A DNA stretch of 64,000 nucleotides. It comes from Salinicola acroporae (lineage in GTDB: Bacteria; Pseudomonadota; Gammaproteobacteria; Pseudomonadales; Halomonadaceae). The position numbers and the translations under genes are program-made. Below are positions 1 through 64,000 of the stretch, in pieces. The stretch is taken from positions 186,001 to 250,000 of the forward strand of contig NZ_PZJW01000007.1 of NCBI RefSeq assembly GCF_003206615.1, in the 5' to 3' direction. Below the pieces are notes generated by a model. It ran no database searches and was not told the origin of the DNA. It worked only from the letters and a program-made list of their open reading frames with translations. How positions within the stretch are numbered: position 1 is the stretch's first letter; the number at the start of each line of letters is the position of its first letter.

Positions 1-199
1 CCGCGCCGCCGCCCTCCCGCCATTCGTCGGTCTGCGACGCGCAGTAGTGGGGGAATTCGCTCTGAGTCAGCGCGCGCAGACCGGAGGCCGAACGCCGGCT
101 GTCCAGCACCTCGCCGCTGGCGGTGTCGACCAGAAAGGCGCGGAAGTTGCTGGTTCCCCAGTCGATGACGATCAGGCGCGCCGGTGCCTCGCCGCTCAT
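1..199 (-). CDS. dgoK: 2-dehydro-3-deoxygalactonokinase, N-terminal part (cut by window edge)
   Basis: Only the first 66 codons are in the window; the gene runs off the left edge. By family it phosphorylates 2-keto-3-deoxygalactonate with ATP, the second step of D-galactonate breakdown in the cytoplasm. The visible N-terminus contains LIVIDWGTSNFRAFLVD, the phosphate-1 loop of an ASKHA-fold sugar kinase, as in DgoK. The ATG at 199 overlaps the TGA of the upstream aldolase gene as ATGA, so the two are translationally coupled. The call rests on this motif plus the dgoA and dgoD neighbours, since the catalytic C-terminal half cannot be seen. Confidence 0.85.
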   Translation of the reverse strand, partial: MSGEAPARLIVIDWGTSNFRAFLVDTASGEVLDSRRSASGLRALTQSEFPHYCASQTDEWREGGGA

Positions 200-882
200 G
201 CATCCGCCTCGCGTTCCATCTGCTCCGCGTGGTGCGCAACCTCGAGCAGCCGACGCCACTCCGCGACCAGCTCGGCCGCGATCTCGCCGACTTCCGCCGC
301 CTTGCGTCCCGGCTTGTAGAGGTTGCTGCCGAAGCCGAAGCCGGCCACCCCGAAGGCGTGCCACTCGCTCATGTTGCTCTTGTCGATACCGCCGACCGCC
401 AGCACCGGCAGGCCCTTGGGCAGGATCGCGCTGATATCCTTGAAGTAGCCGGTGCCCAGGCGTGCCGCCGGGAACAGCTTGAGCGCCGTCGCCCCGGCCT
501 TGGCCGCGGCCAGCGCCTCGCTCGGCGTCATGCAGCCGATCATCGGTGCCAGGCCGTGCTCGACACCGGCCCGAATCACCTCCGGGTCGGTATTGGGCGT
601 GATCAGCAGCGGCGCATCGAGATCGGCCAACCGCTCGGCGTGCATCGGGTCCAGCACCGTGCCCGCGCCAATCACGACATCGTCCGGACAGCGCCTGGCG
701 ATCGCGGCGATGCTGTCCCAGGCCCGCGGGGAGTTGAGTGGGATCTCGATCAGCTTGAACCCCGCCGCCACCAGCGCGTCGAACACGGCGTCGATCTCTT
801 CCGGTGTGATTCCGCGCAGGATCGCCACCAACGGCCGTTCGCGCAGCGCCGCCTCCAGGGCGAATTTGCGTGTCTCGTTCAT
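196..882 (-). CDS. dgoA: 2-dehydro-3-deoxy-6-phosphogalactonate aldolase
   Basis: A 228-aa class I KDPG/KDPGal aldolase that splits 2-keto-3-deoxy-6-phosphogalactonate into pyruvate and glyceraldehyde 3-phosphate. It is a single TIM barrel. Visible family motifs are LVAILRG near the N-terminus, IEIPLNSP carrying the general-base Glu, VIGAGTVLDP, and ATALKLFPA with the Schiff-base Lys. Length is close to that of standalone DgoA proteins. The ATG at 882 is preceded by a strong GAGGAGAG ribosome site. It is the third gene of dgoR-dgoD-dgoA-dgoK and overlaps dgoK by 4 bases. KDPG aldolase (Eda) is the main alternative, but the neighbours favour DgoA. Confidence 0.93.
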   Translation of the reverse strand: MNETRKFALEAALRERPLVAILRGITPEEIDAVFDALVAAGFKLIEIPLNSPRAWDSIAAIARRCPDDVVIGAGTVLDPMHAERLADLDAPLLITPNTDPEVIRAGVEHGLAPMIGCMTPSEALAAAKAGATALKLFPAARLGTGYFKDISAILPKGLPVLAVGGIDKSNMSEWHAFGVAGFGFGSNLYKPGRKAAEVGEIAAELVAEWRRLLEVAHHAEQMEREADA

Positions 883-951
883 TTCTCTCTCCTCGTTTCG
901 GCCAGTCTAGGGCCGCGCGTTGAAGCGCAGCCAGCAGAGCATCAGCATGTA

Positions 952-1048
952 GCGCTCGAGAGCCAGCCGGACCACACTTTCCTGGAGGCTCTGCGTCGGC
1001 GAGCAAAGACGGCTGAGCGCCCAGTACGGTGCGCTCGAGAGCCAGCCG
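952..1048. repeat. 18-bp direct repeat in the dgoA-dgoD gap
   Basis: The 18-mer GCGCTCGAGAGCCAGCCG occurs at 952-969 and again at 1031-1048. Both copies lie in the 286-bp space between dgoD and dgoA, next to the hairpin at 1069-1126. No gene was found in 883-1168. The repeat looks like part of a partly duplicated intergenic element rather than a protein-binding site, but this is inference. Confidence 0.6.
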
Positions 1049-1068
1049 AGCGAGCTGAAGCGCAAGGC

Positions 1069-1126
1069 GCCCGGCGCACAGAACCCGGAGCATATGGGGT
1101 ATATGTGAGGAGTTCGCGCACCGGGC
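1069..1126. repeat. REP-like hairpin between dgoD and dgoA
   Basis: GCCCGG at 1069-1074 pairs with CCGGGC at 1121-1126. Inside, GCGCACAGAAC pairs imperfectly with GTTCGCGC, and the centre reads CATATGGGGTATATG, itself an inverted repeat CATAT/ATATG. The 58-bp structure lies inside the dgo operon and could act as an mRNA-stabilising or attenuating hairpin for the distal dgoA-dgoK genes. It has no T tract, so a simple terminator is unlikely. Confidence 0.6.
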
Positions 1127-1168
1127 AACACGGCGATTCACTCGCGCAGGCGGCTATCGAGTGTGCCG

Positions 1169-2317
1169 TTACCATTCCGCGACGGAACCATCTTCATGGG
1201 TCCAGACCGGATTACGCCAGCGGTGACCGACCTTGGAACGCTCCTCGACGAACGCTTCGTCGATCTCGACCCCCAACCCGGGGCCCTGAGGGATCGTACA
1301 GTAGCCGTCCTCGATCGCCAGGGCATCCTTGTCCACCAGGTAATCGAGCACGTCGTTGTCCCGATTGTAGTGGATGCCCATACTCTGCTCCTGGATGAAG
1401 GCGTTGTGGCTGACGGCATCGACGTGTAGAGAAGCCGCCAACGTCAACGGTCCCAGCGGGCAGTGAGGGGCCAGCGCCACATCGAAGCAGGAAGCCAGCG
1501 TGGCGATCTTCATGCCCTCGCTGATACCGCCGCAATGGGACAGATCGGGCTGGACGATGTCGACCATGCCTTCGACCAGCAGATCGCGAAACTGGTAGCG
1601 GGTGTGCAACCGCTCCCCGGTGGCGATGGGATAGCCGAGACCACCGGCGATGTGCTTGAGGCTGGGCAGGTGTTCCGGCAGCACCGGCTCCTCGACGAAC
1701 ATCGGATGATACGGTTCCAGTTCCCGCAGCAGCGCCTTGGCCATGGGGCGATGGACGCGACCGTGGAAGTCGATGCCGATGCCGATATCCGGCCCCACGG
1801 CGTCGCGGGCCTCGGCGACCCTGGCGACCGCCTCGTCCACCTTGGCATGAGAGTCGACGATCGCCATCTCGGCGGTGCCATTCATCTTGAACGCGGTAAA
1901 GCCTTTATCGACCAGCGCCTTGGCGCCCGCGCCCACATCGCTGGGCTTGTCGCCACCGGTCCAGGCGTACATCCGCATCCTGTCACGACAGGCTCCGCCC
2001 AGCAGCTGATGCACCGGCACGCCGAGATCGCGGCCCTTGAGATCCCATAGCGCCTGGTCGATACCGGCGATGGCACTCATCAGTATCGGCCCGCCACGAT
2101 AGAACCCCGCGCGATAGAGGATGTTCCACAAGTGTTCGATACGGCGCGGATCCTGGCCGACCAGATAGTCGGAAAGCTCGTGTACGGCGGCCTCCACCGT
2201 GGCGGCGCGCCCCTCCACCACCGGTTCGCCCCAGCCGTAGCAGCCTTCGTCGGTCTCGATCTTGAGAAACAACCAGCGCGGTGGCACCTGCCAGGTCTTC
2301 AAGCGGGTAATCTTCAT
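1169..2317 (-). CDS. dgoD: D-galactonate dehydratase
   Basis: A 382-aa enolase-superfamily enzyme that dehydrates D-galactonate to 2-keto-3-deoxygalactonate, the first step of the pathway. The length equals that of typical DgoD. It has an N-terminal capping domain ([21 protein letters not shown]) and a C-terminal barrel. Visible active-site segments are FKMNG with a Lys, DFHGRVH and VEEPVLPE and TGERLHTR with the three acidic Mg ligands, and [15 protein letters not shown] with a His. The ATG is at 2317 and the TAA stop at 1169-1171. The gene lies 88 bp downstream of the GntR regulator and shares its direction. Other sugar-acid dehydratases of the same clade are possible, but dgoA and dgoK support galactonate. 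Confidence 0.94.
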
Positions 2318-2405
2318 GGTTCACCTGTTCTCTGCAATGCGATTTCGTTCAATTCAGACCCGCCGGCGCCCGCGGTCAGGGCGGTCGGCAGCTCGGGCAC
2401 CGCCG

Positions 2406-3206
2406 TCATCGCTCCTCGATCGATGACGGCATCACGATCGCCGGCGGATTCTCGACCAGATCCTCCATGCCGAGGTCACGGCCGGTACGCTTGAGCACCG
2501 ACAGCGCCGCTTCGGCCGCCTTCTGGGGCTGGCGCAGGCGAATCGCCTCCATCACCCGCCGATGGCGGGTCATGCTGTCAGCGAGATCCTTGGCGCTATG
2601 CAGCGTGGCGCTCTGGTTGGAACGCTCGACGATCAGCGCGATGGCCGGTTTGAGCACATGACTGATCTGCGCCCAGATCAGGTTGTGGGAAGCGGCGAAG
2701 ATCGCCTCGTGGAATGCCACGTCGTAAGCGTTGTAGCTCTCTCCCTGCCAGTGCAGGTCCTCGCACTCGAGCGTGCGGGCCATGCCTTCGTAGGCGGTTT
2801 CGATGGCCAGCAGATCCGAGGCGGTGGCATGCGTGGCAGCCAGACCGGCAACGAACGGCTCCACCGCCACGCGAAAGGCGAAGACTTCCCGCTGGAGATG
2901 GGGGTTGGGCCGGGCGTAGCGTGCCATCCAGGCGCTGACCTGAGGATCGAGAAGATGCCAGGAGGCCAGCTCGCAGACCCGCGTCCCCTGTCCGGAAATA
3001 CGCACCAGCAAGCCGGCGTTGACCAGTTTTTGCAGCGCGCTGCGAACGGTGCTGCGGCTGACGCCGAAGCGCTCGCAGAGATCGACTTCCCGCGGGATCA
3101 TGGCACCGATCGTGTAGCGCCCGCCGAATACGGCTTCGGCCAGCGCTTCGGCGATATCAGGCTTCGGCCCACTGGAGGGGCAGGTTGCCGGAGAGTCTGC
3201 TGCCAT
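2406..3206 (-). CDS. dgoR: GntR-family (FadR subfamily) regulator of galactonate genes
   Basis: A winged-helix regulator of about 266 aa with an FCD effector domain. The HTH reads IPREVDLCERFGVSRSTVRSA, and a TRVC segment follows at the wing. The C-terminal all-helical domain carries the FCD His/Asp metal-site residues (for example DVAFHEAIFAASHN and MTRHRRVMEAI). By family it represses the dgo genes until galactonate or a derivative binds. Three starts are in frame: TTG 3254, ATG 3242 and ATG 3206. I chose 3206 because a perfect palindrome, TATGTCCGACATA, covers the 3242 start and looks like the operator of this very gene, which would place it in the leader. The identity as DgoR rests mainly on gene order. 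Confidence 0.82.
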   Translation of the reverse strand: MAADSPATCPSSGPKPDIAEALAEAVFGGRYTIGAMIPREVDLCERFGVSRSTVRSALQKLVNAGLLVRISGQGTRVCELASWHLLDPQVSAWMARYARPNPHLQREVFAFRVAVEPFVAGLAATHATASDLLAIETAYEGMARTLECEDLHWQGESYNAYDVAFHEAIFAASHNLIWAQISHVLKPAIALIVERSNQSATLHSAKDLADSMTRHRRVMEAIRLRQPQKAAEAALSVLKRTGRDLGMEDLVENPPAIVMPSSIEER

Positions 3207-3230
3207 TACGATGTTCAACTCACAGCCGCT

Positions 3231-3243
3231 TATGTCCGACATA
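3231..3243. promoter_or_regulatory. Putative DgoR/GntR operator palindrome
   Basis: TATGTCCGACATA is a perfect 13-base palindrome (TATGTC-C-GACATA). It fits the TNGTNNNACNA shape of FadR-subfamily operators and lies 25 bases before the chosen dgoR start. Autoregulation by DgoR is the natural reading. Function is inferred, not shown. Confidence 0.5.
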
Positions 3244-3434
3244 GCTTCAAGCAAGTGAATGTGCGTGGCTGTTAGACCATGGTCACAGACAAGACTAAAG
3301 TTGTAAGAACTCCCCTCTCAAGCCGACGTTGCGCGGCAGCGCATCCATCTCTCCTTTTCTCATCTTTGGTCCCGGCCTGCCAACGCCGCAGTCAAGACCT
3401 GGGGTTCTCGCGACGCCGTCAAGGGCCCATAACG

Positions 3435-3462
3435 ACGATGCCCCTCCAGGGAGGGGCATCGT
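3435..3462 (-). terminator. Hairpin downstream of glyA
   Basis: ACGATGCCCCTCC at 3435-3447 pairs perfectly with GGAGGGGCATCGT at 3450-3462, giving a 13-bp GC-rich stem about 20 bases after the glyA stop. The minus-strand continuation CGTTATGGG is not T-rich, so termination would be imperfect or Rho-assisted. Confidence 0.6.
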
Positions 3463-3482
3463 GAGCGGCAAGCCGGGTCCGA

Positions 3483-4745
3483 TCAGCGGTAGACCGGGAG
3501 CCGGGCGCAGACGGCCTCGACCCTGGCCTTGACCTCGCCTTCGACATGGCTGGAGTCGCCCTGCTGCATGGCATCGAGAATATCGCAGATCCAGCCGGCC
3601 AGATCGCGACACTCGGCCTCGCCGAAACCGCGTGTGGTCACCGCGGGGGTGCCGATACGCAGGCCGGACGTCACGAACGGGCTCTGCGGGTCGCCCGGTA
3701 CCGCATTCTTGTTGACGGTGATATGGGCACGACCCAGCGCCGCATCGGCATCCTTCCCGGTCAGCTCCTGCTTGACCAGCGACAACAGGAAGAGATGATC
3801 CTCGGTACCACCGGACACCACTTCGTAGCCACGCTCGATGAAGATGCCGGCCATCGCCTGGGCGTTCTTGACTACCTGCTGCTGGTAGGTCTTGAACTCG
3901 GGATCCATCGCCTCCTTGAAGCAGATCGCCTTGGCCGCGATCACGTGCATCAGCGGCCCGCCCTGCCCGCCGGGGAAGACGGCGGACTGCAGCTTCTTCT
4001 CGATGTCGGCATCGTTCTCGGCCGACAGGATCAGGCCCCCGCGCGGACCACGCAGCGTCTTGTGCGTGGTGGTGGTGACCACGTGAGCATGAGGCAGCGG
4101 GCTCGGATAGACGCCTGCCGCGACCAGGCCGGCGACATGGGCCATGTCGACCAGCAGGAAGGCACCCACGTCATCGGCGATCTGGCGGAACTTCGACCAG
4201 TCGATGACCTGCGAGTAGGCGGAGAATCCGGCGATGATCATCTTGGGCTGATGCTCGCGCGCCAGCCTGGCGACTTCCTCGTAATCGATCCGGCCGCTGG
4301 CATCGATGCCGTACTGGACGGCGTTGTAGTGCTTGCCCGAAAAGCTCGGCTTGGCGCCGTGGGTCAGGTGGCCACCGGCATCCAGGCTCATGCCCAGCAC
4401 GGTGTCGCCCGGCTTGACCAGCGCCTGGAAGACCGCGCCGTTGGCTTGCGAGCCGGAGTGCGGCTGGACATTGGCGTAGCTCGCGCCGAACAGCTCTTTG
4501 GCGTAGTCGATGGCCATCTGCTCGACCACGTCGACATGCTCGCAACCGCCGTAGTAGCGCTTGCCGGGATAACCTTCCGCGTACTTGTTGGTCAGTTGCG
4601 TGCCCTGGGCCTGCATCACGCGCGGGCTGGCATAGTTTTCGGAAGCGATCAGCTCGATATGGGCTTCCTGGCGCGCGACTTCCTGCTGCATCGCGTCCCA
4701 AAGGGCATCATCGAATCCGGCAATCTGCATCTCTCGGGTGAACAT
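3483..4745 (-). CDS. glyA: Serine hydroxymethyltransferase
   Basis: A 420-aa PLP enzyme that interconverts serine and glycine and loads tetrahydrofolate with one-carbon units. The match to GlyA runs full length: [19 protein letters not shown] near the N-terminus, [43 protein letters not shown], and the PLP lysine in [14 protein letters not shown]. The reading frame is open 62 codons further upstream, but that extension is encoded by the hairpin repeat at 4830-4966 and is not protein-like. ATG 4745 has GAGGA nine bases ahead and gives the usual family length. The gene is monocistronic, with a hairpin after the stop. No glycine riboswitch was recognised in the leader. Confidence 0.97.
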
Positions 4746-4829
4746 CGACGGGAATCCTCGGCTCGGGGATGGTTCAACTACCAGCGGCGCCAGTCCGGCA
4801 TCCGGCGGCTCGATCTCAAAATCGTAAGC

Positions 4830-4966
4830 GCACCGTTTGAAAAGGCGGCGAGCGGAACCCAGACAAGCCAGGAATCGGCAAGGAAGCGGAATTCGCATGA
4901 GCGTAAACGCGCCTTTCGAACCGATCTTCAACGCTGTATGGGCGAGCGCAGGCTCTTTTCAGGTGC
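4830..4966. repeat. Dispersed hairpin element I, copy A (glyA leader)
   Basis: A 137-bp element with imperfect terminal inverted repeats (GCACC..TGAAAAG at 4830-4844 against CTTTTCAGGTGC at 4955-4966) and a nested stem (ATCGG 4874-4878 with CCGAT 4921-4925). It is homologous to the element at 26652-26790. Both share GTATGGGCGAGCGCAGGC (18 identical bases), GGCGAGCG and CCAGACAAG, while most stem bases differ. It fills much of the 393-bp space between glyA and ybbP; nothing else was recognised in that space. Confidence 0.8.
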
Positions 4967-5138
4967 AGCGTGGGGCGCAATGATACCCCAGCGCTGACGG
5001 CCTTTCCTATGAAAGTCCGTCATGCGCTGAACCATAATTTCTCACCTTGGCTTTAGCCTGGGTAAAACATACCCGGGAGCGTCGTCCGCCGTCTCGCCCC
5101 CGTCAGATTCGCCATCCTGCGGTGGTATCATGCTCCCT

Positions 5139-7655
5139 TCAGGTCTCTCCCAATAATCGCAGGCTGGCCATTGGCGCCTGCCGGCGGGCCCCCCGGGAGA
5201 GCAGAAAACCGACGCCGCCCACCAGCATTGCCCCCAATAGCGGCATGATCCCCCACATCAGCCAGTGCATCCTCGGTACCAACCCCAGCCAGCCGTAGAT
5301 GCCCAGCGCCGCCGCCTCCGCCAGCGCAGCGCCCAGCAGGCCGCTGACAAGACCGAGCAAGGAGAATTCGGCCAACTGCATGCGCGACAGCGTGCGGTTG
5401 CCGGCACCGAACACCCGTAGCAGTGCGCCTTCATGGGCGCGTGCCGGGCGACTGGCGGTCAACGCCGCGTAGAGTACGCTGACTCCGGCCAGCAGCACGA
5501 AGCCCAGCACGAACTCGATGGCCCGGGTCACCTGGCCGAGGATGCCGCGGACCTGTTCCAGCAACGCCTCGACATTGAGCACCGACACGCCGGGATATCG
5601 CTGTACCATCTCGCCCAGCAGCGGGTTGCCGCCGTCGGGGAGGTGGAAGGAGGTGATATAGCTGTGACCGAAACCCTCCAGCGCCCCGGGAGGAAAGATG
5701 ATGAAGAAATTGGGTTGAAAGCTCTCCCAATCCAGGTGGCGAAGACTGGTGATTCGGCCCGTGATGCTGTCACTGCCGATGGTGAAGGTCATCTCGTCGC
5801 CCAGCGACAGGCCTAGCCGCCCGGCCAGCTCCTCCTCCACCGAGATCGGCACGGCACCATCGCCCGACGCCGCGTCGGTGTCGAACCACCGGCCCTCGGT
5901 GATCCGATTGCCCTCGGGCAGTGCGGCGCGCCAGGTCAGGTTGAGGTCGCGGCGCAGTGCGCCGTCGTTGCGGGACTCTTCGGGCACCCGCTGCGTCGGC
6001 GGCTCACCGTCGATGGCGGTCAGGCGCCCGCGCACCATCGGGTACAGGCCGCTGGCGCTGTCGGCAGCGTCCTCGATCAGCGTTTCGACCCCGGCTCGCT
6101 CCTGCGGCTGGATGTTGATCGCGAAGTAGTTGGGGGTGTCGACCGGCAGTTGGGCCTGCCAGGTGGTGAGCAGGTCACCTCTGACCAGCGCGATGATCGC
6201 CATCGCCGCGAAGGTGACGGAAAAAGCCAGCAGTTGCCCCAGGCTGGCCGTGCGCCGGCGCGCCAACTGACGTCCGCCCAGTTGCCAGGCCCGCCCCTTT
6301 CGCCCCCCCTGGGGCAAGCGAGCCAGCACGGCAAGGACCAGCTGCAGCAGCGACTGCCCCACCCCCCACAGCAAGACCAGCGCGACCAGACCGCCCAGCA
6401 GAATGCCCAGCGCCAGCGCCGGGTCACCGGAGTAGAGCCACAGCAGGGCACCGAACACGAGACTCGCGAACGCCACGACCAGCCACCCGGCGGCCGGAAT
6501 CGGATCGAGTTCGCGCCGCAACACCTTGAGCGCACTGACACGCTTCAGCCTCAGTAGCGTCGGTCCAGCGAAACCCACCAGCACCGCGAGAGCGGTCAGA
6601 ACGCCCATCAGCCAGGGCATTCCGCCCGGCGGCGGCAGTTCCAGCGGCAGAAAGCGGGTCAACAGTGCCAGCAGCACCGCCTGCCCTGCCAGCCCCAGCA
6701 AGGCCCCCACCACCGCCGCGACGAGGCCCAGCCACGCCAGTTGCCAGGCGAAGAGCTGGCCCAGTTGCCGTTGCGAAGCACCGAAGCAGCGCAGCAGCGC
6801 CGCGGTATCGAGATGGCGATCGACATAGCGCCGCGTGGCCATGGCCACGGCCACACCGGCAAGCAGAACCGCCGCCAGCCCTGCCAGGCTCAGATACTTC
6901 TGCGCCCGGTCCAGGGAGCGTCCCAGACTGGGCCGGTCCACCCGCACGTCTCGAATCTCGACCCCGGCATTGCGCAGCGCTTCGAGTCGCGCGGCGAGTC
7001 CGTCGATCGCCGCCGGCGGCCCGGCGGCCAGCAGCTCGTACTCGATTCGCGAACCGGGCCTGACCAGCTCCGTCGCCTCGAGGTCCTGGATGTTGAGCAT
7101 GATGCGCGGCGTCAGCCCGGCGAACCCGGCCTGCTGGTCAGGTTCACGATCGATCAGGCCGGTGATGGTCAACGACAGCGCCCCGACCTGGACACGATCG
7201 CCGATGCCCGCGTCCAGCAGTTGCGCCAGCCTGGGTGCAATCCACGCGCTGCCCGGCGCCGGGCCGTGATCCACGCCCTCGACGCCACTGCCCCGATCGA
7301 CCCGGACCTTGCCGTAGAGCGGATAGTGATCGTCCACCACCTTGAGACCCGCCGGCTGGAAGGCATCCCCTTGGCTCACCATCGATACCAGATCGACCTG
7401 GTCGCTCAGTTCGAGCCCGGCGTGACGGAGCTCTTGGCGAAGCGCATCGTCGAACGCCCGCCCCTGCTCCAGCACCAGATCGCCGCCCAGCAGCTGTCCC
7501 GCCTGTCGCGTCAGTCCCCGGTCGAGACGGTCGAGAAAGAAACCGATCATGGTAGTGGCCGCCACGGCCAGGGCCAACGCGACGAACAGCGCCCGAACGT
7601 CGGCGGCGCGCAGGTCGCGCCTGAGCCCCTTGAGCGAGAGCGCGATCAGGTTCAT
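5139..7655 (-). CDS. ybbP: ABC transporter permease, YbbP/FtsX type
   Basis: An 838-aa inner-membrane protein with the YbbP architecture. It has a membrane segment near residues 20-40, a large periplasmic domain, a group of FtsX-type helices around residues 255-460, a second periplasmic domain, and a final FtsX domain near 700-830. Visible core stretches include LLAGVAVAMATRRYVDRHL and FVLLAGVSVLYAALTASRPAR. The ATG at 7655 overlaps the TGA of ybbA (ATGA). A longer frame starts at 7724 but runs through the end of ybbA and lacks a better ribosome site. YbbAP is thought to handle hydrophobic or lipid-linked substrates at the envelope; the substrate is not settled by sequence. Confidence 0.92.
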   Translation of the reverse strand: MNLIALSLKGLRRDLRAADVRALFVALALAVAATTMIGFFLDRLDRGLTRQAGQLLGGDLVLEQGRAFDDALRQELRHAGLELSDQVDLVSMVSQGDAFQPAGLKVVDDHYPLYGKVRVDRGSGVEGVDHGPAPGSAWIAPRLAQLLDAGIGDRVQVGALSLTITGLIDREPDQQAGFAGLTPRIMLNIQDLEATELVRPGSRIEYELLAAGPPAAIDGLAARLEALRNAGVEIRDVRVDRPSLGRSLDRAQKYLSLAGLAAVLLAGVAVAMATRRYVDRHLDTAALLRCFGASQRQLGQLFAWQLAWLGLVAAVVGALLGLAGQAVLLALLTRFLPLELPPPGGMPWLMGVLTALAVLVGFAGPTLLRLKRVSALKVLRRELDPIPAAGWLVVAFASLVFGALLWLYSGDPALALGILLGGLVALVLLWGVGQSLLQLVLAVLARLPQGGRKGRAWQLGGRQLARRRTASLGQLLAFSVTFAAMAIIALVRGDLLTTWQAQLPVDTPNYFAINIQPQERAGVETLIEDAADSASGLYPMVRGRLTAIDGEPPTQRVPEESRNDGALRRDLNLTWRAALPEGNRITEGRWFDTDAASGDGAVPISVEEELAGRLGLSLGDEMTFTIGSDSITGRITSLRHLDWESFQPNFFIIFPPGALEGFGHSYITSFHLPDGGNPLLGEMVQRYPGVSVLNVEALLEQVRGILGQVTRAIEFVLGFVLLAGVSVLYAALTASRPARAHEGALLRVFGAGNRTLSRMQLAEFSLLGLVSGLLGAALAEAAALGIYGWLGLVPRMHWLMWGIMPLLGAMLVGGVGFLLSRGARRQAPMASLRLLGET

Positions 7656-8371
7656 GCCTCGACTCCATGCCGCCGCTCGATCGCCGTCAATGCACCACCC
7701 TCGAGCCGGAGGCAGCGGTCGCACCGCGTCGCCAGCGCCATGTCGTGGGTAACAAGGATCAAGGTTGTCCCGGATTCTCGGTTGAGGTCGAAGAGCAGAT
7801 CGATGATGCGGCTGCCAGTCGCTTCGTCGAGATTGCCGGTGGGCTCGTCGGCGAAGACCAGATCGGGCTCGGCCACGAACGCACGCGCCACCGCCACTCG
7901 TTGCTGCTCACCGCCGGAGAGCTGCTTGGGCAGGTGGTCGAGACGCTCGCCGAGCCCGACACGCTCGAGCCACTGACGACTTTTGGCAGCCACGTCTTGC
8001 CGAGGCGACAGTTCCAGCGGCAACATGACGTTTTCCAGGGCAGTAAGCGTGGGTAATAACTGGAAGTTCTGAAAGACGAAACCGACACGGCCGGCGCGGA
8101 GGGCCGCGCGTCCATCCTCGTCCAGGTCGCTCAGCGACTGGCCGAACATCTGGAGCTCTCCCGAACTGGGCGCGTCGAGCCCCGCCAGCAGCCCCAGCAG
8201 AGTGGATTTACCGGCGCCGGAACTTCCCACGATGGCTACACTCTCACCGCAGTCGACATCCAGCGTCAGCGATTCGAGAATAACCAGCTCTCGTTCTCCA
8301 CTTGTTACCCGTTTGGCGAGCTGGCTGGCGTGTAGAATTCGCTTTCGTTCATGGTCGGAGGAGTGAGACAT
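7652..8371 (-). CDS. ybbA: ABC transporter ATP-binding protein YbbA
   Basis: A 239-aa LolD/MacB-type ATPase that would drive the YbbP permease. It shows Walker A GSSGAGKST near residue 50, a Q-loop in FVFQNFQLLPTL, signature LSGGEQQRVAVARAF, Walker B LVFADEPTGNLDE, and the switch His in LVTHD. The chosen ATG (8371) gives a normal family length; an upstream start at 8416 would read into the tesA promoter and coding start. The gene is divergent from tesA with only 31 bp between starts, the same arrangement as tesA/ybbA-ybbP in Escherichia coli. Confidence 0.95.
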   Translation of the reverse strand: MSHSSDHERKRILHASQLAKRVTSGERELVILESLTLDVDCGESVAIVGSSGAGKSTLLGLLAGLDAPSSGELQMFGQSLSDLDEDGRAALRAGRVGFVFQNFQLLPTLTALENVMLPLELSPRQDVAAKSRQWLERVGLGERLDHLPKQLSGGEQQRVAVARAFVAEPDLVFADEPTGNLDEATGSRIIDLLFDLNRESGTTLILVTHDMALATRCDRCLRLEGGALTAIERRHGVEA

Positions 8372-8402
8372 GGTGCCTGGTTTCCCTGTGTTTGGTAGCA
8401 AG

Positions 8403-9050
8403 ATGCCTATCGCCAAGCTGGCGAGGCGCTATGCGGGTGGCGCACTGTTATTGTGTGTTGCCGTGCTATCGCTGACGCCGGGCGCAGCCCGCGCCGACAC
8501 CATCCTGGTGATGGGCGACAGCTTGAGCGCAGCCTATGGCATCGATCCACAGGCCGGATGGGTCGCTCTGCTGGAAAAGCGGTTGGGTAGTGAGCATGAA
8601 GTCGTCAATGCCAGCATCAGTGGCGAGACGACATCGGGTGGCTCGGCACGGCTTCCCGAAGTTCTCGGACAATATCATCCCGATATCGTTCTGCTAGAGC
8701 TTGGCGGCAATGATGGGCTGCGCGGACTTTCCCCCCAGCAGATGCAGGTCAACCTAGCGAAGATGATCGAGCGCAGCCAGAAGGAGAACGCCAAGGTTCT
8801 GCTGCTCGGGATCGAGGTACCCCCCAATTACGGCCCCGCCTATACAGACGCTTTCCGTGACGTGTTCACCCAACTGGCTCACGACTACCAAGTCCCCCTG
8901 TTGCCATTCCTGCTCGAGGGCGTCGATCTCGACACCATGCTGCAGGATGACGGCATCCACCCCACCGCCGAGGCCCAACCCATCATTCTCGACAACGTCT
9001 GGTCGAAACTGGAACCGATGCTGACGCCATCGACCAACACGGCCGGCTGA
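8403..9050 (+). CDS. tesA: Periplasmic GDSL esterase (thioesterase I / lysophospholipase)
   Basis: A 215-aa SGNH hydrolase that cleaves acyl-CoA, esters and lysophospholipids in the periplasm. An N-terminal signal peptide (LARRYAGGALLLCVAVLSL followed by ARA) ends just before the mature start DTILVMGDSLSAAYG. Block I contains the nucleophile Ser in GDS, block II the Gly in SGET, block III GGND, and block V DGIHP with Asp and His of the triad. ATG 8403 was preferred to 8370 because it gives a standard-length signal peptide and avoids overlap with ybbA. No strong ribosome site precedes either start. Confidence 0.95.
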   Translation: MPIAKLARRYAGGALLLCVAVLSLTPGAARADTILVMGDSLSAAYGIDPQAGWVALLEKRLGSEHEVVNASISGETTSGGSARLPEVLGQYHPDIVLLELGGNDGLRGLSPQQMQVNLAKMIERSQKENAKVLLLGIEVPPNYGPAYTDAFRDVFTQLAHDYQVPLLPFLLEGVDLDTMLQDDGIHPTAEAQPIILDNVWSKLEPMLTPSTNTAG

Positions 9051-9145
9051 TGGCGCATCGACCTCGGGTGTCGCGCTCGCGGGTCAAGCCCGACCGAACC
9101 GCTGGCGATGACGTCTCGGCCTGCTATCGTTAACATATTGAAAAC

Positions 9146-9170
9146 GCTCGCGACAGGGTGCATCGCGAGC
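9146..9170 (+). promoter_or_regulatory. Perfect 8-bp hairpin in the zntB leader
   Basis: GCTCGCGA at 9146-9153 pairs with TCGCGAGC at 9163-9170 around a 9-base loop, 23 bases before the zntB ATG and just ahead of its AAGGAGG ribosome site. It could be an operator or a translational control hairpin for the metal transporter. It is too close to the ribosome site to be an ordinary terminator of tesA and lacks a T tract. Confidence 0.4.
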
Positions 9171-9193
9171 CGGACCGGCAAGGAGGCTGAGTA

Positions 9194-10165
9194 ATGGAAA
9201 CGGAGACGGCTTTGGTCGCCGCCTACCAGCTCGACGGCAAGGGCGGCGGTACGCTGCTCAGCGTCCGTCAGCTTCGAGAGGCCTGGATCGACCCCGAGCG
9301 GCCGCTTTGGATGCATCTCGATTTCCGCCACGAGGATGTCCATACCTACCTGGAAGAGATCGCCGGCCTCGACGAGGCACCGATCGAAGCCCTGCTGGAG
9401 GAGGATACCCGGCCACGCGTCGCCAAGTTCCGTAATGGCGCCGTCAGCACCCTGCGCGGGATCAATCTCAACCCCGGTGCGGCGCCCGAGGATCTCATAT
9501 CGCTGCGTATCTGGAGTGCCCCGAATCGCCTGATAACCCTGCGCCGTCGCCCGCTGAAATCCGTCGGCGACGTGCGCGAGCGGATCGACGACGGCAGCGG
9601 CGCGCTGTCGATTTCGGACCTGCTGGCCTGGTTGACGGAAGCCTTGGTGGACAAGGTCGGTGATGTCGCGCACCAGCTCGACGACCGCTTGGGGGAACTT
9701 GAGGAAGACCAGCTCAGCGACCGGGAGATCGATCCCGACGACCTCTCCCGCCTACGCCGGTCGCTGATCACGCTGCGGCGCTTCATGGGGCCACAGCGGG
9801 ACTGCCTGGACCAGATTGCCCACGGCCCCAGCTGGTACGACGAGGACACCAAGGTATCGATCCGCGAAAGCGCCAACCAGTTGTCCCGCTATGTGGAAGA
9901 TTTTCACGCCATGCAGGAGCGCGCCTTGATCCTGCAGGAACAGCTCTTCAGCGAACACAACGAACGCCTCAATCAGCGCATGTACATGCTGGCGATCGTC
10001 ACCACCGTGTTCTTGCCACTCAGCTTCCTGACCGGGCTTCTCGGGATCAACGTGGGTGGCATACCCGGCGCCAACAGTCCCTACGGCTTCGTGGTCTTTC
10101 TGGCGATTACCGCTCTCGTAGGCGGCTGGGTGATGTGGCTGCTCAAGCGCAAGCATTGGTGGTAG
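9194..10165 (+). CDS. zntB: CorA-family zinc transporter ZntB
   Basis: A 323-aa CorA-superfamily metal transporter. The long N-terminal cytoplasmic funnel is followed by two C-terminal helices (MLAIVTTVFLPLSFLTGLLG and FVVFLAITALVGGWVMWLL). The pore motif reads GIN (LLGINVGGIPG) instead of the GMN of CorA, which is characteristic of ZntB-type zinc carriers. The protein ends in a basic KRKHWW tail. AAGGAGG lies at ideal spacing before the ATG. The TAG stop is immediately followed by the heptamer array. Direction of transport is debated within the family. Confidence 0.92.
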   Translation: METETALVAAYQLDGKGGGTLLSVRQLREAWIDPERPLWMHLDFRHEDVHTYLEEIAGLDEAPIEALLEEDTRPRVAKFRNGAVSTLRGINLNPGAAPEDLISLRIWSAPNRLITLRRRPLKSVGDVRERIDDGSGALSISDLLAWLTEALVDKVGDVAHQLDDRLGELEEDQLSDREIDPDDLSRLRRSLITLRRFMGPQRDCLDQIAHGPSWYDEDTKVSIRESANQLSRYVEDFHAMQERALILQEQLFSEHNERLNQRMYMLAIVTTVFLPLSFLTGLLGINVGGIPGANSPYGFVVFLAITALVGGWVMWLLKRKHWW

Positions 10166-10205
10166 CTGGAAGCTGGAAGCTGGAAGCTGGAAGCTGGAAG
10201 CTGGA
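10164..10205. repeat. Six tandem copies of heptamer AGCTGGA
   Basis: Six perfect, adjacent copies of AGCTGGA begin inside the zntB stop codon. An inverted, non-tandem copy CTTCCAGCTT lies at 10291-10300, preceded by a GGCGC/GCGCC stem, so the whole 10164-10300 block could fold into a large hairpin between the convergent zntB and Rdx genes. Units are identical with no spacers, which excludes a CRISPR. Confidence 0.85.
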
Positions 10206-10299
10206 GGACAGGATGCAATCGACGATACTGCCACAAGCTCAGGGGGTTGGCCTTGCTTGCTCTTCCCACTTCCAGGCGCGCAGCGCCGCTCTTCCAGCT

Positions 10300-10578
10300 T
10301 CAGGCTTTATCTCTATCGGTATGCCCCAGGTCGCGTCCGGGATCCAGGCGGTCACGGACCCGGCGCTTCAGCTCCTTGATATCGGGGAAACCGCCGTCGC
10401 GCTTGCGCTCCCATAGCGTCTCGTCGTCGTAGAGCACCTCGAAGTGCCCGCCATGACTGGGTGCCAACGCCACCTGATCGAGATCTTCGCCAAAGGTCTG
10501 CAGCAGCTCCTGGGCATACCAGCCGGCGCGCAGCAGCCATTGGCATTGCGTACAATAATGAATTCGAATGCGAGCCAT
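10300..10578 (-). CDS. SelT/SelW/SelH-family (Rdx) protein
   Basis: A 92-aa thioredoxin-like protein of the Rdx family. The redox motif is CTQC at residues 9-12 (RIHYCTQCQW), the bacterial Cys form of the CXXU motif of selenoprotein W. The rest follows the family pattern: LLQTFGEDLDQVALAPSHGGHFEVLYDDETLWERKRDGGFPDIKELKRRVRD, quoted here in two parts as LLQTFGEDL and FPDIKELKRRVRD. It is likely cytoplasmic and involved in thiol redox, but no partner is known. It converges on zntB and is divergent from the MFS gene by 138 bp. Confidence 0.9.
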   Translation of the reverse strand: MARIRIHYCTQCQWLLRAGWYAQELLQTFGEDLDQVALAPSHGGHFEVLYDDETLWERKRDGGFPDIKELKRRVRDRLDPGRDLGHTDRDKA

Positions 10579-10716
10579 GAATCTTTGTCTCCTCCCAGCG
10601 GACGGTATCGAAGCCCACCATCATGCGTCCGAACCCCGCTCGCACTCAATCCAAGGGATCGGCGTCGTCTTCTGTCGTAGCTCGTAGCTCGCCATAAAAA
10701 AACAGGGAACGTTTTC

Positions 10717-12045
10717 ATGTCAGTCAAAGAAACCAGCCTCACCCGCCTCTTCGAGCGCGTCACCGGCGACGAAGACAGCCGAATGTGTCGCGACATCTCC
10801 GACGAAGCCTGCCAGGAGCAGCCCGGCAACTTCGTCCGCCACCTGGTCGCCGCCCTCGGCAACAAGCTGGCGGACGAACTCTCCAACGCCCGCCTGATAC
10901 TGCCCTGGCTGATGGGCGCCATCGGAGCACCGGTCTGGATGGTGGGATTGCTGGTACCGATCCGCGAGGCGGGCGCCCTGCTGCCGCAACTGCTGATCGC
11001 CGGCTACATCCGGCTGCGCCCCATTCGCAAGTGGGTGTGGGTCGCCGGCGGTGTCGTCCAGGCCGTTGGCGCTCTCTGCCTGACGCTGCTGGCACTGTTC
11101 GGCCAGGGCGGCTGGGGCGGCGCGCTGGTGCTGATCGCCCTGACCGGCCTGTCGCTGGGGCGCGGGCTCTCCTCGGTCGCCACCAAGGACGTTCTCGGCA
11201 AGACCATCGCCAAGCAGCGCCGGGGGACGTTGATGGGGTGGAGCGCCAGCGTCGCCGGCGCCCTGACACTGCTCGTCGGTGCCATCCTGATTCTCCTCGG
11301 CAATCAGCCGGGCACCCTGGCACTGGCCATTCTGCTGTTCGCCGCCGCCTTGGGGTGGGGCTTGAACGCACTGTGTGCCGCCCTGATTCACGAAGCCCCG
11401 GGCGCCACCGAGGGCGGTGCCAACGCCTGGGACAGCGTCAAGCAAGGTATTGACCTGATGCGTCGCGATCGCCGCTTCCTGCATTTCAATCTCTCGCGCG
11501 CACTGTTGCTGTCCAGCGCCCTAGCGCTTCCCTACCTTGCCCTGCTCGGGCAACAGAACAGCGGCACCGACCTGGCCAGCCTCGGCATCCTGATCCTCAC
11601 CTCCGGGGGCGCCGGCATGATCGCCGGCCCGATCTGGGGCCGTCTGGCGGACCGTTCCAGTCGCCGGGTGATGCGCGACAGCGCCATCGGAGCGGCCGCG
11701 TGCTGTCTCGCTGGCGCCGCCTGCGTGTGGCTGCCCGAGTCCGTCCGTACCAGCGTGTGGCCATATGCCGTGGTCTATGGCTTGCTGATGATTGCCCACG
11801 CCGGCATTCGCCTGGGGCGCAAGACCTATGTCGTCGATCTCGCGGACAGCGACACCCGCGCGCTCTATGTCGCTTTCTCGAATACCTTCACCGGTGTTCT
11901 GATGCTCGTCGTCGGCCTGCTTCTGGGCGCATTCGCCCAATGGCTGGGCAGCGCGGGCCTGTTGCTGGTCCTCGCGGCGCTGGCCATCGCGGCCGCCTTG
12001 AGCTCCCACGCCCTTGCCGAGGTCGAGTCGGAGCCCCGCTCGTAA
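10717..12045 (+). CDS. MFS transporter
   Basis: A 442-aa protein with about twelve hydrophobic helices in two halves. The N-terminal half includes a segment GAPVWMVGLLVPIREAGALL that resembles the first helices of a small group of proteobacterial MFS carriers. Before the first helix there is an unusually long soluble stretch of about 65 residues containing two cysteines (RMCRDISDEACQEQ). Repeated loop motifs such as GRLADRSSRRVMRD fit the MFS A-motif position. The substrate cannot be named. The gene is 84 bp upstream of the LOV gene in the same direction and may be cotranscribed with it. Confidence 0.8.
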   Translation: MSVKETSLTRLFERVTGDEDSRMCRDISDEACQEQPGNFVRHLVAALGNKLADELSNARLILPWLMGAIGAPVWMVGLLVPIREAGALLPQLLIAGYIRLRPIRKWVWVAGGVVQAVGALCLTLLALFGQGGWGGALVLIALTGLSLGRGLSSVATKDVLGKTIAKQRRGTLMGWSASVAGALTLLVGAILILLGNQPGTLALAILLFAAALGWGLNALCAALIHEAPGATEGGANAWDSVKQGIDLMRRDRRFLHFNLSRALLLSSALALPYLALLGQQNSGTDLASLGILILTSGGAGMIAGPIWGRLADRSSRRVMRDSAIGAAACCLAGAACVWLPESVRTSVWPYAVVYGLLMIAHAGIRLGRKTYVVDLADSDTRALYVAFSNTFTGVLMLVVGLLLGAFAQWLGSAGLLLVLAALAIAAALSSHALAEVESEPRS

Positions 12046-12129
12046 AGCGTTGTAATCCCACGGCACCGTGGCATCATTATCGATCGTATCGTCCCTACAA
12101 TCCGTCGAATGCCCAGTCTGGAGGCAAGG

Positions 12130-12576
12130 ATGGCCAGTACCAACAAACGCCCCCCCATGATCAGCCCGGCTCTATTGGAGCGCATCGTCAACGCCTCGGA
12201 TGACGGCATCGTAGTGGCCGAACAGGAAGGCGACGAGAACATTCTGATCTACGCCAATGAAGGCTTCGAGCGCCTGACGGGCTACAGCATCGACGAGATC
12301 CTCTATCGCGACTGTCGCTTCCTCCAGAATGGCGATCGTGACCAGCCGGCCATCGACCGGGTTCGCACGGCCCTGCGTGAGGGCAAGTCCTGTCGGGAAG
12401 TGCTGCGCAATTATCGCAAGGACGGCAGTCCGTTCTGGAACGAGCTGTCGATCACGCCGGTCTACGACGACGAAGATCAGCTCACCTACTTCATCGGCGT
12501 GCAGAAGGATGTCACCAATCTCGCAGAGGCGCTGCAGGAGCTCGAGACGCTGAAGGCCGAGCCAGATACGGCGTGA
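12130..12576 (+). CDS. Short LOV (blue-light) photoreceptor protein
   Basis: A 148-aa single PAS/LOV domain with short flanks and no output domain. The flavin-binding signature is nearly canonical: DCRFLQ with the adduct-forming Cys at residue 62, Asn94 in NYRKDG, Asn104 in FWNEL and Gln125 in IGVQKDVT. The spacing of these four equals that of known short LOV proteins such as those of Pseudomonas putida. A C-terminal helix (LAEALQELETLKAE) would be the dimer-forming J-alpha. ATG 12130 follows GGAGG at good spacing, so the earlier ATG at 12109 is less likely. A strong terminator follows. Signal output is unknown. Confidence 0.93.
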   Translation: MASTNKRPPMISPALLERIVNASDDGIVVAEQEGDENILIYANEGFERLTGYSIDEILYRDCRFLQNGDRDQPAIDRVRTALREGKSCREVLRNYRKDGSPFWNELSITPVYDDEDQLTYFIGVQKDVTNLAEALQELETLKAEPDTA

Positions 12577-12598
12577 CCGCACAACTCGACGCAACACT

Positions 12599-12630
12599 TA
12601 TCGCCGCCTCTCGCGGCGATAGTTTTTTTT
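12599..12630 (+). terminator. Intrinsic terminator after the LOV gene
   Basis: TATCGCCGC (12599-12607) pairs with GCGGCGATA (12613-12621) and is followed by a run of eight T at 12623-12630. It ends the MFS-LOV transcription unit. Confidence 0.92.
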
Positions 12631-12716
12631 AACCAGGAAAGTCTTGTACCGATTGGCTTTCGACGATATATAGCCCGAAGCGTCACTGAGATGCGATTTC
12701 ACGGGAGGGCCAAAAT

Positions 12717-12911
12717 ATGAGCCGTGAGGAATATATCGACGATCAGGATTTTTCCGAAGCCATCAACGACGAGCAGTTCGAACGTCCCCGCAGCAGCAAG
12801 GCCGACACATTGCGCGCGCGACGACAGGTCGAGGCGCTGCTGGAAGAGCGCCGCCTGAAACGTGCCATCGAAGACGACTGGTACGACGAATACGGCGACG
12901 AGGAGGAGTAG
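12717..12911 (+). CDS. Small acidic PA3496-family protein
   Basis: A 64-aa highly charged protein (MSREEYIDDQDFSEAINDEQ at the start, a basic middle RARRQVEALLEERRLKRAIEDD, and an acidic tail DEYGDEEE). This layout is that of the PA3496 family found in pseudomonads and halomonads, which has been linked by annotation to envelope integrity; no mechanism is visible. GGGAGG precedes the ATG. It has its own hairpin downstream and lies upstream of ettA. The basic helix would fit a nucleic-acid or protein-binding role, but this is inference. Confidence 0.82.
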   Translation: MSREEYIDDQDFSEAINDEQFERPRSSKADTLRARRQVEALLEERRLKRAIEDDWYDEYGDEEE

Positions 12912-12936
12912 ACGGTCTCCGACCCGGTGTCATCCG

Positions 12937-12956
12937 ACGGGCGCTTCGGCGCCCGT
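12937..12956 (+). terminator. UUCG hairpin after the PA3496-like gene
   Basis: ACGGGCGC (12937-12944), a TTCG tetraloop and GCGCCCGT (12949-12956) make a very stable hairpin 26 bases after the stop. The following TCGCATTG is only weakly T-rich. Confidence 0.6.
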
Positions 12957-13069
12957 TCGCATTGTCGGCATGACTGGTTTACCCTTCTTCATCCAGGCCG
13001 CGCCCGGCCGACGGGCGCTCCAGCGCTGACTCGCTGTTTCTATCCACCGCGACACATAACCGGATTTCC

Positions 13070-14731
13070 ATGGCGCAATACGTTTACACCATGAACCGGG
13101 TGGGCAAGGTCGTCCCCCCGAAGCGCGAGATCCTCAAAGACATCTCGCTATCCTTCTTCCCCGGCGCCAAGATCGGCGTGCTCGGCCTCAACGGCTCGGG
13201 GAAATCGACGCTGCTGCGCATCATGGCCGGCGTCGACACCGAACACAACGGCGAAGCGCGCCCGATGCCAGGGCTCAACATCGGTTACCTGTCACAGGAG
13301 CCGGCGCTGGACGACGACAAGAACGTCCGCGAGATCGTCGAAGAGGCGCTTGGCGAAGTCAAGAAAGCCCAGGAGCAGCTCGAAGCGGTCTATGCCGCCT
13401 ATGCCGAGCCGGATGCCGACTTCGACGCCCTGGCCGCCGAGCAGGCCCGGCTGGAGAATATCATCGAGGCAGCCGACGCCCACAATATCGAGCGCAAGCT
13501 GGAAGTGGCCGCCGAAGCGCTGCGCCTTCCGCCGTGGGAGGCGAGCGTCGCCAACCTCTCCGGGGGCGAGCGCCGCCGCGTGGCATTATGCCGCCTGCTG
13601 TTGTCCAGCCCTGACATGCTGCTGCTCGACGAACCGACCAACCACCTGGACGCCGAATCGGTGGCCTGGCTCGAGCGCTTCCTGCATGACTACCCCGGCA
13701 CGGTCGTCGCGATCACCCACGACCGTTACTTTCTCGACAACGTTGCCGGCTGGATCCTGGAGCTCGACCGCGGCCACGGCATCCCCTTCGAGGGCAACTA
13801 CTCCCAGTGGCTCGAGTCCAAGGAAAAGCGGCTCGCGCAGGAGGCCAAGCAGGAAGCCGGGCGCCAGCGCGCGATCAAGCAGGAGCTGGAGTGGGTCCGC
13901 CAGAATGCCAAGGGCCGCCAGGCCAAGAGCAAGGCGCGTCTCAATCGCTTCGAGGAGTTGCAGTCCGGGGACTACCAGAAGCGTAACGAGACCAACGAGA
14001 TCTACATCCCGCCGGGACCGCGTCTCGGCGACAAGGTCATCGAATTCCATGATGTCAGCAAGCGCTTCGACGAGAAGATGCTGTTCGACAACCTCTCCTT
14101 CCAGGTACCGACCGGGGCCATCGTCGGCATCGTCGGCGGTAACGGGGCAGGCAAGTCGACGCTGTTCAAGCTGATCGCCGGCACGGAGCAACCCGATGGC
14201 GGCGAGGTCGTGCTCGGCGATACCGTCGACGTCGCCTATGTCGAACAGCTACGCGATCACTTCGACAATACCCAGACGGTGTGGGAAGCGGTTTCCGATG
14301 GCCAGGACATCCTCAACATCAATGGCTACGAGGTCTCCTCCCGCGCCTATGTCGGCCGGTTCAACTTCAAGGGCACTGACCAGCAGAAGCGCTTGAGCGA
14401 TCTCTCGGGTGGCGAACGCGGCCGCCTTCAGCTGGCGCAGACGCTCAAGCAGGCGGCCAACGTCCTGCTGCTGGACGAGCCGTCCAACGATCTCGACATC
14501 GAGACGCTGCGCGCCCTGGAAGAAGCCCTGCTGGCCTTCCCTGGCTGCGCGCTGGTCATCTCGCACGACCGCTGGTTCCTCGACCGTATCGCGACGCACA
14601 TTCTGGCGTACGAGGGCGATTCCAGGGTGGTCTTCTTCGAGGGGAACTACACCGACTATGAAGCGGATTACCACAAGCGAGTGGGCAATGACACGCCGAA
14701 GCGGATGAAATACAAGCGCATCGATGCCTGA
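13070..14731 (+). CDS. ettA: Energy-dependent translational throttle protein EttA
   Basis: A 553-aa ABC-F protein with two ATPase cassettes and no membrane segments. By family it binds the ribosomal E site and gates the first elongation steps according to the ATP/ADP ratio. Cassette 1 has GLNGSGKST, signature LSGGERRRVALCRLLL and Walker B MLLLDEPTNHLD. A charged arm and linker follow (KEKRLAQEAKQEAGRQRAIKQ in the middle). Cassette 2 has GGNGAGKST, LSGGERGRLQLAQTL and VLLLDEPSNDLD. The N-terminus AQYVYTMNRVGKVVPPKR and the C-terminus KRMKYKRIDA are typical of EttA. It stands alone, with a strong terminator downstream. Confidence 0.97.
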   Translation: MAQYVYTMNRVGKVVPPKREILKDISLSFFPGAKIGVLGLNGSGKSTLLRIMAGVDTEHNGEARPMPGLNIGYLSQEPALDDDKNVREIVEEALGEVKKAQEQLEAVYAAYAEPDADFDALAAEQARLENIIEAADAHNIERKLEVAAEALRLPPWEASVANLSGGERRRVALCRLLLSSPDMLLLDEPTNHLDAESVAWLERFLHDYPGTVVAITHDRYFLDNVAGWILELDRGHGIPFEGNYSQWLESKEKRLAQEAKQEAGRQRAIKQELEWVRQNAKGRQAKSKARLNRFEELQSGDYQKRNETNEIYIPPGPRLGDKVIEFHDVSKRFDEKMLFDNLSFQVPTGAIVGIVGGNGAGKSTLFKLIAGTEQPDGGEVVLGDTVDVAYVEQLRDHFDNTQTVWEAVSDGQDILNINGYEVSSRAYVGRFNFKGTDQQKRLSDLSGGERGRLQLAQTLKQAANVLLLDEPSNDLDIETLRALEEALLAFPGCALVISHDRWFLDRIATHILAYEGDSRVVFFEGNYTDYEADYHKRVGNDTPKRMKYKRIDA

Positions 14732-14766
14732 ACGACAAACCGCTTCACGCTGTCGATCCGACAACA

Positions 14767-14795
14767 AAATACCCCGCCATCCAGGCGGGGTATTT
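14767..14795. terminator. Bidirectional terminator after ettA
   Basis: AAATACCCCGCC (14767-14778) pairs with GGCGGGGTATTT (14784-14795) around the loop ATCCA. T-rich sequence follows on the plus strand (TATTTGTTGG), and the minus strand reads TATTTTGTTGT after the stem, so it can end both ettA and the convergent DUF1328 gene. Confidence 0.9.
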
Positions 14796-14828
14796 GTTGG
14801 TGACGACAGTGCTCGTCGATATCGCGTC

Positions 14829-14987
14829 TCAGCGCCCTCTTCCCCGGATCAACGAAACGACGAAGAGAATCAGGAAAATCACGAACAACACTTTGGCGAT
14901 CGTCGCGGCGGCACCGGCAATACCCCCGAACCCCAAGACTCCGGCGATGATGGCGACGATAAGAAAAATCACGGCGTAGCTAAGCAT
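14829..14987 (-). CDS. DUF1328 (YtjA-type) small membrane protein
   Basis: A 52-aa gene, short enough to be missed by length filters. The product begins [20 protein letters not shown] and continues [20 protein letters not shown], then ends in a basic SLIRGRGR tail. Two transmembrane helices around a GGIAG turn are diagnostic of the DUF1328/YtjA family, common stress-related inner-membrane peptides of proteobacteria. GGAAGAG lies five bases before the ATG at 14987. The TGA is at 14829-14831. It shares the bidirectional terminator with ettA. Function in the cell is unknown. Confidence 0.92.
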
Positions 14988-15132
14988 GGCAACTCTTCCT
15001 GTGCTGCTGGCCTGTTGGACTTGCCGATCCGGCTTTCTCGCCGTTTCGGCAAACCGCCCTCTCGTTCCATGAGGACACCCTAAGCCTTGTCGCTCGCCGC
15101 ACTTTCGTCAAGTTCCGCGTGCAATAACCCGT

Positions 15133-16047
15133 TCAATAGAATGAACTATCGCCCGGCGGGCGCGTCTTGAACCGTCGGTGCAGCCAGAGGTACTGCTCTG
15201 GATGACGACGAATCGCCTGCTCGATGAAGGCGTTGACCTGCGTTGCATCGGCCACATCGTCTCCACTGGGGAACCCTGTCAGGGGCGGCAGGTATTCCAG
15301 CGTGTAGGTACGGTTGTCCGGGTTGCGATGAAACATCAGCGGCATTACCGGCGCGCCGGTCATCCGGGCGATCTTGGCGGTCAGCTTGATCGAGGCGGCG
15401 GGGACGCCGAAGAAAGGCGCGAACACGCTCGCCTCGCGGCCAAAGTCCTGGTCCGGCGAATACCAGACCGCGTGGCCCGACTTGATCCTGCGGACCACGC
15501 CACGAAGGTCGTGGCGATCAATGGCCGCGCCGAAGATTCCGCGCCGCGCACGCGTCATGAAGTCCTCGAACACCGGGTTGTCATGGGGCCGATAAACCAC
15601 GTCGGCGGGGAAGAACAGCGAGTGCAGAGCACCGCCGAGATCGAGCGTAGAGAAGTGAATCCCGATGATCAGCGCGCCCTTTCCCTGCGCCATGGCGCGC
15701 TCCATGTGCTCGGTGCCGCGGAAGGTCACTCGGTGGCGCAGGTGTTCAGGGTCGCGGCACCAGCCCGTCGCCGTCTCGAGAATGCCGATCCCGTTGGCGA
15801 CGAAGGTCTTCCTGACCAGTTCCGCGCGTTGACTATCGTCCAGTTCGGGGAAGCAGAGCGCCAGATTGGTGTCGGTGATATGGCGACGCCGCTTGGCGAG
15901 CTTCCAGCTCAACAACCCGATGCCTCGGCCCAGTGCCAGCTTGAGGCGCCAGGGCAGCAGCGCGCCCGCCCGCATCAATCCGATGCCGAGCCAGGCGCCC
16001 CAGTAACGAGGATGGGCTCGGTTGGCAGGATAGACTTTCTTTGGCAT
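15133..16047 (-). CDS. LpxL/LpxM-type lipid A acyltransferase
   Basis: A 304-aa inner-membrane acyltransferase that adds a secondary fatty acid to Kdo-lipid A precursor. It has an N-terminal hydrophobic anchor (WGAWLGIGLMRAGALLPWRL), the H-X4-D catalytic motif in IHFSTLDLGG, the acceptor-site segment VYRPHDNPVFED and a C-terminal YLWLHRRFKTRP typical of LpxL. ATG 16047 gives the usual length and follows GGAAGGG; the frame stays open for another 49 codons upstream without family similarity. It lies 52 bp downstream of alr in the same direction. A second paralog is at 46139-47062. LpxL versus LpxP or LpxM cannot be decided. Confidence 0.92.
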   Translation of the reverse strand: MPKKVYPANRAHPRYWGAWLGIGLMRAGALLPWRLKLALGRGIGLLSWKLAKRRRHITDTNLALCFPELDDSQRAELVRKTFVANGIGILETATGWCRDPEHLRHRVTFRGTEHMERAMAQGKGALIIGIHFSTLDLGGALHSLFFPADVVYRPHDNPVFEDFMTRARRGIFGAAIDRHDLRGVVRRIKSGHAVWYSPDQDFGREASVFAPFFGVPAASIKLTAKIARMTGAPVMPLMFHRNPDNRTYTLEYLPPLTGFPSGDDVADATQVNAFIEQAIRRHPEQYLWLHRRFKTRPPGDSSFY

Positions 16048-16099
16048 GTCCCTTCCGATTCTTTGTAGATGCCGGCCAGTGTAGCGAAAAGGCGTGGGG

Positions 16100-17185
16100 T
16101 CAGGGCGCCAGATACCGTCGCGGTACTCGCGGCAGCACTCCGGTGAGCAGGGTGTAGCCGATGGTGTCGCAATGCCTGGCGACTTCGTCGACACCGAGAC
16201 CCTGGCCCCATAACACCACTTCGCTGCCCACCCCGGCGTCGGCCAGATGGCTGATGTCCACCGTCAGCATATCCATGGAAACACGCCCGACCAGCGGACA
16301 GCGCTGTCCATCGACCAGCACTGGCGTGCCATCGGCGGCATGCCGGTCATAGCCGTCGCCATAACCTGCGGCGACGACGCCGATCCGGGCCGGCCGAGAG
16401 GTGCACCACCGACCGCCATACCCCACCGGCTCTCCCTGTGGCAACGTCTGGACGGCGATCAGGCGCGATCGCAGCGTCATCACCGGCTGCAGCGTCAGGG
16501 CGCCCGGCAACGCGCCCTCGAGCGGATTGCTGCCGTAGAGCATGATGCCGGGCCGGTTCCATTGGCCATGCGCACCGGGCTTGGCCAGCGTCGCGGGTGA
16601 ATTGGCAATGCACAGTGGTGCTGCCAGTTGCTGGCGTACGGATTCGATCGTCCGCCACTGACGCTCGAACTGGGACGGATCGACCTGATCGGCACTGGCG
16701 AAATGGCTGATCAGATGGAGATCCCGGACACGGTCGCGGGCGGCCTTCAGCTTTGCCCAGCGATCGAGGAATGAGGCCGGGTCGAAACCGAGCCGGTGCA
16801 TCCCGGAATCGAGCTTCAGCCATACTGTCAGGGGCCGGGAGGGGGAGTAGTTCAACACGGCATTCAGTTGCCAGTCGCTATGCACCACCTGCCAGAGTCC
16901 CAGCGCCTCGACACGTGCCAGTTCATCGGCGTCGAAGATGCCTTCCAGCAGCAGTATTGGCTGCAGAATGCCGCCATCGCGCAGACTCTCGGCTTCTTCC
17001 AGCGACGCCACCGCAAATGCCGGCGCCACTGCCGCCAGCGCCTTGGCACAGGCGACGGCCCCATGCCCATAGGCATTGGCCTTGATCACCGCCATGGTGT
17101 GGCTATGTGGCGCAAGCTCGCGAGCGACGGCGTAATTGTGGCACAACGCACCGAGATCGATGTCGGCGATGAGGGGCCGGGCCAT
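16100..17185 (-). CDS. alr: Alanine racemase
   Basis: A 361-aa fold-type III PLP enzyme that makes D-alanine for peptidoglycan. The PLP Lys is in MAVIKANAYGHGA near residue 35, and the catalytic Tyr is in EPVGYGGRW. The carboxylated-lysine and substrate-binding segment SGMHRLGF and the C-terminal loop RVSMDMLTVD are also visible. Length is normal for Alr/DadX. No dadA lies nearby, which favours a biosynthetic Alr. It starts the short alr-lpxL-like unit; a GC-rich hairpin separates it from the TolC gene. Confidence 0.95.
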   Translation of the reverse strand: MARPLIADIDLGALCHNYAVARELAPHSHTMAVIKANAYGHGAVACAKALAAVAPAFAVASLEEAESLRDGGILQPILLLEGIFDADELARVEALGLWQVVHSDWQLNAVLNYSPSRPLTVWLKLDSGMHRLGFDPASFLDRWAKLKAARDRVRDLHLISHFASADQVDPSQFERQWRTIESVRQQLAAPLCIANSPATLAKPGAHGQWNRPGIMLYGSNPLEGALPGALTLQPVMTLRSRLIAVQTLPQGEPVGYGGRWCTSRPARIGVVAAGYGDGYDRHAADGTPVLVDGQRCPLVGRVSMDMLTVDISHLADAGVGSEVVLWGQGLGVDEVARHCDTIGYTLLTGVLPRVPRRYLAP

Positions 17186-17309
17186 GACGGTTCCTTCGAG
17201 ACAAGCAGACGAAAGCCGGCACCTGCCGCCGGCTGAGTCTCACCATTTTACCGCGTTCGGGAACGCGCGCGGCAGCAAACTGCTTCGGGTAGCGACGCCC
17301 GGAACGGCA

Positions 17310-17333
17310 ACGCCGCTGCCGTGGCAGCGGCGT
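17310..17333 (-). terminator. Strong GC hairpin between the TolC-family gene and alr
   Basis: ACGCCGCTGCC (17310-17320) pairs perfectly with GGCAGCGGCGT (17323-17333), placed 30 bases after the tolC-type stop. The minus-strand continuation TTGCCGTTCC has only scattered T, so efficiency as an intrinsic terminator is uncertain. Confidence 0.55.
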
Positions 17334-17362
17334 CGAACCCGGATTCCCTGACGACGAGGGTA

Positions 17363-18826
17363 TCAGGGCATGGACGGTGGCGTGGGGCGCTTGCCGATAT
17401 CGTCGACCGCCGACATGTCGGCATCGTCGACCGATGTCAACGACACGGGCTTGCTGTCACTCAGCCAGCGGTTGGTGCCGCGAATCACCTCGAGACTGAG
17501 TACGCCGGCCTGCTGTCTCAGTTGGAGCAGATCCGTCACGTAGGTATAGCGGGCATCGGCATAGTCGGAGATCGATTCGTAAAGCGACTGCTCCGCGTCC
17601 AGCACGTCGACGATGTTGCGGGTCCCGACCTCGTAGCCGGCACGGGTCGCTTCCAGCGCGCTGCGACTGGAGACGATGGCCTCGCGCTGCGCATCGACCG
17701 ACTCGACGTCGTTGCCCACCTGGGTGAACAACGAGCGAACCTGCTGCGTCGTGAAGCGACGCTGATCCTCGAAATCGTACTGCGTCGCTTCCAGGGAATA
17801 GGTGTTCTGCCGCACCGAGGCGCTGGTGGAGCCGCCGGTATAGATCGGAAGATTGGCTTGCACTCCGACCTGGACGTCCTCGTTGTGACCCCGCAACTCG
17901 TCGCGATCGTTATCCGAGTACGAGTAGTCCGCGAAGGCATCCAGTGTCGGCAGATGGCCGGACCGAGCGATATCGACGCCGGACTTGGCCACGTCGACCG
18001 CGGCCTGGGCATACTGGATGGAGGGGCTGCTCGCCAGGGCCATGTCGACCCAATCGTCACGATTGGCCGGAGCAGGCGGCTGAATGGGCAATTCGTCGTC
18101 CAGGCTGGCGATACTGGCATACTGCTGCCCGGTCAGGCGCTCGAGCGTCTCGAAGCTCACCTGCAGGTCATTCTTGGCGGCGATGCGCTGGGCCCGGGCC
18201 GAATCGAAGGCGGCCTTGGCTTCGTTGACGTCGGTGATCGCCACCAGGCCAACGCTGAACTGCTCATTGGCTTGTTCGAGCTGACGACCGATCGCCTTCT
18301 CCTGGGCTTGACGCGCATCCAGGACTTCCTTGGCACGCAGAATCTCGAAGTACGCCTCGGAGACGTCGTACAGCAACTGCTGCTGATCGATCTCGAGTTG
18401 CAGCGCCTGCTGACCAACCTGCTTCTTGCTCTGCTCGTATTCGTACCAGTTGGTCGCGTCGAACAGCGCCTGCGTCACGTTCACGCCCAAGCTGGTGCCG
18501 TTGTAGTCCTCGCCCGACGTCGAAGTGCTGCTGGAACCCGCCGCAGCCGAGTTGGCGTAGCTCTGGCTTTCCAGCGAATTATAGCGATAGGCGCTACCGG
18601 TGGCGCTGATCTGGGGCAACAGATCGCCCCGCTCCACGTCCTGCCCGGCTTCGGTGCTCTTGAACGTCGAGCGTGACGAGTTCAATGTCGCCGAATGCTC
18701 CAGCGCATCCTGCGTGATGGTCAACAGATCCGCCGCATGGGCCGCGGGAGCGAAAGCTGCCGCGACCAGCAGCGAAATGGCATGTCGCAGGGGGGAACGC
18801 GACGGCAACGAAATGAGAGGCGACAT
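17363..18826 (-). CDS. TolC-family outer membrane efflux protein
   Basis: A 487-aa outer membrane factor. A signal peptide (LRHAISLLVAAAFAPAAHA, cut before ADLLTI) is followed by two TolC repeats rich in coiled coil, for example DVSEAYFEILRAKEVLDA and VDVAKSGVDIARSGHLPTLD. Conserved family stretches include ITDVNEAKAAFDSARAQRIA and GTRNIVDVLDAEQSLYES, which match the two equivalent helical hairpins. It would form the trimeric outer membrane channel for type I secretion or tripartite efflux. ATG 18826 with AGGAAA upstream fits the signal peptide; the longer frame from 19021 has no similarity. No inner membrane pump is adjacent, so it probably serves several systems, like TolC itself. Confidence 0.93.
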   Translation of the reverse strand: MSPLISLPSRSPLRHAISLLVAAAFAPAAHAADLLTITQDALEHSATLNSSRSTFKSTEAGQDVERGDLLPQISATGSAYRYNSLESQSYANSAAAGSSSTSTSGEDYNGTSLGVNVTQALFDATNWYEYEQSKKQVGQQALQLEIDQQQLLYDVSEAYFEILRAKEVLDARQAQEKAIGRQLEQANEQFSVGLVAITDVNEAKAAFDSARAQRIAAKNDLQVSFETLERLTGQQYASIASLDDELPIQPPAPANRDDWVDMALASSPSIQYAQAAVDVAKSGVDIARSGHLPTLDAFADYSYSDNDRDELRGHNEDVQVGVQANLPIYTGGSTSASVRQNTYSLEATQYDFEDQRRFTTQQVRSLFTQVGNDVESVDAQREAIVSSRSALEATRAGYEVGTRNIVDVLDAEQSLYESISDYADARYTYVTDLLQLRQQAGVLSLEVIRGTNRWLSDSKPVSLTSVDDADMSAVDDIGKRPTPPSMP

Positions 18827-19010
18827 CGGGACATTTCCTATCGTTGGGCACTGAAGACGACACCAAGCCGACCACGCGAGTCCATGCCGGCATGCACCGG
18901 CCGGAACCACTCTCGGCATCGCCCAGCTACCCAAATCATGGCTGTTTTCTGGCGGACTCGAGACGCCGAGAGGTGTCGACGTCATCCGGAACCATACAAC
19001 AAACGACCGA

Positions 19011-19033
19011 GGCGCCAGCATTCTGCTGACGCC
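19011..19033 (-). terminator. Putative rpoS terminator hairpin
   Basis: On the minus strand GGCGTCAGC pairs with GCTGGCGCC (one G-T pair) and is followed by TCGGTCGTTTGTTG, about 90 bases after the rpoS stop and before the TolC-family gene. The remaining 18827-19010 presumably holds the promoter of that gene; no clear motif was picked out. Confidence 0.6.
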
Positions 19034-19121
19034 CCGGCTCGAGGTTTACATACAATGCCGCATGTATGCGACTGGATCAATAGCCCGATCGGCGTTCACG
19101 GCCATTTCCGCTTCGAACGCC

Positions 19122-20096
19122 TCACTCGAAAATCGAGTCCATCGACAATCCCTGCTTCTCCAGCATCCGGCGCAGCTTCTTGAGCGCCTCGACCTGGATC
19201 TGGCGTACACGCTCCCGCGTCAGTCCGATCTCCTCGCCGACCTCCTCGAGCGTGGCGGCTTCATGACCCCGCAGGCCGAAGCGTCTCAGGACGACTTCCC
19301 GCTGCTTGTCACTCAACTCAACCAGCCACTCGTCGACATGCTGCTTGACGTCGTCATCGACCAGATTGGACTCCGGGCCGACCTCATTCTCGTCGGCCAG
19401 CGTATCGATCAGTGGCTTGTCGCTCTCGGCGCCCATGGGGTAATCGACCGAGGAGACGCGCTCGTTGAGCCCCAGCATGCGCTTGACGGTACTGACCGGC
19501 TTGTCGAGAAACTCGGCGATCTCCTCGGCCGTGGCTTCGTGATCGAGCTTCTGGGTCAATTCGCGGGCGGCCCGCAGATAGATATTGAGCTCCTTGACCA
19601 CATGAATCGGCAGACGAATCGTGCGCGTCTGGTTCATCAAGGCCCGCTCGATGGTCTGGCGAATCCACCAGGTGGCGTAGGTCGAGAAGCGAAACCCGCG
19701 TTCAGGATCGAACTTCTCCACGGCACGAATCAGTCCCAGGTTGCCCTCCTCGATCAGGTCGAGAAGCGACAACCCACGGTTCAGGTAACGTCGGGCGATC
19801 TTGACCACCAGCCGCAGGTTGGACTCGATCATGCGCTGGCGCCCGGCCGGGTCCCCTTTCTGCGCGAGACGGCCGTAATGCACTTCTTCCTGCGGGGTCA
19901 GCAGCGGCGAAAAGCCGATTTCGTTGAGATAGATCTGTGTCGCATCGAGGCTATGGTGGTAGGAGTTCTCTTCACGGTTCAACGCCTTTTCGAAGGCATC
20001 TTCATCATCCTTGCGACCCGTGTTATCGCTATCGACCTCCGCGGTATCGACATCGTCGAGCTCAACATCCTGAATTTCCCGTTCAAGCATGCTCAT
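19122..20096 (-). CDS. rpoS: RNA polymerase sigma factor RpoS
   Basis: A 324-aa sigma-70 group 2 factor, the stationary-phase and general stress sigma. Region 1.2 is [20 protein letters not shown], region 2 shows [20 protein letters not shown] and [18 protein letters not shown], region 3 [10 protein letters not shown], and region 4.2 the [22 protein letters not shown]. The C-terminus ends shortly after, as in RpoS. An acidic N-terminal tract precedes region 1.2. The GTG/ATG choices are ATG 20096 or ATG 20090; 20096 has GGGGG at good distance. It lies downstream of nlpD, the standard gammaproteobacterial order. Confidence 0.97.
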
Positions 20097-20405
20097 GTCC
20101 ACTACCCCCAATCTTGGCTTCCTGAGTACCTCGCCACGACGACACCGCGCCATGGCGACCGCGTATTCCTTGCAGTCTTGTTAACTTCCCTGACGAAGAG
20201 GCCATGGTTCCGCTATCTGGGACTCTCTTTCCGAAGCCAGCGGGCGCCCCGACATCCACTCATCTGGGCTACGTCGAGCGTGGCGGTTCGGATGCGTCCA
20301 TGGATAACGGTTTCGGGTTGGTCTCTCCACAGCAACCCAGGCCGGACGCGGAAACGAATGGCGTGTCGAGTTTCCGCACCGCAGTCTGGCAGCGCCAATA
20401 CAGGA
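20097..20405 (-). other. rpoS upstream region (long leader)
   Basis: This 309-base space between the nlpD stop and rpoS holds no convincing gene. In related bacteria rpoS is transcribed both from promoters inside nlpD and from its own promoter, giving a long structured leader. A stretch TAACTTCCCTGACG and several short inverted repeats are present, but no small-RNA pairing site could be assigned with confidence. Confidence 0.5.
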
Positions 20406-21605
20406 TCAGCGCGCAGGCAGGTATTGGAGTGGGTCTTGAGGTTGTCCGTTCACGCGAACCTCGAAATGTAGCTGGACCTGGTCAGCATCCGTCTGCCCCA
20501 TGGTAGCTATCGTCTCTCCGGCCTCAACGACATCGTTCTCCTTAACCTTCAACGAGTCGTTGTGTGCGTAAGCGCTCAAGAAGCGATCATTGTGCTTGAG
20601 GATGATGAGGTTGCCATATCCCCGCACGCCGTCGCCGGCATACACCACAATCCCTGGTCCGGCTGCTTTGACAGGTTGCCCCTTTTGTCCGGCAATATCA
20701 ATGCCGGGAGTAATGTTCGAATCGTCATCGAACTTGCCCACCAGTCGTCCATTGGCCGGCCACTGCCACGGCACGTTCTCGACCGGTTTGTAAGTCCTGT
20801 CGGAACGATCCGGGGCACCGCTCGGCTCACCGGCGACTTCCGTACCGGCATCGGCGCCAGTCGCCGTTTTCGTGCCACCACCGCCAAGGGAAGCAGAAGA
20901 AGATGACGATCCGGTGTCAGTCTTCCCGGAGGTGGTGGAGGCAACGCTCCCTGCCGCGCCCGCCGCCTGCCCGCCGGAGCTGGCGTTGGTATTGGTACTG
21001 GCGCCTCGATCTCCCGCGTTAGCCGATGAGCCGCTCTGGGGCGCGCTCACGGACGAGGTGTTGTCGCGAGTGCCGTCGGCAGCGCCACTCTGGGCGTAGA
21101 CGGGTCCGGGAGACGAGCCGCCGCTCGCCGCCTGTCCGCTGCCCTGTCCGGCGACACGTCCCCCAGCGGTACTGCCGCTACTACTGCCGGACGGCAGCAG
21201 CCAGGAGGGATTGTCGTCGCCAGCGGCGCTCTGGGCCCCATTGCCGTTCGCGCCACCGAGGCCGGTCGCCGTCACCCCGCCACGGCCGGAACCGCTGCTG
21301 GCGATGGCTTGCCCGCCAGCGACACTCGCCCCGGACTGTAGCCTCAATTGCTGCCCCGGCTCCAGGCGGTAGGGAGGGGAGATGCCGTTGAGTTGAGCCA
21401 GGTCGCGGAAGTCGACACGATTCTGCCAGGCGATCCCATAGATGGTGTCACCGCTCTTCACCGTGTAGGTCGAAGGCGTCTCGCTGTTACGACTGATGGA
21501 GAGATCCTGTACCTGCGGCCGTCCGCTCGAGGTGGTGCAGGCACTCAACCCGACGACGACGAGCGGTACAAGCCCCAGTAACAGTGCAGTGCGACGCTTA
21601 CTCAT
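20406..21605 (-). CDS. nlpD: NlpD-type lipoprotein activator of amidase (LysM + degenerate LytM)
   Basis: A 399-aa outer membrane lipoprotein. The lipobox LSAC (residues 20-23) follows a short signal. A LysM domain begins at YTVKSGDTIYGIAWQNRVDF. About 190 residues rich in Gly, Ser, Ala and Thr follow, longer than in E. coli NlpD. The C-terminal M23 domain runs from WPANGRLVGKF to the end. Zinc ligands are not all kept (ITPGIDIAG where active enzymes have His), as expected for NlpD, which activates AmiC for septal peptidoglycan splitting rather than cutting itself. It lies between the DUF368 gene and rpoS and probably carries rpoS promoters. Confidence 0.95.
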   Translation of the reverse strand: MSKRRTALLLGLVPLVVVGLSACTTSSGRPQVQDLSISRNSETPSTYTVKSGDTIYGIAWQNRVDFRDLAQLNGISPPYRLEPGQQLRLQSGASVAGGQAIASSGSGRGGVTATGLGGANGNGAQSAAGDDNPSWLLPSGSSSGSTAGGRVAGQGSGQAASGGSSPGPVYAQSGAADGTRDNTSSVSAPQSGSSANAGDRGASTNTNASSGGQAAGAAGSVASTTSGKTDTGSSSSSASLGGGGTKTATGADAGTEVAGEPSGAPDRSDRTYKPVENVPWQWPANGRLVGKFDDDSNITPGIDIAGQKGQPVKAAGPGIVVYAGDGVRGYGNLIILKHNDRFLSAYAHNDSLKVKENDVVEAGETIATMGQTDADQVQLHFEVRVNGQPQDPLQYLPAR

Positions 21606-21657
21606 GAGATGAAGTCCTTTTTCGGAACGAGAAATCCGGAGGTGATGACGACACGCG

Positions 21658-22578
21658 TCAGGTCGTGACCTCTCTGCGCTCTCCCAGGCAGATTACCACC
21701 ACGATACCGAGGAGGATCAATGCCGCCCCCAGCAACCACTGGGAGGGCTGCCCGGTGACGGCGGCGTAGTCCGACGGAGCCAGATAATGATAGGCAAGGG
21801 CCACCTGCTGTCCGTCGGCGGCCATGCGATAGCTGGCGATCTGCCGCCAGGGCCACAATTGCGGCAACGAGCCCAGGATGAAGCCGACGATCGTCATCAA
21901 CGTCATGGCGTGGTGGTGACGCAACAACCAGGACAACAGCCGGGAGAAGGTGAACAAGCCGAGCAGGCAACCGGCACCAAAGATCGCGATGAGTCCGATA
22001 TCGAAGCTCTTTATACCGTTCATCACGGTGCCGTAGAGCCCCATCACCAGCAGCAGGAAGCTACCCGACACGCCGGGCAACAGCATGGCGCTGATGGCGA
22101 TCGCGCCGGCCACGAACAGCGTCGCATCGCCCGCCTGGCTCATGTCGGGCAGCAGACGCGGCAGGAACGCGGCCAGCACGAGCCCCAGCATCACCGGGAG
22201 CAGATAGCGCCAGCGCCAATGGCCGACCTGACGCATCACCACCCAGGCAGAGGCCAGCACCAGCCCGAAGAAGAAAGCATTGAGCAACAGTTGATGATGG
22301 GCCATCAGCCAGGTCACCAGATGCGCGATCGTCACCAGACTGACACCGATCCCCAATACCAGCGGGATCAGAAAACGCAGGTTGAGATAGGAGATCAGGC
22401 CGGCAAGACCTTGCTCGCGCCAGACACCGAAGGCGCCCGGACCGAAACGCCTGATGGTCTCGATCAGCTCCTCGTAGATCCCCACGATCAGCGCGATGGT
22501 CCCTCCGGAAACGCCCGGCACGGCGTCCGCGGCGCCCATCCCCATGCCCTTCAATACGGTTTTCGCGATGCGTTTCAA
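21658..22578 (-). CDS. DUF368 membrane protein, undecaprenyl-phosphate translocase (PopT) family
   Basis: A 306-aa protein with about nine helices. The family hallmark KGMGMGAADAVPGVSGGTIA is at the N-terminus, and a second internal copy, LLPGVSGSFLLLVMGLY, marks the inverted repeat of the fold. Members (PopT) have been shown to return undecaprenyl phosphate to the inner leaflet of the membrane for cell-wall synthesis. The start appears to be TTG 22578, overlapping the pcm stop as TTGA, with GAGGGAG inside pcm as ribosome site. The next ATG would cut the hallmark motif. Its place between pcm and nlpD ties it to an envelope operon. Confidence 0.9.
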   Translation of the reverse strand: MKRIAKTVLKGMGMGAADAVPGVSGGTIALIVGIYEELIETIRRFGPGAFGVWREQGLAGLISYLNLRFLIPLVLGIGVSLVTIAHLVTWLMAHHQLLLNAFFFGLVLASAWVVMRQVGHWRWRYLLPVMLGLVLAAFLPRLLPDMSQAGDATLFVAGAIAISAMLLPGVSGSFLLLVMGLYGTVMNGIKSFDIGLIAIFGAGCLLGLFTFSRLLSWLLRHHHAMTLMTIVGFILGSLPQLWPWRQIASYRMAADGQQVALAYHYLAPSDYAAVTGQPSQWLLGAALILLGIVVVICLGERREVTT

Positions 22579-23210
22579 CGAATGACTCCCTCAAGCAATG
22601 GTACGAAACGCACCTCTTCGAGACGCTGATGATCGAATGCCAGGCCACGCCGACGCACCCGGGTCAGCCACTGCCGCCCCTCCGCGTCCGCCAGCGGCGC
22701 GATCAGAACGCCACCGTCGCGCAACTGGGACAGCAGCGCCTGCGGCAGCTCGCTGGCGCAGGCCGTCAACAGGATGACGTCGAACGGCGCCGCCTGCGGC
22801 CACCCCATGCCACCGTCGGCATGGCGCAGATTGACGTTATGCGCGCCGAGCCGCATCAGCCGCTGGCGGGCGCGGGTCTGCAGCGCGGCGATACGCTCGA
22901 CGCTCCAGACGCTCTTGACCAGGCGCGACAGAATCAGGGTCTGGTAACCGGACCCCGTGCCGACCTCCAGCACGCGCTGCGGCTCGGCCAGCGCCACCAG
23001 TTCGCTCATCCGGGCGACGACCCAGGGCTGGGACAGGGTCTGCCCAAGCCCCAGTGGCAGCGACGTATCCTCGTAGGCACGATGCGCCAGCGCCTCGTCG
23101 AGAAACAGGTGGCGGGGTTCCGCCGCCATCACCTCCAGCACCCCCGAATGGCGGATCCCGCCGGCCGACAGACGTTCGACCATCCGATTGCGAGTTCGTT
23201 GCGATGTCAT
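22575..23210 (-). CDS. pcm: Protein-L-isoaspartate O-methyltransferase
   Basis: A 211-aa SAM-dependent methyltransferase that repairs isoaspartyl residues in aged proteins. The N-terminus MTSQRTRNRMVERL matches that of pseudomonad Pcm, which supports ATG 23210 over two longer in-frame starts lying inside surE. HLFLDEALAHRAYEDTSLPLG and GQTLSQPWVVARM are the substrate-loop motifs, VLEVGTGSGYQT is SAM motif I, and VRFVPLLEGVI closes the fold. It follows surE by 19 bp and overlaps the DUF368 gene by 4 bases. Confidence 0.96.
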   Translation of the reverse strand: MTSQRTRNRMVERLSAGGIRHSGVLEVMAAEPRHLFLDEALAHRAYEDTSLPLGLGQTLSQPWVVARMSELVALAEPQRVLEVGTGSGYQTLILSRLVKSVWSVERIAALQTRARQRLMRLGAHNVNLRHADGGMGWPQAAPFDVILLTACASELPQALLSQLRDGGVLIAPLADAEGRQWLTRVRRRGLAFDHQRLEEVRFVPLLEGVIR

Positions 23211-23229
23211 GCCGACACCGCTGAGTTCC

Positions 23230-23982
23230 TCAGGCGTGTGACAATCCATCAAGCCAGCCCTGTACATCGTTCAGCGTCTCGTGACGGGTTAGATCGGTCT
23301 GCAGTGGCGTGATCGAGACGAAACCCGCCTCGATCGCCGCGAAATCGGTATCGGGGCCATCGTCGGCGTTTTCGGAGACCGCGGCGATCCAGTAGCGATC
23401 GCGCCCACGTGGATCCTTGATGTGAATCGGCTGGGAGGCCGGCCCCCGGTACCCCAGCCGAGTCACGCGGAATCCCCGCACTTCGCTCCATGGCAGGTCC
23501 GGCACGTTGACGTTGAGCAGGCTGCGCGGCGGCAGCGAGAGATTCTCCGCCGCACCGACGAGGCTGGCCGCCACTCGTCCGGCGGTCTCGAAGTGGCGCT
23601 GCCCGCAGAGCGAGATCGCGATGGCGGCCATCCCCAGGTTGCGCCCCTCCATGGCGGCGGCGACGGTTCCGGAATAGAGCACGTCATCGCCCAGGTTGCC
23701 GCCATGATTGATCCCGGAGATCACCAGGTCGGGCTTCTCTTCCCACACCCCGTTGACGCCGAGATAGACGCAGTCCGCAGGCGTGCCGTCGACGCTATAG
23801 AACCCGGAGTCCATCGCGGTCAATGCCAGCGGCCGTGTCAGCGTCAGCGAATTGCTGGCCCCGCTCATGTCACGATCGGGCGCCACGACCCTCAGTCGCG
23901 AGTGCCCCTCTAGCGCCAGCGCCAGCGCTTTCAGCCCCGGCGCGTGCACCCCATCGTCGTTGGATAGCAATAGTCTGCGCAT
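23230..23982 (-). CDS. surE: 5'/3'-nucleotidase SurE
   Basis: A 250-aa survival protein SurE, a metal-dependent nucleotidase and exopolyphosphatase. It begins [15 protein letters not shown] with the paired Asp of the active site. [14 protein letters not shown] is not exact, but [20 protein letters not shown] and [14 protein letters not shown] and [18 protein letters not shown] are all family signatures. The frame is open 44 codons upstream through the end of truD; ATG 23982 with a GAGGAGGAAGGAG ribosome region gives the family length. It sits between truD and pcm as in other gammaproteobacteria. Confidence 0.96.
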
Positions 23983-24019
23983 CTCTTCTCCTTCCTCCTC
24001 GAGCGTCGGGCCGGTGGGA

Positions 24020-25078
24020 TCAGACCAGGGTCGGGTGCCGGAACAGCTCCCTGAGCACCGACGTGGCGAAGGCACCTCGCGGCAGCGAGAACGAGAGCCA
24101 GGCGGCGTCGCCATCCGTCTGCCACTCGGGCTCCTTGAGCCGCAGCCGTAGCGGGCGCCGCTCCTGGTTCACCCCCGCCTGCACCAGCCCCTCGGCCAGG
24201 TCGGGGCGCTCGGCGGCGATGCGGGTTTCCCGCTCGGCCACCTCGCCCACGCTCTCCAGCCGGCCCCGTCCCCAGAGTGGGCCTGTCGGGTGCAGATCGC
24301 CGGCTTCCGCCCTCGCGAGCAGCGCGTCGTCGATCTCCGTCGCAGCGAAGCGACTCGCGGTGCCTTCCAGGTTGAGGACGTCGCCGGGCTGGGGCACGCA
24401 CCAGGTACCATCGGCGACACGCGCCGACAGGACGCTGTTGAAAAGATAGCTCCGGGCCGTGGAAAGCAGTAGCCCGTGCGGATCCTGCCGCTTGCGCCAG
24501 CCTCGGGCCAGCAGCTGCCGGGCGCGATGAAGATTACGCCCCTCCGGGCCGAAGCGCTGGGGGCCGAAATAGTTGGGCACCCCTAGCTGTACCAGCCGAT
24601 CCCAGCGCTCGCGGGTGGCCGGCGACACACTGGCCTCTCCGCCGATCCTCAACCGGAAGCGGTTGGCCCGGTGCACGCCACGCTTCAGCTTGCGCGGGTG
24701 GCGGACTGCCTGAAGGCACGTGACACCTCGCTCGACGAGCCCTGCCTCCCAGTCCAGCGGCGGTTCGCGTCCCGGTAGCGCCAGCGAGAACCACTGCCGC
24801 GTCACCGCGTCGCGATCCTTGAGACCGCTGAAGCCGACGTCCCGCACCGGAATGTCGACGGCCCGGGCGAGCAGTCGAACCAGGTCCGGCGTCGTCATGC
24901 CCCGCTTTTCCAACCACAGCCACCAATGCTCGCCCTGCCCCTCCGGGAAGAAATCGAGCACCTCCTCGACCTGGAACTGCTCGGGGCTCTGGCGATAGTC
25001 GCCAGCCGTCGTGGGCTGTCCCGCCAGGTAGTGCCAGGCGGGCGGCCAAGCGATCGATGACGACGCCGGGTCGCTCAT
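24020..25078 (-). CDS. truD: tRNA pseudouridine(13) synthase TruD
   Basis: A 352-aa enzyme that makes pseudouridine 13 in tRNA-Glu. The catalytic Asp lies in [17 protein letters not shown] near residue 80. [17 protein letters not shown] and [16 protein letters not shown] are other TruD signatures, and the TRUD insertion domain lies in the second half. Length is normal. The ATG overlaps the ispF stop (ATGA), so it is coupled to the isoprenoid genes. Confidence 0.96.
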
Positions 25079-25560
25079 TTGGCGTCCACGACCAGCAGTA
25101 CCACCGCTTCTGCCGCGATCCCCTCACCACGCCCGGTAAAACCGAGACGTTCGGTGGTCGTCGCCTTGACGTTGACCGCCCCTAGCTCGATTTCCACGTC
25201 GGCGGCGATCGCTTCGCGCATACGCGGAATCCATTCGGCCATTCGCGGTGCCTGAGCCATCACCGTGGCGTCGAGATTGCCGACGCGGTAGCCGGCCTCG
25301 CGCACCAGTCCGACGACGTGCCGCAGCAGTGCCCGGCTGTCGGCGCCCTTCCAGGCCGGATCGGTATCCGGGAAGTGACGTCCGATATCGCCCAGCGCAC
25401 AGGCGCCCAACAGCGCATCGCTGATCGCGTGCAGCAGCACGTCGCCATCCGAGTGGGCGACGAAACCCTGATCGAAGGGCACGCGAACGCCGCCGATCAT
25501 CAGATGGTCACCGTCGCCGAAACGGTGTACATCGAAGCCGTGACCGATTCTGAAACTCAT
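25075..25560 (-). CDS. ispF: 2-C-methyl-D-erythritol 2,4-cyclodiphosphate synthase
   Basis: A 161-aa trimeric enzyme of the MEP isoprenoid pathway that cyclises CDP-methylerythritol 2-phosphate. Metal ligands are in [10 protein letters not shown] (Asp, His), and the family segments [20 protein letters not shown] and [11 protein letters not shown] and [20 protein letters not shown] are complete. A much longer frame continues upstream antisense-like through ispD in another frame, but the ATG at 25560 overlaps the ispD stop (ATGA) and gives exactly the IspF length. It is followed by truD with a 4-base overlap. Confidence 0.97.
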
Positions 25561-26282
25561 GCTTCGACTCCCTGGTCGAGCGCGTCCGCCGAGGTCTCGG
25601 CCTGCAGCGCCAGAATTCGCGCGGCCATGGCCAGATCCTCGGGATGTGTGATCTTGAGATTGTCGCGACTGCCGGTGACGAGCCGCGGCGCCAGGCCCAG
25701 CGCCTCGATCGCGGAGGCTTCGTCGGTCACCTTGACACCGGTCGACCGGGCAGCGTCCAGCGCCTGGCGCAGCAGATCGAAGCGAAACACCTGTGGCGTC
25801 AATGCATGCCACAGGCCATCGCGCGGCTCGGTGTGACTGATACGGCCCCACGCATCGGCGCGCTTCATGGTATCGGCCGCCGGTGTCGCCAGCAGTGCCC
25901 CGATCGCCTCGTCCTCGAGCGCCCCCTGCAAGGCACGTAGATCCTCGATCCGCACGCAGGGCCGCGCCGCATCGTGCACCATGACCCAGTCGTCGTCCGC
26001 GGCCTCCTCGGCCAGGGTCGTCAGCGCGCGAGCCACCGTATCGGCGCGTTCGTCGCCGCCACCGACACGCAGCCAGCGGCCGAACGGCACGTCCTCGGCG
26101 TCGAAGTACTCGTCGTCGGGGTCCAGGCAGAGGCGCAGCACGGCCTCGGGAAAGGCCTGATGCAGGCGCTCCAGCGTTCGCGTCAGCACGCTTTTCCCCT
26201 GCAATGTCAGATACTGCTTGGGACGGTCGGCCTGCATGCGCTGGCCGCGGCCGGCGGCGGGCACGATCAACCATAGCGTCAT
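25557..26282 (-). CDS. ispD: 2-C-methyl-D-erythritol 4-phosphate cytidylyltransferase
   Basis: A 241-aa nucleotidyltransferase of the MEP pathway that makes CDP-methylerythritol from MEP and CTP. The CTP-binding loop is [19 protein letters not shown] near the N-terminus. [28 protein letters not shown]-like [13 protein letters not shown], and [12 protein letters not shown] are the expected motifs. The ATG overlaps the ftsB stop (ATGA), and its own stop overlaps ispF. The ftsB-ispD-ispF order is standard in this class. Confidence 0.97.
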
Positions 26283-26602
26283 GGCTGCACCACCCCCGTG
26301 CTGGCGGCGGGGCCATTGCCGGGACTGTCGACACCGGGCACCCAGAAGAACTGCTCGTCCTGACGAACCATGCCGATGTCGCTGCGGGCGCGCTCCTCGA
26401 TGGCATCGAGGCCGTTCTTGAGATCGACGACTTCGGCGGCAAGGCGATCATTGCGCGCCTTGAGCGTATCGGTGGTCCCTTCCAGCGTATCGGCGCGAGC
26501 CTGGATATCATTGAACTCCCGAATGCCGCCCTCGCCGAACCACAGCCGGTACTGCATCAGCCCCAGCATGACAACCAACACCACAATGACCCATTTCCAC
26601 AT
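26279..26602 (-). CDS. ftsB: Cell division protein FtsB
   Basis: A 107-aa bitopic protein of the divisome. One N-terminal membrane helix ([20 protein letters not shown]) is followed by a periplasmic coiled coil ([20 protein letters not shown]). Then come [19 protein letters not shown], the C-terminal FtsB signature that contacts FtsQ. ATG 26602 follows GGAAACC. The frame is open for 58 more codons, but that part is the hairpin repeat at 26652-26790 and spacer. It is the first gene of ftsB-ispD-ispF-truD-surE. Confidence 0.95.
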
Positions 26603-26651
26603 CGCCAAGGTTTCCGATCGGCACGATTCATTTCGGACGGTACGTTCCCAA

Positions 26652-26790
26652 GCTCTGTCTGAAAAATCGGCGAGCGATGGCCAGACAAGGCAAAAATTGA
26701 CGAAAAAGCGGAGTTTACGAGGTGTAAATGAGCATTTTGAGTCAATTTTTAACGCCGTATGGGCGAGCGCAGGCATTTTTCAGACAGAGC
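26652..26790. repeat. Dispersed hairpin element I, copy B (upstream of ftsB)
   Basis: A 139-bp element bounded by perfect 16-bp terminal inverted repeats: GCTCTGTCTGAAAAAT at 26652-26667 and ATTTTTCAGACAGAGC at 26775-26790. Inside is a second perfect 10-bp stem (AAAAATTGAC 26692-26701 with GTCAATTTTT 26741-26750) and a small TTTAC/GTAAA hairpin. It shares conserved single-strand blocks with copy A at 4830-4966. It occupies most of the 308-base space between ftsB and the NIF3-like gene; the rest (26791-26910) shows no gene and presumably holds the plus-strand promoter. Confidence 0.9.
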
Positions 26791-26910
26791 GTAACAGGCC
26801 GCCCCCCGGAGATCAGGGGCGCGCCTGACCACTGTCGGAGCGCAGGGCATTATGCCATCATCGCCGCACGCGGCCCACCGTCACGGCATAAACCGGATTA
26901 GATAACCCTC

Positions 26911-27240
26911 ATGTACAAGCTGGCGTTCTTCGTTCCCGAGTCCCACCTGGAAAGCGTCAAGTCGGCGGTGTTCGCCAGCGGCGCCGGGAGAATCGGCGAT
27001 TACGAGGCGTGCTGTTTCCAGGTCCGGGGAGAGGGCCAGTTTCGTCCGCTGGAAGGCGCCACTCCTCACATCGGGAAGAGGGGCGCGCTGGAAACGGTCG
27101 AGGAGTATCGGGTCGAACTGGTCTGCGAGGATCATCGCATCCGCGCGGCGGTCGCCGCGCTGGTCGAGTCACACCCCTACGAGGAGCCCGCCTACGACGT
27201 GTGGCCGCTGAGCTCCCTGGCCTCGCTGCCCGACGCCTGA
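26911..27240 (+). CDS. NIF3/YqfO C-terminal-domain-like protein
   Basis: A 109-aa stand-alone protein equal to the middle domain of YqfO/NIF3 proteins (COG3323), with a PII/CutA-like ferredoxin fold. Family motifs are YKLAFFVPESHLESVKSAVF at the start, GAGRIGDYEACCFQ, a GRFRPLEGA-like GQFRPLEGATPHIG, and SHPYEEPAYDVWPL near the end. Such proteins are small, cytoplasmic and of unknown role; metal binding is suspected. It converges on the Nudix gene with only 9 bp between stops. Confidence 0.9.
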   Translation: MYKLAFFVPESHLESVKSAVFASGAGRIGDYEACCFQVRGEGQFRPLEGATPHIGKRGALETVEEYRVELVCEDHRIRAAVAALVESHPYEEPAYDVWPLSSLASLPDA

Positions 27241-27249
27241 GCGCGGGCG

Positions 27250-27807
27250 CTAGGCGGAGCCGAAGTAACGCTCCCGCTCTTCCCGGCCGATCTGGCTGAG
27301 ATGGAGCTCGAAGGTACCTCGTCGCCGATCATCGAAGAAGTGTCGCAGCGTGCGCTCGATGGTCGGGAACGCGAGTTCGTCCCAGGGAATCTGCGTTTCC
27401 TCGAACAGCTCGACTTCGAGACTCTCCGGCCCGGCCGCGAAATCGCCATCGAGGTCGCCCAGGAAAATCATGTAGACCTGATTGATGTGCGGCAGGCTGA
27501 TCAACGTATACAGTGTCGGCTCGGCGACGACGGCGCAGGCCTCCTCGCGGGTCTCACGCAACGCCGCCTGCTCCACGGTTTCGGCGTTCTCCATGAAACC
27601 CGCCGGCAGCGTCCAGAACCCCTTGCGCGGCGAAATGGCCCGGCGACACAACAGGATGCGCCCACCGGCCACCGGCAGCGTGCCGGCCACGATGCGCGGA
27701 TTCTGGTAATGGACGGTGCCGCAGGCATCGCACAGGAATCGCGGGCGATCGTCGCCATCGGGAATCGCATAACGCACGGTGTGACCGCAGTGGCTACAGT
27801 AGTTCAT
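27250..27807 (-). CDS. Nudix hydrolase with N-terminal zinc ribbon
   Basis: A 185-aa Nudix protein of the COG1051 type. An N-terminal zinc ribbon (CSHCGHTVRYAI ... FLCDACGTVHYQNP) is followed by the Nudix box GFMENAETVEQAALRETREE. The substrate is probably a nucleotide or NAD-like diphosphate, but it is not the full NudC NADH pyrophosphatase, which is longer and carries an SQPWPFP motif absent here. ATG 27807 was chosen because the zinc ribbon begins right after it. It is divergent from the NudL-like gene by 110 bp. Confidence 0.9.
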   Translation of the reverse strand: MNYCSHCGHTVRYAIPDGDDRPRFLCDACGTVHYQNPRIVAGTLPVAGGRILLCRRAISPRKGFWTLPAGFMENAETVEQAALRETREEACAVVAEPTLYTLISLPHINQVYMIFLGDLDGDFAAGPESLEVELFEETQIPWDELAFPTIERTLRHFFDDRRRGTFELHLSQIGREERERYFGSA

Positions 27808-27917
27808 AGCGCCTCGAATTCGGAGAGCCTCGAGCGGGTTGAGCCCCGAACGATGGGCCTCGCGGGAACGCCAGACAGCGCCGGCCGGCGCGCCTGCCAA
27901 CAGGGAGTCGAAAGCGC

Positions 27918-28562
27918 ATGTTAGAGAAACTCCGCGAGCGCCTGCAAGCACATCGCCCAAGTCGCTTGAGCGGTGTTCATCCCCAGGCAGCGGTCCTGCT
28001 GCCGATCGTCGCCCGAGCCGAGCCCACGTTGCTGTTCACGCAGCGCACCGCCCACCTCTCCCAGCATGCCGGCCAGGTCGCCTTCCCGGGGGGCAAGCGG
28101 GAACCCGAGGACAGCGACCTTCTCACCACCGCTCTGCGGGAAACCCGGGAGGAGATCGCGCTCGCGCCGGAGCGGGTCGAGATCATCGGTCGGCTCAGCG
28201 ACGTCTTCTCGCTCTACGGTCTACGTGTGACGCCCTTCGTCGGCGTGATCGCGCCAGACCTGCCGCTGGTGGCGGAACCGGGCGAGATCGAGGCGATCTT
28301 CGAGGTGCCGCTACGCCACTTCCTCGATGACTGTCGCAGCCACACCGATGTGATCCCGGTCGACGATCGGCCCTGGTACGTTCCCAGCTACCCGTTCGAG
28401 GGCCGCACGATCTGGGGGCTGTCCGCCATGATGCTGGTCGAGCTGCTGGCCGTCGGCTTCGAATGCGACATCGCCCTGGATCGCAAGCCCGCCCAGGGCG
28501 AATTGCGCTATCACCCCCAGCGCCGGCGCTCCATTGCCGCGCGCCCCGATCGTTCGAGCTAG
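27918..28562 (+). CDS. CoA pyrophosphatase-type Nudix hydrolase (NudL-like)
   Basis: A 214-aa Nudix hydrolase of the NudL/CoAse group that cleaves coenzyme A to 3',5'-ADP and phosphopantetheine. The UPF0035 motif that marks the group is LLFTQRTAHLSQHAGQVAFP, followed by GGKREPEDSDLLTTALRETR and EE of the Nudix box. VTPFVGVIAPDLPL and WGLSAMMLVELL are also typical. The TAG stop lies within the first bases of repeat element II, so the repeat abuts the coding end. Confidence 0.92.
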   Translation: MLEKLRERLQAHRPSRLSGVHPQAAVLLPIVARAEPTLLFTQRTAHLSQHAGQVAFPGGKREPEDSDLLTTALRETREEIALAPERVEIIGRLSDVFSLYGLRVTPFVGVIAPDLPLVAEPGEIEAIFEVPLRHFLDDCRSHTDVIPVDDRPWYVPSYPFEGRTIWGLSAMMLVELLAVGFECDIALDRKPAQGELRYHPQRRRSIAARPDRSS

Positions 28563-28699
28563 GGCCTGTTCACGCTATCCACGCGCCGCGACGGAGCCAG
28601 CTTTCTCGCGAGGCTGGACGCGAGCCGGGGGTTGTGGCGGTTGCGAGCGCTTGGCTCGTAACAACGCCTCGCGACGTATACTGTGAACAGGCCCTAGCT
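28557..28699. repeat. Dispersed element II, copy 1 (intact, with terminal inverted repeats)
   Basis: A 143-bp element with perfect 17-bp terminal inverted repeats, AGCTAGGGCCTGTTCAC at 28557-28573 and GTGAACAGGCCCTAGCT at 28683-28699. The core (28590-28673) is homologous to 38171-38256 and, inverted, to 52419-52503; shared words include GAGGC, GCGCTTGG, and AACGCCTCGCG. It lies between the NudL-like gene and the oxygenase gene and begins within the stop codon of the former. It has no coding capacity of its own and looks like a MITE or a REP-type element. Confidence 0.85.
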
Positions 28700-28716
28700 T
28701 GCCGAGTGAGTCATCC

Positions 28717-29382
28717 ATGACACCCAACGACGCCCACGACGCCTTCTGGGACAACGCCCAGTTGGTCACCTTGATCGACGGCCTGGTGGAGCGCGGCTGG
28801 TATGTCGGTGAAGGGTTTCTCGACCCGGGCCTGTGCCAGGGACTGCGGGATGACATGGAGCGACTGCACCAGCGCCAGGCGCTGCAGGAGGCGGCCATCG
28901 GTCGCGGTGACGAGCGTACGCTGCGACGCGATATCCGTGGCGACGCGATCCACTGGCTGGATCGGGAAAGCCTGGCCCAGCGTCGCTACCTGGCGCTGAT
29001 GAATGAACTCCAGCAACAGATCAACGTCGCCCTTTACGCCGGACTGTTCGAGTTCGAGGCCCACTTCGCCCTCTACCCGCCGGGAGCGTTCTACCGCAAG
29101 CATTACGACAGCTTTCGGGGCCGGGCCAACCGCGTCATCTCCACGGTGCTGTACCTCAATCCGGAGTGGCCGGCGGACGGCGGCGGCGAGATGGTGCTCT
29201 ACGATGCGCAGGAGACCGATCGCGAAGTGGCACGCGTTCAACCGCAAGCGGGCACTTTCGCCTGTTTTCTATCCGACAGGATCCCCCACGAAGTGCTCCC
29301 GACCCGGCAGCCCCGCGGCAGTATCGCCGGCTGGTTTCGCCGCAACGCGTCGCTGGGCGGCGTGATCGATCCGGCGCGCTAG
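28717..29382 (+). CDS. 2-oxoglutarate/Fe(II)-dependent oxygenase (SM-20/PHD2-like)
   Basis: A 221-aa double-stranded beta-helix oxygenase. The HXD iron motif is in RKHYDSFRGRANRVIS, the distal His in SDRIPHEVLPT, and the 2-oxoglutarate Arg in QPRGSIAGWFRR. LYLNPEWPADGGGEMVLYD is the conserved strand of the prolyl-hydroxylase-like family. In Pseudomonas a related enzyme hydroxylates elongation factor Tu, so a protein substrate is plausible; this is inference. ATG 28717 lies just after repeat element II. It converges on the MFS gene at 29425. Confidence 0.9.
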   Translation: MTPNDAHDAFWDNAQLVTLIDGLVERGWYVGEGFLDPGLCQGLRDDMERLHQRQALQEAAIGRGDERTLRRDIRGDAIHWLDRESLAQRRYLALMNELQQQINVALYAGLFEFEAHFALYPPGAFYRKHYDSFRGRANRVISTVLYLNPEWPADGGGEMVLYDAQETDREVARVQPQAGTFACFLSDRIPHEVLPTRQPRGSIAGWFRRNASLGGVIDPAR

Positions 29383-29424
29383 TCGCGGCCGGCGATCCGA
29401 TATCCTGGCCCGACGCCGGGTAGC

Positions 29425-30786
29425 CTAACGTTCGCTCGTCGCGGCGGTGGCGGCCTGATCGTTGTGGCAATCGGCTGTCACGACATCGTCCGGCAGCGCC
29501 GTCTCCACGTCAGGTACCACCTGCGACAGATCTTCCTGGTGCTCGTGCTCGATCGCCCCCTGCACCAGTTCGTCGGTCACGCTGAGTTCGGCCCCCACCA
29601 CCGACTGCTGAGGATTCGAGGTGAACGGTGCCACCGGGACCGGCGCCGGGCGCCGACTCCGGCGCCAGACGAAGAAGACCACCAGCGCCACGCCCAGTCC
29701 GGCCAGCGCCACGAACAGCCCGACATCGCCGACATGGATCATCAGCGGCGTGATCAGCGGCGGGCTGAGGGTGGCGCCCAGGGCGTTGATCAGCAACAGC
29801 CCCTGACTCATTCGCACCAGCGCGCCGGCCGGGGCGCGGTCGGCGGCGTGGCTCACCGCCACCGGATAGATCGCGAACACCCCGCCGCCCACCAGGAACA
29901 GCATCGCCGCGAGCAATCCCGGCAGGTTGGGCAGCAGTATCACGCCGCCACACAATAGAGCCAGCACCACGCCGATCAGAATCAGCACGATCTGGCGATC
30001 GTGTCGGTCCGACCAGCGCCCGATGGGATACTGCAGTAGCATCCCGCCAAGAATCACGATCGCCATCATCTCGCCGATCTGCTGCACCTCGAAACCACTG
30101 CGCTGGAGGTAGAGCGGCAGCAGACTGTAGATGGCCGACACTGCCAGACCGGAACCGAAGCAGCCCATCACCCCGGTCGGCGTCACCGTGATCAACCGCC
30201 ACGGCGACAGCGGCTCGGCCTGCTCGATGAGCGGGGAAACCCGCGGAATCATGCCCAGCGGCAATACCGACAGCGACGCCAGCATGGCGATGACCATGAA
30301 TGGCTGGCTGGCACCGGCGCGGTCCGCCACGCCCAGCAGCAACTGCCCGATGACCCCGGCGCCGTAGAGCGCGATCATGTAGAGCGCCAGCAGACGCCCG
30401 CGTACGCGGGTGTCCGCCGCAGTCAGCAACCAGCTTTCGATGACCAGGTAGACACCCAGCGTCGCCCACCCGCCGATCAGGCGCAGCGTGAACCACAGCG
30501 GCGCGTTGAGCCACAGCCCCTGCAGCAGCACGGTGACAGCCACCAGCGACGCGAAGCAGGCATAGGCACGGATGTGGCCGATCCGCAGCAATAGCCGATC
30601 GTTGAACAGCGCGCCGATCGCCAGCCCGATGTAGTAGGCGGCCGAGACCCAGCCGATGGTAGTTACCGACTCCCCCGCCGCGTCCAGACGCAAAGTGATC
30701 AGCGACGCCAGAAAGCCGTTGCCGATGCCCAGGATGAAAAGGCCGAGCAGGGGTGCCAGCGCCATGGAGAGTAACTGCCGAGACAT
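29425..30786 (-). CDS. MFS transporter, YcaD-like
   Basis: A 453-aa carrier with twelve predicted helices. The first helices (ALAPLLGLFILGIGNGFLAS, GWVSAAYYIGLAIGAL) and motif IGRWSDRHDRQIVL resemble the YcaD group of MFS proteins, often found near stress or cofactor genes; the substrate is unknown. A hydrophilic C-terminal tail of about 70 residues rich in Glu, Asp and Gln follows the last helix, which is longer than in YcaD. ATG 30786 begins the first helix; the upstream open frame is not conserved in appearance. Confidence 0.88.
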   Translation of the reverse strand: MSRQLLSMALAPLLGLFILGIGNGFLASLITLRLDAAGESVTTIGWVSAAYYIGLAIGALFNDRLLLRIGHIRAYACFASLVAVTVLLQGLWLNAPLWFTLRLIGGWATLGVYLVIESWLLTAADTRVRGRLLALYMIALYGAGVIGQLLLGVADRAGASQPFMVIAMLASLSVLPLGMIPRVSPLIEQAEPLSPWRLITVTPTGVMGCFGSGLAVSAIYSLLPLYLQRSGFEVQQIGEMMAIVILGGMLLQYPIGRWSDRHDRQIVLILIGVVLALLCGGVILLPNLPGLLAAMLFLVGGGVFAIYPVAVSHAADRAPAGALVRMSQGLLLINALGATLSPPLITPLMIHVGDVGLFVALAGLGVALVVFFVWRRSRRPAPVPVAPFTSNPQQSVVGAELSVTDELVQGAIEHEHQEDLSQVVPDVETALPDDVVTADCHNDQAATAATSER

Positions 30787-31118
30787 AAAACCTTGGACCT
30801 CGAGCCTGAGATTCAGATCGGCCGGCAGCGGAAGAGAGCGAGCGCGACAGCCGGAAGCGAGCGCACTATACGCCCGGCCCTGCGCCAAAAGAAGTCGAAA
30901 AAGCGGCTGAAAAGAGGCTATCGCGCCGCTTTGGGGCAACGTCTGCCTTCGCTATTACCTGGCGTTATCCAAAATGGCCGTTTGACGATACGAACCGGTA
31001 TCGAAGTCGCGCCTGTCGCGACCGGGCAATGGGCTGTCAGCGGTTTTTTGCCGTGGAACGGCGTATGCTGAGCCATTAGCACGCTAATCCGCCTCCCCTG
31101 CCGCACGCCCAGGACACC
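30787..31118. promoter_or_regulatory. Divergent promoter region of two MFS genes
   Basis: A 332-base non-coding space between two divergent MFS genes. A perfect inverted repeat ATTAGC-AC-GCTAAT lies at 31075-31088, 30 bases before the downstream ATG, and is a good operator candidate. The rest is AT-richer than the coding surroundings near 30890-30970, with no gene recognised. Confidence 0.5.
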
Positions 31119-32399
31119 ATGCCCGCAGACATCACCGACAATCCCGTTTATCGTCAGCCCGGTTTCGTCCCCTTTCTTGCCTCGCGCCTCTGCGCGGTCT
31201 TTGCCATGCAGATCCAGGCGATCGTGGTGGCATGGCAGGTCTATGACATCACTCACGACCCATTGACACTGGGCTATGTCGGCCTGGCCCAGTTCCTGCC
31301 GATGATCGTTCTGCTGCTGCCCGCCGGCGACGTGGTCGACCGCTTCGATCGCAAGCGCATCCTGCAGCTCAGTTGGGCCGCCCAGGCGCTCTGCAGTGTG
31401 CTGTTGATCCTGCTCTCGCTCCACCAGCCCGATTCGGCAGCACCTTTCTACGCGGTGCTGGTGCTGTTCGGTGCCGCTCGAGCCTTCACCGGGCCGACGC
31501 TGCAGAGCCTGCTGCCGCAGATCGTGCCGCGTGACCAGTTGGGCAAGGCGATCGCCATCAATTCATCGATCATGAAGATTGGCGTCATCGGCGGCCCGAT
31601 GCTCGGCGGCCTGCTCTACGCCTTCGGCCCGACGCTCACCTACGGCGTCAACCTCGGCTGCTTCGTCATTGCCCAACTGGCGTTGGCCGGCGTGCCGGTG
31701 CGTTACGCGTTCGAGCGTGTCCAGACCGACGATACCGCCTGGCAGCGCTTCACCGCCGGGATCCACTACATCCGCAACAAGCCGGTCATCCTGGGAGTCA
31801 TCTCGCTGGATCTGTTCGCGGTGCTGTTCGGGGGGATCGTCGCGCTGCTGCCGGTGTACGCCCACGAGATCCTTCACGTCGGCCCCGAGGGCCTTGGCGC
31901 GCTGCGCAGCTCGATCGCCATCGGTGCGTTCCTGATGGGGCTCTATCTCGGCGTGCGGGCGATCAAGCGACACGCCGGGCTGATCATGTTTGCCGCGGTG
32001 GCGGTGTTCGGCATCGCCAATCTCGTGTTCGCGCTCTCGCACTGGTTCTGGCTCTCGTTCGGCGCCCTGCTGATCGCCGGTGCCGCCGACATGATCAGCG
32101 TCTACGTGCGCCTGACACTGTTGCAGCTCGCTACGCCGGACGAAATGCGCGGACGGGTCAACGCCGTCAACATGCTGTTCATCGGTGCCTCCAACGAGCT
32201 GGGCGAGTTTGAATCCGGCGTCACCGCTTCCTGGTTCGGCACCGTGCCGGCCGCGGTCATCGGCTCGGTAGGAACGCTGGCGATCGTCGGGCTGTGGATG
32301 TGGCGCTTTCCAGTCTTGCGACGCACCGACCGCCTCGATGACGTCGAGGAGGAGCCGGTGGCGCCGTCGTCAGTGGCGCCCGCGGCCAAGTCGGCGTAA
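31119..32399 (+). CDS. MFS exporter, EntS/DHA3-like
   Basis: A 426-aa twelve-helix carrier of the MFS_3 group (EntS and macrolide exporters). Typical features are PGFVPFLASRLCAVFAMQIQ at helix 1, the A-motif region PAGDVVDRFDRKRIL, and SLLPQIVPRDQLGKAIAINS between helices 4 and 5, and RGRVNAVNMLFIGASNELGE in the second half. These proteins export siderophores or drugs. No siderophore genes are adjacent, so the substrate is open. AGGACACC precedes the ATG, and an inverted repeat operator candidate lies upstream. It converges on abgR with 23 bp between stops. Confidence 0.9.
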   Translation: MPADITDNPVYRQPGFVPFLASRLCAVFAMQIQAIVVAWQVYDITHDPLTLGYVGLAQFLPMIVLLLPAGDVVDRFDRKRILQLSWAAQALCSVLLILLSLHQPDSAAPFYAVLVLFGAARAFTGPTLQSLLPQIVPRDQLGKAIAINSSIMKIGVIGGPMLGGLLYAFGPTLTYGVNLGCFVIAQLALAGVPVRYAFERVQTDDTAWQRFTAGIHYIRNKPVILGVISLDLFAVLFGGIVALLPVYAHEILHVGPEGLGALRSSIAIGAFLMGLYLGVRAIKRHAGLIMFAAVAVFGIANLVFALSHWFWLSFGALLIAGAADMISVYVRLTLLQLATPDEMRGRVNAVNMLFIGASNELGEFESGVTASWFGTVPAAVIGSVGTLAIVGLWMWRFPVLRRTDRLDDVEEEPVAPSSVAPAAKSA

Positions 32400-32422
32400 T
32401 TCGAGAGAGAAGCCGGCGAGCG

Positions 32423-33328
32423 TCACTCCGCATCCCGGCTCTCGTACTCGAACAGCTTGGCCAGTCGCGCTGCCACCGGTGTCAGCGGCACCCCGCGGCG
32501 CTTGATCATGTGAAAGGTCGCCAGCGGCAGCGAGTCGTCCAGGGTCAGCTCCATCAGTTCTCCCATGCCGTGCTGGGCGGTCATCTGCGCGGCAAAGGCC
32601 CCGACCATCTCGCTGTGCTGGATCAGGTTGAGCGAGGTGGTGAAGGAGTCGCACACCACGCTGACCTGGTCGCGCGAGAAGCCGTGACGTTCCAGGGTGT
32701 CGGCAAGATCGGCGTAATAGCCGCTGCGCGCCGTCGGCAGCACCCAGTCGCAGTCGATCAACTCCTTCAACCGGCGGGCACCCGCCTTGGGGTGATCCCG
32801 TCTCAGCACCACGACGAAAGGCGTCGAAAACAGCGGCAACGCCTCGAGATCGCTATCGAGCACGCCGCTGGAGAGCGTATTGATCGAGAAATCCAGCTCG
32901 CCATCGCGCAGTCCCGCCACCATCGACGACAGCTGTCCCTCGATCACCCGCAACCTGACATTGGGCAGTTCCCGCCGGAAGCGCCCGACCACCTGCGGCA
33001 GCAGCGTGCGTGCCACCGTGGCCGATGCCCCCATCACGATCTGCCCGCGCAGCACCCCGTTCAACTGCTCCACGTTCTCCCGCGCCCGGCGCAGCTCTTC
33101 GATGATCAGATGGGCGTGCTGATCGAAGGCCCGCCCGGAGTCGGTCAGCGTCACGCCCCGGGAAGTGCGCACCAGCAGCGCCGCTCCCAGCCCCTCCTCC
33201 AGTTCCCGAATGGCCTTGGTCAAGCCGGGCTGGGAAAGACCAAGCTCACGCGCCGCCGCCCGGATACTACCGCGACGGGAGACCTCGACGAAGGCCCGAA
33301 TCTGATGAAGTTTGATCGGATAATGCAC
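32423..33328 (-). CDS. abgR: LysR-family regulator AbgR
   Basis: A 301-aa LysR regulator. The N-terminus KLHQIRAFVEVSRRGSIRAA and SQPGLTKAIRELEEGLGAAL closely resembles E. coli AbgR (KIHQIRAFVEVARQGSIRGA), well beyond generic LysR similarity. The effector domain follows (GQIVMGASATVARTLLPQVV, LDFSINTLSSG). No ATG fits; GTG 33328 with GGGAG upstream gives the AbgR length, whereas the longer frame from 33433 has no similarity. It is divergent from abgT and is expected to control abgTAB. A GTGAT-N11-ATCAC dyad lies 18 bases before its start. Confidence 0.93.
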   Translation of the reverse strand: MHYPIKLHQIRAFVEVSRRGSIRAAARELGLSQPGLTKAIRELEEGLGAALLVRTSRGVTLTDSGRAFDQHAHLIIEELRRARENVEQLNGVLRGQIVMGASATVARTLLPQVVGRFRRELPNVRLRVIEGQLSSMVAGLRDGELDFSINTLSSGVLDSDLEALPLFSTPFVVVLRRDHPKAGARRLKELIDCDWVLPTARSGYYADLADTLERHGFSRDQVSVVCDSFTTSLNLIQHSEMVGAFAAQMTAQHGMGELMELTLDDSLPLATFHMIKRRGVPLTPVAARLAKLFEYESRDAE

Positions 33329-33346
33329 AGGGAGGCTCCCGCTCGC

Positions 33347-33367
33347 GTGATTACCACAGGTTATCAC
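33347..33367. promoter_or_regulatory. LysR-type operator dyad at abgR/abgT
   Basis: GTGAT-N11-ATCAC (GTGATTACC ACA GGTTATCAC, nine-base arms with one mismatch). It has the T-N11-A form of LysR binding sites and lies between abgR and abgT, next to the abgR start. A dyad with the same outer bases occurs at 43580-43600 in the ebo region. Confidence 0.6.
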
Positions 33368-33611
33368 CAAAAAGTAATCGACATCTTTTGCCGACCTCGA
33401 GCCGGCACTACTGTGTTTCGAGGTCGATGACAACGACTCGCCCTGACGCCGGACGCCTTAGGATCCGTTCGCCCTACCCACGCGATTCGCGGGTCTGGGG
33501 CGAACCGGCCCAAACATAATCGACCGTCGGCGCCGGGCAAGGCAGAGACACAGCGCGATACAACATCCGATCGGTCCATCCGGTCGACAACAACCGACTC
33601 AGGAGTCCCTC

Positions 33612-35147
33612 ATGACAGCGACCGCGTCTCGCGACGCCGCTCGTCCGCGGCTGTCCATCCGACTGTTGAACGCCATCGAGCGTTTCGGCAACCGGCTTCC
33701 CGATCCCTTCATGATCTTCGTCCTGCTGGCTGCCGCCGTGCTGGTGGCATCGGTACTGTTCGCCGTCGCCGGCGCCACCGTCGAGCATCCCGGCAGTGGC
33801 GAGGTGGAAGCGATTCGAAGCCTGGTCTCGGCGCCGGGTATCCAGTTCATTCTCGACTCGATGCTCGATAACTTCACCGGTTTCGCGCCGCTTGGCCTGG
33901 TGCTGTCGATGATGCTGGGGATCGGTCTGGCCGAGAAACTGGGACTGCTGGAGACCCTGGTACGCCACACCATTCTGTCGGCACCCAAGCGACTGGTGAC
34001 CTACACCGTCGCTTTCACCGGCATCATGATGAACGTCGCTTCCGACGCCTCGCTGATCCTGCTGCCGCCGTTGGCGGCGATGGTCTACCACTCACTGGGC
34101 CGCCACCCGATCGCCGGCCTGGCGCTCGGTTTCGCCAGCGCCGGCGCGGGGTTCACCGCCAACCTGTTGATCGTCGGTACCGACGCGTTGCTGTCGGGCA
34201 TCTCCACCGAGGCGGCTCGCATCGTCAGTCCCGACATGACGGTGACCCCGGTGGACAACTGGTACTTCAACTGCGTCTCCGTCTTCGTGCTCACCATCGT
34301 GGCCGCCATCGTCACCGAGCGGGTCATCGAGCCGCGCCTCGGCAGCTACCGAGGCGACGTCGAGCAGGTCGAGAGCAGCGAACCGCCGAACGCCCGCCGC
34401 GGCCTTCGCAACGCCGGCATCGCCGCGCTGGTGTACATCGCCGCCATCGCCACGCTGCTGTTCTGGCCAGACTCGCCGCTGCGCGGCCCGGACGGCAGCC
34501 TGATTCCGTCGCCGTTTCTCAGCGGCATCATCCCGATCATCCTGTTCTTCTTCATCACGGTCAGCGTGACCTGGGGCGTCACCGTGGGTCGCATCAAGCG
34601 CTCGCGCGACGTATCCGAGAACATGGCCGAGGCGATGCGCGACCTGGGCAGCTATATCGTGCTGATCTTCGCCGCCTCGCAGTTCATCGCCTGGTTCAAC
34701 TGGACGCATATCGGTACCTGGATCGCGGTCAACGGCGCCGATCTGCTGACCGCGATGGACTTCACCGGGTTCCCGGTCATCCTCTGCTACATCGTCTTCA
34801 CCGCCTGCATGAACCTGCTGATCTTCAGCGGCTCGGCGAAGTGGGCACTGGAAGCCCCGGTGTTCGTGCCGATGTTCATGCAGCTCGGCTACCACCCGGC
34901 CTTCGTCCAGGTCGCCTATCGCATCGCCGACTCCTCGACCAACATCATCTCGCCGCTCAATCCCTACATGATCGTGGTGCTCACCTTCATCCGGAAATAC
35001 GACAAGAACGCCGGCCTCGGCACGCTGATGTCGCTGATGCTGCCCTACACCCTGGCATTTCTGGGGATCTGGATCCTGTTGCTGACGGCGTTCTACCTGC
35101 TGGGACTTCCCTACGGTCCGGGTATCACCACCTACTTGCCGTCCTGA
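33612..35147 (+). CDS. abgT: p-Aminobenzoyl-glutamate transporter AbgT
   Basis: A 511-aa AbgT-family ion-coupled carrier that imports the folate breakdown product p-aminobenzoyl-glutamate; some relatives export sulfonamides. Family marks are NRLPDPFMIFVLLAAAVL near the N-terminus, FTGFAPLGLVLSMMLGIGLA, NVASDASLILLPPLAAMVY, AGAGFTANLLIVGTDALLSG, and QVAYRIADSSTNIISPLNPY near the end. Around eleven to twelve helices are visible. AGGAG precedes the ATG. It leads abgT-abgA-abgB, divergent from abgR. Confidence 0.96.
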   Translation: MTATASRDAARPRLSIRLLNAIERFGNRLPDPFMIFVLLAAAVLVASVLFAVAGATVEHPGSGEVEAIRSLVSAPGIQFILDSMLDNFTGFAPLGLVLSMMLGIGLAEKLGLLETLVRHTILSAPKRLVTYTVAFTGIMMNVASDASLILLPPLAAMVYHSLGRHPIAGLALGFASAGAGFTANLLIVGTDALLSGISTEAARIVSPDMTVTPVDNWYFNCVSVFVLTIVAAIVTERVIEPRLGSYRGDVEQVESSEPPNARRGLRNAGIAALVYIAAIATLLFWPDSPLRGPDGSLIPSPFLSGIIPIILFFFITVSVTWGVTVGRIKRSRDVSENMAEAMRDLGSYIVLIFAASQFIAWFNWTHIGTWIAVNGADLLTAMDFTGFPVILCYIVFTACMNLLIFSGSAKWALEAPVFVPMFMQLGYHPAFVQVAYRIADSSTNIISPLNPYMIVVLTFIRKYDKNAGLGTLMSLMLPYTLAFLGIWILLLTAFYLLGLPYGPGITTYLPS

Positions 35148-35207
35148 CGCCGAGGGACGGGGCGGGAGACACGGCATCAAGACATCCAACAGGCGGAGAG
35201 CGACACC

Positions 35208-36551
35208 ATGAGTACCGTTACCGAATTCGAGCTGGCCCCCGCGATCGAAGCGCTGAGACCGCAGCTGAAAGCGTGGCGACGGGATTTCCACCATCACGCC
35301 GAGTCCGGCTGGGTCGAGTTTCGAACCGCCTCGATCGTTGCCGAGGAGCTCGAACGGCTGGGCTACGACGTCAGTGTCGGCCGCGAGGTGATCGACGCCG
35401 ACAGCCGCATGGGCGTGCCCGAACCCGAAGTGCTGGCCCAGGCGCTGGAGCGCGCCCGCGACCAGGGCGCCGTGGCGCGCTGGCTGCCCGCGCTTGCCGG
35501 CGGCTATACCGGCGTTGTCGCCAATCTGGAGACCGGCCGACCGGGGCCGGTGCTCGCCTATCGCGTCGATCTCGACGCGCTCGACCTGCAGGAATCCGGC
35601 GACGGCCATCACCGCCCGGCCCGAGAGGGTTTCGCTTCCTGCAACGCCGGCATGATGCACGCCTGCGGCCACGATGGTCATACCACCATCGGGCTGGGTC
35701 TGGCGCGTCTGTTCATCGAGCTCAAGGCACAGTTGAGCGGCCGGATCAAACTGATCTTCCAGCCTGCCGAGGAGGGCGTGCGCGGCGCCCGATCGATGGT
35801 CGAAGCGGGCGTGCTCGACGATGTCGACCTGTTCATCGCCACTCACATCGGTACCGGCGTGGCCAAGGGAACGGTCGTCTGTGGTCATAACGGCTATCTC
35901 GCCACCACCAAGCTCGATGTCACCTTCACCGGCGTGCCGGCCCACGCCGGCGCCAACCCGGAAAGCGGCAACAACGCCCTGCTGGCCGCCGCCCAGGCCG
36001 CCCTCGGGCTACACGCGATCCCCCGTCACAGCGCCGGCGCCTCGCGCATCAACGTCGGCGTACTCAGCGCCGGCAGCGGTCGCAATGTGGTACCGGGCAC
36101 GGCCACGCTCAAGCTCGAGACCCGGGGCGAGACCAGCGAGATCGACGAGGAAATGCAGCGCCGAGCGCTGGCCGTGCTGCGCGGCGCGGCGGCGATGCAG
36201 GGCGTCGAGATGGCGTACCGACTTGCCGGCGAAGCGCGCAACTGCGAACCGAGCCCGGCGCTGGTCGATTTCATCCACTCGCACATCGCTGGCCTTCCCG
36301 GGATCGACAACGTGGTCGCGACCGAAAATCGCCCTTCCGGCTCCGAGGACGCCACCACCATGATGCAGCGCGTGCGGGAACGCGGCGGGCTGGCGACCTA
36401 CATGGTGTTCGGCACCGAACTGGCCGCCGGCCACCACCATCAATGCTTCGATTTCGACGAGGACGTACTGCCGGTGGCCATCCACACCCTGGCCTATCTG
36501 GCCCTGCAGGCAGATGCCCCGGCGCTTCGCCGCCATTCCGAGAAGAGCTGA
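35208..36551 (+). CDS. abgA: p-Aminobenzoyl-glutamate hydrolase subunit A
   Basis: A 447-aa M20D-type metallopeptidase. With AbgB it forms a heterodimer that splits p-aminobenzoyl-glutamate into p-aminobenzoate and glutamate. The metal site includes HACGHDGHTTIGLGLARL and the catalytic Glu-Glu in QPAEEGVRGARSMVEAG, and the dimerisation lid domain contains VPAHAGANPESGNNALLAA. The C-terminal ligand lies in GHHHQCFDFDED. The N-terminal LRPQLKAWRRDFHHHAESGW is typical of AbgA. It follows abgT by 60 bp and abgB begins 14 bp after it. Confidence 0.95.
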   Translation: MSTVTEFELAPAIEALRPQLKAWRRDFHHHAESGWVEFRTASIVAEELERLGYDVSVGREVIDADSRMGVPEPEVLAQALERARDQGAVARWLPALAGGYTGVVANLETGRPGPVLAYRVDLDALDLQESGDGHHRPAREGFASCNAGMMHACGHDGHTTIGLGLARLFIELKAQLSGRIKLIFQPAEEGVRGARSMVEAGVLDDVDLFIATHIGTGVAKGTVVCGHNGYLATTKLDVTFTGVPAHAGANPESGNNALLAAAQAALGLHAIPRHSAGASRINVGVLSAGSGRNVVPGTATLKLETRGETSEIDEEMQRRALAVLRGAAAMQGVEMAYRLAGEARNCEPSPALVDFIHSHIAGLPGIDNVVATENRPSGSEDATTMMQRVRERGGLATYMVFGTELAAGHHHQCFDFDEDVLPVAIHTLAYLALQADAPALRRHSEKS

Positions 36552-36565
36552 AGAGAGGTAGCTTC

Positions 36566-38029
36566 ATGGACGCAACCGTGACCGACGCCACCACCCGGCA
36601 ACTCGACACCCTGATCGAGAACAAGCGCGATCGCTTCATCGATCATGCCAACCAGGTATGGGATCTGGCCGAGACCCGGTTCGAGGAAACCCGCTCTGCG
36701 GCGACGCTGAGCGCGGCGCTGGAAGCCGAGGGCTTTCGCGTCGAGCGCGGCATCGCCGGCATCGAGACCGCCTTTGTCGCCAGCTACGGCACCGGCAAGC
36801 CGGTCATCGCGCTACTCGGCGAATACGATGCCCTGGCCGGGCTCAGCCAGCGCGGCGAAGCCAGCCGGGCCGAGCCTCTGATCGACAACGGCAACGGTCA
36901 TGGCTGCGGCCACAACCTGCTCGGTGTCGCCGCACTGGCCGGCGCGGTCGGCGTGCGTGACTACATGGCCGACAACGCGCTCTCCGGCACCGTGCGCTTC
37001 TACGGCTGCCCCGGCGAAGAGGGTGGCTCCGGCAAGACCTTCATGGTGCGCGAGGGCGTGTTCGACGATGTCGACGCCGCGCTCACCTGGCATCCACAGG
37101 CGTTCAACGCCATCTTCTCGACGCCGACGCTGGCCAATATCCAGGCCTACTTCCGGTTCAAGGGCACGTCCGCCCACGCCGCCAACTCGCCGCATCTCGG
37201 GCGTAGCGCGCTGGACGCCGTGGAACTGATGAACGTCGGCGCCAACTATCTGCGCGAGCACATCGTGCCCGACGCGCGCCTGCACTACTCGATCACTCGC
37301 ACCGGCGGCGCCTCCCCCAATGTCGTCCAGGCGGACGCCGAGGTGCTCTACCTGATGCGCGCCCGGCGCATGAGCGATGTTCAGGCGATCTTCGAACGGA
37401 TCCAGGAAATCGCCGAGGGCGCAGCGCTGATGACCGGCACCCAGGTCGAGATGACGTTCGACAAGGCCTGCTCGGGCTACCGCCCCAATCGCACCCTGGA
37501 GCGGCTGATGCAGTCGCGGTTCGAGGCGTTCGGCCCACCGCGTCACGATCCCGAAGAGATCGCCTACGGGGAGCGCATCAAGGCAACGGTCAGCGACGAC
37601 GACCTGCGCACCACCTACGCCAACATCATCGCGACCGGGGGTAAGGCTGGCGAGGCCTACGTCGAAGGGCTCGCCGACAGGGCGCTGGTCGACGACCTCG
37701 CCCCGTACAGTGCCAGCGAGGCGCTCATGTACGGCTCCACCGATGTCGGCGACGTCAGTTGGGTCGTGCCGACCGCCCAGTGCTACGTCAACTGCTTCGC
37801 CCTCGGCACACCGCTGCACACTTGGCAGGTGGTCGCCCAAGGTCGCAGCTCGCTGGGCCACAAGGGCATGCTCCAGGCAGCCAAGGTGATGGCCGGCACC
37901 GCCGTCGCGCTCATGCAGGATCCGGCTACCCTGGCCGAGGCCCGGGCGGAGTTGGACACGGCGACCCGACGCGAGCCCTATCGCTGTCCCATTCCGGACG
38001 ACGTCGCGCCCTCGCCCCTGAAGGGATGA
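36566..38029 (+). CDS. abgB: p-Aminobenzoyl-glutamate hydrolase subunit B
   Basis: A 487-aa M20 peptidase, partner of AbgA. Signatures are LLGEYDALAGLSQ, GHGCGHNLLGVAALAGAVGV, FYGCPGEEGGSGKTFMVREG and the lid segment FRFKGTSAHAANSPHLGRSA, and near the end DVGDVSWVVPTAQCYVNC. ATG 36566 with GAGAGG upstream starts 14 bases after the abgA stop; the frame reading back into abgA is not the gene. The pathway recovers p-aminobenzoate and glutamate from folate debris. A hairpin at 38066-38085 may end the operon. Confidence 0.95.
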   Translation: MDATVTDATTRQLDTLIENKRDRFIDHANQVWDLAETRFEETRSAATLSAALEAEGFRVERGIAGIETAFVASYGTGKPVIALLGEYDALAGLSQRGEASRAEPLIDNGNGHGCGHNLLGVAALAGAVGVRDYMADNALSGTVRFYGCPGEEGGSGKTFMVREGVFDDVDAALTWHPQAFNAIFSTPTLANIQAYFRFKGTSAHAANSPHLGRSALDAVELMNVGANYLREHIVPDARLHYSITRTGGASPNVVQADAEVLYLMRARRMSDVQAIFERIQEIAEGAALMTGTQVEMTFDKACSGYRPNRTLERLMQSRFEAFGPPRHDPEEIAYGERIKATVSDDDLRTTYANIIATGGKAGEAYVEGLADRALVDDLAPYSASEALMYGSTDVGDVSWVVPTAQCYVNCFALGTPLHTWQVVAQGRSSLGHKGMLQAAKVMAGTAVALMQDPATLAEARAELDTATRREPYRCPIPDDVAPSPLKG

Positions 38030-38065
38030 CGGAGAACGACTCGGCTCGTGATGGCGGAGCAAGCC

Positions 38066-38085
38066 GGGAGCGCACGCGCGCTCCC
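38066..38085 (+). terminator. Hairpin after abgB
   Basis: GGGAGCGC (38066-38073), loop ACGC, and GCGCTCCC (38078-38085), 36 bases after the abgB stop. The following ACCCCTTG is poor in T, so it is a possible rather than certain terminator. The 527 bases between abgB and eboD hold this hairpin and repeat element II copy 2; no gene was recognised, and 38406-38556 should contain the eboD promoter. Confidence 0.5.
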
Positions 38086-38170
38086 ACCCCTTGCGGACCT
38101 GCTCGAAGATTCCCGACACGTCGAAAACTCGATACGCCGCCAGGATCTGTACGCTAGATTCACTCGGTCA

Positions 38171-38405
38171 TGACGGCGCCGTTTCTTTTGTGAGGCTAGG
38201 CACAAGCCTCGGGTGATGGTGGCTCCAGGCGCTTGGTTCTTCACAACGCCTCGCGCAGGAACCGACCGGTTCCTTCGAGTTGCGCCTCAAATGCGCCCGG
38301 GCTTCGTTGCAGAGCTGAACACGGGAACAACCCTTAACGGCATCCCACGCCTTGCCTGCCCCCACGCCGCAACGCGGTTCGCGGCGTATTTTGTGAACAG
38401 ACCCT
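38171..38405. repeat. Dispersed element II, copy 2 (longer form)
   Basis: Homologous to 28557-28699 in its core (GACGGCGCC, TGTGAGGC, GCGCTTGG, AACGCCTCGCG, about 38171-38255) and in its right end (GTATTTTGTGAACAGACCCT at 38386-38405). Between them lies about 126 bp absent from copy 1, containing GGAACCGACCGGTTCC, a perfect-armed palindrome. The left terminal repeat of copy 1 was not found here. Confidence 0.75.
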
Positions 38406-38556
38406 AAACCTTCGTAGCAGAAGAACCATTCTTGTCGCCCGCCCCATCCAAGCCCGAAGCTAATCCGGTGCAACCCGAACCAGAGGCCAAGCGCGATCGC
38501 TCATGATGAAGTGGTCCGCTTTTTCATTTTTGGACCCTTACGCAGGCGATAACCCC

Positions 38557-39849
38557 ATGAACCGGCCCGCATTATCGTTTTCGATCGATGGCGACTTCGC
38601 CCTCGACTCGCCGCCCCGCACGCCGCACTGGCCGCCCGTGCAACCTCTCGAGGCCAACCGGAACGCAGCATCGTCGGACATTCACTGGCAACGCTTTACC
38701 GTCGCCTACGACTATCCCGTGGCCTTCACCCGGGAGATCTTCTCCCTCGACAACGCCCTGCTGGCCGATGTCATCTCGCGCCGCGAGCCCTGCAAGACCC
38801 ATCGCTGCCTGGTCTACGTCGATAGCGGTGTGGCGGCGACCTGGCCGGATCTGAACCGACGTATCGAGGCCTACTTCACCGCCCATGCGAACCGGCTGAC
38901 ACTGCTGGCGGCGCCGATTACCGTGCCGGGCGGCGAGTCCGTGAAGGCCAATCTGGACACCATCGACGACGTGCTGGAGGGCATCCGGCGCTACGGTGTC
39001 GATCGCCACGCCTACGTGATCGTCATCGGTGGCGGCGCGGTCCTGGACGCCCTCGGGCTTGCCGCGGCCATGGGTCACCGCGGCGTCCGCCTGATCAGGC
39101 TGCCCACCACCGTGCTGTCGCAGAACGACAGCGGCGTCGGGGTCAAGAATGCGGTCAACTTCAAGGGCTACAAGAACTTCATCGGCACCTTCGCCCCGCC
39201 CTGGGCGGTGCTCAACGACTTCGACTTCCTGAGCACGCTCTCGCGGCGCGACCGGCTGGCAGGCATCTCCGAAGCGATCAAGGTGGCGCTGATCCGTGAC
39301 GGCGAGTTCTTCGACTGGCTGGAAGCCAACGCCGACTCGCTGGCCGAGTTCGATCCGCGTACCGAGGAAGTGATGATCCGACGCAGCGCCGAACTGCACA
39401 TGCAGCAGATCGGCCGCGGCGGCGATCCGTTCGAACAGGGTTCGTCGCGGCCGCTGGATTACGGCCACTGGGCGGCTCACAAGCTCGAGGCACTGACCCA
39501 TCACGGCATCGGCCACGGCGAGGCCGTCGCCATCGGCATCGCCCTGGACGCTCGATACTCCGTGCTCACGGGGCTGCTCCCCGCCGGCGCCGAGTGGCGT
39601 ATCGTGTGGCTGCTGAAGCGGCTGGGGCTGCCGGTCTTCCATAGCCAGTTGATGGAGCTCGGCGATGACGGCGACCTGGCCGTCATGGCAGGACTCAAGG
39701 AGTTTCAGCAACATCTCGGCGGTGAGCTGACGATCACGCTGCTGGCTGCGCTGGGCCGTGGACACGACGTCCACGAGATCGATGAAACCACCATGACAGC
39801 CGCGATCGACTGGCTGCGCGAAGAGGCAAACCGTGATGCAGCTGCATGA
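38557..39849 (+). CDS. eboD: EboD: 3-dehydroquinate-synthase-like protein
   Basis: A 430-aa member of the sugar-phosphate cyclase superfamily. The NAD-binding segment IVIGGGAVLDALGLAAAMG, RLPTTVLSQNDSGVGVKNAV, and FAPPWAVLNDFDFL resemble 3-dehydroquinate synthase, and the metal ligands appear kept (Glu in GISEAIKVALIRD, His in LDYGHWAAHKLE, His in GIGHGEAVAIGIAL). It is longer than AroB at the N-terminus. Its place before eboE and eboC marks it as EboD, whose reaction is unknown; it is not expected to be the cell's shikimate enzyme. ATG 38557 was preferred to 38503; the spacing of AGGCGA is loose. The eboE start lies inside its end. Confidence 0.9.
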   Translation: MNRPALSFSIDGDFALDSPPRTPHWPPVQPLEANRNAASSDIHWQRFTVAYDYPVAFTREIFSLDNALLADVISRREPCKTHRCLVYVDSGVAATWPDLNRRIEAYFTAHANRLTLLAAPITVPGGESVKANLDTIDDVLEGIRRYGVDRHAYVIVIGGGAVLDALGLAAAMGHRGVRLIRLPTTVLSQNDSGVGVKNAVNFKGYKNFIGTFAPPWAVLNDFDFLSTLSRRDRLAGISEAIKVALIRDGEFFDWLEANADSLAEFDPRTEEVMIRRSAELHMQQIGRGGDPFEQGSSRPLDYGHWAAHKLEALTHHGIGHGEAVAIGIALDARYSVLTGLLPAGAEWRIVWLLKRLGLPVFHSQLMELGDDGDLAVMAGLKEFQQHLGGELTITLLAALGRGHDVHEIDETTMTAAIDWLREEANRDAAA

Positions 39850-41020
39850 TGATCTGGGCCAACTGACCTACTGTCTCAATATTCACCCGACCCAGTCCTG
39901 GGAGGCGGTGCGTGAGGCGCTGCTCGGACCGGTCAAGCGCGTGCGCCAGAACGTCTGCCCCGAGGCGCCCTTCGGCGTGGGTCTGCGCCTGTCTGCCCAG
40001 GCGCTGGAGGAACTCCGCGCGCCCGAGGCACGGGCCGAGCTCAAGGAGATCCTCGCGCGGGAAAACTATCGCGTGGTGACCATGAACGGGTTTCCGTTCG
40101 GCCCTTTCCACGGCATCCCGGTCAAGCAGGCTGTCTACCAACCCGACTGGAAGCAGCGCGCCCGCCTCGACTACACCTGCTGGCTTGCCGACCTGATGGC
40201 GGAGCTTGGCGTCGCTGGCGACACCCTTAGCCTGAGCACCGTCCCCGGCACCTACAAACCATTGGCCGAGGGGGCCGCGCCGGCGATGGCGGAAAACCTG
40301 CTCAAGGCGGCGGCCCACTGCGTCAAGCTCGCCCGGCAGACCCAGGTCACCATCGCCATCGCGCTGGAGCCCGAGCCGCACTGTTTCCTGGAGACCATCG
40401 ACGAAACCATCGCGTTCTTCCGCGATTATCTCTACTCCGATGCCGCCGTGGCACGCTTGAGCGAGCTGACCGGACTCTCCCCCGAGGCATCGAGAGAGGC
40501 GCTGCCGCGCCATCTCGGCGTCTGCTACGACGTCTGCCATGCCGCCGTCGAGTTCGAGGATCCGGCCGCCAGCATCGAGGCACTGCGCGCCGCCGACGTC
40601 CCGATCCATAAGCTGCAGTTGAGTGCCGCACTTCGCGTTCCACGGATCGACGCGGCGAAGCGCGAGGCCTTGGCACCGTTCTGCGAGCGCACCTACCTGC
40701 ATCAGGTCGTGGTCTCCACCGCAGAGGGACTGGTGCGATACGCGGACCTGCCCGAGGCACTGGCCGATGACGCCAGAACCGATGGTGAAGAGTGGCGCGT
40801 GCACTTTCATGTGCCGATCTTCGTGGACGCCATTGCGCCCTTCGAGACCACCCAGTCGTTCCTGGTCGACATTCTCGCCCTGCATCGCCAGCGACCGATC
40901 TCTCAGCATCTGGAAGTGGAGACCTACACATGGCAGGTATTACCGGAGAACCTGCGCACGGAGAGCGTGGAAGCGGCCATATCCCGCGAGCTGACCTGGG
41001 TCGAACGACAGCTGGCGTGA
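39836..41020 (+). CDS. eboE: EboE: metabolite traffic protein (TIM-barrel fold)
   Basis: A 394-aa protein with the look of the sugar-phosphate isomerase/epimerase barrel. It contains LTYCLNIHPTQSWEAV at the start, a segment FPFGPFHGIPVKQAVYQPDW, IALEPEPHCFLETIDE with possible metal-binding Glu, LGVCYDVCHAAVEFED with Asp and His, and VHFHVPIFVDAI. These acid and His positions match metal sites of the isomerase family, but the substrate is unknown. The ATG at 39836 (or GTG 39833) lies inside the end of eboD, a 14-base overlap. EboE is a core gene of the ebo system. Confidence 0.93.
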   Translation: MQLHDDLGQLTYCLNIHPTQSWEAVREALLGPVKRVRQNVCPEAPFGVGLRLSAQALEELRAPEARAELKEILARENYRVVTMNGFPFGPFHGIPVKQAVYQPDWKQRARLDYTCWLADLMAELGVAGDTLSLSTVPGTYKPLAEGAAPAMAENLLKAAAHCVKLARQTQVTIAIALEPEPHCFLETIDETIAFFRDYLYSDAAVARLSELTGLSPEASREALPRHLGVCYDVCHAAVEFEDPAASIEALRAADVPIHKLQLSAALRVPRIDAAKREALAPFCERTYLHQVVVSTAEGLVRYADLPEALADDARTDGEEWRVHFHVPIFVDAIAPFETTQSFLVDILALHRQRPISQHLEVETYTWQVLPENLRTESVEAAISRELTWVERQLA

Positions 41021-41916
41021 CCACGGCGGGGCCCGCAGGGAAGCGGAGCGCCAGGATCTGGCTGGAGCTGGGGCGAGTTTCCAACCTGCCCACGGTCTGG
41101 AGCAACGTGCTGGCCGGCAGCGCCCTGGCGGGCGCCAGTGGCGCCGCGCTGTGGCATACCGCCGGGCTCTGGACGTCGTTGCTGGCACTGACGCTTTTCT
41201 ATCTCGGCGGCATGTACCTCAACGACGCCTGCGATGCCGAGATCGATGCCCGCGAACGTGCCGATCGGCCCATTCCCCGGGGAGACGTCGGCCGCCTGAC
41301 CGTCGCGATGCTCGGCGCAGCGATGCTGACATCGGGAAGCGGCCTGCTGCTTCTGAGCCATCCGCCAGCCGGCATGACCGGCCTGGCGCTGGTTGCCGCG
41401 ATCCTGGGCTATGACTGGTGGCACAAGCGGATCGGCTGGAGCCCGCTGCTGATGGGGGCGTGCCGGCTGTTGACCTACCTCACCGCCGCGCTGATGGTTA
41501 CCGACACCCTCGATACGGCGGTGATCTGGGCTGCCATCGGCCTGGCCTGTCACGTCATTGGCCTGACCTACGCCGCCCGCCAGGAAGCGACCAACCGGCT
41601 GGGCGCCGCCTGGCCGTTGGCGGTACTGTCGGTACCGGTGGCGCTGATGCTGGCCGCCATGCTGACCGGCCCCGAACCGTCGCTGCTGGCGTTGATCCTG
41701 TGGCTCGGCTATCTGATCTGGGGCGCGCGCTGCCTGCTGTGGCTATCTCGACGCGCGGCGGGAGACGTACCACGCGCCGTCGTGGGCCTGATCGCCGCCA
41801 TCTCGCTCTACGACGCCACGCTGATGGCAGCCATGGGCGCCAGCGGAATGGCCTTGCTGGGCGTTCTGGCCTTCGCCGCGACGCTGGTACTGCAACGAGT
41901 GACGTCCGGGACCTGA
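41017..41916 (+). CDS. eboC: EboC: UbiA-like membrane prenyltransferase
   Basis: A 299-aa polytopic protein of the UbiA superfamily with eight or nine helices. The first Mg-diphosphate motif is intact as NDACDAEIDARERADRPIPR (N-D-X2-D-X3-D). The second Asp-rich motif is poorly kept (ILGYDWWHKRIGW). The start is a GTG at 41017 that overlaps the eboE stop as GTGA. In the ebo system EboC may act on or carry a prenylated or hydrophobic intermediate; no substrate is established. A very strong terminator lies 60 bp downstream. Confidence 0.93.
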   Translation: MTTAGPAGKRSARIWLELGRVSNLPTVWSNVLAGSALAGASGAALWHTAGLWTSLLALTLFYLGGMYLNDACDAEIDARERADRPIPRGDVGRLTVAMLGAAMLTSGSGLLLLSHPPAGMTGLALVAAILGYDWWHKRIGWSPLLMGACRLLTYLTAALMVTDTLDTAVIWAAIGLACHVIGLTYAARQEATNRLGAAWPLAVLSVPVALMLAAMLTGPEPSLLALILWLGYLIWGARCLLWLSRRAAGDVPRAVVGLIAAISLYDATLMAAMGASGMALLGVLAFAATLVLQRVTSGT

Positions 41917-41976
41917 TGCGCCGCCCCCCCCGGTGGCGAACGCCGACGTTATCGGTTTCCGCCTCGCCAGACGCGC

Positions 41977-42018
41977 AAGGCCGGGCCCGCCTCATGGTGA
42001 GGCGGGCCCGGCCTTTTT
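41977..42018. terminator. Strong bidirectional terminator between eboC and eboF
   Basis: An 18-bp perfect stem (41977-41994 with 41998-42015; arms AAGGCCGGGCCCGCCTCA and complement) with loop TGG and a T run on the plus strand ending at 42018. It separates the convergent eboDEC and eboF transcripts. On the minus strand the stem is followed by GCGCGTCTGG, so it acts best for eboC. Confidence 0.93.
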
Positions 42019-42026
42019 ACCCTGCC

Positions 42027-43463
42027 TCAGACGCTGGCATCGTCGACAGCGGTCTCGCGGCTGGCCGTATCGCTCTCCTCGCCTTCGAACACGTGCGCCA
42101 ACACCAGTGCCTTGAACGCCTGCGCCTCGACCGGCCCTGCGGGTAGCAGGCCCGGTTCGGACGAGATCACCAGTGGGCCCTGGTCGGGATCGTCGGTCAG
42201 CCGTCCGTGGGCGCCCTTGACCAGCGCGGTGTCCTTGAGCGAGATGACATCCAGCAGTTGGCGCATCCCCAGCCGCCGCTTGACGAGTCGCCACCCCGCC
42301 GAGAGCTTGGGTGACTTCAGGGCCGGGTCGAAGAACAGCTCCACCGGGTCGTATCCCGGCTTGCGATGAATGTCGACGGTGCGGGCATAGTCCGGCGCCC
42401 GGGCATCATCCAGCCAGTAGTAGTAGCTGAACCAGCGATCCGGTTGGGCGATCGCCACCAGCGCCCCCGAGTTGGGATGATCCAGGCCGTGCTCCCGTTT
42501 CTCGTCCTCGCCCCAGACGGCCTCCACGCCATCCAGACCTTCGAGCAGTGCCTTGACCGCCGGCACCTCCGCCGGATCGCTGACGTAGATGTGCGCCACC
42601 TGATGATCGGCCACCGCGAAGGCGCGCGACGCCCCGGGATCGAGCTGCTCCCGATCCCGTTCTCGGCGGACCGAGACCAGACCGGCCTCGCGCAACGCGC
42701 GATTGATATGAACGGCCTCGCGCACGGGCGTGATCCCGTACTCGGACACCACGATGACCCGTCGTCCCTCCCGATCGGCGGCGTCGATCAACTCGCCGCA
42801 CAGGGCGTCGACGTCCCGGAGATCACGTTGCAACTCGGGATGCGACAGATCCGGTCCCAGGCGCTGGAGGTTGTAGTCCAGGTGCGGCAGATAGGTCAGG
42901 GTCAGCGTGGGATCACGGGTCTCCATGACATGGCGCGTCGCGTCGCTGATCCAGCGGCTCGAGGAAATGTCCGCCATGGGGCCCCAGAAGGTGAACAGCG
43001 GGAACGTTCCCAGCTTGGCGTCGAGCTCGTCATGCAGCTCAGGCGGGTAGGTATAGTGGTCCGGCAGCTTGCGACCGTCGGCGGGATACATCGGCCGAGG
43101 CGTGGCGCTCCAGTCCGCCGTCGAATACATGTTGTACCACCAGAACATCTTGGCGCAGGTAAAGTCGGGATTCTGCCGTTTTCCGGCTTCCCAGATCTTC
43201 TCGCCCGCCACCAGTCGGTTGGACTGGCGCCAGAACCAGACCTCGGAAAGATCCCGGAAATACCAGCCGTTGGCCACGGCACCGTGCCGACCTGGCGGCA
43301 AGCCGGTCATCAATGTCGCCTGGACGCTGCAAGTCACCGCCGGGGTCACGGTATTCAATGGACGCAAACCGCCCCGCTCCGCGAGCCGTTTCAGAGCCGG
43401 TGTATGCTCACCGACCAAGTGGGGCGTCAGCCCGACCACGAGAATTACCAAGGTGTTGTGCAT
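42027..43463 (-). CDS. eboF: EboF-type alkaline phosphatase / nucleotide pyrophosphatase-like protein
   Basis: A 478-aa protein of the alkaline phosphatase superfamily (NPP-like). The nucleophile region NTVTPAVTCSVQATLMTGLP and GRHGAVANGW is clearly NPP-like. Metal positions deviate: LVVGLTP stands where active enzymes have a DG, HLDYNLQRLGP keeps an Asp but shows Gln for His, and VVSEYGIT replaces SDHG. DHPNSGALVAIA keeps a final His. So the catalytic metal site may be altered. ATG 43463 was chosen over TTG 43484. It is divergent from eboA and converges on eboC. The name EboF follows gene neighbourhood and fold. Confidence 0.85.
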   Translation of the reverse strand: MHNTLVILVVGLTPHLVGEHTPALKRLAERGGLRPLNTVTPAVTCSVQATLMTGLPPGRHGAVANGWYFRDLSEVWFWRQSNRLVAGEKIWEAGKRQNPDFTCAKMFWWYNMYSTADWSATPRPMYPADGRKLPDHYTYPPELHDELDAKLGTFPLFTFWGPMADISSSRWISDATRHVMETRDPTLTLTYLPHLDYNLQRLGPDLSHPELQRDLRDVDALCGELIDAADREGRRVIVVSEYGITPVREAVHINRALREAGLVSVRRERDREQLDPGASRAFAVADHQVAHIYVSDPAEVPAVKALLEGLDGVEAVWGEDEKREHGLDHPNSGALVAIAQPDRWFSYYYWLDDARAPDYARTVDIHRKPGYDPVELFFDPALKSPKLSAGWRLVKRRLGMRQLLDVISLKDTALVKGAHGRLTDDPDQGPLVISSEPGLLPAGPVEAQAFKALVLAHVFEGEESDTASRETAVDDASV

Positions 43464-43763
43464 GGCGCCGACCTGCCGATTCAAGCGTGAGGTTTTATCG
43501 TCACGACCTCATCGCAACGATCTGTAAAGACTGCATATCATTTGGGATAAAGAGAGACAATCGGCGCGATGACCAACGCGTGATTTTGAGAAATTATCAC
43601 TAGAAAAGTGAAGATACCGACTCATTATCGAAGCAAAAAACCCATTCGATAAGCGCGCTTCAGCATTGGATCCTGCCCCCTCGACTGGTCAATTAATTGA
43701 GCTTGGGGATTCTTTTGGCGACCCGATAAAGTGGCTTCTGAAATCACTGGCCCGGAAATTTAC
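43464..43763. promoter_or_regulatory. AT-rich divergent promoter region eboF/eboA
   Basis: A 300-base non-coding region much richer in A+T than its surroundings, for example 43535-43740. It contains the dyad GTGAT-N11-ATCAC at 43580-43600 (GTGATTTTGAGAAATTATCAC is 21 bases; outer arms GTGATT and TTATCAC). This matches the outer bases of the abgR/abgT dyad. Both eboF and eboA must start here. No open frame of interest was seen. Confidence 0.65.
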
Positions 43764-44633
43764 ATGTCCGTTACACCATTGAAGCTGCTGAGCGACTGGA
43801 CCTGCCGTCAGGCCCCGGATCAAGCTCGCTGGCTCGTCGGGCAATACGCCTCGCTGGGCCACAGCGGCAACGAGAAGGATCTCCATCTGTTTCTCGGCCT
43901 GGTGCCACGACGCCTCGGCAAGCAGGACCTGATGCTGACTTCACAGGACCTGACGATGGCGAACCAGGCTTATCCGGGCTGGACTCCCGAGGGCTGGAGC
44001 CTCGATGGAGCGGCCCGCATTGCTGCCCTGCTCGCCTTCGAGGGCATCCGCCCGTTTTCGGCCACGTTCCGCGACCTGGTCCGGACCGCCGACGCCCGCG
44101 AGTTGATCACGCTCTATCGGGGACTGGCGCTCTATCCCCGGCCCGAGTCGCTGACAGATGCCGTAGGCGAGGGGCTGCGCTCCAACATGCGCGCGGTATT
44201 CGAATCCATCGTGCATGGCAACCCCTATCCGCGCGACCACTTCGACGAGCATCGCTGGAATCACATGGTGCTCAAGGCGCTGTTCGTCGGTAGCCGACTC
44301 TCCCCCATCGTCGGCCTGGACGCCCGGGTCAACGCAGAGCTGGCCGCGATCCTGCTCGACTACGCCCGGGAACGATGGGCAGCCGGACGCGAGGTGAGCC
44401 CGGAGCTGTGGCGCTGTGTCGGGCCTTTCGCCGAACGCGTTTCGGCCTACGATGCCCTGCAACGGGCCTTGGCGGGTGCGCCGGAAGAGCGGAGTGCGGC
44501 GGTACTGGCACTGCTCGCGGCCGACACCCCTCGCGCCCGGGACCTGCTTCAGACGGTGCCGGATATCACCGCACTGGTCGCGGACGGTCGTCTCGACTGG
44601 AACCACCTCACCCTGAAAAAAGAGGCCGCCTGA
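43764..44633 (+). CDS. eboA: EboA-domain protein
   Basis: A 289-aa all-alpha, soluble protein that matches EboA in size and by segments GHSGNEKDLHLFLGLVPRRL, WSLDGAARIAALLAF and FDEHRWNHMVLKALFVGSRL. No catalytic motif is visible, and the biochemical role of EboA is unknown even in cyanobacteria. ATG 43764 with CGGAAA upstream was chosen over a GTG at 43731. eboB follows after a single base, so the two are cotranscribed and coupled. Confidence 0.92.
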   Translation: MSVTPLKLLSDWTCRQAPDQARWLVGQYASLGHSGNEKDLHLFLGLVPRRLGKQDLMLTSQDLTMANQAYPGWTPEGWSLDGAARIAALLAFEGIRPFSATFRDLVRTADARELITLYRGLALYPRPESLTDAVGEGLRSNMRAVFESIVHGNPYPRDHFDEHRWNHMVLKALFVGSRLSPIVGLDARVNAELAAILLDYARERWAAGREVSPELWRCVGPFAERVSAYDALQRALAGAPEERSAAVLALLAADTPRARDLLQTVPDITALVADGRLDWNHLTLKKEAA

Positions 44634-44634
44634 G

Positions 44635-45555
44635 ATGTTCATCGACCCCCATGCCCACATGGTGTCTCGCACCACCGACGACTACGAGGCCATGGCCGCC
44701 GCCGGCATCGTGGCCCTGGTCGAACCGGCGTTCTGGGTCGGCCAGCCCCGGACCTTCGTCGGTACCTACGTCGACTACCTCTCCTCCCTGGTAGGCTGGG
44801 AGCGTTTTCGCGCCGGCCAGTTCGGCATCCGTCACTACTGCACCATCGGCCTCAACTCGAAGGAGGCCAACAACGAGGCGCTGGCGGAGGGTGTGATGGA
44901 GTGGCTGCCACGGTTCGCCCTCAAGGAGGGCGTCGTCGCGATCGGCGAAATCGGCTATGACGAGCAGACCCCACTCGAGGACAAGTACTTTCGCGCCCAA
45001 CTGGCACTGGCCAAGCAGCTCGAACTGCCGGTGATGGTGCACACGCCGCACCGCGACAAGAAACGCGGCACCTCGCGCTCGATGGACGTCTGCGAGGAGA
45101 TGGGGCTCGATCCCTCGTGGGTGGTCATCGACCACAACAACGAGGAGACCGTACGTGAGACGCTCGATCGCGGCTACTGGGCCGGTTTCTCGATCTACCC
45201 GTCGACCAAGATGGGCAACGCGCGGATGGTCGAGCTGCTCAAACAGTATGGCGGTGACCGGATCATCGTCGACAGCGCCTGCGACTGGGGGATTTCGGAC
45301 TGTCTTGGCGTCCCCAAGACGGCGCGACTGGCACTCGAGTCCGGCATTGACGAGACCGTGGTACGCCAGGTTACCTACGCCAACGCCCTCGCCGTCTACG
45401 GCAAGAGCGGCCAGATGCACGCCGCCGACTGGCTCGACCCCGCGCCTATCGATCAGCGCACGCTATTCGAGGGCAATTCGATCCTGCGAGGCGGTCGCGA
45501 TCCACGGGTCGAGGTAACGGCTGATCGTCGCCGCGACCGGCTACTGATCGAATAG
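44635..45555 (+). CDS. eboB: EboB: TatD-family metal-dependent hydrolase
   Basis: A 306-aa amidohydrolase-fold protein of the TatD family, larger than housekeeping TatD. The metal ligands are all visible: HXH in DPHAHM, Glu in IGEIGYDEQ, His in MVHTPHRD, His in VVIDHNNEE and Asp in IIVDSACDWG. TatD relatives have nuclease or phosphoesterase activity; in the ebo system the substrate is unknown. The ATG begins one base after the eboA stop. This gene closes the cluster. Confidence 0.93.
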   Translation: MFIDPHAHMVSRTTDDYEAMAAAGIVALVEPAFWVGQPRTFVGTYVDYLSSLVGWERFRAGQFGIRHYCTIGLNSKEANNEALAEGVMEWLPRFALKEGVVAIGEIGYDEQTPLEDKYFRAQLALAKQLELPVMVHTPHRDKKRGTSRSMDVCEEMGLDPSWVVIDHNNEETVRETLDRGYWAGFSIYPSTKMGNARMVELLKQYGGDRIIVDSACDWGISDCLGVPKTARLALESGIDETVVRQVTYANALAVYGKSGQMHAADWLDPAPIDQRTLFEGNSILRGGRDPRVEVTADRRRDRLLIE

Positions 45556-45660
45556 CGCCACCGACCCTCCTTTTCTGCGGTGCCTCCGTTCAGGCTGGCA
45601 CCCGGAGCCTCTCGACGGCAAAATGCGGTCAACCACCGATGCGCCGCCGAGAGGAACTTC

Positions 45661-46038
45661 ATGGCTTCACCGATCGACAATACCGTCATCGAATCGGACA
45701 CCGACGCCAGGCGTCCCGACACTACCCTTGCCATGATCGTCTACGCCCTGCTGCTGGGCGTCTTCGTGACCGGCATCACCCCGGTAATCGGCGTGATCAT
45801 CGCCTATGTCTATCGCGGCAATGGCCCGCGCTGGCTGGACGAGCACTATCGCTACCATATCCGTACCTTCTGGATCGGGCTGCTCTACGCCTGTATCAGT
45901 TGGGTACTCGCCTTCGTGCTGATCGGATTCGTGTTGATGGCGCTGCAAGCGGTGTGGCTGATCGTGCGATGCGTCATCGGCTTCAAGGCGTTGCAGGAAC
46001 GGCGTGCGCCGGACAAGGTCGATAGCTGGCTGTGGTGA
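45661..46038 (+). CDS. DUF4870-like small membrane protein
   Basis: A 125-aa protein with three likely helices (MIVYALLLGVFVTGITPVIG, WIGLLYACISWVLAFVLIGF, LMALQAVWLIVRCVIGF). It keeps the conserved amphipathic stretch WLDEHYRYHIRTFW that is typical of the DUF4870/COG3671 membrane family. GAGAGGAA precedes ATG 45661. The function is unknown. It is the first of two genes leading to the lipid A acyltransferase paralog, from which it is separated by 100 bp. Confidence 0.85.
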   Translation: MASPIDNTVIESDTDARRPDTTLAMIVYALLLGVFVTGITPVIGVIIAYVYRGNGPRWLDEHYRYHIRTFWIGLLYACISWVLAFVLIGFVLMALQAVWLIVRCVIGFKALQERRAPDKVDSWLW

Positions 46039-46138
46039 TGTCGAGAGTCAGCTCCCGGTCACGACGCTGCCACCCACCGTGCCGGGATGCCAAACCGAGA
46101 CATCCGACAATGACGTGCATCGAGAAAAAGAGAGACGA

Positions 46139-47062
46139 ATGATCGAAGGTCTTCAAGCTCGCGCCATCCACCTGCTCTGGCGCCTGCTGTCACACTGCCG
46201 GCTGAAGACGATGTGGTCGCTCGCGGGGGTCGCCGCCCGCGTGCTGTATGCCGTTTCCCGGCGGGAGCGCCATGTCAGCCGACGCAATCTGGAAGTCGCC
46301 TATCCTGGCGACAATGGCGAGCAGCGTCGCAGCCGGATCCAGGCCAGCCTGCGTCACTCCGCGGCGACCATGCTGGAGCTCGGATTCGCCTGGATCGCCG
46401 CCCCCAGACGCGTCGACGCCTCGATCGTCGAGGTCCACGGCCGAGAGCTGCTGGACGAGGCGCGCGCCGAAGACCGGGGCGTGATCGTGTTGGCGCCCCA
46501 CTTCGGCAATTGGGAGGTGCTCAACTTCTGGCTGTCTAGCCACTTTCCGTTCACCGCGATGTATGAGCCGCCCAAGATGGCCGACCTTGATCCGGTCATC
46601 CGTCACGGCCGCGAGCGAATGGGGGCAGAGCTGGTACCGACCAACCCGCGCGGCGTCGCGGCCCTGCTCAAGGCACTGAAACGCGCCGAAGCCGTCGGGA
46701 TCCTGCCCGATCAGGAGCCCGACTGGGGCAGTGGCGTGTTCGCCGATTTCTTTGGTCGCCCCGCCTACACCGCCACACTGCTGCCGAAGCTGGTGGCGCG
46801 GACCCAGGCCCGCGTCGTCACCGGCGTGGCCAGGCGCCTGCCCGAGGGCCGCGGCTTCGCGATCCACTTCCTGGCCGCCGACGAACGTGTCTATGACACG
46901 GATGAAAAGGTGTCGGCGCTCGGCGTCAACGCCTGCGTCGAGTCAGCGATCGCGCTCGATCCGGTGCAGTACCAGTGGGAGTACAAACGCTGGAAGAAAA
47001 CCGAGCAGGAGCAACAGCTCGTGCCCGGCTATCGGAAGCACAGGCTCTACAGCAAACGCTGA
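46139..47062 (+). CDS. LpxL-like lysophospholipid/lipid A acyltransferase (paralog)
   Basis: A 307-aa acyltransferase of the HtrB/LpxL superfamily. The catalytic motif is H-X4-E in LAPHFGNWEVLNFWLS, followed by FTAMYEPPKMADLDPVI and GILPDQEPDWGSGVFADFFG, both typical. The N-terminal helix precedes AGVAARVLYAVSRRERHVSR. It differs strongly from the paralog at 15133-16047, which uses H-X4-D. A role as LpxL, LpxM or an ornithine/other lipid acyltransferase cannot be decided. ATG 46139 gives the family length. It converges on the pirin gene with 21 bp between stops. Confidence 0.9.
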   Translation: MIEGLQARAIHLLWRLLSHCRLKTMWSLAGVAARVLYAVSRRERHVSRRNLEVAYPGDNGEQRRSRIQASLRHSAATMLELGFAWIAAPRRVDASIVEVHGRELLDEARAEDRGVIVLAPHFGNWEVLNFWLSSHFPFTAMYEPPKMADLDPVIRHGRERMGAELVPTNPRGVAALLKALKRAEAVGILPDQEPDWGSGVFADFFGRPAYTATLLPKLVARTQARVVTGVARRLPEGRGFAIHFLAADERVYDTDEKVSALGVNACVESAIALDPVQYQWEYKRWKKTEQEQQLVPGYRKHRLYSKR

Positions 47063-47083
47063 GCGTCGGCGCGAGCCACTGCG

Positions 47084-47968
47084 CTACTGGGCCAGTCCGC
47101 CGAAGCGCCCGGCCTGGTAGTCATCGATGGCCGCGACGATCTCCTCCCGGGTGTTCATCACGAACGGGCCATGGGAGACGACCGGCTCATCGATCACTGG
47201 CGCATGGCCGAAGATCAGCCGCGCCCCGGTGGTTACCGTCAACTCGACGCTATCGCCCTGCGTCTCCAGTTCGATCAGGTGCTGCGGCTTGACCGTGTCG
47301 CCACCGACGCGGATCTCGCCGTCGATCAGGTAGAGAAAGACCTGCCGCCCAGCCGGGGCCGACAGCGTATGCGAAGCGCCTGCCGTCAGCGTCAGCGTCG
47401 ACATGAAGACATCGGTCAGGCTCTCGACGGGCCCGCGCTGACCCTCGAACTCACCGGCTATCAGGTTCAGCTCACCGCCACCGGCCAGAACGATCGTCGG
47501 AATCGACCCTCGCTGCAGCCCGGTATAACTCGGCTCGCTCATCTTCAGATGAGCCGGCAGGTTGATCCACAGCTGCAGAATCTCCAGCGGCCCACCCTCG
47601 CGCAGGAACTCGGGCGGGGAGATCTCGGCGTGGACGATACCGCTGCCGGCGGTCATCCACTGCACGCCGCCGGCGTGGATCACGCTCTGATGATCGGCGC
47701 TGTCGGCGTGGGCCAGCGAGCCCTCGAGGATGAAGGTCACCGTCTCGAAGCCGCGATGCGGATGCGGGCCGAACGGCAGGCCCCGGTTGTTGGCCGGATA
47801 GACCTGCGGGCCGTGATGATTGAGAAACAGGAAGGGATCGAGCTGCGACAGGCGCGGCCCCGGCAGCGGCCGGCGAGTGGTCAGATCGCCGATATCGTCG
47901 CGGATGGCCGGGTGCTGGGCAACGACACGGCGGGGTCTGGCGGTGGAAGCAGGGTCAAGCACGGACAT
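47084..47968 (-). CDS. Pirin-family protein (quercetinase-like)
   Basis: A 294-aa bicupin. The metal ligands of the N-terminal cupin are FGPHPHRGFETVTFILEG (two His) and AGSGIVHAEISP (His and Glu). The C-terminal half is GRQVFLYLIDGEI and the FGHAPVIDEPVVSHGPFVMN typical of pirins. Some pirins are quercetin dioxygenases or redox-sensing cofactors. ATG 47968 with GAGGAG upstream was preferred to a GTG at 47995. It lies next to, but separate from, the amidohydrolase-SDR unit (103-bp gap). Confidence 0.93.
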   Translation of the reverse strand: MSVLDPASTARPRRVVAQHPAIRDDIGDLTTRRPLPGPRLSQLDPFLFLNHHGPQVYPANNRGLPFGPHPHRGFETVTFILEGSLAHADSADHQSVIHAGGVQWMTAGSGIVHAEISPPEFLREGGPLEILQLWINLPAHLKMSEPSYTGLQRGSIPTIVLAGGGELNLIAGEFEGQRGPVESLTDVFMSTLTLTAGASHTLSAPAGRQVFLYLIDGEIRVGGDTVKPQHLIELETQGDSVELTVTTGARLIFGHAPVIDEPVVSHGPFVMNTREEIVAAIDDYQAGRFGGLAQ

Positions 47969-48071
47969 GGACGACTCCTCGGTATCAGTACCCACAGCTT
48001 AGGGGGACCGGCGCCCGATGATCAGCGAATTCTTTCCCCGCGTTCGTTTCACGAAGTCGTCGGGACCGGGC

Positions 48072-49058
48072 TCAGGACACGCCCGCTCCCCGGGTGAGAC
48101 GTTGCCAGTTGCCATGGGCTAAAGCCGCCTTGGCACTCCCCTCCAGATCGCACCGCTCGAGGAAAGCCCGCGCATCGCCGCCCGCTCGATATTGATAAGG
48201 AAAGTCCGTGGAGAACAGCAGTCGTTCATGACCGACCACCGCCGCCGCCCGAGCCAGATAGTGTGGCAGGAACATGCCGCTGGCGGTGACGTAGAGATTG
48301 GCACGACAGTAGTCGGCAATGGGTCGGGAGAGCGACGCCACACGATCCATGGCGGCGAGTCGCTCGATATAGAACAGGACCATCTCACCCCAGTGGCCCA
48401 GAATCACCTGCAATCGCGGCAAACGGTCGAACGCTCCCGCCAGTACCAGCCGTAGAAACTGAAGACCGGCGTCATAATGCCAACCGAGGCCATAGGTCGC
48501 CAAAGCCGTATCGAGCGCCGGCGATATCCCATCGTAGTAGGCTTGCCTCACCGCCGGCGGCGGCACACGCGGGTGGAGCAGCACCGGCACGGCCAGACGT
48601 TCCGCCTGGGCGAGGATGGGCATCAGGGCGGGATCGTCCAGATGCCGCGAACCGACCCGTCCACACAGCATCGTACCCTTGAAGCCGAGCTCGCCGATGC
48701 AGCGCTCAAGCTCCAGCGCCGCCGCCTCGGGCTGCGAGACCGGTAGCGTCGCCAGTGCTTGAAAACGCTGCGGATGCCGGGCGACCACCGCCGCCAGTGT
48801 GTCATTGGTGCGCCTGGCGATGTCGACACTCTCTACACCCCGGTCATGCAGTGCCGGCGTGGTCAGCGACAGGACCTGCACGTCCAACCCCGATTCATCC
48901 ATCAGCGCCAGACGCTCATCGGCAAGATTCATCAACCGTCCGTGGCACGCCCCGGCATGCAGTGCCACGCTCGGGTCCGTCCGATCCAGGCCCAGCGAGC
49001 GCCAGGCGCGATCGATCTCCGAGGTCAGGAAGTGCTCTTCGATCCCGATCAGATGCAT
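48072..49058 (-). CDS. Amidohydrolase-2 (ACMSD / resorcylate decarboxylase-like) protein
   Basis: A 328-aa TIM-barrel amidohydrolase of the decarboxylase group. The metal-binding E-X-H appears at the N-terminus (IGIEEHFLT), with HPRVPPPAVRQ, the conserved ILGHWGEMVLFYIERL, and the terminal Asp in FSTDFPYQY. Relatives decarboxylate aromatic acids (gamma-resorcylate, salicylate) or hydrolyse lactones. It is cotranscribed with the SDR gene 10 bp upstream. LysR regulators lie on the other side. An aromatic substrate is inferred from family only. Confidence 0.9.
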   Translation of the reverse strand: MHLIGIEEHFLTSEIDRAWRSLGLDRTDPSVALHAGACHGRLMNLADERLALMDESGLDVQVLSLTTPALHDRGVESVDIARRTNDTLAAVVARHPQRFQALATLPVSQPEAAALELERCIGELGFKGTMLCGRVGSRHLDDPALMPILAQAERLAVPVLLHPRVPPPAVRQAYYDGISPALDTALATYGLGWHYDAGLQFLRLVLAGAFDRLPRLQVILGHWGEMVLFYIERLAAMDRVASLSRPIADYCRANLYVTASGMFLPHYLARAAAVVGHERLLFSTDFPYQYRAGGDARAFLERCDLEGSAKAALAHGNWQRLTRGAGVS

Positions 49059-49068
49059 GACGACAACC

Positions 49069-49797
49069 TCACCACGGCACGATCTTGCCGAAGCGGTCGA
49101 GATACTCGATGCCCGGCCGGCTTCTCTTCTCCAGCAGGACATCGACGATCGCTGGCACCGACTCTTCCATCGTATAGGGCGCGTCATCTCCCCCCAGGTC
49201 GGTACGAATCCAGCCCGGCGCCATCACCAGCACTGCCCGCCCGGTAGCGGCGTGGCGCGCCGCAAAGCTGCGCATGAACATGTTGAGCGCTGCCTTGCTG
49301 CCCCGGTAGAGCTCGCGCATGCCGTTCTCGTTGTTGGCGATGCTGCCCTGCCCGGAAGACATCACACCGATCAGCCCCGCCGCGGGTACCAGATGCTCGA
49401 ACTTCTCGAGCACGCGCATCGGACTGAGCGCGTTGGTGATCATGATCCCGGTGAACTCTTCGGTGGAGATAGTGCCGATGGCCTGATCGGGTTCCCGGTT
49501 GGTGGTCCCGGCATTGACGAAAAGCAGATCGATCGATCGCCCCTCCAGGCGTTGGTACAGCGCATCGATCTGATCCGGATCCGTAACGTCGAGCGTCTCG
49601 ATCTCGACCCGGCCGGGGTGGCCGTCCGCCAGCGTGTGCAACGGCGTCTGCTCGGCACCCGCGCGAACCGTGCCGATGACATTCCAGCCGGTCTCCGGCG
49701 TTTCGCCCCGCGTCAACAGCTCCGCGGCGATGGCATGGCCAAGACCACGCGAGGCGCCCACGATCAGCGCGGTCAGACAATTGGCAGATGTCGTCAT
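49069..49797 (-). CDS. Short-chain dehydrogenase/reductase
   Basis: A 242-aa classical SDR with a Rossmann fold. The dinucleotide motif is IVGASRGLGHAIA, the NAG motif is VNAGTTN, the catalytic Ser is in VMSSGQGS and the active-site pair is in YRGSKAALNMF (Tyr-X3-Lys). MAPGWIRTDLGG is typical. The partner coenzyme cannot be named. ATG 49797 with GAGG upstream is the best start. It is followed by the amidohydrolase and is divergent from the LysR gene at 49933. Confidence 0.92.
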   Translation of the reverse strand: MTTSANCLTALIVGASRGLGHAIAAELLTRGETPETGWNVIGTVRAGAEQTPLHTLADGHPGRVEIETLDVTDPDQIDALYQRLEGRSIDLLFVNAGTTNREPDQAIGTISTEEFTGIMITNALSPMRVLEKFEHLVPAAGLIGVMSSGQGSIANNENGMRELYRGSKAALNMFMRSFAARHAATGRAVLVMAPGWIRTDLGGDDAPYTMEESVPAIVDVLLEKRSRPGIEYLDRFGKIVPW

Positions 49798-49872
49798 GGG
49801 AAGTGACCTCATGGATGATGGGTTCATCTCAAAGGATGGAGGTCAGCATGACAATGCACCAGACGCACAGAA

Positions 49873-49889
49873 TGCACATAATTATTGCA
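49873..49889. promoter_or_regulatory. TGCA-N9-TGCA dyad upstream of the LysR/SDR pair
   Basis: Two TGCA half-sites flank ATAATTAT at the AT-rich centre of the 135-base divergent region between the SDR gene and the LysR gene. The neighbouring words AATGCACC and TTGCACC repeat the motif. It is a candidate LysR site, though TGCA is common. Confidence 0.35.
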
Positions 49890-49932
49890 CCAAACGCTAG
49901 TCCATAAGCAGGATCTCGGTTACCGTGAGTCG

Positions 49933-50853
49933 ATGAACGATATCGATCTGAACCTTCTCATCGCGCTGGATGTGCTGCTGGAAGAGAGCAGCGTGACAGC
50001 GGCCGCGAAGCGGTTGAATCTGAGCGCGTCGGCGATGAGCCGCACGCTCAAGCGTCTGCGCGAGGCGACGGGAGACCCGCTGCTGGTACGGGCGGGACGC
50101 GGGCTGGTACCTACCCCCCACGCGTCCTCACTGCGCGATCGCGTTCATGAACTGGCTCGGGAGTCGCGTTCGGTCCTGCGACCACGCCCACACGACCTCG
50201 ATCTCTCGACACTGGAACGGACGTTCACCCTGCGTACCAACGCGTCGTTCGTCGAACGGTTTTCGGTGCCGCTGGTGAATGCCATTGCGGAAGCCGCGCC
50301 GAGGGTGTGCCTGCGCTTCGTGCCCAAGCCGACCAAGGCGATAGCCCCCCTGCGCGAAGGCCAGCTCGACCTCGAGATCGGGGTCATCGAGACCACCGCG
50401 CCGGAGTTGCTGACGCGGGGGCTATTTCAAGACCGCTTCGTCGGCGTCGCGGGTCAGGGGCACCCGTTGCTCGCCGGTGCCATCACGCCGGAGCGCGTTG
50501 CCGCGTGCCGGCACGTGATGGCGTCTCCCAGCGGCGAATTCACCGGACCGATGGAAAAGGCGTTGAACGCACTCGGCCTCGACCGGGAATTCAGCGTCAT
50601 CGTGCCGGGCTTCTCGGATGCCCTGCGGATCGCTCGCCACACCGATCGAATCACGCTGGTACCGCACTCCTGCCTGATGCCGGGGCGCCTGCATGAAGAT
50701 CAGGAGCCCCTGGTGGCGTTCGAACTCCCCGCGCCGACCGACCCGTTCACGATCTCGGCGCTGTGGCATCCTCGGCTGGGTACCGACCCGGCTCATCGCT
50801 GGTTCCGGGAGCTGGTGATATCGACCTGCCGCGCGGCCTATCGGGAGACTTGA
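49933..50853 (+). CDS. LysR-family transcriptional regulator
   Basis: A 306-aa LysR protein. The HTH is DIDLNLLIALDVLLEESSVT and AAAKRLNLSASAMSRTLKRL. The effector half contains LEIGVIETTAPELLTRGLFQ. It belongs to the NodD-like or aromatics subgroup with an extended C-terminus. ATG 49933 fits; a start at 49885 would add 16 unconserved residues. Divergence from the SDR-amidohydrolase pair suggests it controls them. It converges on the next LysR gene with 14 bp between stops. Confidence 0.92.
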   Translation: MNDIDLNLLIALDVLLEESSVTAAAKRLNLSASAMSRTLKRLREATGDPLLVRAGRGLVPTPHASSLRDRVHELARESRSVLRPRPHDLDLSTLERTFTLRTNASFVERFSVPLVNAIAEAAPRVCLRFVPKPTKAIAPLREGQLDLEIGVIETTAPELLTRGLFQDRFVGVAGQGHPLLAGAITPERVAACRHVMASPSGEFTGPMEKALNALGLDREFSVIVPGFSDALRIARHTDRITLVPHSCLMPGRLHEDQEPLVAFELPAPTDPFTISALWHPRLGTDPAHRWFRELVISTCRAAYRET

Positions 50854-50867
50854 GCGCCCGGCATCGA

Positions 50868-51746
50868 TCACCCGATCTCCTCGAGGCCGGCTGTCGTCAA
50901 GGCTGCCTCGATCAACGCCACCAGCGGTGACTGGGTCGGCGAGAGGCGCGAGACCATCACCAGCTCGCGGTGAAACGTCTGTTCCCCCAACGCCACGATC
51001 CTTACCGGCGGCGGTTGCCGATGTCGCCAAAGCCCGGTCAGCGGAATCAGCGCCACGCCCAGGCCGAATTCGACCATTCTGGCAATCGCGTCGATCTCGT
51101 CGAGCTCCAGCCGAATCGCCGGGCGCAGTCGTCGCCGCTCGAGGAAGCGGACCACCTGGCGACCGCCGAAGGAGCCCCGGTCGTAGAGCACCAACGGATG
51201 GGTCTCGAGCAGTGCTTCGATGCTCTCACCATCGCTATCGGCCGGCGCTATCATCACGAAGGGCTCGCGGGCGATCACGCGAGCGTGGAGATCGCCGGGT
51301 AGCGCAAAGGGTGGCTGGACGATCATAGCCATGTCCAGATCGCCCTTGTCGACCTGGTCGAGCAGCGTCAGCGACACACCGGGCACGATCCGGGTCATGA
51401 CCCCGGGTGCCGACATCCCCAACGCTCGCAGCACGTCTGGCAGCAGCCCGCTCTGGACGCTGGCGATGGCGCCAAGATGCCACTCGCCGGTCAGGTCATC
51501 GGTATCGGCATTGCGAATGCGATCGGCCAGGGCCAGCATCTCCTCGGCCCGGGGCAGCAGTCGGCGGCCGGCCGCGTTGAGCCTGACGGCGCGCCCGGTA
51601 CGCTCGAACAGCGGCTCGCCAAGGTCGGCCTCGAGATTTCGAATCTGGGTGCTGATGGCGGATTGGGTCAACCCCACCGCGCCACCGGCGGCGGAGAAGG
51701 TACCGTGGCGCACCACGGCAAGAAAGGTCCTGAGCTCTCTGAGCAT
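50868..51746 (-). CDS. LysR-family transcriptional regulator
   Basis: A 292-aa LysR regulator with [43 protein letters not shown] and [20 protein letters not shown]. The sensor domain reads [18 protein letters not shown] onward. ATG 51746 is the first ATG; a GTG at 51761 is possible. It is divergent from the VOC gene, with an inverted repeat in the gap. The target is therefore probably the VOC gene. Confidence 0.92.
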
Positions 51747-51771
51747 GGAATCGACGACCACCAGAATTCAA

Positions 51772-51818
51772 TAAATTTGATATCAGACACCAATATTATG
51801 CGCTTTCCATCAAATTTA
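51772..51818. promoter_or_regulatory. Inverted repeat between LysR and VOC genes
   Basis: TAAATTTGAT (51772-51781) and ATCAAATTTA (51809-51818) are perfect inverted copies 27 bases apart in a strikingly AT-rich region (51760-51840). They may be two half-sites for the LysR regulator, one near its own promoter and one near the VOC promoter. Confidence 0.5.
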
Positions 51819-51880
51819 ATCGCGTTCAAAATGCCTTCACACCAATAACGCCCAGGCCAACGACCTTCAGGAGAACTCCC

Positions 51881-52306
51881 ATGGCACTATCCCCTTTTCA
51901 TCTCGCGATACCGGTTCACGATCTGCCCGCCGCACGCAAGTTCTACGGCGAGACCTTCGGCCTGAGTGAGGGTCGTTCCAGCGAGCAGTGGGTCGATTTC
52001 GACTTCTACGGCCACCAGTTGGTGATTCACGAGCACCCGCCGACGCCGTCCCAGGAATCCGCGCACACCAACGCCGTCGACGGCCACGACGTTCCGGTCC
52101 CCCACTTCGGCATCGTGCTGAGCTGGCCGGAGTGGGAAGCGCTGGCCGAGCGTCTGAAAGGCTTCGGCACCCAGTTCGTGATCGAACCCTACGTGCGCTT
52201 CAAGGGTCAGCCCGGCGAGCAGGCCACCATGTTCCTGCTCGATCCGTGCGGCAATGCGCTGGAGTTCAAGGCATTCAAGGATATGGGTCAGCTGTTCGCC
52301 AAGTAA
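51881..52306 (+). CDS. VOC-superfamily protein (COG3565 dioxygenase-like)
   Basis: A 141-aa single-unit VOC protein. [20 protein letters not shown] opens the first beta-alpha-beta unit, [18 protein letters not shown] the second, and [16 protein letters not shown] ends with the metal-binding Glu. The His in FHLAIPV and in PHFGIV complete the usual 2-His-1-Glu site. The substrate is unknown; COG3565 members are predicted extradiol-type. An intrinsic terminator follows. Confidence 0.92.
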
Positions 52307-52342
52307 TACCCTCTCTCTCGCGTCCCTCGACGTCTTGTGATT

Positions 52343-52370
52343 GCCGCCGATTTCGATCGGCGGCTTTTTT
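52343..52370 (+). terminator. Intrinsic terminator after the VOC gene
   Basis: GCCGCCGAT (52343-52351), tetraloop TTCG, ATCGGCGGC (52356-52364), then six T at 52365-52370. A textbook Rho-independent terminator. Confidence 0.95.
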
Positions 52371-52418
52371 GTGTCGATGGCGATGAGGATCCGGTGAGGA
52401 GTTGCTCACCACGCTTTC

Positions 52419-52503
52419 CCGCGAAGCGTCATAACGAGCCAAGCCCTTGGAACCATCAAGCCCCGGGGTTTGCGCCTGGCCTCACGCAAGACCGGCTCCG
52501 TCG
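52419..52503. repeat. Dispersed element II, copy 3 (inverted, core only)
   Basis: Read on the minus strand, this segment matches the cores of the copies at 28590-28673 and 38171-38256: CGACGGAGCC, GTGAGGCCAGGC, GGCTTGGCTCGT, then GACGCTTCGCGG. Terminal inverted repeats were not found. It lies between the VOC terminator and the YnfM-like gene; nothing else was recognised in 52371-52585. Confidence 0.75.
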
Positions 52504-52585
52504 TGGCGGTGGGAATCGTGTGCGCAGGCCCGAGGAGTGGGTTGGTAAGAGACATCGACGAGCGAAGGCAGTTGGCCTACAAAAC

Positions 52586-53869
52586 CTAGGCGAGTCGACG
52601 GAGATGCAGCGCACCAATGGCTAGTGCGACCACCAGCAATACCGCGATGAACATCGACACCCCGTTCCATCCTCCCCAATACCAGAAGGCGCCGCCCAGC
52701 GTCCCGGCCACGCTCGAACCCAGGTAGTAGCTAAAGAGATAGAGCGAAGACGCCTGCCCCTTGGCCTGGGTCGCGCGCTGCCCCACCCAGCCACTGGCCA
52801 GCGAGTGAGCGGCAAAGAACCCGAAGGTGAAGATCAGGATGCCGACCAGGATCAGGCTGATCGGTTCGAGCAACGTGATGGCCAAGCCCGCCAGCATCAT
52901 CACGATGAATAGCCAGAAGATCCGGTGGCGCCCGAGCCGATCCGCCAGTGAACCCGCCCACGCCGAGCTGTAGGTGCCCGAGAGATAGGCGATGGAGAGC
53001 AGTCCCACCAGCGCCTGACTGACCTGATACGGCTCCGCCAGCAGCCGGTAGGCGATATAGTTGTAGAGGGTGACGAAACCGCCCATTAGCAGGAAAGCTT
53101 CGGCAAAGAGCCAGGGCAGCCCTCGATCCCGGAAATGGACGCTCAAACCGGAGAAGACACTGCGCCAGTTGAGCGGACGCGGCGAGAAGTGACGCGACGG
53201 TGGCAGCCAACGCATGAACAGGATCGCCGCGATCAGCGCGACGATACCGATGATGCCCAGCGTCCAGCGCCACGGCACCCAATCCACCATGACGCCGCTG
53301 ATCAGGCGCCCGCTCATGCCGCCGATCGAGTTGCCGCTGATATAGAGCCCCATCGACAGGCCGACGTAGCGCGGATGTATCTCCTCATTGAGATAGGTCA
53401 TCGCCACCGCGCAGAGCCCCGATAACGATAGCCCCGCCAGGGCGCGCATGATCAGGATTCCCGTCCAGTTCGGCATCACCGCCGCCAGCAGCGTGCAGGC
53501 GGATGCCGACAACAGTGCGATCGTCATGATCGGCTTGCGCCCCACCGCATCGGAGATCGGTCCGGTGACCAGCAGTCCGATCGCCAGCATACCGGTGGCC
53601 ACCGACAGCGACAGCGAACTGGTTGCCGCATCGATGTCGAACGCCTCCGACAGGATCGGCATCAATGGCTGCACGCAGTAGAGCAGCACGAACGTGGAGA
53701 AGGCGCCCAGGAAGAGCGCCAGCATGGTTGGAAGATAGCCAGGCTTGCCACGTTCGATGAAGCCGCGTTCGATCGCCGCGGCTTCGCGTTCGAGCTGCTG
53801 GTTGGCGGCGTGAGCGGCAGAACTGTCGGTGGACGCCGAGTTCGGCGTCGAGGTGGTGTGACGGGACAA
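52586..53869 (-). CDS. MFS transporter, YnfM-like
   Basis: A 427-aa twelve-helix carrier. An unusual hydrophilic N-terminal arm of about 45 residues precedes PTMLALFLGAFSTFVLLYCV. The A-motif is GPISDAVGRKPIM, the second half has AGSLADRLGRHRIF. The profile matches the YnfM/arabinose-efflux group. No ATG precedes helix 1, and TTG 53869 with CGGGAGA upstream is the probable start. It is divergent from a LysR gene by 170 bp, the same arrangement as ynfM/ynfL. The substrate is unknown. Confidence 0.88.
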   Translation of the reverse strand: MSRHTTSTPNSASTDSSAAHAANQQLEREAAAIERGFIERGKPGYLPTMLALFLGAFSTFVLLYCVQPLMPILSEAFDIDAATSSLSLSVATGMLAIGLLVTGPISDAVGRKPIMTIALLSASACTLLAAVMPNWTGILIMRALAGLSLSGLCAVAMTYLNEEIHPRYVGLSMGLYISGNSIGGMSGRLISGVMVDWVPWRWTLGIIGIVALIAAILFMRWLPPSRHFSPRPLNWRSVFSGLSVHFRDRGLPWLFAEAFLLMGGFVTLYNYIAYRLLAEPYQVSQALVGLLSIAYLSGTYSSAWAGSLADRLGRHRIFWLFIVMMLAGLAITLLEPISLILVGILIFTFGFFAAHSLASGWVGQRATQAKGQASSLYLFSYYLGSSVAGTLGGAFWYWGGWNGVSMFIAVLLVVALAIGALHLRRLA

Positions 53870-54039
53870 CCCGAATCTCCCGATAATGGCGGGCGAACTG
53901 TCAGTAACGCCATGAATGAAAATCGTTAGATGAATGTGCTACAGGTTACGCCGGTCCAGATTATCGTTCTAATATATTGCTCGACGTTTTTGATATCTTT
54001 TACGACTCAATATCCGTGAATCGCGCGGGAAGACTCTTC

Positions 54040-54933
54040 ATGGAACTACGCAACCTGCGCTACTTCGTCGTTGTCGCGGAAGAACTGCACTTCAGCCGCG
54101 CGGCGGTCAGGCTGGGTATATCGCAGCCGCCGCTCAGCCAGCAGATTCGCGCGCTAGAGGACGAACTCGGCACGCGCCTATTCGAGCGCACCAATCGACG
54201 CGTCGCATTGACGGAGGCCGGCCGGCTGTTGCTCGAGGAAGCGAGGGAGATTCTGGATCGGGCGGAACGTGCCTCGCGCCTGGTTTCCCGGCTCGGCCAA
54301 GGGGAAACGGGACAGCTACGCATCGGCTTCACCACCTCGGTTCCACTCACGGCCACCCTGCCGCAGATGGTGCTGCGCTATCGGCAACGCTACCCGGATG
54401 TCGACCTGCGCATGCATGAGCTCAACAGTCGCCGCCAGATCAAGCCGCTGCTGAAGGGCGACCTGGACATCGGCATCATGCGTCCGGCCACGCTGCCGGA
54501 CGGTCTCGACGCCTTTACCTTGATCCGCGAACCCTTGGTGGCGGTGGTCAACGACCAGGGTCCGCTCGGTGGCAGCGCATCGCCGCTAACACTCGACGAA
54601 CTGGCGCCACATCCATTCATCTACTTCTCGCCGGCCGCCGGTACCGGCCTGCTGGACCAATTCAACGCCCTGTTCGCCAGCCGGGGCCTGACGCCGCGCC
54701 TGGTCCAAGAAGTCGGTGGCCCCAACACCATCATCAGCCTCGTCGCCGGCGGACTCGGCGTCTCGATCCTGCCGGCCTCCTTTCGACACGTCCGGATCGA
54801 CAATGTGCGCTATCGCCCCATCAATGACGGCGATGCTGTCTCGGAGGTGTGGCTGACGCATCCGCGCCAGCGCCTGACGCCTCACGCGCTGCGCTTTATC
54901 GAACTGGCCAACGAGATGACAGCTCCTGACTGA
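54040..54933 (+). CDS. LysR-family regulator, YnfL-like
   Basis: A 297-aa LysR regulator. The N-terminus MELRNLRYFVVVAEELHFSR and AAVRLGISQPPLSQQIRALE shows a typical HTH, followed by the effector domain (GQLRIGFTTSVPLTATLPQM). Divergence from the YnfM-like MFS gene suggests it controls it. ATG 54040 with GGGAAGA upstream was chosen over 53977. In the gap, ATCGTTAGAT and ATCGTTCTAAT are near-copies (53910-53975) and may be operator parts. Confidence 0.92.
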   Translation: MELRNLRYFVVVAEELHFSRAAVRLGISQPPLSQQIRALEDELGTRLFERTNRRVALTEAGRLLLEEAREILDRAERASRLVSRLGQGETGQLRIGFTTSVPLTATLPQMVLRYRQRYPDVDLRMHELNSRRQIKPLLKGDLDIGIMRPATLPDGLDAFTLIREPLVAVVNDQGPLGGSASPLTLDELAPHPFIYFSPAAGTGLLDQFNALFASRGLTPRLVQEVGGPNTIISLVAGGLGVSILPASFRHVRIDNVRYRPINDGDAVSEVWLTHPRQRLTPHALRFIELANEMTAPD

Positions 54934-54957
54934 CTCGACGGCGCCAGCCGCAGGGAA

Positions 54958-56085
54958 CTATCCGGTTGCTCTCAGCAGCCGGCGTGGCGAGTGGGTCAGA
55001 CGTTCGACGCCGTGCGGCCTAACCACGACCGTCTCGCTGATGGCTACCCCGACGGCAGACAGATACATATGGAAGACCATGCCAGGTTCCAGAATCCAGG
55101 TCGCCGCGGGATGGAAGGCATAAGAAAAGTCGCTGGTGCGAGGCGTCCGGGTATAGAGTCCCAGACTGTAGCCAGTGACGTTGTTATAGCGCTCGCGTAG
55201 CCCTGCCTCCAGCACGCCCTCGCGGGCGATGCCGTCGACATCGGCGGCCAACGCGCCGGGACGCATGGCGGTGAACTGGCGATCCTGGATCGCCACCAGC
55301 GTCTCACATATGCCGGCCATGTCATGGCGATCCTCGCCGATCAGAATCGGTCGCATCAATCGCGCGCTATAGTGGTTTACCTTGGGAATCAGCTCGACAT
55401 GAAGCACGTCGCCATCAACGAGCGGTTCGTCGAGACGCCGCGCATGGAGAAATCCGCTATCCCCCACAGCCTTGACGATGGGCCCGGTATCGCCGCTGTC
55501 CGCGCCATCGAGCAGGAAGCGATATGCCGCGTGAGCCGACGCCTGTCGCGCTGAGTCACCCACTGTCAGCTTGGCCGCAACCGCTTGCATGGCACGATCG
55601 GCGATGCCCGAGGCCAGGCGCAAGTGCTCGATCTCGGCTTCGTCCTTACAGCGGCGAAGCCCATCGCTGAGCGCTCCGCAGTCCATCCAGCTCGCGTCGG
55701 GCAGCCGCTCGCGCAGCGCGGCATGAGTGGCCAGATCCAGGCCGTAGGAGATGTAGTCAATGGCAATTCTGGATGCCGCATGACCGCGGGCCAGCAACGA
55801 ACTTGCCACGGCTTCTCGAGCATCCTGATCATCAGCGTACTCCACCACATCGTGGGCCACGCCCTGCTCGCGGCAAGATTCGACGTCCAATTCTCGCAGC
55901 ACGACCCACGGTTCCCCCTCACGCGGCACGATCACGCAGCGGTAGTCGGTCAGCGACACGCTGTAGCCGATCGTCCAGGCCATCAGCTCGCCATGATCGA
56001 TCAGCATCACATCGCCGCCCAGGCGCTCGAGTTCGCGGCGAATCCTGGTCAAGCGTGCAAAGTAGTCAATGCCATTCACGTTCAC
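54958..56085 (-). CDS. M24-fold (creatinase/aminopeptidase-P-like) protein lacking the metal site
   Basis: A 375-aa protein with the creatinase N-domain (MLIDHGELMAWTIGYSVSLT) and a pita-bread C-domain. At the five dimetal positions of M24 peptidases it has LHVELIPKVN (Glu for Asp), YSARLMRP (Ala for Asp), TGYSLGLYTR (Tyr for His), VFHMYLSA (Tyr for Glu) and VAISETVVV (Glu kept). So a metal peptidase is unlikely and a metal-free hydrolase like creatinase is more plausible. The start is GTG 56085, overlapping the M20 stop as GTGA. It is the last gene of the peptide operon. Ectoine hydrolase is less likely. Confidence 0.85.
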   Translation of the reverse strand: MNVNGIDYFARLTRIRRELERLGGDVMLIDHGELMAWTIGYSVSLTDYRCVIVPREGEPWVVLRELDVESCREQGVAHDVVEYADDQDAREAVASSLLARGHAASRIAIDYISYGLDLATHAALRERLPDASWMDCGALSDGLRRCKDEAEIEHLRLASGIADRAMQAVAAKLTVGDSARQASAHAAYRFLLDGADSGDTGPIVKAVGDSGFLHARRLDEPLVDGDVLHVELIPKVNHYSARLMRPILIGEDRHDMAGICETLVAIQDRQFTAMRPGALAADVDGIAREGVLEAGLRERYNNVTGYSLGLYTRTPRTSDFSYAFHPAATWILEPGMVFHMYLSAVGVAISETVVVRPHGVERLTHSPRRLLRATG

Positions 56086-57305
56086 ACGGCAACTTCGCAA
56101 ACCGACAAAATCGCCAGCAGATAGATGCGCACCATGTCGAGATACTCGCGAATTTCGACGCGCTCGTCGGGCATGGTGTTGTACTTGCCGCCCGGCCCAC
56201 AAACGATGCCCTCCATGCCCAGGCGCTGGTAGAAATGCGCAGCGTCCGTACCGAAATAGGCCGGAGGCGCGAAGACGCCCGTCGGTTGAGGTTCGCCACG
56301 CACTTTCTCGTAGGCGGCGTTGACCGCCTTGACGATAGGCGCCTCGGGGTCGACCTCGAACGGCGCCATGGTTGGCCTGCCCACCTGCTTTTCGGGGATA
56401 AGCTGGGCTTTGAGCCCTGGATGGCGTGCCTCGAGTGCGTCGAGCATCTCGCGCATGTCCGCCAGCACACTCTCTTCGGTCTGCCCTGGCGCGTAGCGGC
56501 AGCTACCGCGCAGGCGGGCAAAGTCGGCGACCTGCGGCGGGCGCCACTCGTAGAGTTCACACCCGAGGGCCGCCTGCACGACCCCGACATGGCCGAGATT
56601 GACCTTGCGATGAGCTTCGGACTGCACGCCACTGAAGGTGGCGTTGTTGATCAGCGGCACCAATTCGGAAGCCGCCGCCAGCGCATCCACGGCCTCGCCC
56701 CGTTTGGAAAGGTGGCGTGTCTTTCCAGTCAGCTCGATCGTCCAGATCAGTGAGCCGGCGTGCATGGTGAGCGCCTGCAAGTCGGTGGGTTCGGAGTTGA
56801 TGAAGCAGTCCGCCTTGACCCCCTGTTCGATCGCCGCCACCGTGCCGATGCCGCCTTGCAGCTCGCCGACCACATAGGTCAACACGACGTCACCCTTGAG
56901 CTTGACGCCGGCGTCCACCAGCGTCTTTACCGCGCAGAAATAAGCGGCATCGCCGGCCTTCATGTTAGAGACGCCGATGCCGTAGATGAACTCGCCATCG
57001 ACGACCCCACCCCAAGGATCGACGGTCCAACCCTCGGTCGCCGGGTTGGTATCGAGGTGGCCGTTGAAGAGCAGACTCTTGCCGCCGCCTCCTGCGCCCT
57101 TGAGCCGGCCGATGGCGTTGGCCCGTCCACCGGGAACGTCCTGCAGCTCGGAATCCAGCCCCAACTCGCGCATGCGTACATCCATCCAGCGCGCCAGCTC
57201 GAGCTCGCCTTCGCTCTCGCTATAGCTTTTGTGTCGAACCATCTGCGATAGAAAATCGAGACAGAACGAGTCATCAACGCGGTCGAGCAACTCATCTGGC
57301 GTCAT
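56082..57305 (-). CDS. M20-family deacylase-like protein with altered metal site
   Basis: A 407-aa M20 (ArgE/DapE-like) protein. LLFNGHLDTNPATEGWTVDP keeps the first His-X-Asp. Other metal positions are changed: IGVSNMKAG has Asn for the bridging Asp, VVGELQGGIGT has Leu for the second Glu, and YNTMPDERVEIREY has Asn for the last His. INSEPTDLQAL keeps a Glu. A one-metal enzyme or altered chemistry is possible. The lid domain IELTGKTRHLSKRGEAVDAL is complete. It is followed by the M24 protein (GTGA overlap) and preceded by the ABC genes after 6 bp. Confidence 0.87.
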   Translation of the reverse strand: MTPDELLDRVDDSFCLDFLSQMVRHKSYSESEGELELARWMDVRMRELGLDSELQDVPGGRANAIGRLKGAGGGGKSLLFNGHLDTNPATEGWTVDPWGGVVDGEFIYGIGVSNMKAGDAAYFCAVKTLVDAGVKLKGDVVLTYVVGELQGGIGTVAAIEQGVKADCFINSEPTDLQALTMHAGSLIWTIELTGKTRHLSKRGEAVDALAAASELVPLINNATFSGVQSEAHRKVNLGHVGVVQAALGCELYEWRPPQVADFARLRGSCRYAPGQTEESVLADMREMLDALEARHPGLKAQLIPEKQVGRPTMAPFEVDPEAPIVKAVNAAYEKVRGEPQPTGVFAPPAYFGTDAAHFYQRLGMEGIVCGPGGKYNTMPDERVEIREYLDMVRIYLLAILSVCEVAV

Positions 57306-57311
57306 GCAACA

Positions 57312-58997
57312 TCACTCCTGATCCATGGTTGGGGCTGAAAATTCATCGTCGATGACACGAGCCGATGAAGCGATCGTCGGCGTCGCCGCCAGCAGAGCTC
57401 GTGTGTAGGCGTGCTTCGGGCCGTCGGCGAGCTCCTCGGCGCTCGATAGCTCGACCCGGTCACCGCGATACATGACCGCGACACGATGAGCGATCTGCTG
57501 TATGAGATTGATGTCGTGGGTGATGAAGAGATAGGCCGTTCCGTGGCGCCTGCGCAGATCCAGCAAGAGCGCTATCACCGTGGCTTGGACCGACACATCC
57601 AGTGCGGCGGTGATTTCATCACAGATCACCACATCCGGCCGGGCTGCAAAGGCCCGAGCGATCGCCACACGCTGCTTCTGGCCACCCGACAGCTCATGCG
57701 GGTAGCGCGACGCCAGTGTCGGGTCGAGGCGAACCTCCTCGAGCGAGCGCGCCACCGCCTGGCTCAGCGTTTCGCCCTCGGGTAAGCCATAGAGCCGATA
57801 GCTGCGGCCGATCAGTTCACCGATACGCTGACGCGGATTGAGTGAGCCATCGGGATGCTGGAAGACCAACTGCACTCGGCGCCGATAATCGGCTCTCCCT
57901 CGCGGGGTAGACGACACGGCTTCACCGTCGAGCAGTATCTCCCCTCGGTGATTCACCAGACCGGTGAGCGCCTTGGCTAGCGTCGACTTGCCCGAGCCGG
58001 ACTCGCCGACCACACCGACAATCTCGCCGTGTGCAATCTCCAGATCGAACGGATTCAGCGCGCGAAAACGCGGGTCCGGGCGCTTCAGCCAGCGCGCCAG
58101 CGTCGTGCGCTGGCCATAATCCACGCTGATACCGCGCAGGGTCAGCAGCGGTGGACGCTCGCGAGCGTTCGCATGCGCAGCGATCTCGCTCTCGGCGACC
58201 AGCCGCCGACGCGGGTTCGGTACCGCCGCGACCAAGCTCTGGGTGTAGGGGTGGTCGGGTGCGGCGAAGATTTTTCGCCCCGGCGCACGCTCGACGATCC
58301 GCCCTTTCTCCAACACGCAGACGTGATCGGCAATACGGGAAACCAGCGCCAGATCGTGGGAGATATACAGCGCCGCGACCCCGGTCTCTTCTCTCAGGCG
58401 CCCGAAGAGCTCGAGAACCTGAGCGGCATTGATCACATCCAGTGCCGTGGTGGGCTCATCGAATATCAGACACGCCGGCCGACATGCGAAGGCGCCCGCG
58501 ATCAGCGCGCGCTGCTTCTCGCCACCGGAGAGTTCGTGCGGATAGCGGGCGAGCATCGACTCGGGATTCTTGAGATCAACATCACCAAGCGTCTCGATGG
58601 CGATTCGGCGAGCCTCTCCGCGGGAGACGCCTCGATGGCGGGTAAGCATCTCGAGCATTTGCGATCCGAGCGTGAGCGTCGGGTTGAGCGCTGCACTGGG
58701 GTCCTGAAACACCATGCCCAGGCGCCCGCCGCGAAGCGCTCTGAGCCTGGCGGCCTTGAGCGTGGTCAACTCTTCGCCTTGCAATTGGATACTGCCGCCA
58801 TGTTCGATGGCATTGCCCGCCAGATAGCGCATGATCGCCCAGGCGAGTGAAGTCTTGCCGGAGCCGGACTCGCCCACCACACCGACCACTTCTCCCGGCG
58901 CGACCGAGAGCGTGACGCCGTCGAGTACCGGCAACGACCCATGGGCGGTGGTGTAACTGAGTGAATAGTCGTCGATGCGAAGCAGCGCGTCGTTCAC
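57312..58997 (-). CDS. Dpp/Opp-type ABC transporter ATPase, two fused domains
   Basis: A 561-aa fused ATPase (DppD + DppF in one chain, as in GsiA or YejF). Domain 1 has GESGSGKTSL, LSGGEKQRALIAGAF and CLIFDEPTTALD; domain 2 has GESGSGKST, LSGGQKQRVAIARAF and VVICDEITAALD. The C-terminal oligopeptide-transport tails are VAAVPNPRRR and ALLAATPTIASS. The start is GTG 58997, overlapping the dppC-type stop as GTGA. It energises uptake by the permeases encoded upstream. Confidence 0.95.
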   Translation of the reverse strand: MNDALLRIDDYSLSYTTAHGSLPVLDGVTLSVAPGEVVGVVGESGSGKTSLAWAIMRYLAGNAIEHGGSIQLQGEELTTLKAARLRALRGGRLGMVFQDPSAALNPTLTLGSQMLEMLTRHRGVSRGEARRIAIETLGDVDLKNPESMLARYPHELSGGEKQRALIAGAFACRPACLIFDEPTTALDVINAAQVLELFGRLREETGVAALYISHDLALVSRIADHVCVLEKGRIVERAPGRKIFAAPDHPYTQSLVAAVPNPRRRLVAESEIAAHANARERPPLLTLRGISVDYGQRTTLARWLKRPDPRFRALNPFDLEIAHGEIVGVVGESGSGKSTLAKALTGLVNHRGEILLDGEAVSSTPRGRADYRRRVQLVFQHPDGSLNPRQRIGELIGRSYRLYGLPEGETLSQAVARSLEEVRLDPTLASRYPHELSGGQKQRVAIARAFAARPDVVICDEITAALDVSVQATVIALLLDLRRRHGTAYLFITHDINLIQQIAHRVAVMYRGDRVELSSAEELADGPKHAYTRALLAATPTIASSARVIDDEFSAPTMDQE

Positions 58998-59824
58998 GTC
59001 CGGCTCCTTGGATTGAGCGCATCGCGCAGGCCATCACCCAGAAGATTGAAGCCGATCGCCACCAGCGCGATGCAAAGACCCGGCATGATCATCATCCAGG
59101 GCGCGGTGAAGAGATGGCTTCGCGCTTCCGAAACCATCAATCCCCATTCGGACGACGGCGGCTGCGCCCCAAGCCCTAAAAAGCTCAGCGTGGCGAAAAG
59201 CATGACGGCAAAGGCCACACGGACGGTGCCTTCGACGATCACCGGCGCCACGATGTTAGGCAGCATCTCGCGCACCACGATGTGGGACGTCGACTCGCCG
59301 CGCACGATCGCCGCACTCACGTAGTCCTGCGTGCGCACCGCCAGCGCGACGCTGCGCGCAACGCGCACCATTCCCGGGGTGAAGGCGATGGCGATGGCCG
59401 CCACGGCGTTGACGTCGCTCTTGCCCAGCGTGGCAACGATCAGCAGCGCGAACAGCAGGCTGGGAATCGCCATGATCGCATCCATGGTGCGCATGATCGC
59501 TTCGTCCACCCAGCCACCGAGATAGGCACTGAGCGTACCAATGACGGCGCCAAGTACCATGGCGATGGCCGTGGCCAGGAGCGACATCACGATGGTGTCG
59601 CGAGCCCCGATCATGACGCGGCTCAACACATCGCGGCCCATCTGGTCGGTCCCAAACCAGTGCATCGGGCCCGGGGGCTGGTAACGCGCGGTGAAGGAGA
59701 GCGCGTTGGGCTCGAACGGCGCGAGCCACGGTCCCAATACCACTAGCACGATGGCCAGCAGGCACAGTCCCCCTCCCACCACACCCTGCGGCGAACGCAC
59801 GAGCGTCTTGAGTGAATCAGGCAT
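58994..59824 (-). CDS. ABC transporter permease, DppC-like
   Basis: A 276-aa inner-membrane permease with the N-terminal region SPQGVVGGGLCLLAIVLVVL, the mark FGTDQMGRDVLSRVMIGAR, and the ATPase-contact EAA loop VRGESTSHIVVREMLPNIVA. LFATLSFLGLGAQPPSSEWG is typical for DppC/OppC. ATG 59824 overlaps the DppB-type stop by 8 bases; the earlier start at 59851 is less likely. Confidence 0.95.
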   Translation of the reverse strand: MPDSLKTLVRSPQGVVGGGLCLLAIVLVVLGPWLAPFEPNALSFTARYQPPGPMHWFGTDQMGRDVLSRVMIGARDTIVMSLLATAIAMVLGAVIGTLSAYLGGWVDEAIMRTMDAIMAIPSLLFALLIVATLGKSDVNAVAAIAIAFTPGMVRVARSVALAVRTQDYVSAAIVRGESTSHIVVREMLPNIVAPVIVEGTVRVAFAVMLFATLSFLGLGAQPPSSEWGLMVSEARSHLFTAPWMMIMPGLCIALVAIGFNLLGDGLRDALNPRSRT

Positions 59825-60764
59825 ATTGAATCCGTCTGTCGAGCCAGGCATAGGCGAGGTCGGCGAGAAAGTTGGCTAACGCATAGGTGGCAGCGATGAT
59901 CAGCACGCCGGCCTGAATGGCGGGCAGATCACGGCTTTGTACCGCGACGATGAGCGCTCGGCCGATACCGGGAATGGCAAAGATCTCCTCGACGACGATG
60001 ATGCCGCCGAGCAGATAACCCACGTCCAGCGCCACGATCGTAATGGTCGGCAACATCGCGTTGCGCAGTGCGTGATGCAGCACGACCCGCCGCGACGATA
60101 GTCCCTTGAGGCGAGCCGCCCGGATATAGTCACTGGCCATGACGTCGACCATCTCCGAGCGCACCATGCGCGAGACATGGGCCACCAGAATCATCGATAC
60201 CGTCAAGGTGGGTAGAATCATGTGCGCGAGCCAGCCGGCCACATCCTCGGTGAGCGGCACGTAGCCGGTCGCCGGCAGCCAGCCGAGCACGTCGGCAAAC
60301 AGCAGTGCCAGCACCGTGGCCGTAACGAACTCGGGCAAGGAAATTCCCACGTAAGAGATGATTCCAATGATCAAGTCCGCTGCCTTCCCTCGCCGCAGGG
60401 CCGACACGATGCCCAGCGGAATGGCGATCACCAGCATCAACACCAGCGCCAGGAACGCCAGTAACAGCGAACGCCCTAGCGCCCCGAACATCATCGGCGC
60501 CACCGCCTGGCCAGTACGCATCGACTGGCCGAAGTCGCCGCTCAGCACGCCGCTGAACCAGTGCCAGTACTGCCACCACGCCGGCTGGTCCAAACCCAAT
60601 TGCGCCCGCACGCTGGCCAGCGCCTCAGGTGTCGCCGAATTTCCCAGTAGCGTAACGGCCGCATCCGCGGGCAACAGTTGCGTCATGGCGAACACCAGAA
60701 ACGACACCACCAAGAGCGTGTAGACGGTGGTGAGCAACCGTCGCCCGACATAGCCGGCGTTCAT
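59817..60764 (-). CDS. ABC transporter permease, DppB-like
   Basis: A 315-aa permease with six helices. VGRRLLTTVYTLLVVSFLVF is the first, LDQPAWWQYWHWFSGVLSGD is the periplasmic OppB signature, and the EAA loop is RAARLKGLSSRRVVLHHALR. GGIIVVEEIFAIPGIGRALI is diagnostic for DppB. It forms the channel with the DppC-like protein. The substrate-binding protein gene lies 27 bp upstream. Confidence 0.95.
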   Translation of the reverse strand: MNAGYVGRRLLTTVYTLLVVSFLVFAMTQLLPADAAVTLLGNSATPEALASVRAQLGLDQPAWWQYWHWFSGVLSGDFGQSMRTGQAVAPMMFGALGRSLLLAFLALVLMLVIAIPLGIVSALRRGKAADLIIGIISYVGISLPEFVTATVLALLFADVLGWLPATGYVPLTEDVAGWLAHMILPTLTVSMILVAHVSRMVRSEMVDVMASDYIRAARLKGLSSRRVVLHHALRNAMLPTITIVALDVGYLLGGIIVVEEIFAIPGIGRALIVAVQSRDLPAIQAGVLIIAATYALANFLADLAYAWLDRRIQYA

Positions 60765-60791
60765 GACGGATCTCCCGACGCGCGTGGCTCA

Positions 60792-62369
60792 TCAACCGGC
60801 ATCGTTCGAGCCATTCGCGATCCCGACGTAGTCCAGGCGCTGAATCGCACCGCGTGGATTGAGCTCGAAGCCCGTCACCCGCTCGCGCCGTGCCGCCAGC
60901 AGATCGAAGAACACCGGAATCACCGACGGCACTTCCTCATGCATCAGCCGCTGTGCCCGCGAGTAGAGTTCGCCACGCCGAGCTTCGTCGGCAGTCTGGC
61001 TCGCTTCAGCGACGATTCGGTCGAACTCGGCGTTGTTCCAGCGTGTCTCGTTCCAGGGCGCATTGCTGGTGTAAAGCAGCGAGAACACGGCATCGACGGT
61101 GGGCTGCATGTTGTAGAAACCGACGTAGAATTGCACTTTCTTCCACACCTGATCGAGATAGGTGCTGTGCGCGAGCGTCTGCACCTCGATCCGAAATCCA
61201 GCGGGCGCCGCCATCTCACGCAGCGCCACCGCCAGCGGTGTTCGGGTCGGCGGACTATCGGAGGCGACGAGCGTGAGTTCGAGCCCGTCCGCATAGCCTG
61301 CCTCCTCCAGCAGTGCCTTGGCGCGCGCCAGATCCGGCTTGCGGGCTTCCTGCTCGGCGAAGAAGGGATAGGCCGCGTTGATGGGGGTATCGTTACCCGG
61401 TGTGCCGAAGCCGTTGGCGGTGAAGGCGACCATGGCCTCGCGGTCGACGGTGAGCGCCAACGCCTGGCGCACGCGCACATCGTTGAATGGCGGTTTGCTG
61501 CAATCCATGTTGACGTTGAGGAACTGCCCCGACGGCGTCCGCAACGTCTCGACGTCCTCCGCGTCGTCCAGGCGGTCGTACTCGGTCGCGGCGAGCGCGA
61601 GCATGAGATCCGTATCACCGGCTATCAACGCCGATCCCTCGGCGGTGGTATCCGGGTAGACCAGCACCTCGACACGCGCGAGCTTGGGTCTGTCAGGTGC
61701 GTAATAATCGGGGTTGCGCTCGACCACGATGCGGCTCTCGGGCTCGAACGACACCAGCCTGAACGGCCCCGTACCGATCGCTTCGCGAGCGAGACGCTCC
61801 AAGTCCTGTTCGATGACCGTCTTCGGCACGATCTTGGCATCGGGATAGGCCAGCGCCGTGGGTAGATCGGCGTAGGGCGATTCGAGCCGAATCAGCACCG
61901 TCACATCGTCCTGCGCGAGCACTTCACGGATCGGGCCGACATTGTGCTGGGCCGGGGATGCGACGTCCGGATCGAGAATCGCACCAAAGGTCGCCGCAAC
62001 ATCGGCAGCGGTACACGGCGAGCCATCATGGAAGGTGACGCCGTCACGCAAGGTGAAGGTCCACTCGGTCAACTCGTCATTGGCCTGCCATTCCCGCGCG
62101 AGGTCGGGCTGCGGCAGCATCTCGGCATCGAGTCGCGTCAGGCCACTGTAGAGCAGCTCGGCCAGCAGATATTCAGGGTTGACACGCGCCCGCAGCGGGT
62201 TGAGCACCGCTGCCGCTTGATCGACGCTCACTCGCAGCGTGGCGTTGACCTCGCCGACATCCCCCTGTGCAAGCGCGCGACCGAATCGGGTCACGCTGGG
62301 AAACAGTGTGGCACCCGCAGCCATTGCAGTGCCGGCGAGAAAGCGCCGGCGAGTCAAAGATAACGTCAT
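60792..62369 (-). CDS. Periplasmic substrate-binding protein (family 5), Tat signal
   Basis: A 525-aa extracytoplasmic binding protein of the peptide/nickel type. The N-terminus SLTRRRFLAGTAMAAG is a twin-arginine signal. Family motifs are LLAELLYSGLTRLDAEMLPQ, LAREWQANDELTEWTFTLRD and GVTFHDGSPCTAADV. A Tat signal is unusual but known for this family. ATG 62369 with GAGAGGTGG upstream is the start; the upstream open frame reads through the M20 gene end. Ligand specificity is unknown, probably a peptide or small amino compound. Confidence 0.93.
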   Translation of the reverse strand: MTLSLTRRRFLAGTAMAAGATLFPSVTRFGRALAQGDVGEVNATLRVSVDQAAAVLNPLRARVNPEYLLAELLYSGLTRLDAEMLPQPDLAREWQANDELTEWTFTLRDGVTFHDGSPCTAADVAATFGAILDPDVASPAQHNVGPIREVLAQDDVTVLIRLESPYADLPTALAYPDAKIVPKTVIEQDLERLAREAIGTGPFRLVSFEPESRIVVERNPDYYAPDRPKLARVEVLVYPDTTAEGSALIAGDTDLMLALAATEYDRLDDAEDVETLRTPSGQFLNVNMDCSKPPFNDVRVRQALALTVDREAMVAFTANGFGTPGNDTPINAAYPFFAEQEARKPDLARAKALLEEAGYADGLELTLVASDSPPTRTPLAVALREMAAPAGFRIEVQTLAHSTYLDQVWKKVQFYVGFYNMQPTVDAVFSLLYTSNAPWNETRWNNAEFDRIVAEASQTADEARRGELYSRAQRLMHEEVPSVIPVFFDLLAARRERVTGFELNPRGAIQRLDYVGIANGSNDAG

Positions 62370-62421
62370 GTTCCACCTCTCGATTGTCAGTGTTATGGAG
62401 GACGCAAGGTTCTGCGGTGCT

Positions 62422-63699
62422 TCAGGGCGCGAAGTCCTCGACGAGGTACAGCAATGTCGCTTGTGCCAGGGCGACAAGATCGTTGGTAGTGGTGTACTCA
62501 TCGGGCGCATGAGTGTTGTTGTCCGGTCGTGACAGGCCGCCCAGGAGAATCTCCTGAATCCCGGCCTGCTGAACCCAGCCCATATCGGAACTGGTGGATG
62601 CCCCCCATTGGCGAAAGTCGTCCGAGGAATAACCGAAGCCTTCGCAAAGGGCGGCCTGCCAGCGTGGCCAGTGGGGGCCGGTCGGGTCGCTGACCGGCGA
62701 CAGATGGCCGATGATCTCGTGGGAAACCGACAGTGCGGACGACTGACTTCGCCCCACGTCTATCGCCGCTTCCAGCTCGGCGATGACGTCTTCGAACGAC
62801 TCTTCAGGGGCGTAACGGCGATTGACCAGCAAATCGAAACGCGCCGGCAGAGATGACCCCTTGCTGCCACCGTGGGCGGCGGCCAGCGTCAATCGGGATC
62901 GCAAGGGTTTCCCCTCAAAATGCGGCGGCGACGGCATGGCCGAGGCCCGCGCCTCGACCCGCGGCTTCAAGGCATGCAGCGCATTGATGATCGGCAGTGC
63001 CGCTTCGAGAGCGTTGACACCGTCGACGGGATCACCTGAGTGAGCGCCACGGCCCTCGACGCGGATAGCAAGATCGATGCTGCCGAAACATCCACCCCAG
63101 ATTCGTGGCGCTGCGCCGCCGTTGTAACTCAGCAGATGGCCTTCAACCTTACCCTGCTCGGCCAGGTAGCGAATGCCGGGATACAACCCACCCTCTTCGT
63201 CGGTGCACAGCAGAAATACCGGATCGAAACGCATCGCCAAACCGTGACGCCGAGCCACACGGACGGCGGTCAACGCCGCCGCGATCGAGCCTTTCATGTC
63301 CGCGGCGCCCCGTCCGTAAAGCCGGCTCCCCTCCTGCGTCAAGCGCAACGGATCATACGTCCACCCGTCCCCCGCCGGCACGGTATCGGTATGAAAGTAG
63401 AGGCTGCAGACCCGCGACGGGTCGCCAGAGTGGGATGTCGGGCGGGCGATGAGATTGACACGCTCACCAAAGGCATCGCCCTGGCGGGTTTGCCATAGCG
63501 CCTCCGGAACACTGACGCGCTCGAATTCGAAATCCAGCGGGGAGAGCATCGAGGTCATCAGGTCGGCAAAAGCGCCATAGCCGTTACCAGGCGGGAACGC
63601 AGTATCGCAAGCCAACATCCGATCGAGGTCTTCCTGCATGGCCCGCGGGTTTTCGACGATATCCGCCAGCGCGCATTGCAGCACATCCGAGTGAGCCAT
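62422..63699 (-). CDS. M20-family metallopeptidase with intact metal site
   Basis: A 425-aa M20 peptidase (ArgE/DapE/ACY1-like). Metal ligands are complete: SLYFHTDTVP, YGRGAADMKGS, LCTDEEGGLYPG and THAPDEYTTT. The lid domain has VEGRGAHSGDPVDGVNALEA. ATG 63699 (AAGG seven bases ahead) was preferred to 63705. It is the first gene of the operon behind the GntR promoter, 52 bp from the binding protein gene. It would hydrolyse an N-acyl or dipeptide substrate delivered by the transporter. Confidence 0.93.
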   Translation of the reverse strand: MAHSDVLQCALADIVENPRAMQEDLDRMLACDTAFPPGNGYGAFADLMTSMLSPLDFEFERVSVPEALWQTRQGDAFGERVNLIARPTSHSGDPSRVCSLYFHTDTVPAGDGWTYDPLRLTQEGSRLYGRGAADMKGSIAAALTAVRVARRHGLAMRFDPVFLLCTDEEGGLYPGIRYLAEQGKVEGHLLSYNGGAAPRIWGGCFGSIDLAIRVEGRGAHSGDPVDGVNALEAALPIINALHALKPRVEARASAMPSPPHFEGKPLRSRLTLAAAHGGSKGSSLPARFDLLVNRRYAPEESFEDVIAELEAAIDVGRSQSSALSVSHEIIGHLSPVSDPTGPHWPRWQAALCEGFGYSSDDFRQWGASTSSDMGWVQQAGIQEILLGGLSRPDNNTHAPDEYTTTNDLVALAQATLLYLVEDFAP

Positions 63700-63716
63700 C
63701 AGCATGCCTTTTTATT

Positions 63717-63733
63717 TCTATATAGTTTATAGA
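63717..63733. promoter_or_regulatory. GntR operator candidate at the M20/gntR divergent promoter
   Basis: TCTATA-N5-TATAGA, a perfect inverted repeat in an AT-rich 52-base gap between the M20 start and the gntR start. With TTTATAGATAAACAG it makes an obvious promoter-operator zone for both divergent genes. Confidence 0.55.
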
Positions 63734-63751
63734 TAAACAGCATAGCGTATG

Positions 63752-64000
63752 ATGGTCAAGGACAACCCTGTCGAGTCACTGGCCGGTTTCCCGGCCGACT
63801 CGCCGTGCTTTCACTTATCGCCGGTGGATAACCCACAGATGGACAAGCGATTTCAGCGACTCGACGCCGCACAAGGCGCACCGCTTTATGAGGTGGTCAA
63901 ACGTCAGCTTGCCGAGGCAATCCTGATGGGCCAATGGACGGCCGGCGAGGTGCTTCCCAGTGAAACGGCACTGGCCGGTGAATTCGGCATTTCCGTGGGT
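63752..64000 (+). CDS. GntR-family (HutC-type) regulator, N-terminal part
   Basis: The first 83 codons of a GntR regulator, cut by the right edge. The winged-helix start PLYEVVKRQLAEAILMGQW and TAGEVLPSETALAGEFGISV is clear. About 45 residues lie before it if ATG 63752 is used; ATG 63839 with GGTGGA upstream is a good alternative and gives a more normal length. Divergence from the peptide-transport operon suggests it controls it. The effector domain is outside the window, so HutC subfamily is a guess. Confidence 0.85.
   Translation, partial: MVKDNPVESLAGFPADSPCFHLSPVDNPQMDKRFQRLDAAQGAPLYEVVKRQLAEAILMGQWTAGEVLPSETALAGEFGISVG

Follow-up and report, generated by a model that had tools for sequence, protein, structure and literature searches.

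A complete ebo gene cluster in Salinicola acroporae, likely acquired by horizontal transfer, and its candidate function

Clusters of the form eboABCDEF are carried by Nostoc punctiforme, other cyanobacteria, Bacteroidetes and eustigmatophyte plastids, and encode the same six protein families that we find in Salinicola acroporae, in an order and on strands unlike those of Salinicola. In Nostoc, the cluster is tied to scytonemin genes, and phenotypes of its deletion have been published (PMC6282210). According to Yurchenko 2016 (PMC5133447), ebo occurs in seven bacterial phyla with varied gene orders, some clusters having one reversed gene, and Yurchenko 2018 (PMC6092422) adds a rickettsial symbiont to its carriers. 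In Pseudomonas fluorescens NZI7, a gammaproteobacterium like Salinicola, the EDB cluster includes a full ebo cluster and further ORFs with signal peptides, as described by Klicki 2018 (PMC6282210). The earlier note on this DNA, which took ebo to be known from cyanobacteria and some plastids, was thus too narrow. As a novelty, ebo in a heterotrophic gammaproteobacterium fails, and the Salinicola cluster adds to the known ebo sets. The nearest outside relatives, with an identical gene order, are those of Sulfitobacter brevis (L086), Roseobacter (L087) and Limibaculum (L091).

Layout of the Salinicola locus

The window is the whole stretch of 64,000 nt analysed here (S. acroporae GCF_003206615.1, NZ_PZJW01000007.1, positions 186,001-250,000). 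Between 38557 and 45555 it holds six open, intact ORFs in the order eboD-E-C> <eboF eboA-B>, as the earlier note had claimed. All six ebo families are grouped at this one locus and co-occur (genome-wide co-occurrence was scored for EboE and EboA).

38557..39849, plus strand: eboD, sugar-phosphate-cyclase (DHQS-like) protein, 430 aa
39836..41020, plus strand: eboE, xylose-isomerase-like TIM barrel
41017..41916, plus strand: eboC, UbiA-type prenyltransferase, GTG start
41977..42015, no strand assigned: terminator hairpin 3' of eboC, in the gap where eboC and eboF converge
42027..43463, minus strand: eboF, alkaline-phosphatase-superfamily protein, metal site altered
43464..43763, no strand assigned: divergent intergenic region with boxes at 43531-43540, 43558-43563, 43694-43701 and 43725-43732
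43764..44633, plus strand: eboA, all-helical protein, 289 aa
44635..45555, plus strand: eboB, TatD-like metallohydrolase

The starts of eboD (38557), eboF (43463) and eboA (43764) are supported by ORF lengths in relatives, the GTG of eboC overlaps the stop of eboE, and eboA and eboB are spaced by 1 bp. GC per 500 bp ranges from 0.54 to 0.70 within the cluster, mostly about 0.65, like the adjoining stretches.

The earlier note saw an arrangement that departs from the cyanobacterial one, as it does, split by a strong terminator and a divergent promoter. The terminator stands by folding: its 18-bp stem reaches -46.9 kcal/mol, a stability that none of 200 shuffles equalled (z -4.7), although it was missing from the hits of a simple pattern scan. 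The promoter claim also held in part: the pattern scan gave no consensus sigma-70 site in 43464..43763, but the aligned Salinicola gaps have boxes in common, namely, in the order of the positions given above, CTGCATA.CA (13 of 17 sequences), CAATCG (15 of 17), TAATTGAG (13 of 17) and GATA[AGC]AGT (15 of 17). These boxes probably represent the eboF and eboA promoters. Because the 17 Salinicola sequences are relatives, the shared boxes support this assignment rather than prove it.

Six proteins and their active sites

The earlier note had staked its reading on EboA and EboE, and both passed curated NCBIfam models: EboE scored 434 bits against NF035939 (cut-off 250) and the EboA domain 155 bits against NF035938 (cut-off 50). 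The assignment of EboC stood only in part, its best NCBIfam match being the EboC model NF035940 at 108 bits, far under the cut-off of 250. Seven other proteobacterial EboC proteins, each from an ebo cluster, scored 70-128 bits, whereas those of Nostoc (428 bits) and Pontibacter (417 bits) passed. The model therefore seems to cover the cyanobacterial/Bacteroidetes branch of EboC. We still place the Salinicola gene as the cluster's EboC by its UbiA Pfam match (PF01040, 67 bits) and synteny; N69, D70, D73, D77, Y132 and R150 are kept in 89/89 sequences and K137 in 88/89. Bacteroidetes EboC homologues farnesylate quinolines, as described in PMC9235831. Since the scores set the farnesylating and the Nostoc enzymes well apart from the Salinicola one, its acceptor and prenyl donor may differ from theirs.

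The best NCBIfam model for EboD is NF004852/PRK06203 (564 bits, cut-off 333). Against the aroB model EboD scored 214 bits, under the cut-off of 305, and the genome has a separate AroB located elsewhere (397 bits). Residues D191, K197, K206, N207, E239, D301, H304, H308 and H320 are invariant in all 96 aligned sequences; we take their roles to be those of the homologous DHQS residues. Cyclase features are mixed with DHQS features in the active site, and EboD would by its sequence be a sugar-phosphate cyclase other than AroB, the NCBI name of its best model nonetheless being 3-dehydroquinate synthase. The separate AroB agrees with the statement of Yurchenko that EboD is not AroB.

EboB matches PF01026 (62 bits) and is TatD-like; H8, E105, H136, H139, H167 and D217 are kept in 89/89 sequences, and H6 in the 88/88 that have a residue at that position (in all such counts for the ebo proteins, short fragments were left out by length limits). 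The alignment counts thus confirm the earlier claim that EboD and EboB keep their catalytic residues. In EboE (residue numbers count from an alternative GTG start at 39833), E179, E181, D233 and H236 are kept in 117/117 sequences and H324, H326, E361 and E363 in 114/114; its profile matched none of the PDB chains up to E 1. EboA fell short of the EboA_family model (216 bits, cut-off 320). Its AF2 model has a mean pLDDT of 97.5, and a fold search against the PDB returned no match at E<=0.001; the weaker matches above this value include HEAT, PPR and TPR proteins, the TPR idea having been put forward by Klicki 2018 (PMC6282210).

EboF belongs to PF01663 (223 bits) and had no match in NCBIfam. 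Its AF2 model (mean pLDDT 88) resembles the NPP 7n1s in Foldseek (E 1.5e-18). The two-metal site of NPP consists of D54, T90, D210, H214, D257, H258 and H363. At the position of D54, EboF has Val or Ala in 91/91 sequences, at H214 Gln in 93/93, at H258 Tyr in 93/93 and at D257 Glu in 90/93. The equivalents of T90, D210 and H363 are retained, EboF T44 being kept in 91/91, D196 in 93/93 and H419 in 90/90. Judged from its residues, EboF has not preserved the two-metal catalytic site of NPP/alkaline-phosphatase phosphodiesterases, the family to which it is annotated, and these losses look new as far as the searchable literature shows. Yurchenko 2016 (PMC5133447) suggested a phosphodiesterase or pyrophosphatase role feeding substrate to EboD or EboC, and such an activity could persist with a re-wired metal site. 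The retained T44, D196 and H419, the predicted NPP fold, the invariance of H366, K368, D372 and E375 across 45 sequences, and E241, which could still bind metal (it is Asp in 3/93), would all suit an active enzyme. Against this, D54, H214 and H258 are replaced in every sequence scored, and we lean away from the idea.

Distribution, neighbours and origin

Co-conservation across Halomonadaceae, which the earlier note proposed as a check, was found. EboE and EboA match the identical 25 of 275 genomes, and the order and all six genes are kept in 24/24 fetched loci. Across the whole set of loci, L083, L084 and L117 were left aside because they duplicate genomes in it. Of the 18 Salinicola genomes, 17 carry the cluster, which among 24 genera is confined to Salinicola and g15. 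From the remaining Salinicola genome, G175, it is missing as one piece (blastn of window positions 30001-52000 against L175), with about 35 bp in its place:

38030..45545, no strand assigned: stretch missing from ebo-negative G175, spanning all six genes minus the last 10 bp of eboB

The earlier note saw no product genes in the window. We scanned nine flanking proteins (33.6-50.9 kb) and recognised none as belonging to secondary metabolism, nor was a partner gene for ebo recognised in the flanks. The neighbours that recur beside ebo in other proteobacteria are sugar-dehydrogenase-like proteins, cytochromes c, TMEM220 or IPP isomerase, joined in alphaproteobacteria by a DedA-type protein; none of these was found in the 24 Halomonadaceae ebo loci (four of 152 ORFs were left out of the neighbour comparison, and the dehydrogenase count is without L094, which aligned with none of the others, and the very long L071, L072 and L081). 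Both L086 and L087 encode, close to ebo, sugar-dehydrogenase-like proteins, cytochromes c, TMEM220 and a DedA/VTT protein, and L091 has a cytochrome c and a VTT-type ORF about 3 kb away, unlike Salinicola. In five loci, an IPP-isomerase-type NUDIX protein is encoded no more than 27 bp away from ebo genes. These recurrent neighbours look new as far as the searchable literature shows. Elsewhere, ebo sits near cytochromes c and dehydrogenases that appear to be secreted, in some cases also near an IPP isomerase or a DedA-type protein; in Salinicola it stands bare.

Several candidate partners were rejected. Neither of two ebo-linked sugar-dehydrogenase types was found in Salinicola or g15 (32 genomes, 18 + 14): the best matches were E 2.8e-13 with the L082 protein (identity 26-31%) and 7.7e-11 with the L077 protein, whereas the latter finds L082's gene in G647 at 5e-52. 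PF07995 is uninformative as a marker, being a general family in 245/275 genomes. The upstream abgT and M20 genes both persist in G175, and abgT lies beside ebo in just 7/16 Salinicola loci.

The split order is found in all 24 Halomonadaceae loci and in only 9/51 other six-gene loci, eight of them alphaproteobacterial; in the tree, Halomonadaceae ebo nests among alphaproteobacteria, with Roseobacter-type ones as its nearest outside relatives. Therefore, horizontal acquisition of the Salinicola cluster is likely. Probably a common ancestor of the two ebo-bearing Halomonadaceae genera took up ebo from a Roseobacter-type source, and it was kept as a single unit. We read the direction of transfer from the tree, and because this is a quick LG+G4 tree with a midpoint root (15 of 84 rows, from Halomonadaceae, thinned beforehand), the transfer could have gone the other way, or a third lineage could have supplied ebo to both. 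Vertical inheritance of a gammaproteobacterial cluster, lost in most Halomonadaceae, would be in line with the conserved order and sequence within Salinicola and g15 and with the matching GC. We consider it improbable, given its restriction to two genera and the grouping of Halomonadaceae ebo with six Rhodobacterales-type rows (96*). In AU tests, on groups picked after the tree was seen, holding Halomonadaceae ebo with the six same-order rows was rejected (p 4e-5), as was a single gamma clade (p 7e-74). We find it very hard to credit that ebo here is a leftover or selfish insertion that no longer has a function, since, although it is dispensable in G175 and ORFs are broken in two in L058 (eboF and eboA) and L061 (eboE), its six genes are intact in the window, nearly all Salinicola genomes carry it and its active-site residues are invariant.

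A proposed function

We propose, with a probability of about 0.65, that this is a transferred complete ebo cluster, kept as one unit, which makes an exported isoprenoid-linked cyclitol-type metabolite or its carrier. EboD would cyclise a sugar phosphate to a cyclitol, perhaps sedoheptulose 7-phosphate, the substrate proposed by Yurchenko 2016 (PMC5133447). Membrane EboC would prenylate an acceptor, EboE and EboB would modify intermediates, and EboA and EboF, the latter not as a normal two-metal phosphodiesterase, would bind or organise them. By analogy with what has been proposed for Nostoc and its scytonemin precursors, and for the EDB cluster of Pseudomonas fluorescens, which repels nematodes, the isoprenoid-linked product may carry, or be, a small protective metabolite destined for the periplasm or cell surface.

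Several lines of evidence support this proposal: the family models, the co-occurrence of EboE and EboA, the shared order, the presence or absence of the block as a whole, the tree with its AU tests, the invariant residues of EboD, EboC, EboE and EboB, the separate AroB and the NUDIX protein next to ebo in five loci, together with the farnesylating homologues (PMC9235831) and the Nostoc deletion phenotypes (PMC6282210). Against it are the EboC score far below its cut-off, the name and mixed site of EboD, and the lack of a recognised flanking partner. Moreover, Zhou 2022, as cited in the review PMC9655573, attributed the EDB phenotype to tryptophan-derived indoles, for which an isoprenoid-cyclitol model does not account. 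A bolder idea, which we regard as unlikely, is that ebo is no scytonemin accessory but a portable, self-sufficient machinery for making a polyprenyl-linked cyclitol, which in periplasmic chemistry would act as a general lipid carrier or a redox partner, with EboF a non-hydrolytic binder on a phosphodiesterase fold.

The residue changes of EboF call for caution before it is annotated, as it usually is, as a phosphodiesterase or phosphatase; the EboC scores likewise caution against assuming that the proteobacterial enzymes act on the substrates of the Bacteroidetes ones. Salinicola makes the chemistry of ebo directly testable, because it offers a bare six-gene cluster and a congener without just that block.

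Organisation and distribution of the ebo cluster

The six ebo genes at 38557-45555 are all intact, with eboD-eboE-eboC on the plus strand, eboF on the minus strand and eboA-eboB on the plus strand, as the earlier note had claimed in describing a complete set in the order eboDEC> <eboF eboAB>. Because eboD and eboE overlap, the GTG start of eboC overlaps the eboE stop and 1 bp separates eboA from eboB, the DEC and AB groups would seem to form a pair of coupled units. A strong terminator and a divergent promoter had also been proposed. The terminator has a counterpart in one feature:

41977-42015, strong hairpin between the convergent eboC and eboF genes, z -4.7

This hairpin was missing from the list of a simple pattern scan, which also gave no sigma-70 site in the eboF-eboA gap. 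The 300-bp eboF-eboA gap lies within the lowest-GC part of 36-48 kb (GC 0.54). When the window was aligned with 16 Salinicola loci, CAATCG and GATA[AGC]AGT were each found at an aligned position in 15 of the 17 sequences, and CTGCATA.CA and TAATTGAG each in 13; as the sequences are related, these boxes lend support to divergent promoters without establishing them.

EboE scored above cut-off in 17/18 Salinicola genomes and 8/14 genomes of a second genus (g15), which makes 25 among 275 Halomonadaceae genomes and 2 of 24 genera. Wider samples, each including the own genome, contained it in 7 of 293 genomes for the order and 15 of 369 for the class. EboA matches fell in the identical 25 of 275 genomes, and all 24 fetched Halomonadaceae loci hold the six genes in the window's order; the co-conservation on which the earlier note had made its assignment depend is seen for EboE and EboA across genomes and for all six genes in the fetched loci. 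Two fetched loci carry split genes, owing to sequencing error or decay: eboF and eboA are each in two ORFs in L058:11474-14168, as is eboE in L061:9241-10502.

Origin and possible loss

A quick LG+G4 tree search on 69 rows of concatenated EboB, D, E and F recovered Salinicola plus g15 as a single clade (support 100), which joined six alphaproteobacteria of the Sulfitobacter/Roseobacter/Limibaculum type (support 96), and six gammaproteobacteria of the same order were placed elsewhere. With groups picked post hoc from the tree itself, AU tests rejected one gamma clade (p 7e-74), a grouping of Halomonadaceae with the same-order rows (p 4e-5) and a clade of the 17 alphaproteobacteria without Halomonadaceae (p 0.002). 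Among 51 non-Halomonadaceae six-gene loci, 9 have the DEC> <F AB> order (8 alphaproteobacteria and 1 gamma) and 10 the order ABCDEF. This placement, together with the DEC> <F AB> order in alphaproteobacteria, suggests that the arrangement probably came along with the ebo cluster.

In G175, the one Salinicola genome without ebo, the flanks align to the window at 87-91%, and about 35 bp stand in place of 38030-45545, all six genes being absent together. Loss is a simpler reading of this genome than its never having had ebo. A second presence/absence block lies nearby: 48066-50782, which holds an amidohydrolase, an SDR and the greater part of a LysR gene, finds no counterpart in the G175 stretch aligned with it. 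G175 retains 33612-38029, where an AbgT-type transporter precedes two M20 peptidases, a set resembling the E. coli abg p-aminobenzoyl-glutamate genes.

Genes adjoining ebo outside Halomonadaceae

Neighbours of 93 non-Halomonadaceae ebo loci were grouped by clustering, with raw counts and Pfam on cluster representatives. PF07995-type (sugar-dehydrogenase-like) proteins were near ebo in 19 loci, cytochromes c in 14, and both in 12. Three of the 19 PF07995-type neighbours are very long ORFs (840-1768 aa), and L072, the sole one scanned, is multidomain; in each of the remaining 16 loci the protein belongs to one or other of two clades, many with signal-like N-termini by eye. TMEM220 lies within 200 bp of ebo in 8 loci. 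Five loci have a NUDIX protein resembling IPP isomerase within 27 bp, and four, all from alphaproteobacteria, have a VTT/DedA protein within 33 bp of eboB. Of three NUDIX neighbours scored, one was above the IPP isomerase cut-off and two below; the DedA neighbour was weakly like UptA (28/300 bits). When 148 neighbour ORFs were scanned with Pfam, the raw counts were 11 TMEM220, 8 cytochrome CBB3, 7 PF07995, 6 NUDIX and 4 VTT. By clustering, none of the 24 Halomonadaceae loci had members of the six neighbour groups.

Two ebo loci, L087 and L128, have two distinct PF07995-type proteins beside one ebo cluster. L094:19533-20654 aligned with no other PF07995-group member below 700 aa, and its grouping is probably a clustering artefact.

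Active sites and functional reading

EboF has been described as a putative phosphate hydrolase in PMC5133447 and as a pyrophosphatase homologue in PMC6282210; a term search of both main texts found no active-site or residue analysis of it. The NPP phosphodiesterase fold (7n1s, E 1.5e-18) is seen in its AF2 model, whose mean pLDDT is 88, with low values at 362-378, 401-409 and the C-terminus. When EboF was aligned with NPP (2gsn) and phosphonoacetate hydrolase (1ei6), NPP D54 corresponded to V10 (Val 88/91, Ala 3/91), H214 to Q200 (Gln 93/93), D257 to E241 (Glu 90/93, Asp 3/93) and H258 to Y242 (Tyr 93/93); T44, D196 and H419 are retained. The NPP numbers and roles are taken as background, and the residues they name agree with those in the alignment.

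The catalytic residues claimed for EboD and EboB are indeed kept. EboD has E239, H304, H320, D191, K197, K206 and N207 in 96/96 sequences, and EboB, like EboE, has a conserved His/Asp/Glu set suited to a metal site. EboD Asp301 (96/96) faces Asn in aligned DHQS chains; the cyclase 4p53, presumably a valiolone synthase, shares this Asp but lacks the DHQS-like His, whereas EboD keeps His308. AroB is encoded separately in the genome. EboA is predicted to be all-helical (mean pLDDT 97.5), with R139, K171, R188, E203 and R209 in 81/81 sequences and no PDB match at E<=0.001.

The most likely product of the ebo core is a small molecule with an isoprenoid link. Prenylation is suggested by the IPP-isomerase-like neighbours together with the farnesylation reported for Bacteroidetes EboC homologues in PMC9235831, and a periplasmic role by the Nostoc mutants of PMC6282210. 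None of nine proteins flanking ebo in Salinicola could be recognised as a co-encoded partner, and titles and abstract excerpts of related literature (open-licence papers) contained no ebo-Salinicola link.

NDxxDxxxD is present in 89/89 EboC sequences. On the EboC model (cut-off 250), EboC of the window scored 108 and seven other proteobacterial EboC (L046, L060, L067, L071, L078, L087, L104) 70-128, against 428 for Nostoc and 417 for Pontibacter; that of L067 scored higher on the SCO3242 model. With scores so far below a cut-off that Nostoc and Pontibacter exceed, proteobacterial EboC is, by sequence, a distant branch. The substrates of the Bacteroidetes enzymes may not be transferable to it, and the NCBIfam EboC model is likely to overlook EboC in such proteobacterial clusters.
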